From Terriglobales bacterium (GTDB taxonomy: Bacteria > Acidobacteriota > Terriglobia > Terriglobales > Acidobacteriaceae), in NCBI GenBank assembly GCA_024281115.1, contig JAMXLI010000010.1:1-40007 (forward strand): 40,007 bases of DNA, written 5' to 3'. The notes below the pieces were generated by a model. The model was not told the origin of the DNA. It did not search any database and worked only from the letters and a program-made list of their open reading frames with translations. The translations under genes were made by a program, and so were the position numbers. Below are positions 1-40,007 of this stretch, one piece after another. Each line of letters starts with the position of its first letter. The stretch's first letter is position 1.

Positions 1-513
1 TTCGAAGCGAGTCTCCGGCGCTCCCACCTGACTGAGATAAACATCGGTGCGCGCGTTGATGATTAGGGGAACGCCTGCGCTCTGGCCAGCCGCGCGGACG
101 GCGCGGATCTTCTCCACGGTGAGGCCCAGATCAGCCAGAGGATGGGCAGGGTCGTTCGTCCCATCCTCCAGGTTCAACCCTACTGCGCCGGCGGCGATCA
201 GAGCGCGGGCAGTTTCAGCCGCATCCTCGGGACGAGGGCCATAGCCGGCTTCGGCATCGGCGGTCACCGGCACCTGCACCGCGCCGGCGATGCGCGCCAC
301 CATCCGCAACATCTCCTGGCGGCCGATCTTCTCCCCGTCGGGATAACCCAACGAGAAGGCGATGCCTGCGCTGGTGGTGGCAATCGCGGGCGCGCCGGCC
401 GTTTCGAGAACGCGGGCGCTGGCCACGTCCCAGGCATTGGCCAGCACCAGGGTTTCGCTGCCCCGGTGCAGAGCACGGAGAGCGTCGGCTTTGGATCTCA
501 GTTGTGAGTGCAT
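1..513 (-). CDS. Isocitrate lyase/PEP mutase family protein (C-terminal part runs off the window)
   Basis: Manual minus-strand translation from ATG (511-513): MHSQLRSKADALRALHRGSETLVLANAWDVASARVLETAGAPAIATTSAGIAFSLGYPDG...VTADAEAGYGPRPED...GAVGLNLEDG...; open to the window edge. Missing from the ORF track because there is no stop in the window. DAEAGYG and NLEDG motifs are typical of the family. Confidence 0.9.
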   Translation of the reverse strand, partial: MHSQLRSKADALRALHRGSETLVLANAWDVASARVLETAGAPAIATTSAGIAFSLGYPDGEKIGRQEMLRMVARIAGAVQVPVTADAEAGYGPRPEDAAETARALIAAGAVGLNLEDGTNDPAHPLADLGLTVEKIRAVRAAGQSAGVPLIINARTDVYLSQVGAPETRFE

Positions 514-625
514 AGGTCATTGGCCGGCTGAAGTGGCATGGTCAGCGCCTGCATCGCTTGCGCGTAACCCCCGCCAGCAGCTATTACTACATGGAGTCTT
601 TCACCAGCCCGGAGGATACAAGCAA

Positions 626-817
626 ATGTCGGCACCCAGCAGAAGGCCGGAAATCCGCCGCCGCAGAGCGCGCGCGGAGAAGATCGCCAAGCTGCGCCGT
701 CAGTACACGATGGCGCGGAACGATTCCGATCGCAGCCGTATTCTCGGCAAGATCAAGAAGAACAGCGTAGGAATGACGGAGCAGCAGTTTCTCCAGCCGC
801 TTACCGCCAAGCAATGA
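626..817 (+). CDS. Small basic conserved hypothetical protein (63 aa)
   Basis: MSAPSRRPEIRRRRARAEKIAKLRRQYTMARNDSDRSRILGKIKKNSVGMTEQQFLQPLTAKQ; in-frame part of ORF 362..817; GGAGG about 10 nt upstream of the ATG. Confidence 0.65.
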   Translation: MSAPSRRPEIRRRRARAEKIAKLRRQYTMARNDSDRSRILGKIKKNSVGMTEQQFLQPLTAKQ

Positions 818-1204
818 TCACTTCACCTTCGCGCGTTCGAGGAAGCTGCGGACATTGACGGTGGCGCGGCTCACGGTGCCGCGGCCGATTTCCCACTGGC
901 CGTCGCGCGCGCTCACTTCCAGGACGAAGAAACGTCCATCGTAGGACTGCACGGTGGCCTGGGCGCTCACCGTTGCGCCGATGCCTGTGGCGGCGCGGTG
1001 TTCAATGTGAATGGCGGTTCCGACGGTGATCTCGCCATCGTGGCAATACGGCTGCAGAGCGTGAAAGGCCGCTGTCTCCATCAGGCGGATCATGTCGGGC
1101 GTGGAGTACACGGGGGGAAGTTCAGGATGATGCGATGTTAACGTGCGCTCGAACGTCACCATTTCAGAGGCTACGCCCCGCGCCCCCATCGGAACCTCGC
1201 GCAT
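818..1204 (-). CDS. Thioesterase family protein (FlK-like hot-dog fold)
   Basis: 128 aa; STPDMIRLMETAAFHAL...TVGTAIHIEHRAATGIG pattern of small hot-dog thioesterases; AGGAG upstream of the ATG. Confidence 0.8.
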   Translation of the reverse strand: MREVPMGARGVASEMVTFERTLTSHHPELPPVYSTPDMIRLMETAAFHALQPYCHDGEITVGTAIHIEHRAATGIGATVSAQATVQSYDGRFFVLEVSARDGQWEIGRGTVSRATVNVRSFLERAKVK

Positions 1205-1560
1205 AGCGTGATTCTCCTAAGTTCATAACCGTGGCCGGCCTGGAGTGCCGATTCGCGCCAGGGAAACCATGCCACTGGCCTGATCGCCAGCGCACAGCTC
1301 GCGTGTACCGGCATGGCAACGTACAACGTGCCAGTCGCGAAGGCAACTCGATGAAAACGCCCGAAGCCCGCGAATGTCGGAAGCGAAGCAGCCCGCAGCC
1401 GGGGCCTGATTCGGCCTTCTCGCCCGCCCTCTAGCCAGCGTTTAAAACCTTCGTAGGTAGACGCGACGCCGGGGCGGCGAAGGCGGCGTGCCATTGATAG
1501 AATCGAACAACTAGCGAAGTTCCCCGATCCCGCTCCGGCGGGCGCCCTGGCTCAGAGCTG

Positions 1561-3558
1561 ATGCAGTTCACGGAACAATACGACGTGGTGGTGGTGGGCG
1601 CCGGTCACGCCGGTTGCGAGGCCGCCATGGCGGTCGCCCGCATGGGCCTGCGCACCGCCTTGTACACGCTGAACGTGGACTTGATCGCGCAGATGTCGTG
1701 TAACCCGGCGGTGGGCGGCATCGCCAAGGGACACCTGGTGCGCGAGGTGGACGCCCTCGGCGGAATCATGGGCGAAGTGACCGATGCTGTCGGCATTCAA
1801 TTTCGCCTTTTGAATACTTCACGCGGGCCGGCCGTCTGGTCGCCGCGGGCGCAATGCGACAAGCAGGCCTACCGGCTCAAGATGCGCGAAGTGCTGGAGT
1901 CGCAGCCCAACCTGAAAATCAAGCAAGCGGAGGTGGCGGAGCTGATCGTGGAGCCGGCGCCCGGTCCCGACCACGACGGCGAGGGCGGCTCGCGCCGCGC
2001 GCTGGGCATCCGGCTGCGCGACGGCCGCACCGTGGGCGCGCAGGCCGTCATCATCACCACCGGGACTTTCCTGAACGGGCTCATCCACTGCGGCGAAGAA
2101 CAGTATCCCGCCGGCCGCAGCGGAGAGCCGCCGGCGGTTTTGCTGGGCGAGTCGTTGAAGCGCCTGGGCCTGCGCGGCTGCCGGCTGAAGACGGGCACGC
2201 CGCCGCGGCTCGACGGCCGCACCATCAACTGGTCGCGCTTTCAGGAGCAGCCCGGCGACGCCGATCCCACGCCCTTCAGCTTCCGCACGCGCGCCATCAC
2301 CCGGCCGCAGGTGCCCTGCCACATCGCTTACACCACGCCGGAAACCCGCCGCATCATTCGCGAAAACGTCCATCGCTCGCCCATGTACAGCGGGCAGATC
2401 ACCTCGATCGGGCCGCGCTACTGCCCCTCGATTGAAGACAAAATCGTCAAATTTCCTGACAAGGAAGTACACCAGCTCTTTCTCGAGCCAGAGGGGCTGG
2501 CCACGCACGAGATCTACGTGAACGGCATGAGCACTTCCCTGCCGATTGAGTTGCAGCTGGCGGTGATCAAGAGCGTGCCCGGGCTGGAGACGGCGGAGAT
2601 GCTGCGCCCGGGTTATGCCATCGAATACGACTCCATTGATCCCACGGAACTGGAACGCACGCTCGAAACCAAGAAGATCGCGGGACTCTACCTGGCCGGC
2701 CAGATTAACGGTACCAGCGGATATGAGGAGGCGGCATGCCAGGGCCTTATGGCCGGCGTCAACGCGGCGCTGCGCGTTCGCGGCGAGGCGCCGCTGGTCC
2801 TTGACCGTACCGAGGCCTACACCGCCATCCTGATCGACGACCTCATCAGCAAGGGCACCAACGAGCCCTATCGCATGTTCACCTCACGGGCCGAATTCCG
2901 CCTGCACCTGCGAATTGACAATGCCGACCGGCGCTTGACGCGGCATGGCCGCCGCGCAGGCCTGATCGGCAATGCGGAGTGGTCCGAGCACCTGGCCAAA
3001 CAAGCGCGCATGCTCGAGCTGAAGAAATTTCTGGAGACGACGCGCCCGGAGCGGCTGCCGGAGGGACTGGCGGGAGGCGCGGCGGGCGCCACCTATGCCC
3101 AGTTGCTCAAGCGGCCGGAGGTGCGCATCGAGCAGCTCGCGCCCCTTTTCCGCGACAAGCTGGCCGCCTGGTTTGCGCGGGACGGCGAGCCGCTATTCCA
3201 GCCCGCCGCAACCCACGTCGCTGCCGCCGTGGAGAACGGCCTGCCTGCGCAACTGCGCGGTGAGTTGAAGTCGGTGGAAACCGAGATCAAGTACGCCGGC
3301 TATCTCGACCAGCAGCAACGGGCGATTGCGCGTCTGAAGCGCTCGGAGGAGCGCAGTATCCCGGATTGGTTCGAGTATCGCGGCGTGAGCGGCCTCTCCC
3401 GGGAGATGACGGAAAAGCTGGAACGTGTCCGCCCCCGCACGCTGGGACAGGCCAGCCGCATTCCCGGGGTTACACCGGCGGCCATCTCGCTGGTCAACGT
3501 GTATATCGAAATTCAGGGGAAGCGCCGCGGAGCGCGAATCGTAGAGTCGCACGCTTGA
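1561..3558 (+). CDS. mnmG: tRNA uridine-5-carboxymethylaminomethyl(34) synthesis enzyme MnmG
   Basis: 665 aa; [63 protein letters not shown]. Confidence 0.98.
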
Positions 3559-3582
3559 CGCAGACGGCGCCGGGGCACCGCA

Positions 3583-3894
3583 CTACTCTTTGCGTTTTTT
3601 GCCGGCTTTCGGCTTGGACTCAGTTTCTTTCTTGTCTTCGGGCTTGGACTCGGCTTTCACGTCGGATTTTTCACCCGACTTTCCTGCTCCGTCCCCCGCG
3701 CTTGAACCTGACGACGAGGAGCGGGCGTAATCGGTCACATACCAGCCCGATCCCTTGAACTGCACCGCGGGAGCGTGCAGAAGCTGCTCCACCGCGCCCT
3801 TGCACTTGGGACAGGAAGGCACGGGATCGGAAAATTTCTGAATCCGTTCAAAGCGGTGGTGGCACTTTTTGCACTCGTACTCGTAGAGGGGCAC
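3583..3894 (-). CDS. FmdB family zinc-ribbon protein with charged C-terminal tail
   Basis: GTG start; (M)PLYEYECKKCHHRFERIQKFSDPVPSCPKCKGAVEQLLHAP; two CxxC knuckles; Lys/Glu-rich tail. Confidence 0.9.
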   Translation of the reverse strand: MPLYEYECKKCHHRFERIQKFSDPVPSCPKCKGAVEQLLHAPAVQFKGSGWYVTDYARSSSSGSSAGDGAGKSGEKSDVKAESKPEDKKETESKPKAGKKRKE

Positions 3895-4027
3895 CCGGTC
3901 TCCTCGGCAAGCGATATTCCCGATTCTATGAAGCGGGCTGCAGGCCGTCAATTTCCGCGCTGCGAGAACGCGGCCGGCTGCTCGCCGGCTGCAGCCCGCG
4001 CCGGGCAGGCGATGGTAGACTCCGGCC

Positions 4028-4906
4028 ATGCCGGGCGAGGCTGCACCTTCCTCAGGATCGACGCTCGCACCCGGCCTGTACGTGGTCGGTACGCCCATCG
4101 GCAATCTCGAGGACATCACGCTGCGCGCCTTGCGCGTCCTGAAGGAAGCCGACGTGATCGCCTGCGAGGATACCCGCCAGACCCGCAAGCTGCTCGACCG
4201 TTACGGCATCGCTACGCCGCAACTCAGTTACCACGAACACAACGAAGCGGAGCGCGCGGCGGAGTTGCTCGTGCGTTTGCAAGCGGGCGAGCGCATCGCG
4301 TTGGTCACCGATGCCGGCACGCCGGGAATCTCTGACCCGGGATACCGCCTGATCACGCTGGCAGCGCAACAGAATGTTCCCGTGATTCCCGTGCCCGGTC
4401 CCGCCGCGCTGGTTGCGGCGCTGGCGGCCAGCGGCCTGCCCACCGACGAATTCAGCTTTCATGGATTCCTTCCCGCGAAACGGGGGCAACGCCGGGCGGC
4501 GCTGGAGTCGATTCGCTCTTCCACACAAACGGAGGTGTTCTACGAGGCCCCGCATCGCCTCCGCGAGTGCCTGGAGGACGTGGTGCAAGCCCTCGGGGCG
4601 GAGCGCGCTGTGGTAGTGGCTCGCGAACTCACCAAAGTGCACGAGGAATTCATCCGCGGAACGGCCGCTGCGGTCCTCGAACGAGTGGCAACCCGGGAAC
4701 TCCGGGGCGAGATCACGTTGCTCATTGGGAAGGCGGAAGCGGGCGCACAGGAGGCTGCGAGCGCGCCCACCCCGGTCCGAGAGCGCTACGAGCGGCTGGT
4801 TGCGGAAGAAAAGATGGACGAGAAGGCAGCGCTCAAGCGGGTGGCGAAAGAGATGGGCATCTCGCGCAGCCACGCATATCGCGAACTGCAGCGCAGCAAG
4901 AAGTGA
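4028..4906 (+). CDS. rsmI: 16S rRNA (cytidine(1402)-2'-O)-methyltransferase
   Basis: 292 aa; GLYVVGTPIGNLEDITLRALRVLKEADVIACEDTRQTRKLL, VTDAGTPGISDPGYRLI. Confidence 0.97.
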   Translation: MPGEAAPSSGSTLAPGLYVVGTPIGNLEDITLRALRVLKEADVIACEDTRQTRKLLDRYGIATPQLSYHEHNEAERAAELLVRLQAGERIALVTDAGTPGISDPGYRLITLAAQQNVPVIPVPGPAALVAALAASGLPTDEFSFHGFLPAKRGQRRAALESIRSSTQTEVFYEAPHRLRECLEDVVQALGAERAVVVARELTKVHEEFIRGTAAAVLERVATRELRGEITLLIGKAEAGAQEAASAPTPVRERYERLVAEEKMDEKAALKRVAKEMGISRSHAYRELQRSKK

Positions 4907-4907
4907 T

Positions 4908-6353
4908 TCAGGAAGCGCTCGCGGCGGCCGCCAACCTGGCTACCGTGCGCTCCTTGCCCAGTGCGACCATGACAGCAAACAAGCTGGGCGCCACTGCCTG
5001 CCCGGTCAGCGCCACGCGCGCACCGTTGATGAGAGCCCCCGCCTTGACGTTCTTCTCCGCGGCAAAATCGCGCAGGACCTTTTCGGCATGTTCTTCCGTG
5101 AAGCCGTTGCCGGCGGCGTAACGTCCCGAGAGTTCGCCAAGCATCTGGCGAACGGCATCGTCCTTCAGGAACTTCCCGACTGCCGCCGGGTCAGGCTGGA
5201 AGTCGTCCGTAAAAAATGCGCGGAACGAGGTGGCGAAGTCTTTGAGGTTGCGGGCGCGCGGCTGCAGCAGCGCGATGGTGGCCAGCAGCCAGTCGCGGTT
5301 GCCGGGCTCGGCCTGGATGCCGGCCTTGGCCCACTCGGCCTGGATGAGCGGAAGCAGTTTTTCCGGCGAGTACGCGCGTATGTACTCGGTGTTGTACCAG
5401 TCGAGCTTGGCGCGATCGAAAACCGCGTTGGAGCGCGAGATTCCCTCCAGGCCAAACAACGCAATCAGCTCGCGATCGGCCAGGATTTCGCGCGAGGCAT
5501 CGGGCGGGGTCCACCCCAGCAGCGCCAGAAAATTGCGGAACGCCTCGGGAACGATGCCCTCGTCTTTATACGCAATCACGCTGGTTGCGCCGTGGCGCTT
5601 GCTCAGGCGCGATTTGTCGGGCCCCAGGATGAGGGGAACATGGGCAAAGACGGGCAGGGCCGCTCCCAAAGCCTGATACAGGAGTACCTGCTTGGGCGTA
5701 TTGGAAATGTGGTCGGCGCCGCGCACGATGTGGCTGATGCGCATATCAATGTCGTCGGCGACGACGCTGAGGTGATAAGTAGGCGCGCCATCGGAGCGCA
5801 GCAGGACAAAATCCTCGATTTCCTGGTTGGCAAATTCGACCCGTCCGAAAACCGCGTCGTCAAAGCCGGTGCTTCCGCCCTCAGGAACGGCAAAACGGAG
5901 CCCGCTGGGCTCCCCGGCGGCACGGCGGCGGGCACTTTCCTGCGCCGACAAGCGGCGGCACGTGCCCTCGTAACGAGGCGGGCGGCCAGCAGCGGTGGCG
6001 GCAGCGCGGCGCTGCTCCAGTTCCTCTTTGCTGCAGAAGCAGAAATAAGCGTGGCCGGAGGCGGCCAGTTTCTCCGCCGCGGCGCGATACAGGTCCATGC
6101 GCTGCGTCTGGAAGAACGGCCCTTCGTCCCAATCGAGGCCCAGCCAGCGCAGGCCGTCCAGGATGCCTTGCACCATCTCGGAGGTGGACCGCTCAAGATC
6201 GGTGTCCTCGATGCGCAGGACGAAGGTGCCGCCGGTGTGCCGCGCGAACAGCCAGTTGAAGAGCGCAGTCCGGGCGCCCCCCACGTGCAGGTAGCCGGTG
6301 GGAGAAGGCGCAAAGCGCAGGCGCGGAACCGCGGAGGAGGAAGCGGAAGGCAT
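4908..6353 (-). CDS. gltX: Glutamate--tRNA ligase
   Basis: 481 aa; RFAPSPTGYLHVGGARTALFNWLFA (HIGH region), KSRLSKRHG (KMSKS-type). Confidence 0.97.
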   Translation of the reverse strand: MPSASSSAVPRLRFAPSPTGYLHVGGARTALFNWLFARHTGGTFVLRIEDTDLERSTSEMVQGILDGLRWLGLDWDEGPFFQTQRMDLYRAAAEKLAASGHAYFCFCSKEELEQRRAAATAAGRPPRYEGTCRRLSAQESARRRAAGEPSGLRFAVPEGGSTGFDDAVFGRVEFANQEIEDFVLLRSDGAPTYHLSVVADDIDMRISHIVRGADHISNTPKQVLLYQALGAALPVFAHVPLILGPDKSRLSKRHGATSVIAYKDEGIVPEAFRNFLALLGWTPPDASREILADRELIALFGLEGISRSNAVFDRAKLDWYNTEYIRAYSPEKLLPLIQAEWAKAGIQAEPGNRDWLLATIALLQPRARNLKDFATSFRAFFTDDFQPDPAAVGKFLKDDAVRQMLGELSGRYAAGNGFTEEHAEKVLRDFAAEKNVKAGALINGARVALTGQAVAPSLFAVMVALGKERTVARLAAAASAS

Positions 6354-6536
6354 GGGGTCAATGTTTCTTTGGTACTCAGAGCGATGTTACGGGCCGCTGA
6401 AAAGCAGCGTCAAGCGCAGCGTCACTCTCGTTGACTCTCCTGACCGGAACACCGGATAATTTTGCTACCGCACTAACATGGGGAGCCCTGGCCACTCCCC
6501 GCCGGGCACACTGCCGGGATCGCCTGCCGGAGCGGC

Positions 6537-9500
6537 ATGGATAAGATGTTAGCTGGCATCGTTATCGTTCCCGGCGTGATCGCGCTGCTGCTGTTTCTCG
6601 TCTTCACGTACCTGTACCAGCAGAGCCGCGCAGCCTACTTTCGCGCCTGGCAACTGGGCTGGGGCGCTTACTGCCTCTATTACGCGCTGATCGCCTTTAA
6701 TACCTACGGCACCACTTCCCTGGGCGAACGGGCTGCCGGCAATCTTCTGCTGGTGGCCATGACCATGTGCATCTTCGTCTCCACGCGGCTGATTGATGAG
6801 AAGTTCCGGCCGCGCTGGTACGACGTGGCGCTGTCACTGGCGCTGGCAGGCCTGGCAATTTGGGACGTCTTCGCCTTCGAAGTAGCCGGAAACGCCAGCG
6901 TGCAGGCCACGCCGCGGCCGCATGTCCGGCTGGAGGTCGGGGTTGCCGTGGTGCTGGTGTATTGCGCCATCCGTTTTTATGGCTTCGCGCGCCGGCGCTA
7001 CTCGGTGGGGTATCGACTGCTGTCGATCGCACTCGCCATCTGGTCAGCGCTGCTGTTTTCGCGGCAATTTCATTATCTGCTGGAAGAGGTTTTCGGCCGC
7101 TTCGGCCACCTGCTGGGTCCCATTCCCCAGATGCTGCTGGGATTCGGAATGTTGATGGTGCTTTTCGAGAACGAACGCCGGGCGGTGCAGGAGAATGCGC
7201 TGGCCTTCTCCACCCTGGAGGTGGACACGGCCCAGTTGCTCTCGCCGCGCGAACTGGCGCCCAGTATGGAGAAGATTATCGAGCGGCTGTCGCGGCTGGC
7301 GCCCGGCGGGCGCGCCATCCTGCTGATCAGCGACCGCTGGCGTTCCGTGCTGCCGTCAGCACAGACGGGATTTTCCCCCGAGACCCTGGCCCGACTGCAA
7401 GAGATCGGCATCACCGACTACCTGGTGGAACTGGCCTATCGCGGCGGGGGCCTGGCGGTGTTGCGCGACCTGCCGCACGGGGCGGAGCCGCCTTTGCCCA
7501 CGGGCGGCCGCTTCGTCCAGTTCCGGGGCGTCATGGCGCAGGAAAACGTCCGGCATGTCACCGTTCTCAACCTGCAGACCCGGGAAAACAACTTCGGCGT
7601 GGTGCTGTTGCCGCACGAGGCGCGCAATGCCCTCAGCTCGTCCCAGGCGCGTTTACTGCTGGGACTGTCTCTGCAGATCGGCATGACGCTGGAGAATTAC
7701 GTGGTCATGCACGACGCGCACCGGCGCAGCAAGGAGTACGAGCTGCTCACGGAGATCGGACAGGCCATTGCTTCGCGGCTGGACCAGGACGAAATCATGC
7801 GGACCGTGCACAAGGAACTGGGGCAACTCTTCGACACGCGCACGTTCTACATCGCCTTCCAGGAGGGCGACGAAATCCGCTTCGAATTCGAGACCACGGA
7901 TGGCGTGATCCGCCCCAAGCGCTCGCGGGCGGTGGGCAACGGGATTACCGAGCACATCATTCGCAGCGGCGAGCCGCTGCTGATCCGCTCCGACATGGAC
8001 AAAGCGCGGACCCAGCTCGGCGTCACGTTCATTCCCGGCAAGCCGGCCAAGTGCTACTGCGGCGTGCCCATTTTCCTGGAGGGCCGGCCGGCGGGGGTGA
8101 TGGCCGCGATGAACCTGGAAAGCGAGTTCGCTTACGAGGCGCGGGACCAGGAGGTGCTGCGCACGGCAGCCGGCCAGGTCTCGGTGGCGGTGGAGAATGC
8201 ACGCCTGTTCGCCGAAGAACAGCGCCGGGTCCGGCATCTCGCCTTCCTCAACAACATCTCGAAGACGGCAATCTCCAGTGAAGACGCCGAGCAGATGCTG
8301 GCCGAGATCGTGCGCGAGATCCAGAAGAACTTCAAATTCGACCACATCGGAATCGGCATCCTCGACTACGTCACCAAGGACATCGAGATTAAGGCGGAAG
8401 CCGGGTCCACGGCCAAGGCCCTGGGCAAGCGCGTGCAACTCGGCACGGGGGTCATGGGGCGGGTGGCGCGTTCGGGCGAAATGGCCCTGGTGCAGAATGC
8501 CGGGGAAGGCACGCTGCCCGGCATCCTGGGCGACTCGCAGTCGGTGCTGTGCCTGCCGCTCAGCTACAGCGAAACGCTTCTGGGCGTGCTCAACATTGAA
8601 AGCCGCGAACCCAACGCGTTTACCCCGCAGGATGTGCTGATCATGAGGACGCTGGCCGACCTGCTGGCCACGGCGCTGCACAACTCGTTCGTGTTTCAGA
8701 AGCTGCAGCAGCAGGCCATTACCGACGGCCTCACGGGCATCAAGACGCGCCGCTTCTTCTACGAGGCCCTGACCTCGGAGTGGAGGCGCGCCTCGCGATC
8801 CGGGCGGCCGTTTTCCGTGGTGCTCATCGACCTCGACCAGTTCAAGGAAGTGAACGACAGCCTGGGCCACCTGGAAGGCGACCTCGTGCTGGCGCGCATC
8901 GGACGGCTGCTGGAGCAGAAATGCCGGCAGTCCAACGTCGTCGCGCGTTATGGCGGCGACGAGTTTGTCGTGCTCATGCCTGAAACCGGCGTGGAACAGG
9001 CGCAGATCCTTTCCGACCGCCTGCGGCTGTGGATCGCGACCGATCCCATGCTCGCGGAGCGACGCATCACCGGCAGCTTCGGCGTGGCCAGTTTTCCCCT
9101 GCACGGCTCCACGGTGGAGGAGATTATTCATGTCGCGGATGCCAGCATGTACGTTTCCAAGCACGCCGGCGGCAATCGCGTCTCCACGGCGGAGGAATTT
9201 CTGGAAGGTGAACACGCCGCCGTCCACAAGCAACTCATCGCCGGGTACATCGAGGGTTTTCTGCAACGCGAGCACACCGGCCCGGAGTACGTGGAAGAGC
9301 TGGTGCTCACGCTGAAAAAGCTGTGCGGCTCGGGCCAGGAGTGCGCTCCGGAAATGCTCAAGCAGGCCATCGAGGCGCTCAATCGGGCGGCGGAGATGCG
9401 CGAGATCCATGCCGGCAGCCACGGGGAGTCGGTGGCCCGCTTCACCCGCATGATCGGGCGCGGCCTGGAAATGGAGCCGGAAGAACTGGCCGCGCTGGTT

Positions 9501-9926
9501 TTTGCCGCCCGCGTCCACGATCTGGGCAAAATTTTCCTGCCGGAAAAAATCCTGAACAAGCCCGGCCCGCTCACCGAAGACGAGTTCTACCTGGTTAAGC
9601 TGCACCCCAAGGTCGCGGGCGAAATTCTCTCCACCATTCCCGACAGCGATCGGCTGCGGGAGTGGGTGGAGCACCACCACGAGTACTTTGACGGTTCGGG
9701 ATACCCTGACGGCTTGCGCGGGGAGGAAATTCCGCTGGGGGCGCGCATCCTGCACGTGGCCGATGCCTACGCCAACATGATCATCGAGCGCCCCTTTGCC
9801 GCGGCGCGCACCCCGGAAGACGCGCGCAACGAACTGGAGCGCTGCAGCGGCACACAGTTCGACGGTATGGTGGTGCGGGTGCTTCTGCGCCAGTTGAAGG
9901 CGCAAAAGGCTCCCACCCTCGACTGA
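6537..9926 (+). CDS. Membrane-anchored GAF-repeat / GGDEF / HD-GYP hybrid c-di-GMP turnover protein
   Basis: 1129 aa; N-terminal multi-TM region; GAF-like repeats; DLDQFKEVNDSLGHLEGD...ARYGGDEFVVLMPETG; VHDLGKIFLPEKILNKPGPLTEDE...HHHEYFDGSGYPDGLRGEEIPLGARILHVADAYAN. Confidence 0.92.
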   Translation: MDKMLAGIVIVPGVIALLLFLVFTYLYQQSRAAYFRAWQLGWGAYCLYYALIAFNTYGTTSLGERAAGNLLLVAMTMCIFVSTRLIDEKFRPRWYDVALSLALAGLAIWDVFAFEVAGNASVQATPRPHVRLEVGVAVVLVYCAIRFYGFARRRYSVGYRLLSIALAIWSALLFSRQFHYLLEEVFGRFGHLLGPIPQMLLGFGMLMVLFENERRAVQENALAFSTLEVDTAQLLSPRELAPSMEKIIERLSRLAPGGRAILLISDRWRSVLPSAQTGFSPETLARLQEIGITDYLVELAYRGGGLAVLRDLPHGAEPPLPTGGRFVQFRGVMAQENVRHVTVLNLQTRENNFGVVLLPHEARNALSSSQARLLLGLSLQIGMTLENYVVMHDAHRRSKEYELLTEIGQAIASRLDQDEIMRTVHKELGQLFDTRTFYIAFQEGDEIRFEFETTDGVIRPKRSRAVGNGITEHIIRSGEPLLIRSDMDKARTQLGVTFIPGKPAKCYCGVPIFLEGRPAGVMAAMNLESEFAYEARDQEVLRTAAGQVSVAVENARLFAEEQRRVRHLAFLNNISKTAISSEDAEQMLAEIVREIQKNFKFDHIGIGILDYVTKDIEIKAEAGSTAKALGKRVQLGTGVMGRVARSGEMALVQNAGEGTLPGILGDSQSVLCLPLSYSETLLGVLNIESREPNAFTPQDVLIMRTLADLLATALHNSFVFQKLQQQAITDGLTGIKTRRFFYEALTSEWRRASRSGRPFSVVLIDLDQFKEVNDSLGHLEGDLVLARIGRLLEQKCRQSNVVARYGGDEFVVLMPETGVEQAQILSDRLRLWIATDPMLAERRITGSFGVASFPLHGSTVEEIIHVADASMYVSKHAGGNRVSTAEEFLEGEHAAVHKQLIAGYIEGFLQREHTGPEYVEELVLTLKKLCGSGQECAPEMLKQAIEALNRAAEMREIHAGSHGESVARFTRMIGRGLEMEPEELAALVFAARVHDLGKIFLPEKILNKPGPLTEDEFYLVKLHPKVAGEILSTIPDSDRLREWVEHHHEYFDGSGYPDGLRGEEIPLGARILHVADAYANMIIERPFAAARTPEDARNELERCSGTQFDGMVVRVLLRQLKAQKAPTLD

Positions 9927-9947
9927 ACCGCGGCCCGGACCTGCCGC

Positions 9948-10766
9948 CTAATGCTTTCCCAGCTTCACCGCGTGGGCGTCGAATAAACTGTCGGGCAGAT
10001 TCTGGTTGTACTCCACAGCGGTCAGAAAACGCTGGTTCGACATGTCGCCATTTTTGGTGCGCGTGACGCTGAGCGGAGTGGCGATCCCCTGCACGACCTT
10101 GTAGTTGTCGTAGATCTCGCCTTCCTCGTTTTTCTGGCGGTCGGCGGGGTCGCGCCAGGTGAACACTTTCCGGATGGGCAGGTGCGTGATGGCGTCAATG
10201 TCAATGGTCACGGATTGGTTATGCGCATTGAGCAGCGTGACCTGTTCCGCCTGCTTTTGCGCGGCCACGGACGGTCCGTCATAAAAGAGCGCGATGCCGG
10301 GCTCGTGGAGCCACTTGCGCAACACCCAATCGAGCGAATAGTTCAGACGGCGCAGGTAATCGGAGTGCGCTTCAGGGTCCTCCGGCGCAACGCCCCGAAA
10401 CGTCACCTCGTTTCCTGCTTCGCCGTTGTGGATGATCACCCAGTCTCGACGCTTGGTGAGTTCCACGCGCTCTTTGTCCGGCCACTTCCAGTAACGCCAA
10501 TACAGCGCCCCCGCGCCACTGGACTCTCCGTGATGAAAGCCGTAGGTACGGCCCTCCTCACGGCGGTCCTGGACCTGCAAGTAGGCGTTTCCGCCCAGAG
10601 CCGCGATCATCTGGTCAATCAGCAGATGCGCCTTGCGGGCGTTTTCGTCCTGCGCGGAAGCCCGCGGGGCCGGAGCCTGGGATTGCGCCGGAGCGGCTGC
10701 GGGCGCGGTTTGGCCGGCAGCGCTTACGCTCAGCAGCAGGAAAAACAGGGCGATCAAGGCATTCAT
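9948..10766 (-). CDS. Secreted hypothetical protein (outer-membrane lipoprotein-sorting-like)
   Basis: MNALIALFFLLLSVSAAGQ signal peptide then a low-complexity Ala/Pro/Gln linker; conserved-looking globular domain with few Cys. Confidence 0.7.
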   Translation of the reverse strand: MNALIALFFLLLSVSAAGQTAPAAAPAQSQAPAPRASAQDENARKAHLLIDQMIAALGGNAYLQVQDRREEGRTYGFHHGESSGAGALYWRYWKWPDKERVELTKRRDWVIIHNGEAGNEVTFRGVAPEDPEAHSDYLRRLNYSLDWVLRKWLHEPGIALFYDGPSVAAQKQAEQVTLLNAHNQSVTIDIDAITHLPIRKVFTWRDPADRQKNEEGEIYDNYKVVQGIATPLSVTRTKNGDMSNQRFLTAVEYNQNLPDSLFDAHAVKLGKH

Positions 10767-10826
10767 GGGCTGGGGAGGCTGGCGCCGCCCGTTTAGTATA
10801 AACACGGTCCCACCACGGAAGACGCT

Positions 10827-11615
10827 CTAGCCCACCAGTACCGCTCCCCCGTTCACGTTCAGAATTTCGCCCGTGATGAACCCGGCATGCTGGCTGCACA
10901 GGAACAGGATCGGTCCGGCGACCTCCTCCGGCTCAGCCACGCGCCCCAGGGGAATGGCACGGAAGATAACGTCGCGTGAGGCGGGCTCGTTCAGGGCAGG
11001 CTCCGCCATGTCGGTACGGACCCAGCCGGGAGCCACGCAGTTGACCAGAATTCCATCTTCCGCCAACTCCGTCGCTAAGCCCTTGGTCATGCTGATCAGG
11101 GCGCCCTTGCTGGCGGCATAGTCGCAGTGGAAAGCCTCGCCGCGCTGCCCCGCCGTGGAGCTGACAAATACAATGCGTCCGCGGACTGGCCCGAGTTTCT
11201 TCTGCCGCTTCATGGCTGCAACCGCATGTTTCACCACCCCAAACGCGCCATCCAGGTTGACGGCGAGGGTCCGGCCCCATTGCTCCTCGGTCATTTGATC
11301 GACCGGAACGCCTTCGGCGGGCCACACCCCGTGATTGATGACGACCGCGTCCAGCCGTGAAAAGCGCTGGAGAACGGCTGCGACCAGTTCGCGCCCGCTC
11401 TCGTCACCGGTAAGGTCGGCCTTAACAGCGAAGCAGTTCGGACCGGACTCCGCAGCCACACGCTGCGCCTGCTCCGCGGCGCTGCGGTAGCTGAAAGCCA
11501 CCTTGGCGCCGGCTTGCGCAAACAGCTTGACCGTGGCCGCGCCAATGCCGCGCGAGCCGCCTGTAACTAATGCGATGTGCCCATCGAGCGACAAAGTGAC
11601 GGCCGACGGTTTCAT
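10827..11615 (-). CDS. SDR family oxidoreductase (FabG-like)
   Basis: MKPSAVTLSLDGHIALVTGGSRGIGAATVKLF...FVSSTAGQRGEAFHCDYAASKGAL...NCVAPGWVRTDM...GFITGEILNVNGG; TGxxxGIG and YxxxK. Confidence 0.93.
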   Translation of the reverse strand: MKPSAVTLSLDGHIALVTGGSRGIGAATVKLFAQAGAKVAFSYRSAAEQAQRVAAESGPNCFAVKADLTGDESGRELVAAVLQRFSRLDAVVINHGVWPAEGVPVDQMTEEQWGRTLAVNLDGAFGVVKHAVAAMKRQKKLGPVRGRIVFVSSTAGQRGEAFHCDYAASKGALISMTKGLATELAEDGILVNCVAPGWVRTDMAEPALNEPASRDVIFRAIPLGRVAEPEEVAGPILFLCSQHAGFITGEILNVNGGAVLVG

Positions 11616-11696
11616 GGCAGAAGGGCTAGACCCTAGAGGAAAATGCGGGTAGGCGTCAATTCCCGACCGGGATTGGCGGGGCTGGTGCCGCCTCGG

Positions 11697-11721
11697 AAAA
11701 GCCACGGCCTGTGGCTTTTTT
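11697..11721 (+). terminator. Terminator-like hairpin between the divergent SDR and lpxC genes
   Basis: AAAAGCCAC-GGCCT-GTGGCTTTTTT: stem flanked by A tract and T tract, so potentially bidirectional. Confidence 0.6.
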
Positions 11722-11780
11722 GCCACATCCCATAACGCAACACCGGTTGTAATCTTCTCATCACACGCTAAATAGATCGT

Positions 11781-12686
11781 TTGCAGTACGAACAAACAAT
11801 TCGTCATCCCGTCGGCTGCGAAGGGGCAGGGCTGCATAGCGGCGCTCCCGTCAGCCTGCGCATTCTGCCCGCCCCGGCTGGTTCGGGGATCGTCTTTCAG
11901 CGCAGCGACTTGGACCATTTCCCGGTGGAGGCGGTCAGCCGGAATGTGGCGCGGGTGAGCTACGCCACCAGCCTGATGAAGAAAGGCGTGCTCATTTCCA
12001 CCACCGAGCACCTGCTCTCGGCATTTATCGGCACCGGAATCGATAACGCGATTGTCGAGCTGGACAACCTGGAAGTACCCATCCTGGACGGCAGCGCCAA
12101 ACCGTTTGTGGAGATGATCCGCAGCGCCGGCACCCGCCCGCAACGCAGGCCGCGCACCTTCCTGCGAATGGTGCGCCAACTCGAACTGAGCGACGGAGAT
12201 AAATTCATCGCGGTCTACCCCTCCGATACCTACAGCGTGCGTTACACCATTGACTTTCCGCACCCGCTGATCGGCCGCGAAAGTTTTGAAGTGGAATTGC
12301 AGGATGGAGAGTACGTCCGGGAAATCGCGCCGGCGCGCACTTTCGGCTTTTTGCACCAGGCTGACGCCATGCGCAACCAGGGATTGATTCGGGGTGCGTC
12401 GCCGGAAAACGCGATTGTTTTGACGCAGGACGCCCTGCTCAACCCTCCGCTGCGCTATGCGGACGAATTCGTGCGCCACAAAGTGCTGGACGCCATCGGC
12501 GACCTGGCGCTGCTGGGCAAGCGGCTGCTCGGGCGAGTAGTGGCCGACCGAGCCGGGCACGCGATGCACACCGCCCTGGTCTCCCGCATTTTGCGCGATC
12601 CAACTCTTTGGGAAGAAACGACGTTGGCGGCTGCTTCGGAGGACCGGGTTCCTGCGCTTTCCGCCCCTGCAGCGCCCACGCAATAA
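11781..12686 (+). CDS. lpxC: UDP-3-O-acyl-N-acetylglucosamine deacetylase
   Basis: TTG start; QTIRHPVGCEGAGLHSGAPV, STTEHLLSAFIGTGIDNAIVELD, EFVRHKVLDAIGDLALLGKRL. Confidence 0.96.
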   Translation: MQYEQTIRHPVGCEGAGLHSGAPVSLRILPAPAGSGIVFQRSDLDHFPVEAVSRNVARVSYATSLMKKGVLISTTEHLLSAFIGTGIDNAIVELDNLEVPILDGSAKPFVEMIRSAGTRPQRRPRTFLRMVRQLELSDGDKFIAVYPSDTYSVRYTIDFPHPLIGRESFEVELQDGEYVREIAPARTFGFLHQADAMRNQGLIRGASPENAIVLTQDALLNPPLRYADEFVRHKVLDAIGDLALLGKRLLGRVVADRAGHAMHTALVSRILRDPTLWEETTLAAASEDRVPALSAPAAPTQ

Positions 12687-12691
12687 GAGCG

Positions 12692-12708
12692 TGCGGGGCA
12701 GCCCCGCA
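12692..12708 (+). other. Perfect hairpin just after the lpxC stop (no U tract)
   Basis: TGCGGGG-CAG-CCCCGCA, 7-bp stem, 3-nt loop. Confidence 0.4.
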
Positions 12709-12815
12709 GGCGGCGGCCGTATCCAACCTGCCGGTGCTCTGGCCTGAGTCGCCCGGCTGCGCTGGTATGATAGGCAGGGCAAGCAGACCATTCCGTAGTA
12801 CCCAAACTGATCTTC

Positions 12816-15137
12816 ATGGCGCGACTTCACAAGTCCAGTCCCTTGCCGGACGCCATCTTCAGCGGAGCCGAAGCGAGCGAGGCAGAACGCCGCCGCCTGC
12901 TGGAGATCTTCCGGCATGTACCCATGGGTATCGCCATGACCCACGGCCCGGAACACCGCTGGAGTTTCCTGAATCCTGCAACTCTGAAAATTATGGGCGT
13001 GGACAGCCCGGATAAGGTGCTGCACCGCCCATTCGGAGAAACCTGGCCGGAGATGGCCAGCCATGTGGCCCATCTTGACCAGGTATTTGCTTCCGGGGAA
13101 CCCTTCCAGGGCAAGGAGATGGAGGTGCGCCCGCGCCTTGGCGGGGACGGCGGCGGTAAAACCCTGCATCTCGATGTGGGCTATGAGCCCCTGCGGAATG
13201 AAAGTGGACAGGTGGAAGGGATCCTGATCCACGCCAGTGACGTAACCGAGCGGGTGGACGCTCGCAGGCTGATGGAACGAGGCGAAGAACAGTTTCGTCA
13301 GCTGGCCGATTCCATTCCCACCCTGGCCTGGATGGCCAATCCGGACGGCTGGATCTTCTGGTACAACCGGCGCTGGTTCGAGTACACGGGCACGACGCCG
13401 GAGCAAATGCAAGGCTGGGGATGGCAGTCGGTCCACGATCCCGCCCAACTGCCGAAGGTCATGGAGCGCTGGAAGGCTTCGCTGGCGTCCGAGCTTCCCT
13501 TTGAAATGGTATTCCCACTGAAGGGCGCGGACGGCCAATTCCGCCCGTTTTTGACCCGCATCATTCCCGTGCGCGACTCCGAGGGGAAACTGTTCCGCTG
13601 GTTCGGCACCAACACCGATATCAGCAAACAACAGGAGACCGAAGAAGCCCTGCGGCGCAATGAAGAGCGCCTGCGCGCCGCGCTGACGGCGTCACAGGCC
13701 GGAACATTTCGCTGGGACCCGCACACTGGCGAGTACCTGGAGTTTGACGACAGCCTCAAGGAGCTTTTCGGCATACCGCTGGAAGAGCAGGTGCGCGTGC
13801 CCGAGGACTTTCTGAAGCGCGTGCATCCCGAGGACCTGGCCGCGGTGAAGGAAGGCGTGGAGCGCACCCGGTTGGGGGAGGATTTCGATGGGGAATTTCG
13901 CATTCTGATGCCCGATGGGAGCATTCGCTGGATCTATGACCGGGCCAAAATGATTGTGGAGGATGGCAAGCCGCTGTACCTGGTGGGCGCCTGCATGGAC
14001 ACGACCACGCGCAAGCAGGCGGACATCGCGCGGATGCGGCTGGCGGCGATCGTGGAGTCCTCCGACGACGCCATTGTCAGCAAGAACCTGAACGGGATCG
14101 TGACCAGCTGGAACAAGGCGGCGCAGCGCATGTTCGGCTACACCCAGGAGGAGATGATTGGCCGTCCCATTACGACCATCATCCCCCTCGAACTGCATCC
14201 CGATGAGGACGTGATCCTCTCCAAGATTCGACGCGGCGAGCGCATTGAGCACTTCGAGACCGTGCGGCAACGCAAGGACGGCGAACTGCTGGACGTCTCG
14301 CTCACGGTGTCGCCCGTTCGCGATGATTTCGGGCGCATTATTGGGGCCGCTAAGATTGCGCGCAACATCACCGAGCGGCGGCGAGCGGAACAGGCCCTGC
14401 GTACCAGCGAGAAGCTGGCCAGCGCGGGACGCATGGCCGCCACCATGGCGCACGAGATCAATAATCCGCTCGAATCCGTGGTGAACCTGCTCTACCTGGC
14501 TTGCTCCGACCCGGGCCTGTCGCCCGCTACGCGCGGCTACCTGGAGGCTGCCGACGAGGAATTGACGCGCGTTTCCCACATTACCAAGCAGACCCTGGGT
14601 TTTTACCGGGAATCGACGACGCCGCAACCCACGCGGATTTCCGAGTTGTTCGAAAGCCTGCTGCTGGTGTACGGGCCGCGCATCCGCAACAAGAAAATCA
14701 ACCTGGAACTCGATACCGAGCGCGAAATCGAAGTGCCCTCGGTTCGTGGTGAGCTGCGGCAGGTGCTGGCCAACGTGCTGCAGAACAGCATTGAAGCGGT
14801 GGACGCCGGCGGCAAGGTGCGCGTGCGCATCGCGCGAGCGCAGCGGCGGAGCGACGGAGCGCAGGGAGTGCAGGTGACGGTTGCCGACAATGGATTCGGC
14901 ATTGATCGCGCGAACCGGGACAGGATCTTCGAGCCCTTCTTCACAACCAAGAAGGACTTTGGCACAGGCCTCGGTCTCTGGGTGTCCAAGGAGATCGTGG
15001 ACCGGCACGGCGGCAGCATCCGGGTGCGAAGCAGCACGCATCCCGCGAAGAGTTGGACGGTGATCGCCATCTTCCTGCCCTTGGAGTCGCCTATTCCCAC
15101 AACCGCAGAGAACGCGGTTTCCGGCGCGGCCTTGTAG
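12816..15137 (+). CDS. Multi-PAS sensor histidine kinase
   Basis: 773 aa; several PAS/PAC-like repeats (e.g. FWYNRRWFEYTGTTPEQM, VTSWNKAAQRMFGYTQEEMIGRP), H-box MAHEINNPLESV, N/G boxes VTVADNGFGIDRANRDRIFEPFFTTKKDFGTGLGLWVSKEIVDRHGG. Confidence 0.94.
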   Translation: MARLHKSSPLPDAIFSGAEASEAERRRLLEIFRHVPMGIAMTHGPEHRWSFLNPATLKIMGVDSPDKVLHRPFGETWPEMASHVAHLDQVFASGEPFQGKEMEVRPRLGGDGGGKTLHLDVGYEPLRNESGQVEGILIHASDVTERVDARRLMERGEEQFRQLADSIPTLAWMANPDGWIFWYNRRWFEYTGTTPEQMQGWGWQSVHDPAQLPKVMERWKASLASELPFEMVFPLKGADGQFRPFLTRIIPVRDSEGKLFRWFGTNTDISKQQETEEALRRNEERLRAALTASQAGTFRWDPHTGEYLEFDDSLKELFGIPLEEQVRVPEDFLKRVHPEDLAAVKEGVERTRLGEDFDGEFRILMPDGSIRWIYDRAKMIVEDGKPLYLVGACMDTTTRKQADIARMRLAAIVESSDDAIVSKNLNGIVTSWNKAAQRMFGYTQEEMIGRPITTIIPLELHPDEDVILSKIRRGERIEHFETVRQRKDGELLDVSLTVSPVRDDFGRIIGAAKIARNITERRRAEQALRTSEKLASAGRMAATMAHEINNPLESVVNLLYLACSDPGLSPATRGYLEAADEELTRVSHITKQTLGFYRESTTPQPTRISELFESLLLVYGPRIRNKKINLELDTEREIEVPSVRGELRQVLANVLQNSIEAVDAGGKVRVRIARAQRRSDGAQGVQVTVADNGFGIDRANRDRIFEPFFTTKKDFGTGLGLWVSKEIVDRHGGSIRVRSSTHPAKSWTVIAIFLPLESPIPTTAENAVSGAAL

Positions 15138-15144
15138 GAGTTAC

Positions 15145-15879
15145 TCAGGTCGCCTGGCCCGCGGGGGAAGCGGGGGCCTTGCCGCGGGTACGCGCCGTCT
15201 CCAGAAGATCGAGTTGCTCTGCAATCCACTTCTCCAATTGCTCGCGGGAGCTCTGCGGCAGCTCCAGAAAGCGCAGGCCGGCTTTTCCACCGCCATCGCT
15301 CCAGGCCAGCTCCGCCTTGGGCTCCATGGCCACGTTGGTTCCCGGAAGCGTGAACTGCACACGGGAGATGGCGCTTTGGGGCAGGGGCGCCGCCGACCGG
15401 ATGGCCATGCCGCCCTCGCTCAGATTGCACGCGGTAACCCGGAATTCACCACTTTGGCTGTAATGGATGACTGCCTGCGCCTCCACGGGAATACGAAAAT
15501 ACCGGCGGCGCTCGCGCAGCATCGCGCCATGCGCAGCCGAAAAGCAGCGCAGCGCGCTCACCATGGTGATGGGTTTCTGGAGCACAAAGCTGGCGCCCAT
15601 CCCGAAAGCCGTACGAATGCTGGTGGCGCCGTTCAGAATGGCAAACGCGACGGAGCGCTTATTCGTCTCACTCTTACGCATTTTCTGCAGCACGTCGAGG
15701 CCGCCGGCCAGGTCGTCGCAATCCACGATGACCGCGTCAAACTTCTTGGCCGCAACGATCTCGGCGCCGGCCTCGACGCCGGTACACACCTCCACCCCCA
15801 CCCCCAGCTTGTCGAGCGCGGGCCGCACGATCCGCAACACTTCGGGGTCGCGGCTGAGGAGGAGGGACTCCAGCACCAT
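15145..15879 (-). CDS. Receiver-like domain fused to PilZ domain protein
   Basis: N-terminal REC-like fold (DAVIVDCDD...ASFVLQKPI), C-terminal PilZ signature RRYFRIP (RxxxR) plus NLSEGGMAIR (NxSxxG). Confidence 0.85.
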   Translation of the reverse strand: MVLESLLLSRDPEVLRIVRPALDKLGVGVEVCTGVEAGAEIVAAKKFDAVIVDCDDLAGGLDVLQKMRKSETNKRSVAFAILNGATSIRTAFGMGASFVLQKPITMVSALRCFSAAHGAMLRERRRYFRIPVEAQAVIHYSQSGEFRVTACNLSEGGMAIRSAAPLPQSAISRVQFTLPGTNVAMEPKAELAWSDGGGKAGLRFLELPQSSREQLEKWIAEQLDLLETARTRGKAPASPAGQAT

Positions 15880-16029
15880 TTCACGATGGTAACTTTGGGG
15901 CTAGTTGCGACCATAGGTCACCGAAGTAACTGAAAATACTCCGAAGCTGCTATCTTTCAATGGTTTGCAGCCTGCGGACCCACGTTCCCCGGCCGGCCGG
16001 CGCGACTGAAACTGGAACCCGAATCGCTC

Positions 16030-16524
16030 GTGCGCAACCTCGCCTATCTTTCGCTCGGATCCAATGTTGGAGACCGCGCCGGAAACCTGCGCACAGCCAT
16101 CGAACAACTGCGTCCCCTCGGCGAGGTTACGGCGGTGTCATCCTTCTACGAAACCGAGCCGGTGGAATTCACCGACCAACCCTGGTTTCTGAACTGCGCG
16201 GTTGCCTTGCAGACTGAGCTGAGGGCGGAACCTCTGTTGCGTGAGCTGCTCGCTTTGGAACAAACCATGGGGAGGCGGCGGACGCACAATAAGGGTCCGC
16301 GCACCATTGACGCCGACATCCTGCTGTTGGGCGAGACCATCATCGAAGCGCCCGGCCTCAGCATCCCCCATCCCGCCATGCAGCAACGGAGGTTCGTGCT
16401 CGAGCCCCTGGCGGAGATAGCTCCCAACCTGCGACATCCCCGGCTGGGGAAGACGGTGCGCGAGCTGCTGGATGCGCTGCCCCCGGGCGCGGTGGTGCGC
16501 AAATTGAGCGACAACCCGGGCTAG
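16030..16524 (+). CDS. folK: 2-amino-4-hydroxy-6-hydroxymethyldihydropteridine diphosphokinase
   Basis: GTG start; AYLSLGSNVGDRAGNLRTAI, SSFYETEPV, GPRTIDADILLLG, IPHPAMQQRRFVLEPLAEIAP. Confidence 0.96.
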   Translation: MRNLAYLSLGSNVGDRAGNLRTAIEQLRPLGEVTAVSSFYETEPVEFTDQPWFLNCAVALQTELRAEPLLRELLALEQTMGRRRTHNKGPRTIDADILLLGETIIEAPGLSIPHPAMQQRRFVLEPLAEIAPNLRHPRLGKTVRELLDALPPGAVVRKLSDNPG

Positions 16525-16572
16525 AAGCGCCCTCGTGAGGAATTCCGGGAAGATGCGGGCCGCGCAGGCGGC

Positions 16573-17229
16573 TCAGGGCACGATGATGCGGTTCCCCCCC
16601 TGGGCGGGGGTGGCCAGCACGGATGTTTTCTCCGGGAACTGCGCCAGCAGTGCGTCTACCAGCGCGCGTGACTTCGGACGCCCGGAGGTGCGCACGTGCG
16701 CCATGCGCAGCGTAAACACGAAGACCCGTAACAAGTCGGAATCCCGCAGGCTGCTGAAGCCGCGTTGCTTCTGTTCGAGCTTGCGATATTCGTCCAGGGT
16801 CTTTTCGATTTCTCCAGCGACCGCCTGGGCGCGCACTCCGCCAGGGGGCGCAGGGTAATGCAAACCGGAATTAACCAGTGTTTCGGAGGTCTTAGCCAGG
16901 GCGGTGAGCGCGGAAATAATGTCTTGGTCATTCAGGGAACGATCCGAACGGGCGGCCTGGGCCAGGGCAAAGTTCACGCCCAACAGCAGCTCCTCCTGCT
17001 GGTAGACGAATTGCTTGCTGATCTCGACAGCGGGAAATAATGCGCTCGCGTCAAGTTGGTCGAGGGAGCGCGGCTTCTCGTGCTCGCGCGCCTGGCGCAG
17101 GTAGACGCAATCGGAGGGACAATCGAGCGTGACTTCCCTCTGCTCGCCGCAGCACTGCGGGCAGATGCGGTCGTGCAGGGCAGGACAAAATCGTTTTTCC
17201 TTCCGCGTGTGGCAAATGGCGCAGCTCAC
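16573..17229 (-). CDS. Cys-rich (zinc-binding-like) conserved hypothetical protein
   Basis: MSCAICHTRKEKRFCPALHDRICPQCCGEQREVTLDCPSDCVYLRQAREHEKPR... then helical C-terminal region; full-length ORF. Confidence 0.75.
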   Translation of the reverse strand: MSCAICHTRKEKRFCPALHDRICPQCCGEQREVTLDCPSDCVYLRQAREHEKPRSLDQLDASALFPAVEISKQFVYQQEELLLGVNFALAQAARSDRSLNDQDIISALTALAKTSETLVNSGLHYPAPPGGVRAQAVAGEIEKTLDEYRKLEQKQRGFSSLRDSDLLRVFVFTLRMAHVRTSGRPKSRALVDALLAQFPEKTSVLATPAQGGNRIIVP

Positions 17230-17447
17230 CGGCGGGTTTCCTGCGACGGCATGAAGGCATTATGACATCCCAGGCGCTCCGCCGGCGGGTGCGCGCGGCG
17301 GGCGCGAAATGCACTTTTGGGCGCACGGGATGCGCGGCAGGCGGCCCCCACCTGGGCGGAAGGCCCATTTTTGGCGGCCATTTTGGGCCCTACCCGTGTC
17401 AAACCCGCATAAAATAAGGCTTGCACGCTTCTTTTCCACAGAGCTGC

Positions 17448-17456
17448 TGGTATAAG
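17448..17456 (+). promoter_or_regulatory. Candidate extended -10 promoter element for the HU gene
   Basis: TGGTATAAG (TGnTATAAx) about 57 nt upstream of the start codon; no convincing -35 box. Confidence 0.4.
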
Positions 17457-17512
17457 ATAGCGGCCATCGTTGTGCATCTTGAAAGTTTTATGGTTGGCAA
17501 GGAGGAATTTCT

Positions 17513-17806
17513 ATGGCTGCTGGACTGACCAAAACGCAGTTAATCCGCCACCTGGCGGAGAAGCTGGAGACCAACAACAAGACCGCGGCGGCATTTCTGC
17601 AACATCTGGCGGAGACCGCGGTGAAGGAAACCAAGAAGAATGGCGTGTTCGTGCTGCCCGGCCTGGGGCGGCTGAAAAAGGTCCAGCGCAAGGCGCGCAT
17701 GGGACGCAATCCCCAGACAGGCGAGCCCATCAAGATTGCCGCCAAGACCACGGCAAAGTTCTACCTGGCGAAGAGCGTGAAGGATTCCATCGCGCCCAAG
17801 AAGTAG
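17513..17806 (+). CDS. HU family DNA-binding protein
   Basis: 97 aa; AAGGAGG SD at 17499; TKTQLIRHLAEKLETNNKTAAAFLQHL...VFVLPGLGRLKKVQRKARMGRNPQTGEPIKIAAKTTAKF. Confidence 0.95.
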   Translation: MAAGLTKTQLIRHLAEKLETNNKTAAAFLQHLAETAVKETKKNGVFVLPGLGRLKKVQRKARMGRNPQTGEPIKIAAKTTAKFYLAKSVKDSIAPKK

Positions 17807-17832
17807 CCGCACGGCGGCATTGGAGAGAAGAG

Positions 17833-17858
17833 GCCGGCATGTGCCGGCTTTTTCTTTT
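17833..17858 (+). terminator. Rho-independent terminator of the HU gene
   Basis: GCCGGC-ATGT-GCCGGC followed by TTTTTCTTTT, about 26 nt after the HU stop. Confidence 0.85.
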
Positions 17859-17867
17859 GCCCTGCAG

Positions 17868-18374
17868 TCAAGCTGCAGCGGCGCGGCTGCGGCGGAGGCC
17901 ATCCAGACCCCAGCATCGTCCCGCATCGGCGGCATAGAAGATCACAAACAGCAGAAGCAAGGGCAGGTGATCGAGTTCGGCGCCGAAGTATCTCCACACC
18001 GGCACATGGTGACCAGGTCCCCACCAGGTTGCGAGAGTCAGATTCACCATGTGCAGGACGCCCAACACCGAGGCCAGCCGCACCCATAATCCCAGCAGGA
18101 GCGCCAAGCCAATGAAAAGCTCGACCGCGCCCACCAGGTAACCGAAAAATACGTGGTGGGGCAGCACCACGGCGGACAAAAATGCGCGGTAGAAGCCGAC
18201 CGCGCCGTTTTCGATGAAGTCTTTCAGCCAGACTTGCGGAAATGTGCGCTGCGCGAATTCCGAGCTGGCCAGCTTGTACTCGCCAAAGAGGAGGAAAAAT
18301 ACGGCCGTGGCGATCCGGCACAGCGCCAGGACGCGTCCCGCGGTTGGGTCGCGTGTGGCGGGCGGGGCGCTCAT
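17868..18374 (-). CDS. DoxX family membrane protein
   Basis: LALCRIATAVFFLLFGEYKLASSEF...GYLVGAVELFIGLALLLGLWVRLASVLGVLHMVNL; multi-TM. Start could also be at 18392. Confidence 0.8.
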   Translation of the reverse strand: MSAPPATRDPTAGRVLALCRIATAVFFLLFGEYKLASSEFAQRTFPQVWLKDFIENGAVGFYRAFLSAVVLPHHVFFGYLVGAVELFIGLALLLGLWVRLASVLGVLHMVNLTLATWWGPGHHVPVWRYFGAELDHLPLLLLFVIFYAADAGRCWGLDGLRRSRAAAA

Positions 18375-18405
18375 GCCCACCCCTCGCGCCATCTGGCGCC
18401 GAGAG

Positions 18406-19710
18406 TCATGGCGCGGCGGAGCGAACTACCTGTCCGCCCTTCATAATGAACCGCACGTTGTGGAGCTGCCGGGCGTCGCGCAAGGGATCGCCGCTGACAG
18501 CGATGATGTCGGCGTAAGCTCCCGCCGTAATTGCGCCCAGCTTGCCGGCCATGCCCAGCATCTCGGCGGCGTTGACCGTGGCAGCGCGCAAGGCGTCTGG
18601 CGGGGCCATTCCCAGGTCCACCATGCGGTCGAATTCCTGCGCGATGGGCTCGGTCCACTTGATTCCGCCCATGTCGGTGCCGAACACGATTCTGATGCCG
18701 GCCTGCATTGCCTTGCGGAAGGACTGCTCGTGCGCCGAGGCGCGCAATCGGTCGCGTTGACCCTCGGGCGTATTCGCAGGGGCCCAGTCGGTGTAGTAGA
18801 CCGCCAGCGTCGGACAGTACCAGGTGCCCTGCCGTTTCATCTGCGCGATCTGCGCGTCGCTGATCTGCAGTCCGTGCTCAATCGAGTCGCAGCCGCCATC
18901 GAGCGCGCGCTGCAGGCCCACGCCGCTATAGGCATGGCAGGCGACTTTCCGGCGCCAGCCGTGGGTTTCGTCCACGACTGCCTTGAGTTCATCGAGCGTG
19001 AGGGTGGGTTGGGAGATGAGTTCACCGTTGTCGCCGGCCCACGAGCGATGAGTCATATACACCTTGATCCAGTCCGCGCCGTGCTCGAGCTGCTCGCGGG
19101 CAGCCTTGCGCGTTTCCACCGGTCCGTCGGCAATCTGCACTCCCTTAGGCAGGGTGAGCTCCGGCGCGTACCCCTCCAAGGGATAGCCTCCGGTGGTGGA
19201 AATGGCGCGGGTAGCGACGAAGAGCCGCGGCCCGGGAATGTGTCCCTCTTCGATCGCCTGTTTAATACCGATATCGCCGTAACCCGCGCCTTCGGTTTCC
19301 AGATCGCGCAGCGTGGTGAAACCCTGCTCGAGGGCTCTGCGGGCAGCCACCGCGGCGCGGGCGGCGCGGTAGGCCAGCGGATACTTCAGGATGTTGGCGT
19401 CATAACCGCCCTCCGCGGGATCCTCGCCCTGCAAAAAGATATGGGTGTGCGAATCAATCAGCCCGGGTAAGACCGTGTCGTGAGAGAGATCGATCACCTC
19501 AGCGCCGGAGGGAACACCCGCGCTCGAGTCGCGCACCGCCTCGATCCGGTCGCCGCGGATCACGATCACCTGATTAGCGCGCGCCGAGCCCGTCCGCGGA
19601 TCAACCAGGCTGCCCGCGCGAATCGCGATCAGCTTTCCAGAAGGCGCCTGGGCCGCCGCGCATGCGGCCAGAATGGCCACGCACCAGAACGCCCGCATCC
19701 CTAATCGCAT
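18406..19710 (-). CDS. Secreted amidohydrolase family protein
   Basis: Signal peptide; DLSHDTVLPGLIDSHTHIFL, CHAYSGVGLQRALDGGCDSIEHGL, FGTDMGGI, LGAITAGAYADIIAVSGDPLRD. Confidence 0.92.
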   Translation of the reverse strand: MRLGMRAFWCVAILAACAAAQAPSGKLIAIRAGSLVDPRTGSARANQVIVIRGDRIEAVRDSSAGVPSGAEVIDLSHDTVLPGLIDSHTHIFLQGEDPAEGGYDANILKYPLAYRAARAAVAARRALEQGFTTLRDLETEGAGYGDIGIKQAIEEGHIPGPRLFVATRAISTTGGYPLEGYAPELTLPKGVQIADGPVETRKAAREQLEHGADWIKVYMTHRSWAGDNGELISQPTLTLDELKAVVDETHGWRRKVACHAYSGVGLQRALDGGCDSIEHGLQISDAQIAQMKRQGTWYCPTLAVYYTDWAPANTPEGQRDRLRASAHEQSFRKAMQAGIRIVFGTDMGGIKWTEPIAQEFDRMVDLGMAPPDALRAATVNAAEMLGMAGKLGAITAGAYADIIAVSGDPLRDARQLHNVRFIMKGGQVVRSAAP

Positions 19711-19770
19711 GTTCGCCTCCGAAAAGGAGGGGAATCATACACCAGGGGCCGCCCGCGAGCGCCGGTCCGC

Positions 19771-20157
19771 CTACTCCTGGATCACGGCGTCGGCTTCAAT
19801 TTCAACCCGCATTTCCGGCGAGATCAGGGCAGCAACCGCCAGCATGGTCGCTGCGGGGCGTATGTCGCGAAAATGTTCTCCGTGGGCCCTGCCTACTTGC
19901 TGCCAGTCATTGATGTCGGTGAGGTAGGTGCGCGTGCGAACGACGTCCGCCATGCTGGCCCCAGCATCCTGGAGCGCACGCTCGATAATTTGCAGGGCGC
20001 GTTTGGCCTGGGCATAAGCGTCGCCTACGAAGGGCTTGCCGCCTTCGCCCACGGCCACAGTTCCCGCCACGTACACGTGAGCGCCCATGCGAACCGCGCG
20101 CGAATAGCCGACCAATGGCTCCCACTTTGCCCCGCTGGAGATGTTCTTTCTCGCCAT
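19771..20157 (-). CDS. RidA family protein
   Basis: [41 protein letters not shown]...[54 protein letters not shown]. Confidence 0.92.
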
Positions 20158-20469
20158 GCTCCCTCCCGATTGAAGTGACGGTGTATGGATGCGCCGCCTG
20201 CCGGCCCGATTCTGTTTCGCGCTGTCGCGCGCCGCCTTTGGCAGCCAGAAGCGAGGAGTGCCAACAGTGCGCCGCGACCGGGGCGGCGCTGCAACCAAAA
20301 CGGCTGAGTATCTTCTCCAATTGAAGTGGGCGCTGAAATCCGGACCCAGAGCGGCATCCGGCAAGGCTGACTTACTCAAGTTACTTGCGCTGGCCGCACA
20401 GGTGCGATATGTACCGCCACAGACCTGTTGTGGGGCCGGTGGGTAGGCGCAGACCCTAAGGAGAAGGCA

Positions 20470-21021
20470 GTGATCCCGGAGAAGCATCCCTTGCAGCAGT
20501 TGTTTCTCGATCTGGTGAGCCGGCATTACGCCGACGAAATCGGCTTACGCGACCCGGAAATCAGCACGTACGTAGCCAATATGCTGACCGAGTTTTGCGA
20601 CGTGGAGCAACTGTTCAGGCTGCGCGACGCGGGCGGCAGGAAGCTGAACGACGTAGGCGAGATGCTGCTCGAATCCAATCCGGTCTATGGCCCCGCGCCT
20701 TCCTTCGACCGCGAGCGGCAGGTGCGCAAGCACATTGGAGACTACACGCTGTTCTTCACCGGCATGTTCCCGGAAAGCATCAACCACTTCCGGCTGCGGC
20801 GGCAGAGGCTGGAAAGTTTCGTGGACTTTATGAAGGCAGGCAAAGAGAGCTACTACATTGTCTCCAAATTCGAGTTCTTCGAGTACGCCAAGGTAGCGCC
20901 GCTCTTCGGGCGCTTGTCCGACCACTTTGAGCAGTGCGTTTACGGCTTGAACCGGGTGAAGAATGAGTTAAGCGAGATGCAGCACCCGGCCATGCGCCAG
21001 GCCAGCGAACTGCTGATGTGA
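20470..21021 (+). CDS. Conserved hypothetical protein
   Basis: GTG start with AAGGAG upstream; (M)[41 protein letters not shown]...; codon-frame continuous 183 aa. Confidence 0.75.
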
Positions 21022-21048
21022 CTGCGGGCATCGGCAGCCAGAGATCGC

Positions 21049-21630
21049 CTAGCCTGCTTCTTTCCCCGCGCGATAAAAGCTCAGCGCCACATCGCCTTGT
21101 TGCACCGTGCGTGAACGCCGCAGCACACCGAATTCCGATCCCGGATCAAACTTTTTGTGATGCTCCGCGATGACCAGCCCGTCCGGGGACAGCAGGGATG
21201 ACGCGGCCATTTGCCGCAGCACCGTCCCGTATTCGCCGGACAAGCGGTAGGGTGGATCGAGGAAGCAGAAATCTACTTTTATGCGGCGTGTTTCCAGTTG
21301 GCGGAGGGCAGCCGAGGCCTTTGCCGTCAGCAGCTCGAAGCTCGAGGGCGCCACTTGCAGCCCCGCGAGATTCCGGGCAATCAGGGCTGCAATCCGGGGG
21401 GAAGCTTCCACGAAATAGACCTTGCGCGCGCCGCGGCTCAAGGCCTCAATGCCCACCGCTCCTGTCCCGGCGTATAGATCAATCCAACTGGTCCCAGCTA
21501 AGCGCTCGGGATCGCCGGCCAGGAGCACGTTAAACAGAGTTTCGCGCGTGCGATCGGCGGTGGGGCGCACATCGAGGCCGGGGACCGACTGCAACCTGCG
21601 ACTGCGGTATTGGCCGGCGATGATTCGCAT
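21049..21630 (-). CDS. rsmD: 16S rRNA (guanine(966)-N(2))-methyltransferase
   Basis: MRIIAGQYRSRRLQSVPGLDVRPTADRTRETLFNVL...WIDLYAGTGAVGIEALSRGA...VDFCFLDPPY. Confidence 0.95.
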   Translation of the reverse strand: MRIIAGQYRSRRLQSVPGLDVRPTADRTRETLFNVLLAGDPERLAGTSWIDLYAGTGAVGIEALSRGARKVYFVEASPRIAALIARNLAGLQVAPSSFELLTAKASAALRQLETRRIKVDFCFLDPPYRLSGEYGTVLRQMAASSLLSPDGLVIAEHHKKFDPGSEFGVLRRSRTVQQGDVALSFYRAGKEAG

Positions 21631-21704
21631 CCGGAAAAGGGCCTGCCGCGCGGGCTGAACCGCGCGATTCGAGTGTATAGAATGACGAAAGAGCACGCAG
21701 AGCC

Positions 21705-22814
21705 ATGCGAACCTGGACTTTTCCCGCCGGCCGATTGTTTGGACGCGAGGTGCGGATCCATTGGACTTTCCTGGCCCTGCTGCTGTTCGTCTGGCTGAAC
21801 GACTACGGAGCGGCCGGCGGCTTCTATCCAGAACGCGGGCTGGCGCTGGTAGCAATCGTGTTCGCCTCCGTGGGCCTGCACGAACTTGGTCATGCCCTAG
21901 TGGGAGCGCTGCTGGGGGAGCCTGCGCGTTCGCTGCTGCTTTTGCCAGTGGGCGGCGTCAGCATTCCGGCCAGTGAGGCTTCCGGAAGCGCCCCAGGGAA
22001 TCTGGGCCGCGAGGTGCGCATGGCAGTCGCGGGCCCGCTGTTCAACCTCTTGGCCGCGCTGGTTGTGGGTGTGATCATTACAGTCCTCGTGCCGGGCCTC
22101 CCACTCGTGTCGGCGCCCTGGATTGGTTCCGCGCAACTGCTTAAGAGCTTGTTCTGGGTGAACGTTTTATTAGCAGCCGTGAATACGCTGCCGGCTTACC
22201 CGCTGGATGCGGGACGCGTACTGCGCGCGCTGTGGGCGGGCCGCCGGGATCCGATGGAAGCGACCCAAAGGGCGGTGGCCGTGAGCCGCAGCCTCTCCCT
22301 CCTGCTGATGTTCGCGGGCATGTTCCTGAACGTGGGTTTGACCCTGGTGGGCGTGTTCGTGTTCCTGGCGGGCCAGATCGAGGAGCGCTCGGTACTGTTC
22401 CAATCCGTGCTGCACAATGTGCTCATCGAGGAAGTGATGCTGACCGACTTTGCCACGCTTTCGCCGGCCGACACGCTGGAGGATGCGCTTACCAAAGCCA
22501 CGCACTCCCTGCAGGACGATTTCCCGGTGATCCGGGGCAGCGACATGGTGGGGGTAATCTCCCGCGCGCGCATCCTGCAGGCGGCGCGGCGCAGCAACGG
22601 CTACGTGCAATCGGCCATGAACCGTTTCTTCGAAGTGGCCCAGCGCGGTGACACGCTGGCGTCGGTGTTTCGCAAGATCGGCAAAGAAGGGGTAACCATC
22701 GTCCCGGTGGTGGAGGAGGAGCGACTGGTCGGAATTGTCACGCTGCAAAACCTCATGCACAACATGGCGCTGCTCACCGAGGCGCGCCGCCTGCGCCGGC
22801 AGGCCCAGGGCTGA
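21705..22814 (+). CDS. Site-2 protease family (M50) metalloprotease with CBS domains
   Basis: VGLHELGHALVGALLGEPARSLLLLPVGG (HExxH), NTLPAYPLDAGRVLRALWAGR, C-terminal tandem CBS-like repeats. Confidence 0.93.
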   Translation: MRTWTFPAGRLFGREVRIHWTFLALLLFVWLNDYGAAGGFYPERGLALVAIVFASVGLHELGHALVGALLGEPARSLLLLPVGGVSIPASEASGSAPGNLGREVRMAVAGPLFNLLAALVVGVIITVLVPGLPLVSAPWIGSAQLLKSLFWVNVLLAAVNTLPAYPLDAGRVLRALWAGRRDPMEATQRAVAVSRSLSLLLMFAGMFLNVGLTLVGVFVFLAGQIEERSVLFQSVLHNVLIEEVMLTDFATLSPADTLEDALTKATHSLQDDFPVIRGSDMVGVISRARILQAARRSNGYVQSAMNRFFEVAQRGDTLASVFRKIGKEGVTIVPVVEEERLVGIVTLQNLMHNMALLTEARRLRRQAQG

Positions 22815-22844
22815 ATTCCCGCGGGCGCATACCTTGCCCGCGAG

Positions 22845-24455
<1,611 letters not shown>

Positions 24456-24615
24456 GGCACGGGTCCTGAAAGTAAGGAATGAGGGCTTCGAGTTAATTGT
24501 AAATCGGCGGGCGCAGGAGAATGGAAATCGCGCGCCGGCTGCGGAGCGGAAGTTGCAATATGGGAAGAGTCGCTGTCGCAGAAGACGGTTTTTCGAACAT
24601 CTGCGGCGGCTGCAA

Positions 24616-25497
24616 TCAGAACTGGAGCTGTTTCAGGTAATCGCGGAATTCCCTGCCCAGGTCCGGGCGCTTCAAGGCAAACTCGACGGTGGCTTTCAAG
24701 AACCCCATCTTGTCGCCGGTATCGTGACGCTTGCCCTCAAAGACGTACCCGTAGACTTTCTCGTCCTGCAGCAGCAGGCGAATGCCGTCGGTAAGCTGAA
24801 GCTCGCCGCCGGCGCCCAGGGGAGTGCGCGCCAGCGTCTCGAACACCTTGGGAGTGAGAATATAGCGACCGATGATAGCCAGCTTGGAAGGCGCATCCTC
24901 CAGGCGGGGCTTCTCCACCAGGTTCATGACCTCGTGCAGCCGGCCGTTGAACCTTCCGTTCACCTGCCGGGCATCGAGCACGCCGTAGGAGGAGATGGCG
25001 GGGCCTTCGACCACCTGGGTAGCCAGGACCGACGACTGGGTCTCGTCGTAAACGTCCATCATCTGGCGAAGGCAGGGACGCGGGCCATCGATCACGTCGT
25101 CCGCCAGCAGGACGGCAAAGGGCTCGTCTCCCACCAACTCGCGGGCCATGAGGACAGCGTGCCCGAGCCCGAGCGCCTCCTTCTGCCGCACGTAGGCTAC
25201 GTGAATCATGTCGGAGATCTGGCGGACGACGGTGAGCAGCTCGGTCTTGTTGCGCTCCTCGAGCATCTTTTCCAGCTCGTAGCTGACGTCGAAGTGGTCC
25301 TCGATGGCGGTCTTGCCGCGCCCGGTGATGATGATGATCTGGTCGCAGCCCGCGGCCAGCGCCTCTTCCACGCCGTACTGGATAATGGGCTTGTCTACCA
25401 GCGGCAGCATCTCCTTGGGCTGCGCCTTGGTGGCAGGAAGAAAACGGGTGCCGAGTCCGGCGGCGGGAAAAACGGCTTTGCGAACTTTTCTCTTCAT
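24616..25497 (-). CDS. galU: UTP--glucose-1-phosphate uridylyltransferase
   Basis: MKRKVRKAVFPAAGLGTRFLPATKAQPKEMLPLVDKPIIQYGVEEALAAGCDQIIIITGRGKTAIEDHFD. Confidence 0.97.
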   Translation of the reverse strand: MKRKVRKAVFPAAGLGTRFLPATKAQPKEMLPLVDKPIIQYGVEEALAAGCDQIIIITGRGKTAIEDHFDVSYELEKMLEERNKTELLTVVRQISDMIHVAYVRQKEALGLGHAVLMARELVGDEPFAVLLADDVIDGPRPCLRQMMDVYDETQSSVLATQVVEGPAISSYGVLDARQVNGRFNGRLHEVMNLVEKPRLEDAPSKLAIIGRYILTPKVFETLARTPLGAGGELQLTDGIRLLLQDEKVYGYVFEGKRHDTGDKMGFLKATVEFALKRPDLGREFRDYLKQLQF

Positions 25498-25633
25498 GAT
25501 CTTTGGCTCGGGGAGCGTGGGACGCGGCGGAAGGCGCGAGCACCTGCGTCATGACGGCGCAAAAGCGCCTTGGAACGCATCATTATAGCAGCGCGGCGGG
25601 GCCGCACCGAGGCGCGACAAGCAGGGGCGCACA

Positions 25634-28600
25634 TCAGCCGGGCACGACGTTGGACGCGGCTTCAGCGCCGGCCAGGTCTTCCAGGACGCCGCGCAGGCGC
25701 TGCAGCACCGCTTCCGGCTGGCTTTCCTTGAGAAAGAACTTCAACACGCCGGCCGGGGTGAACTGCGCGCCTTTTTGTGCCGAGACGAAGCGGGCGAGCT
25801 TCTCCGGCTCGACCACCGCAGCCGGGGTGAACCGGACGCTGACCAGGTCGCGCTTGCGTTCGATGCCAGCCACGCCCAGCCGGCCGCAAACCAGCTTGAG
25901 CGCGGCGTATTCGAGTAAGTTGCGTACCGGGGGCGGCGGCTCGCCGTAGCGGTCGAGGAGCTCGCCGCGCACGTCTTCCAGCTGGGCCTCGGTTTCCACC
26001 CCGGCAACACGCTTGTACATGCGCAGCCGCTGGTTTTCTTCCGGAATGTACTCGTTGGGAATGCGGATGTTGAGGCCAAGGTTGAGCTGAGTCTCCACTT
26101 CCTGCGGCGCCTGCTCACCCTTGATTTCGCGGACGGTGCGCTCGAGCATGGTGGTGTACAGCTCGAATCCGATGGCATCAATGTGCCCGCTCTGCTCGCC
26201 GCCAAGCATGTTGCCGGCGCCGCGCAATTCCAAATCCAGAGCGGCGATTTTGAAGCCCGCGCCCAGGTCGGAGAACTCCTTCAATGCCGCCAGCCGGCGC
26301 CGCGCCAAGGGCGTCAGCTCGGCTTCGGCCGGCACCAGCAGATACGCGTAGGCGCGCCGGTTGGAGCGACCCACCCGGCCGCGCAACTGGTACAGCTCCG
26401 ACAGGCCGTGGCGGTCGGCGCGGTTCACGATCATGGTGTTGCACAGCGGAATGTCGAGCCCGTTCTCGATGATGGTAGTGGCTACGAGAACGTCGGAGTG
26501 ATGGTGCATAAAGCTCATCATCACTTTCTCCAGCTCCCCTTCCGACATTTGCCCGTGCCCCACAATGACGCGCGCGCGCGGAACCAGTTCCTGAATCTTG
26601 GCGGCGATCTCGTAGATGGTCTCCACGCGGTTGTGGACGAAATACACCTGGCCGCCGCGGTCGAGTTCCTGTTCGATGGCTGCCTGGATCAGCTTCTCGT
26701 CCCAGGCGGCCACCACGGTCTGAATGGCCATCCGGTCTTTGGGGGGCGTCTCGATGACGCTCATGTCGCGGAGCCCAACCAGCGACATATGCATGGTGCG
26801 GGGGATGGGCGTGGCCGACATGGTCAGTACGTCCACCTCTTTTTTGAGTTGCTTCAGGCGTTCCTTGTGGCGCACGCCGAAGCGCTGTTCCTCGTCCACG
26901 ATCAGCAGCCCCAGGTCCGCGAACTTGACGTCCTGCGAGAGCAAGCGGTGCGTGCCGATGAGCACGTCGATCTTGCCGGCCTCCACGCGCTGCAGAATTT
27001 CCTTCTGCTGCCGGGAGGTGCGGAAGCGGCTGATCATCTCGATGGTGATAGGAAAAGCGGAGAAGCGCGACTTGAAGGTCTCGAAGTGCTGGAAAGCCAA
27101 CACGGTGGTTGGCGCCAGCACAGCCACCTGCTTGTTGTCGCCCACCGCCTTGAAGGCGGCGCGCATGGCAACTTCGGTCTTACCGTAGCCCACGTCGCCG
27201 CAGAGCAGACGGTCCATGGGCTGGCGGCTTTCCATGTCGCGCTTGACGTCGGCGATGGCCAGGTTCTGGTCGTCGGTTTCCTGGTGCTCGAAAGCGTCTT
27301 CGAATTCGCGCTGCCACTCGGTATCGGCCGGAAAGGAGTGCCCGGAGGCCATCTTGCGCTCCGCGTAGAGCTTGAGCAGTTCGTCGGCCATGTCCTTCAT
27401 GGCCTTCTTCACGCGCGCCTTGGTCTTGGCCCACTGCGCCGTGCCCAGGCGGTTCAACACCGGCCGTGCGCCTTCGGCCGAGCGATATTTCTGCACCAGG
27501 TCCAGGCGGGTGAGGGGCACGTAGAGCTTCGCGCCCTCGGCATACTCCAGGATCATGAACTCGGCCGTGCCGCCATCTTGCGCAATCTCCCGCAGCCCCT
27601 GGTACTGCCCGATGCCGTGCTCGACATGCACCACGTAATCGCCGGCCGCAAGGTCGCGGAAATCGGACAGAAACGCGGAGACCTTCGACTTCTGCCGCGC
27701 CGGACGCGTGAGAACGGCATCCGATTCGTCGAACAGATCGCGCGTACCAAAGATGGCGATGCGAGCTTCGGGGATGGCGGTCCCATCGGGCACGTAGGCG
27801 CGCACCAGCAGCGCTGCGCCCATCTCGGTGGCGAAGTACGTGGTCTCGTCAACATAACTCTCGCCGCCGGGGCGTACCTGCATACCCAGGCGATAGGGCA
27901 CCTGGTACTCAGTAAAGATGTCGGCCAGGCGTTCCAGTTCGCCGGTATTGGCGGCGGCGAACATCACCTGAACGCCTTCGGCGGCAAGTTTCTTGACTTC
28001 CTCCACCATGGCGGGAACAGATCCATGAAAGCGGGAGGTGGGCTGCGCCTGCAGGGTCAGGGCTTCGTCGCCGGGCGCGCCCAGGCCGAGCTGTTCCAGC
28101 TCCAGGCGGGGCAGCGCGGATAGCCGGTTGCGCCACTCGTCGGGTGGAAAGTACAGGTGCTCGGGCCGCACCAGGTTGCCGATACCACTGCGCTCGTGCA
28201 CCTGCTGCAGGCGATCCCAGAAATCGTCAGCCGCGGAGGCCAGGGCGGCGGGCTCGTCCAGCACCACGGCGGCTCGTCCCAGCAGTTCGAAGATGCTTTG
28301 CGAGGCGCCCGCCACCGGGGCATAAAACTCCCAGCCGGGGAAAACATTGACCCCGCCGGCGCGCACCATCTCTTCCACCGTCTGCTGCGCTCCGGCGATG
28401 CGCTGCCCGGAAAGCCGGGCGTGAATGGCGCCGAGGATCTCCTCGGTCACCGGCGTTTCGGTGAGGGGCAGGAGTACGGCTTCGTCCAGCGGGGTAGCAG
28501 AACGCTGGGTGGCCGGATCGAACTTTCGGATGGTCTCCACCTGGTCGCCAAACAACTCGATGCGCACCGGACGGTCGGCCTCGGGAGAGTACACGTCCAG

Positions 28601-29173
28601 AATGCCTCCGCGTTGCGCGTACTCGCCGGGCATTTCGACCACATCCGTGTGGCTGTATCCGGTGCTGTTCAAGTGGCGGACCAACGCTTCGGGATCCAGA
28701 GACTCGCCGCGCCGGACCACGCTCGCCAGCGCCGCATAAAAATCGGCCGAACGCAGGCGGACAGCGGTGGCCGGGACAGGCGAGACCACGATCGAAGCCG
28801 AGCCTGTGGCAATCTTCCACAGCGCCGCTGCGCGTTCCTCCTGGATTTCCGGATGGGGAGAGAGATTCTGGAAGGGCAGCACGTCGCGCGAAGGCAGCTT
28901 GACCACCGTATCGGGCGAAGCCGCGCCCGTCAGTTCGCAGAAGGACTGCAGGACGGGCAGCATCTCCTCGGCGGCTCGATTGTCGGCAACGATGACCAGG
29001 ATGGGCTTGCCGACTACGCCTTCCTGCAAAGCAATGAGCAGGTTTTTGGCTGCGGGGGTGAGGCCGGAAACACTGATCCGCCCCGTGCCCTCCTTCAGGT
29101 GGGAGGCTGCACGTCGGACGGTGGGGAGCTTTTCCACGTCCGCGAAGAACTCGCGGACGAACGGTAACAGCAT
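25634..29173 (-). CDS. mfd: Transcription-repair coupling factor
   Basis: 1179 aa; AAGDYVVHVEHGIGQYQGLREI, MDRLLCGDVGYGKTEVAMRAAFKAV, LLIVDEEQRFGVRHKERLK, QLRGRVGRSNRRAYAYLL. Confidence 0.98.
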   Translation of the reverse strand: MLLPFVREFFADVEKLPTVRRAASHLKEGTGRISVSGLTPAAKNLLIALQEGVVGKPILVIVADNRAAEEMLPVLQSFCELTGAASPDTVVKLPSRDVLPFQNLSPHPEIQEERAAALWKIATGSASIVVSPVPATAVRLRSADFYAALASVVRRGESLDPEALVRHLNSTGYSHTDVVEMPGEYAQRGGILDVYSPEADRPVRIELFGDQVETIRKFDPATQRSATPLDEAVLLPLTETPVTEEILGAIHARLSGQRIAGAQQTVEEMVRAGGVNVFPGWEFYAPVAGASQSIFELLGRAAVVLDEPAALASAADDFWDRLQQVHERSGIGNLVRPEHLYFPPDEWRNRLSALPRLELEQLGLGAPGDEALTLQAQPTSRFHGSVPAMVEEVKKLAAEGVQVMFAAANTGELERLADIFTEYQVPYRLGMQVRPGGESYVDETTYFATEMGAALLVRAYVPDGTAIPEARIAIFGTRDLFDESDAVLTRPARQKSKVSAFLSDFRDLAAGDYVVHVEHGIGQYQGLREIAQDGGTAEFMILEYAEGAKLYVPLTRLDLVQKYRSAEGARPVLNRLGTAQWAKTKARVKKAMKDMADELLKLYAERKMASGHSFPADTEWQREFEDAFEHQETDDQNLAIADVKRDMESRQPMDRLLCGDVGYGKTEVAMRAAFKAVGDNKQVAVLAPTTVLAFQHFETFKSRFSAFPITIEMISRFRTSRQQKEILQRVEAGKIDVLIGTHRLLSQDVKFADLGLLIVDEEQRFGVRHKERLKQLKKEVDVLTMSATPIPRTMHMSLVGLRDMSVIETPPKDRMAIQTVVAAWDEKLIQAAIEQELDRGGQVYFVHNRVETIYEIAAKIQELVPRARVIVGHGQMSEGELEKVMMSFMHHHSDVLVATTIIENGLDIPLCNTMIVNRADRHGLSELYQLRGRVGRSNRRAYAYLLVPAEAELTPLARRRLAALKEFSDLGAGFKIAALDLELRGAGNMLGGEQSGHIDAIGFELYTTMLERTVREIKGEQAPQEVETQLNLGLNIRIPNEYIPEENQRLRMYKRVAGVETEAQLEDVRGELLDRYGEPPPPVRNLLEYAALKLVCGRLGVAGIERKRDLVSVRFTPAAVVEPEKLARFVSAQKGAQFTPAGVLKFFLKESQPEAVLQRLRGVLEDLAGAEAASNVVPG

Positions 29174-29224
29174 TGCCTTTCGATTGTATCAGCCCAATGA
29201 AGGGCAGTGGCCGGGCGCCGCGAG

Positions 29225-30073
29225 TCAGCTGCGCAGGATGGGACGAGTGAGGCAGGTCGGGCCGCCGCCGCCATTGATGCCGATCTCCGACGCGGGGAAG
29301 GTGCGAACCTCGAAACCGGCGTGGCGGAGGCGTGCGTTCGTCTCCGCGTTCTCCTCGATTGCAAGCAGGCGGCCTTTGCCGAGGGAGAGCACATTGCAAG
29401 CCAGGGTGGCGCGCTCGGCAGGATCAATTTCCACGAACCTGTATCCGCGCTCGCGCAGCACCTCCACCGTTTCCACCGCCAGCCAGGGCAGATCCACCAA
29501 CGCGGTGCGCTCGTCCAGCAAGCTGACCAGCGACATCAGGTGCAGGCAGGAGCCCGGTCCGGCGGAATGCGGGAGAGGAGCTGAGAGCACCTCGATTTCC
29601 AGCGGTCTCAGCATGGTGCGCAACTGCAGGATGCCGGCGGCGTTTGTACGATACCCGCGGCCCACCAGGAGCGTGCGCGCATCCAGCCACACCATGTCGC
29701 CCGACTCGGCCGTTCCCGGGAGCTGAATTTCGCCGAGAACAGGAATCCCGAGCTTCTCGTACGCGCGCCGGTGCGCGTACGGCTCGCCAGTGCGGCAGGC
29801 CTTGCCCATGTTCATGCAGACCGCGCCGGCGTCGGTGATGAGCGAAGCATCGTGCGCGTACACGGCGTCGGCAGAGAGGCCGTCAAAGTCCTCGAGTTGC
29901 ACAAGTTCGGCTCCGGCGGCATGCAAGTGCTCGCATAGAACATCATGCTGGCGCTGGGCCGTTCCGCACTCAGGCGGCCGCAGGTACGACATCTTTCGCC
30001 AATCGGCGGCATGACACCACCCGGCGGTCTGCGGAGAACACACCAGGACGCGCCGCAGTTCGCCCACCATGCT
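29225..30073 (-). CDS. DDAH/arginine deiminase-type guanidino-modifying enzyme
   Basis: MVGELRRVLVCSPQTAGW...GTAESGDMVWLDARTLLVGRGYRTN...GSCLHLMSLVSLLD...GINGGGGPTCLTRPIL. Start 30073 (or 30103). Confidence 0.88.
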   Translation of the reverse strand, partial: SMVGELRRVLVCSPQTAGWCHAADWRKMSYLRPPECGTAQRQHDVLCEHLHAAGAELVQLEDFDGLSADAVYAHDASLITDAGAVCMNMGKACRTGEPYAHRRAYEKLGIPVLGEIQLPGTAESGDMVWLDARTLLVGRGYRTNAAGILQLRTMLRPLEIEVLSAPLPHSAGPGSCLHLMSLVSLLDERTALVDLPWLAVETVEVLRERGYRFVEIDPAERATLACNVLSLGKGRLLAIEENAETNARLRHAGFEVRTFPASEIGINGGGGPTCLTRPILRS

Positions 30074-30179
30074 TTGGCCGCCAAAGCTCCTCGTTGAAGG
30101 CATCCGTCACCTGATTGGAAAATCCGGGAGGTTGAAAAAGCGCAACCTGCCGCCGCGCTGGCAATCTAAAAGGATTGCT

Positions 30180-30464
30180 ATGGCAAAGGCAACCTGGAAT
30201 GGAGCCGTGCTGGCTGAGTCGGACCAGACGGTCGAGGTAGAAGGCAACCAGTATTTTCCGGCAGAGGCGGTGCGCCGCGAATATTTGAAGCCCAGCAGCC
30301 ACCAGACAGTGTGCCCGTGGAAAGGCACGGCCAGCTACTATGACGTGGAAGTGAACGGCCGGCGCAATGCCAACGCGGCCTGGTATTATCCGCAGCCCAA
30401 AGCCGCGGCCAGCCAGATCAAGGACCGGATCGCTTTCTGGAAGGGCGTCGAGGTCGTAAAGTAG
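30180..30464 (+). CDS. DUF427 domain-containing protein
   Basis: MAKATWNGAVLAESDQTVEVEGNQYFPAEAVRREYLKPSSHQTVCPWKGTASYYDVEVNGRRNANAAWYYPQPKAAASQIKDRIAFWKGVEV. Confidence 0.93.
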   Translation: MAKATWNGAVLAESDQTVEVEGNQYFPAEAVRREYLKPSSHQTVCPWKGTASYYDVEVNGRRNANAAWYYPQPKAAASQIKDRIAFWKGVEVVK

Positions 30465-31290
30465 CTCGCTGACGGCGAGTCGCGCGCGCCGGCAGCTCCG
30501 GTCGGACGATGGGCATGTAGTGCCGCCGCAGCCAGCGTCCAAGGCCGTCGAGGCCGGGGAACAGCACGCGCTCGGTAATGTTGGCCTGGTCCAGCTTGTC
30601 ACGCACCTCCCACTTCAGGTCGGCGGGAATAATGATGCGCCGCGCCAGGTCCGCGCGCTGGCGCAGAAGCCATTCGTCCAGTCTTGCGGAGGGGCTCGAC
30701 ATCATGGAAAAGAGCGCGAACTGGTTGACAATGCGGTCGTCCAGCGAGGGCGGCTCAAAGAACAGGGCGAAATCGCGGCGCGCCAGGCGCTCCAGGTCGC
30801 GCAGCGTGCGCGCGCTCTCGGCCAGCATTTCCACTGTAAAGGCATTGGAGCGTTCCCGGCTGAGGATGCTGCGCAGCTTGCGCGGCAGCGCTTGGTGCAC
30901 CTGGACATAATTCACACACCACACCACAGCGTCCAGATCAAAGGTGTCAACGTCCTCGGTGGCGAAGTGCAGCGCCACATAAGGGGAATACGTCCAGTCC
31001 AGCAGGCGCGTAGGGACGCCGTGATGCTGCGCCATGGCCAGCCAGTTCCACTCGGAATTGTCAGTGGTGGAATCCTGGCGGGCGTACTTCTTGAAATTGC
31101 GCAGCAGATGCGCCTCCAGCTCGTGAAAGTTGCCGCCCAGGCGCATCAGGGTGGTGGTCAGATCCTGGCGCGCCACCGTCATTCCGCGATACACGTAGTC
31201 GGATCGGAAGCGGCGGAGCTGCGGATTCCAGGTGTTCTCGTAGAGCTGGCTGTTCAGCTCTTCCCAGTTGGATACACGCACGTCCGGCAC
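30418..31290 (-). CDS. FRG domain-containing protein
   Basis: RSDYVYRGMTVARQDLTTTLMR...EWNWLAMAQHHGVPTRLLDWTYSPYVALHFATED; matches FRG-domain pattern. Confidence 0.9.
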   Translation of the reverse strand: MPDVRVSNWEELNSQLYENTWNPQLRRFRSDYVYRGMTVARQDLTTTLMRLGGNFHELEAHLLRNFKKYARQDSTTDNSEWNWLAMAQHHGVPTRLLDWTYSPYVALHFATEDVDTFDLDAVVWCVNYVQVHQALPRKLRSILSRERSNAFTVEMLAESARTLRDLERLARRDFALFFEPPSLDDRIVNQFALFSMMSSPSARLDEWLLRQRADLARRIIIPADLKWEVRDKLDQANITERVLFPGLDGLGRWLRRHYMPIVRPELPARATRRQRATLRPRRPSRKRSGP

Positions 31291-31330
31291 GATGGCTCCT
31301 GACTGGTTCCCGCGGTTACGCGGGCAAGGC

Positions 31331-32752
31331 TCACAAATCCAAATGGATGCGAATTGCCGGCACCACGACCGGTCCGCGGGCGCGATTGTACCCGGGATTG
31401 TTCACGTGTTGCAGGTCGAAACCGGCGTACAGCCCGCGCCAAAGGTGCAGGTTGTAGTAGCCCTCCTCGATGGTCTCGCGGCCGTAATCCAGCGCGCCGT
31501 CACCCAGGAGGAAGCCGCGCCCTCCCAGGCCGAGATACTGCTGGTGGACGCGCGAAATGCCATTCGAAACCAACACCGCGCCGGCTTTGTCCAGGCTTCT
31601 TCCCCAGCGCGTGCCGCGATAATCGCCGCCGAACTCCCAGGTCTGGTCCACCTCGGTGTAGGCATAGGATTCGTGCTGGCCTTCGTTCCAGCCCCAGCGG
31701 CCAAACAGCCGCAGCTGCGCGGTCAACGCCTGCTCCAGGTTCAGGCCGAAACCATACTTCACGGCTATATCCAGCGGGTGCGCAGTGATATCGGGAAGAG
31801 TGGTGCGGTGGGCGCGGAAATCTGCGATAGCGTCGCCGTATGCGCCCATGTTGGCGTGATTGACGAAGGCGAGCAGGCGTAGGGCCGACGGGCGGTCCGC
31901 CACGAGCTTGGGATAAAGGTCGAGCTCGAGATTCTCCGCACGGGCGCGCCGGAGGTTCCATTGCAGGTGTTGCCCGTTGGCCACGGTGGGCATCAGCGAC
32001 TCGGCAAAGCGCACGCCCCAGTTGTGGTCCTCGAAATCGAGCAGCACGCCAAAGGTGTAGCCGCGCGTGTCGGCGGCATAATCGTAGGCGCCATTGTTGT
32101 CCACCGTCCAGTTCATGAACTGCAGGTGGCTGTCGCTGCCGGCATTGTTGAGATCAAAGAAGTCCGCCATGCTGAACTTGCCGGCGCGCAGCTCGAAGCG
32201 GCGGGCCGGCAGCCGGGTCGCGAGCGCCAGCGGGCCGCGCTGCGCCTCCTGCGAATCGCTGCTGAGCGCGATTACGTGGTGAATCATGGCGCGCGCGAGA
32301 TAGGGCGAGCGCCCCAGGTCGGGATTGCGCACCACGTCCAGGTTCGTGAATCCGGCGAGGCCGAGGGCATCGCTGATGCCGCGGCCGCCCGCGCTCTCCA
32401 CATCCACCAGGATCTCGGTTTGCGGGCCCAGTTGCAGCCCGGTGAACAGCGTCAGCACCTCGGAGGTACGCCACTCCGCTTTGGGCTGCAAGCTGTTCCG
32501 GCCCGAGTAGAGCGCGGGGAACGAAGGGTGCCCCTGGGAGATAACGTTGATTTGTCCCGCGACATACCAGGGGGGGGAGTCGGGGTGCGAAAACATGGTG
32601 GTAAGGGGAGCGGGCTCTTCGCTTGCGGGGCCGCTGGTGGAAGCGGGCGGCGGCGCGTCCTGAGCGTAAGAAATTTGGAGCGATGCCAGCACAACCGCAA
32701 CCAGGATCCACGGCGCGTGCCGTGACGAGAAGAGCGCGCAGCCACTTCCCAC
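31331..32752 (-). CDS. OprB-like carbohydrate porin
   Basis: GTG start; signal peptide; YVAGQINVISQGHPSFPALYSGRNSLQP...RFELRAGKFSMADFFDLNNAGSDSHLQFMNWTVDNNGAYDYAADTRGYTFG...; ends in a beta-strand with C-terminal aromatic-poor IRIHLDL. Confidence 0.88.
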   Translation of the reverse strand: MGSGCALFSSRHAPWILVAVVLASLQISYAQDAPPPASTSGPASEEPAPLTTMFSHPDSPPWYVAGQINVISQGHPSFPALYSGRNSLQPKAEWRTSEVLTLFTGLQLGPQTEILVDVESAGGRGISDALGLAGFTNLDVVRNPDLGRSPYLARAMIHHVIALSSDSQEAQRGPLALATRLPARRFELRAGKFSMADFFDLNNAGSDSHLQFMNWTVDNNGAYDYAADTRGYTFGVLLDFEDHNWGVRFAESLMPTVANGQHLQWNLRRARAENLELDLYPKLVADRPSALRLLAFVNHANMGAYGDAIADFRAHRTTLPDITAHPLDIAVKYGFGLNLEQALTAQLRLFGRWGWNEGQHESYAYTEVDQTWEFGGDYRGTRWGRSLDKAGAVLVSNGISRVHQQYLGLGGRGFLLGDGALDYGRETIEEGYYNLHLWRGLYAGFDLQHVNNPGYNRARGPVVVPAIRIHLDL

Positions 32753-32754
32753 GG

Positions 32755-34128
32755 CTATGGCAGCAGCTCCGCGACGGCTTCGCGGAACACCCGCGTGTGC
32801 TGGTCCACATCGGCCGCGGTGGTGGCCGGCGACATCAGCGCCATATTGTGAAACGGCGTCAGCAAAATCCCGCGGTTCAGGGCATACAGGTGCATGAAGC
32901 GCTCCAGTTCGAAATCCATCGCGGCGGCAGCCTGAGCGCCATTGCGGGGACGTTCCGCGGTGAACAGATATTCGGCGCGGCAGCCGAGACGGGTTACATG
33001 CCAGGGCACGCTGAACTCAGCGATGGCGGCCTCCACGCCGGAGGTGAACCGCTCCGCCAGCGGGACCATATGCGCGAAAGCCGCGGGGGTGAGCACGCGC
33101 TCCAGCGTGGCGCGCATGGCAGCCAGCGACAGTGCGTTTCCCGCCAAGGTTCCGCCAATGCCGCCGGTGTCGCAGTCCTCGACCTTGATGCGCTGGAGAA
33201 TGCGCTCACCCACTTCCTGAGTAAAACCGTAAGTGGCGGCGGGCAGGCCGCTGGCCAGGGGCTTGCCCAGCACAAAGAAGTCGGGCTCAAGTTCGTGCTC
33301 GCGGGTGAACCCGCCTGGCCCGGCGCATATGGTGTGGGTCTCGTCCACGATGAGGAGGGTACCGTGCTTGCGGGTCAGCGAACGCAGGGCCTGGTGGTAC
33401 CCAGGATCAGGATGCACGATGCCAACATTGGTCATGGCGGGCTCGCACAATACGCAGGCGATCTCATGAGACGCCAGCTCCTTTTCCAAGGCATCCACAT
33501 CGTTGAACTCAACCACGCGCGTGGTGACAGCGGGATTTACAGGAGGGCCGATGTTCCCGCGGCGGGGCGCGGGCGCTCCGTCTTTTAGGGTGATGAAGCT
33601 TTCGTCCACCGTGCCGTGATAGCAGTAGTTGAAAACCAGCACCAGCTTGCGTTGCGTGACCTCGCGCGCCAGCCGGATGGAAAAACGATTGGCGTCGGTA
33701 GCAGTCAGGCAGAATTGCCAGTAGGGCAGGCGGAAGCGCCGCTGCAACTCTTCCCCCACCCAGATAGCGTTCTCAGTCGGCAGCATGAAGGTGATGCCGC
33801 GTGCCGCCTGGTCGGCGATGGCGCGCAATGCTGGTTCAGGCGAATGACCGGTCATCGCGCCGGTGTCGCCCAGGCACAAGTCCACGTACTCGTGGCCATC
33901 CACGTCGGTAAAGCGGGCGCCCCGCGCCTCCGCCACGAACACAGGGAACGCTCCCGCCCACTTGGCCATCCAGTTCATGGGCACGCCGCCCAACAGCGAT
34001 TGCCGGGCGCGCTCAAACAGCGCCTTCGATTTGGGGTGGGTAGCGGCAAAGCGCTCTTCTTCGCGCCGCATCAGCGACCTCAGCCGCACGCGGTCGAGCG
34101 ACTCTTCCCTGCTTGTGGCGGTTTTCAT
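32755..34128 (-). CDS. Class-III PLP aminotransferase (glutamate-1-semialdehyde aminomutase-like)
   Basis: MKTATSREES...FTDVDGHEYVDLCLGDTGAMTGHSPEPAL...VFNYCYHGTVDES...LLIVDETHTICAGPGG...FFVLGKPLASGLPAATYGF. Confidence 0.9.
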   Translation of the reverse strand: MKTATSREESLDRVRLRSLMRREEERFAATHPKSKALFERARQSLLGGVPMNWMAKWAGAFPVFVAEARGARFTDVDGHEYVDLCLGDTGAMTGHSPEPALRAIADQAARGITFMLPTENAIWVGEELQRRFRLPYWQFCLTATDANRFSIRLAREVTQRKLVLVFNYCYHGTVDESFITLKDGAPAPRRGNIGPPVNPAVTTRVVEFNDVDALEKELASHEIACVLCEPAMTNVGIVHPDPGYHQALRSLTRKHGTLLIVDETHTICAGPGGFTREHELEPDFFVLGKPLASGLPAATYGFTQEVGERILQRIKVEDCDTGGIGGTLAGNALSLAAMRATLERVLTPAAFAHMVPLAERFTSGVEAAIAEFSVPWHVTRLGCRAEYLFTAERPRNGAQAAAAMDFELERFMHLYALNRGILLTPFHNMALMSPATTAADVDQHTRVFREAVAELLP

Positions 34129-34436
34129 ACGAGCTCCCTGGGGCCAGGCGGACGCGACGATCTTCCAGCCGGGACCTGCAAGTCCGAGACCCGGCCGCAT
34201 CGGACCCGGGACATTGTAATCGCGCGGCGTTCGCACCCCCAACGATGAGCGTCATTTTGTCGCACCGCGACTTCGGGTGCGCTCCTGAACTGCATGGCCG
34301 AAGGCCTGGGTCCGTTGTGCGCACGTACGCGTGCCTGAAGGCCCACTCTTCCCCCGTTCGCCAGCGTCGAAGAAATTAGAGCCGAATTGCGCCCCAAGGT
34401 GAAGAGCGGGCGCTTTAGCGCCGCGTGGCCTCGCAG

Positions 34437-34474
34437 ACAAAAAACGGACAGCCGGGGCGCAGGTCCGGCTGTCC
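34437..34474 (-). terminator. Rho-independent terminator downstream of mpg
   Basis: Minus strand GGACAGCCGG-ACCTGCGCC-CCGGCTGTCC (10-bp perfect stem) followed by GTTTTTTGT; begins about 50 nt after the mpg stop. Confidence 0.9.
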
Positions 34475-34526
34475 TATCTCCGGGTGGAGTACACGTCCTG
34501 AGTGGGTCAACAGTAGCGTTGCCGTG

Positions 34527-35204
34527 TTACAGCCGTGTTTCAAGAACATCAATTTTTGGTGAAGCCGGAGAACGCGGCCGGGAAACGAATGGGTTGCCGG
34601 TCAGGAAATAGCGCAATGGCTGCTCCGCCGCCTTCGTAATGCCGATTCGTGGGCTGGCAGCGATTTCCCCGCAGCGGAAGCCGTCGTCCGCAATCCACAG
34701 GCCGGATGCGGGATCGGTTAAATGGATACCATTGTCGCGCTGTCGAGTAATTTCCAGCGCCTCGGCCGGGCGGCCGGGGCCGCTGCACACCAGCTTCAAG
34801 CGGGATTCGCGCGGATCCATGCCGCGCGCGCGCAGCATGGCGGAAATCCCCAGCACCGGCTGAAGAGCGCGAAACAGAACGCATCCAGCTTGCCCGGGTG
34901 GCTGGCAGGAAACGTTCAAGCAATAGTGATTGCCATAGATGAAGTAGACGTAAGCGCGACCGGGCGGGCCGAACAAAACCCGGTTGCGGTCCGTGGGCCC
35001 GGAAAAAGCATGCGCGGCCGCGTCCTCCACACCCAGGTAAGCTTCGACCTCGACAATCCTTCCAGCACGCAGGCGCACGCCCCGACCGCGCACCAGCAGC
35101 TTGCCCAATAGGTCCATGGCGACCCGGCGGGGATCTCGATCGAAAAACTTCAGCTCAACCGGCCGCCAAAGCTGAGGATTTGGCTTCACCATGGGGAACT
35201 GCAC
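34527..35204 (-). CDS. mpg: DNA-3-methyladenine glycosylase (AAG/MPG type)
   Basis: FDRDPRRVAMDLLGKLLVRG...GRIVEVEAYLGVEDAAAHAFSGPTDRNRVLFGPPGRAYVYFIYGNHYCLNVSC. GTG at 35204 or internal ATG at 35192. Confidence 0.94.
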   Translation of the reverse strand: MQFPMVKPNPQLWRPVELKFFDRDPRRVAMDLLGKLLVRGRGVRLRAGRIVEVEAYLGVEDAAAHAFSGPTDRNRVLFGPPGRAYVYFIYGNHYCLNVSCQPPGQAGCVLFRALQPVLGISAMLRARGMDPRESRLKLVCSGPGRPAEALEITRQRDNGIHLTDPASGLWIADDGFRCGEIAASPRIGITKAAEQPLRYFLTGNPFVSRPRSPASPKIDVLETRL

Positions 35205-35257
35205 GCTTCAAAGATGCCGGCCAGGGATTGCACGCCCCCCCCCGCAATTTCCCTCTG

Positions 35258-35719
35258 CTACTTCTTCGCGGTGAGCGCCGCCAGCACTTCCTCCGCGTGT
35301 CCTTCCGCCTTGACCTTGGGAAAAATACGGGCAATCCGGCCATCGGCGCCTATCACGAACGTAGTGCGCTCGATACCCATAACTTTTCGGCCGTACATGT
35401 TCTTTTCCTTGATCACATCGAAAGCCGCGGCCACCTTCTTGTCCTCGTCGGAAAGCAGGGTGTAAGGCAACCCGTACTTTTCTTCGAACTTCTTCTGCTT
35501 GTCGGGAGGGTCAGCGGAAATACCCAGGACCACGGCCCCCGTTTTCTGCAGTCGCTTGTATGCGTCGCGGAACCCGCACGCCTCAATGGTTCAACCGGGG
35601 GTGTCCGCTTTAGGATAGAAGAAGAGGACCACGGTTTTGCCGCGGAACTCCTTCAGGGAGACTGGGTTTCCTTCCTGGTCCGGCAGGGTGAAGTCGGGCG
35701 CTTTCTCGTTCACGTCCAT
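35258..35719 (-). CDS. bcp: Thioredoxin-dependent peroxiredoxin (BCP/PrxQ), predicted selenoprotein with UGA-encoded Sec43
   Basis: Combined frame: MDVNEKAPDFTLPDQEGNPVSLKEFRGKTVVLFFYPKADTPG-U-TIEACGFRDAYKRLQKTGAVVLGISADPPDKQKKFEEKYGLPYTLLSDEDKKVAAAFDVIKEKNMYGRKVMGIERTTFVIGADGRIARIFPKVKAEGHAEEVLAALTAKK. One in-frame TGA at the catalytic Cys position; 153 aa total. Confidence 0.9.
35562..35581 (-). promoter_or_regulatory. Putative bacterial SECIS hairpin
   Basis: mRNA: UGA-ACCAUUGAG-GCGU GCGG GUU CCGC g ACGC. 8 bp in two helices, bulged G, apical GUU (GGUUC if the closing pair opens); hairpin starts 9 nt and loop starts 17 nt after the UGA. Confidence 0.75.
35591..35593 (-). other. In-frame UGA codon predicted to be decoded as selenocysteine
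   Basis: ...AAA GCG GAC ACC CCC GGT TGA ACC ATT GAG GCG TGC GGG TTC...; replaces the Cys codon of the TPGCT-x-x-x-C motif. Confidence 0.85.
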
Positions 35720-35759
35720 GAGTGAATTTTCTCCGTCAGAACCTTTATACCGAAGCAGG

Positions 35760-37055
35760 ATGGCCTGCGTCACGGGTGTGGCGTTGGTTGTGGCTCTTGC
35801 ATGGGGCGCCGCCGCCCAGAAGCAGAGCTCCGGGCCGCGCGCGCTGGCCGTGGTGCAGGCGGGCACGAATGGCATGGGGCGCCTGCTTCCAATAGCCATT
35901 CAGGTTGAAGGACGCTTCTACGATGCGGGTATTTACCGCGCCAGTCCGGTGCCCATGGCGCTCGAGCCGGGCACGGTGTATGAAATAACCCAGGCGGGCG
36001 AGTCGCTCGGGCTCTTTACCATCCGCATTCCGGCGGAAACCGCCAATGGCGCCTGGTCGGCCACGGGAAAATACGAGGACAAGCACGCGCTCGAGGCCGC
36101 GAAGGCAAAAGGCCCATCGATGACTGTAACGCCGCAAGGCACAAAGGCCGATGCGGAAGACCGGCCTGTGCTGCGGAAGAATCCGCGGAAGGACACCAAC
36201 ATCACCGCGCCGCCGAGCACCCCTGGGGCGACGGCGCCCAACACGGCGCCGCCACCAACTGCCACTTCGGGAAACAACCCGCCCCCTCCGCCGGGGAGCA
36301 CGGATACAGGCGCGGGCGGTCCGCACGCCGGGAGGAGTGGGCCACCCGCCGATGTGGAAGCCCAGGCGCCGGATCGCCCTATCCTGCACCGCGGCAAGCC
36401 CGAAACCGAGCACCCCGAAAGCGCCAAGTCATCCGCAGCAGAGGGCGTCAGCCCGGGGCCTCGGTCCGGATACAAGCCAAAGGTCACACCAGCCCGCCTG
36501 CTGCCGGCAGTGTCGGACGCGGACGGACCCGAGCCGCGCCCCTACTACTTTGTGCCCCATCCCGGCGAAGCAGCCGAGCTGCAAAATAAAGTGACGCAGA
36601 TGGCGCAAGAAGAGGTCGCCAGGTACGAGCGTGCCCGTCGGCCTTCGTTTGGGTCGGCGCAGATCACGCCGCAAGACTTCCGCATCTTCGACCTGGATTC
36701 AAGCAACCAGCCAGTGTTCGTGCTCACGGCAACAGCCCGGATAACCGAGCGGAATCCAGGCAGGCGCTCCGTGGGCAGCCGGGAGGCCGCCTCGACACCG
36801 TCCGAAGCGTTCCTGACCGTGGTGGCGCACGAGGACGTGTACGGCGAGCTGCAACCCATGTTTGCGTCTGTGACCGATCCCCAGCACCTGGACGAGTTCC
36901 CTCGCCTGCAACTGGTAGACGCGGTGGACGCGGACGGTGACGGGCGCGGCGAGCTGCTGTTCCAGGAGATCGGCGCCGGCGGCTCTGGCTGGGTCATCTA
37001 CAAGCCCGGGCCCGACAAGCTGGCCACCCTCTACGATAGTTTCAGCGGGCACTAG
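35760..37055 (+). CDS. Secreted hypothetical protein with Pro-rich linker and C-terminal globular domain
   Basis: MACVTGVALVVALAWGAAAQ signal-like N-terminus; long Pro/Ala/Thr-rich middle; YFVPHPGEAAELQNKVTQMAQEEVARYERAR... C-terminal domain. ORF could start at 35718. Confidence 0.75.
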   Translation: MACVTGVALVVALAWGAAAQKQSSGPRALAVVQAGTNGMGRLLPIAIQVEGRFYDAGIYRASPVPMALEPGTVYEITQAGESLGLFTIRIPAETANGAWSATGKYEDKHALEAAKAKGPSMTVTPQGTKADAEDRPVLRKNPRKDTNITAPPSTPGATAPNTAPPPTATSGNNPPPPPGSTDTGAGGPHAGRSGPPADVEAQAPDRPILHRGKPETEHPESAKSSAAEGVSPGPRSGYKPKVTPARLLPAVSDADGPEPRPYYFVPHPGEAAELQNKVTQMAQEEVARYERARRPSFGSAQITPQDFRIFDLDSSNQPVFVLTATARITERNPGRRSVGSREAASTPSEAFLTVVAHEDVYGELQPMFASVTDPQHLDEFPRLQLVDAVDADGDGRGELLFQEIGAGGSGWVIYKPGPDKLATLYDSFSGH

Positions 37056-37143
37056 GGCCCGGTTTTCCTCCAGCGCGGCGATGGGGCCCGGGGAGTACAA
37101 TGGCGCCCGCTTACGGCGCCCCATTTCCGTCGCGAAAAAAATC

Positions 37144-38067
37144 ATGCGTGCAAGCATCCCACTGTTGATCGCCATCCTGGCTGGTTTAGCCGTTGCACAG
37201 CAGCCGGACTTTACCAAGGTCGAGTTGAAGGTCACGCACGTTGCCGGAACGGTGTACATGCTGGAGGCCGCTGATGCGGGCAACATCGCCGCGTCCGTCG
37301 GCGACGATGGGATCGTCATCGTGGACGACCAGTACGCTCCGCTGGCGGAAAAGATCCGCGGCGCCTTGCGCAGCGTCTCCGACAAGCCGGTGCGCTTCAT
37401 CATCAACACCCACTGGCATGGCGATCACACCGGCGGGAACGTGCCGTTCAGCACAACCTCCACCATCATCGCGCAGGAGAACGTGCGGCGGCGCCTGGAG
37501 ACGGGCGGTGTGGGAGGCAACGGCGGGTCGGTGCACTTCGAGACGCCGGCTGCGCCGAGGAGCGCCCTACCCATCATCACCTTCGAGCACGACGTCAGCG
37601 TGCATTTGAACGGTGAAGACGTGCGGGCGCTGCACTTCCCGCACGGCCACACCGATGGCGACAGCATCATCTTTTTCCCCAAGTCCGGGGTGGTGCACAT
37701 GGGCGATGATTTCGTGACCTACGGCTTCCCTTTCATCGACATCGAGAGCGGCGGGAGCGCCCGCGGAATGATCGAAGCCATTGAGAACGTGCTGCCCAAG
37801 CTGCCGCCGGATGTGAAGGTGATTCCCGGGCATGGGCCGGTCTCAAAGCTGGATGACGTGCGCCGGTTCCAGACCATGCTGAAGGAAACGACCGCCGCTG
37901 TGGAGGCCGCGCTGAAGCAGGGCAAGTCGCTGGAGCAGATGAAACAGGCGAAGATCCTGGATCCCTGGAAGAAGTGGTCGGGTAATTTCATCTCCACCGA
38001 CGCGTTCCTCGAGACCCTGTACAACGACCAGACCGGCCGCGCGGGAAAATACATCAAGCACAATTGA
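37144..38067 (+). CDS. Secreted MBL-fold metallo-hydrolase
   Basis: MRASIPLLIAILAGLAVAQQ; INTHWHGDHTGGN, HFPHGHTDGDSIIFFP, VIPGHGPVSKLDD. Confidence 0.94.
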   Translation: MRASIPLLIAILAGLAVAQQPDFTKVELKVTHVAGTVYMLEAADAGNIAASVGDDGIVIVDDQYAPLAEKIRGALRSVSDKPVRFIINTHWHGDHTGGNVPFSTTSTIIAQENVRRRLETGGVGGNGGSVHFETPAAPRSALPIITFEHDVSVHLNGEDVRALHFPHGHTDGDSIIFFPKSGVVHMGDDFVTYGFPFIDIESGGSARGMIEAIENVLPKLPPDVKVIPGHGPVSKLDDVRRFQTMLKETTAAVEAALKQGKSLEQMKQAKILDPWKKWSGNFISTDAFLETLYNDQTGRAGKYIKHN

Positions 38068-38093
38068 AGGGTCGCCTCTGACGCTGCGGCAGG

Positions 38094-38696
38094 CTACTTT
38101 TCGGTAATCACCAGTTCGCCGTTCTCTACGCGAACGTCGCCGACAAACTCCGGCAGCTTGAGCTGCTCGCGCTGCTCCGCCAGCTTCTTCTGCAACGCGT
38201 CGTTCACCAGCCACACAGGAACGGTGAGATCGCCAATCTTGAACTCGGTAGGCGCGAAGGTCACGTATCCGTCTTTGCTGCCGAGATGGCCGGCCACGCT
38301 CACGTATACATCCTTGCCGCTGAGCTGGGTGAGAAATTGCCCGCGTAAGACGTCGTTCACAAACGCGAGTTGCGTCTGCTGAACAGAAGGAAGCTGGGTG
38401 GTATCGGCGGCCGGGCGGGCTTCCACGCCCGCGGATGAAGAAGTGGGTAATGGGCTGGGGGCAGAAGCTAGGGCGCTGCTTACTTCTTCCGACGTGAGGC
38501 GGACGGTAGTGCCGCTCTCGCCCTGGCGGCGAGCGTCTTCCAATTGCTGGACCTTGGCGTCGAAGGACTGCTTGTGCGCCGCGCGGTCGGAATCAGCTTC
38601 TGGCCGGCTTAGTGCGTCCGGTTTCCTGAGCGCCAGAAAAACGGCACCCACCAACGCCACCAGCACAACCCAGCGCGCGATGCGGTAGATCTTCAT
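38094..38696 (-). CDS. Membrane-anchored hypothetical protein
   Basis: MKIYRIARWVVLVALVGAVFLALRKPDALS N-terminal TM; C-terminal domain with GKDVYVSVAGHLGSKDGYVTFAPTEFKIGDLTVPVWLVNDALQKKLAEQRE. Confidence 0.7.
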   Translation of the reverse strand: MKIYRIARWVVLVALVGAVFLALRKPDALSRPEADSDRAAHKQSFDAKVQQLEDARRQGESGTTVRLTSEEVSSALASAPSPLPTSSSAGVEARPAADTTQLPSVQQTQLAFVNDVLRGQFLTQLSGKDVYVSVAGHLGSKDGYVTFAPTEFKIGDLTVPVWLVNDALQKKLAEQREQLKLPEFVGDVRVENGELVITEK

Positions 38697-38818
38697 GGAG
38701 GTTCCTCCATGGAGATAGCGTGAATTCGCCGCGGCAGCAAGCGAACTTGGCGCGGGCGAAGTGCCGGAGGTAATAGCGGCGGAGATTGCGATGCGTGAGG
38801 GAGCCGGCGGGGAAACGG

Positions 38819-40007
38819 TTAAGCAGTGCCCAGTTTCTTGTCGAGCAAGTGGTTGACGATCTGCGGGTTGGCCTGGCCCTTGGAGGCCTTCATCACCTGG
38901 CCGACGAAGAAGCCCTTCACCGTGGTCTTGCCGCTGCGATACTGCTCGAGTTGCCGGGGATTGGCGGCAATGACCTCATCAATGATTTTCTCCAGCGCCG
39001 AGGTGTCGGTGGACTGCTGCGGACGCCCTTCTTCCTCATAAATGGCGGGAAAATCCTTGCCGCGGACGAAGGCAAGGTCATACAACTCCTTCAGCATTTT
39101 GCCGGAGATGGCGCCTGACTCCACCAGGTCGGCGGAAGCGGCAACTCCTTTCATGCTGATGGGCGACTGCTCGATTTCGAGGCCGTAGCTCTTCAGCCGG
39201 CCCATCAGCTCGCTCTGCACCAGGTTGGCCACGCGCTTGGGGTTCCTGGCGGCGCGCGCTGCCTCTTCGAACTGGTCAGCCAACGCCCGGGTCAACGTGA
39301 GCACCCCCGCATCCTGCTCGGTGATGCCATATTCCCCAACCAGTCGCCGGCGGCGGGCTTCCGGCAACTCGGGAAGCCGTTCGCGAATTTTCGCCTGCCA
39401 AGCCGAATCCACTACCAGGGGCAGAAGGTCGGGTTCGGGAAAGTAGCGGTAATCGTGCGCCTGCTCCTTGGAACGCATGCCGTAGGTCTTGCCTTCCGCC
39501 GAGTTGTACAGGCGCGTCTCCTGCGTGATCCGGCCGCCCGACTCGAGCACCCCGATGTGGCGCTCGATCTCGTACTCCAGCGCCTGCCGGATGAAGCGGA
39601 AGGAATTGACGTTTTTGACCTCGGTCTTGGTGCCGAATTTCGTTGCGCCGCGCGGGCGCACGCTCACGTTGGCGTCGCAGCGCAGCGACCCTTCCTCCAT
39701 GTTGCAGTCGCTTACCCCGGTATAAAGGATGATTTCTTTCAAGCGGGTCAGGTACTCGTATGCTTCCTCGGGCGAGGCAATATCGGGCTCGCTGACGATC
39801 TCGATCAGCGGCACCCCGGAGCGGTTCAGGTCAATGGCGGTGTGGTCGGCGGCACCGGCGAAACCATCGTGCAGGCTCTTGCCCGCGTCCTCCTCCAGGT
39901 GCAGGCGGGTGATACCGATCTTCTTCGTTCCGCCCTGGGCCTTGATCTCAATGGCGCCGTGCTCGGCCAGCGGCTTGTCGTACTGCGAAATCTGGTACCC
40001 CTTGGGC
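38819..40007 (-). CDS. gatB: Asp-tRNA(Asn)/Glu-tRNA(Gln) amidotransferase subunit B (N-terminus outside window)
   Basis: [21 protein letters not shown]...[15 protein letters not shown]...[62 protein letters not shown]. Confidence 0.97.

Follow-up and report, generated by a model that had tools for sequence, protein, structure and literature searches.

A Bcp/PrxQ peroxiredoxin gene with a predicted selenocysteine at its peroxidatic position in Acidobacteriota, and selenocysteine and cysteine forms among its relatives

Results

The peroxiredoxin gene and its reading frame

The window, the whole 40,007-nucleotide stretch of DNA analysed here, corresponds to contig C10 in an assembly of 3.58 Mb that is 98.9% complete with a contamination estimate of 5.03%. 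Its reverse strand carries a putative selenoprotein gene of the Bcp/PrxQ type and, downstream, a gene for a methylpurine-DNA glycosylase (MPG).

35258..35719, reverse strand: bcp/prxQ gene for a putative selenocysteine peroxiredoxin, 153 aa when read through one TGA
35591..35593, reverse strand: TGA codon 43, predicted selenocysteine at the peroxidatic site within the motif PxxxTxxC/U, placed by the frame and by alignment to the TPGC cysteine in solved Bcp structures
35576..35578, reverse strand: TGC codon 48, putative resolving cysteine lying within the SECIS stem, from the sequence and its relatives
35562..35581, reverse strand: predicted SECIS hairpin, GCGUGCGG-GUU-CCGC(G)ACGC, from folding and comparison, with the apical GUU at 35573..35571, 17 nt past the UGA
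34527..35204, reverse strand: MPG gene, downstream same-strand neighbour

The bcp frame (35719..35258) runs for 462 bases from an ATG to a TAG, and its sole internal stop is the TGA at residue 43; there are no frameshifts. With the TGA taken as selenocysteine (Sec, U), it translates to a 153-aa protein, MDVNEKAPDF...PKADTPGUTIEACGFRD...LTAKK. An open reading frame list gives it as two pieces, 35258..35533 and one ending at 35591. The latter is listed from an upstream in-frame ATG at 35899; the start of the family is the ATG at 35719, which a GGAG motif precedes. The match of the read-through protein to the Bcp/PrxQ type covers its whole length, with 167.4 bits over residues 3-152 against the NCBIfam equivalog PRK09437 (thioredoxin-dependent thiol peroxidase; cut-off 140) and 149.8 bits against Pfam AhpC-TSA. 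Residue 43 (PKADTPGU) aligns with the TPGC cysteine of the solved Bcp chains 5enu, 5iph and 5iox. Five residues further on, at the spacing of the atypical two-cysteine PrxQ enzymes, the protein has Cys48, at the resolving position of the two-cysteine PrxQ type as in E. coli Bcp. The solved chains 5enu and 5iph, unlike E. coli Bcp, have no cysteine at this position.

An earlier note on this DNA had proposed that the two same-frame pieces join into one complete BCP peroxiredoxin, that the TGA sits at the peroxidatic cysteine of the family motif (TPG-U-TIEAC), that the resolving cysteine is kept five residues on, and that nothing else interrupts the frame; all of this is confirmed by the frame, the domain matches and the alignment. 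An MPG homologue is also found near bcp in the relative G004, though not immediately adjacent. Rfam at gathering thresholds and ARAGORN returned no matches on the window itself. No Cys-type Bcp that might serve as a backup was seen in the window's genome, whose next-best peroxiredoxin matches share only about 34% identity.

The selenocysteine machinery

The genome to which the window belongs encodes selA (567.8 bits), SelB (340 bits, the whole model covered), SelD (325 bits) and a tRNA-Sec (68.9 bits) that ARAGORN names tRNA-SeC with anticodon UCA. In genomes that lack selA, other RNA can reach about 51 bits with the tRNA-Sec model, so we trusted it only at about 63 bits or more. The selD gene (L015, G000:C141, reverse strand) itself has an in-frame Sec-TGA in its catalytic loop (KAAG-U-ASK), and a strong hairpin of -22.7 kcal/mol is predicted after it; selenocysteine-containing SelD is among the classic selenoproteins. 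G004 and G011 encode the SelB proteins closest to that of the window's genome and also hold the nearest Bcp genes, so that machinery and gene belong to one lineage. This kinship led us to reject contamination as the origin of the selenocysteine machinery. Named loci assign the lineage to Acidobacteriota, class Terriglobia.

Codon 43 among relatives

Codon 43 is TGA, TGC or TGT in the 188 distinct bcp genes that we collected from relatives. Of those with at least 60% identity, 64 carry TGA in an otherwise open frame and 101 carry TGC or TGT. Chance placement of the TGA is excluded, because of 153 codons it falls on the catalytic one, which is TGA or a cysteine codon in all of these related genes. 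By a strict search, selA is present in 60 of 63 genomes with a TGA gene and in 53 of 97 with a Cys gene (Fisher p 5e-9), and the three TGA genomes without selA carry SelB at 356 to 380 bits. Within this Acidobacteriota family we found no TGA form in a genome lacking both selA and selB.

Selenocysteine and cysteine alternate repeatedly within this one family, with at least 13 switches by parsimony, five of them forced by well-supported branches of a protein tree built without residues 43-57 from a short alignment with many open forks. Two of the Cys genes look like recent Sec-to-Cys reversions with relic SECIS elements, since the hairpin is retained in both and their genomes still have selA, selB and tRNA-Sec. 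One (L142) has TGC at codon 43, Ser at 48 and the same SECIS as its Sec neighbours, and the other (L041) has TGT at codon 43 and a single change in the element.

Two distant Sec-type bcp genes, L113 and L106, the latter from Anaeromyxobacter terrae outside Acidobacteriota, have TGA at the same codon; in L106 the GUU hairpin is absent in that register.

The SECIS hairpin

The candidate bacterial SECIS hairpin comprises 20 nt beginning 9 nt past the TGA, GCGUGCGG-GUU-CCGCGACGC, and has a GUU loop on a stem of 8 bp that a single bulged base interrupts. With a spacing of 17 nt and a predicted energy of -10.0 kcal/mol it lies within published bSECIS limits (loop of 3-9 nt, G in the first two loop positions, spacing of 16-37 nt, MFE of -7.5 or below; PMC13188914). 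It folds only modestly better than shuffled sequences (z -1.28); the support for it is comparative and does not come from the single-sequence fold.

Among relatives, the apical loop reads GUU without exception in the 58 type-I Sec genes, but in only 26 of 96 Cys genes, the other 70 of which have CUU, AUU or UUU there. Third-position entropy across codons 47-54 is 0.41 in Sec genes versus 1.06 in Cys genes, a gap reached by none of 2000 label shuffles, and outside these codons it is equal (1.41 and 1.42, respectively). The synonymous sites of the SECIS are frozen only in the TGA forms. Stem changes that preserve pairing occur at C14-G29 in L057 and at A19-U23 in L045 and L182 (counting the T of TGA as 0), and in genes with TCC as codon 48 the stem partner is shifted, to 16-27 rather than 16-26 in the same numbering. 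An automatic test, a strict implementation of the bSECIS limits, passed 51 of 64 Sec genes and failed 13, versus 12 passes among 96 Cys genes.

The Sec-type bcp genes of one genus (L141, L169, L173, L177 and L180) do not have the usual GUU hairpin. For these five near-identical sequences, which show only one two-sided change, folding predicts a longer hairpin; this may be a SECIS of a second type, or the genes may stem from an independent Cys-to-Sec change.

The resolving cysteine

The resolving cysteine is absent in 24 of 64 Sec genes, replaced by Ser in 11 and Arg in 13, and in 2 of 101 Cys genes. The majority of the Sec proteins without it contain no other cysteine either. The association between the Sec form and a missing resolving cysteine gives a Fisher p of 9e-10, a value that counts related sequences and not independent events. 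Tree-based pairs on starred branches ran in the same direction, at about 2.5 to 0.3, with a median p of 0.5, in an underpowered test on few supported pairs.

Discussion

Judging from sequence evidence of several kinds, the gene in the window almost certainly encodes a Bcp/PrxQ peroxiredoxin whose UGA codon 43 is decoded as selenocysteine. The earlier note had arrived at a selenocysteine peroxiredoxin from the window's letters, and the suggestion is borne out by the complete selA, selB, selC and selD set in the same genome, by the conservation of the TGA, or its replacement by TGC or TGT, at this column in relatives, and by the SECIS hairpin after the TGA. The decay of the frame among relatives, which the note had named as contrary evidence, was not seen, as TGA relatives carry otherwise intact frames.

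The machinery and the RNA element are plain in the DNA, and from them we infer the decoding event: SelB carrying Sec-tRNA(Sec) would bind the hairpin that starts 9 nt past UGA 43, and the codon would be read as selenocysteine. By analogy with the known Sec-Prx and PrxQ families, the selenolate would then attack the peroxide, and the resulting selenenic acid may be resolved by Cys48 to a selenenylsulfide that is reduced by thioredoxin, as PrxQ chemistry suggests. An inactive fragment of 42 residues would be expected when selenium is lacking or the codon is not recoded.

It is possible to give that short product, or the truncation of translation itself, a regulatory role, with the UGA doubling as a selenium-controlled stop. 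Some truncated product is indeed expected, as one study puts in vivo UGA recoding efficiency at 30-40% (PMC4513850), but nothing in the sequence hints at a function for the 42-aa fragment, and we regard a regulatory role as improbable. A TGA read as another amino acid, as in a code with UGA for Trp, or passed by general readthrough, would leave the same open frame, which is all that a single sequence reveals. Against this, TGA is the true stop of the same gene in relatives such as L034 and L059, codon 43 is otherwise always Cys, and the complete machinery is present together with a SECIS; we consider such decoding very unlikely. Just as little probability attaches to a Cys-type bcp broken by a nonsense mutation or misread through a sequencing error, as ordinary annotation would have it from the single-base difference between TGA and TGC or TGT: the same TGA recurs in dozens of independent assemblies from different genera, the frame has not decayed, the SECIS synonymous sites are conserved only together with the TGA, and the TGA is limited to genomes with selA and/or selB. 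We therefore rejected pseudogene, sequencing error and general UGA recoding on the conserved TGA, the intact frames, the SECIS and the Sec machinery.

We hold with moderate confidence that, within this family, a peroxidatic selenocysteine makes the resolving cysteine less necessary, so that two-Cys enzymes have repeatedly turned into one-Sec enzymes, which an outside thiol must reduce directly. On the same footing, RNA structure and catalysis would constrain each other, because the resolving-Cys codon forms part of the SECIS stem, and the two Cys revertants with relic SECIS elements, one still with Ser at the resolving site, would belong to this history.

The kind of protein is already known. 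Lists published since 2005 include Sec-peroxiredoxins of COG1225 (Bcp) that have a TxxU motif: the Sargasso Sea set contains 43 such genes (PMC1088965), and they are found as table entries in later work as well (PMC9312934, PMC13188914). A 2006 survey counts 12 Prx selenoprotein genes in the genomes of that time, gives Acidobacteria three families and four selenoproteins, and tabulates zero Sec-to-Cys reversions for Prx, describing relic SECIS elements for other families (PMC1794560). The sources that these surveys name include marine metagenomes, Deltaproteobacteria, Clostridia and Symbiobacterium (PMC1088965, PMC1794560, PMC9312934). For Acidobacteriota selenoproteins, our full-text literature search turned up a single related paper, which presents a method and includes three known selenoprotein genes from Occallatibacter; it yielded no paper describing Sec-Bcp specifically for Acidobacteriota. 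Nor did we find a description of resolving-Cys loss in Sec forms, in a search that left subscription journals largely uncovered. The Sec/Cys alternation, the relic SECIS in at least two Cys genes and the loss of the resolving cysteine in Sec forms go beyond the papers that we found.

The window gene shares with the described Sec-Prx its COG, the TxxU motif, a peroxidatic Sec, widespread Cys homologues and a bSECIS just past the UGA. It differs in its host group and in the repeated resolving-Cys loss and apparent Sec-to-Cys reversions among its relatives. With Cys-type Bcp/PrxQ (solved chains 3gkn, 5iiz and 5enu) it has whole-length homology and the active-site motif PxxxTxxC in common, but it has predicted Sec in place of the peroxidatic Cys, and a UGA and putative SECIS in its mRNA. 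Sec peroxiredoxins named PrxU are known from Eubacterium acidaminophilum. PrxU (NF040737) is likewise an NCBIfam peroxiredoxin family but a different subfamily, against which the read-through protein scores 44.1 bits, below the curated cut-off of 270.

Ordinary gene callers split bcp into two fragments, so that this peroxide-reducing enzyme is easily overlooked in what is a widespread soil group. The family also offers a natural experiment on why cells use selenocysteine, as close relatives have either Sec or Cys at a single codon, some of them with the partner cysteine and some without it. This makes it possible to test directly what Sec brings, for example whether it protects against over-oxidation or makes a resolving thiol dispensable.

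The same genome holds a second peroxiredoxin-like gene with an in-frame TGA (L231, G000:C24:6600-7900; match at C24:6990-7394, forward strand), in the context AFTGG-U-TKEM. Its protein is longer and probably exported, and it is probably another selenoprotein. Many relatives have matches at 34-43% identity with one TGA.
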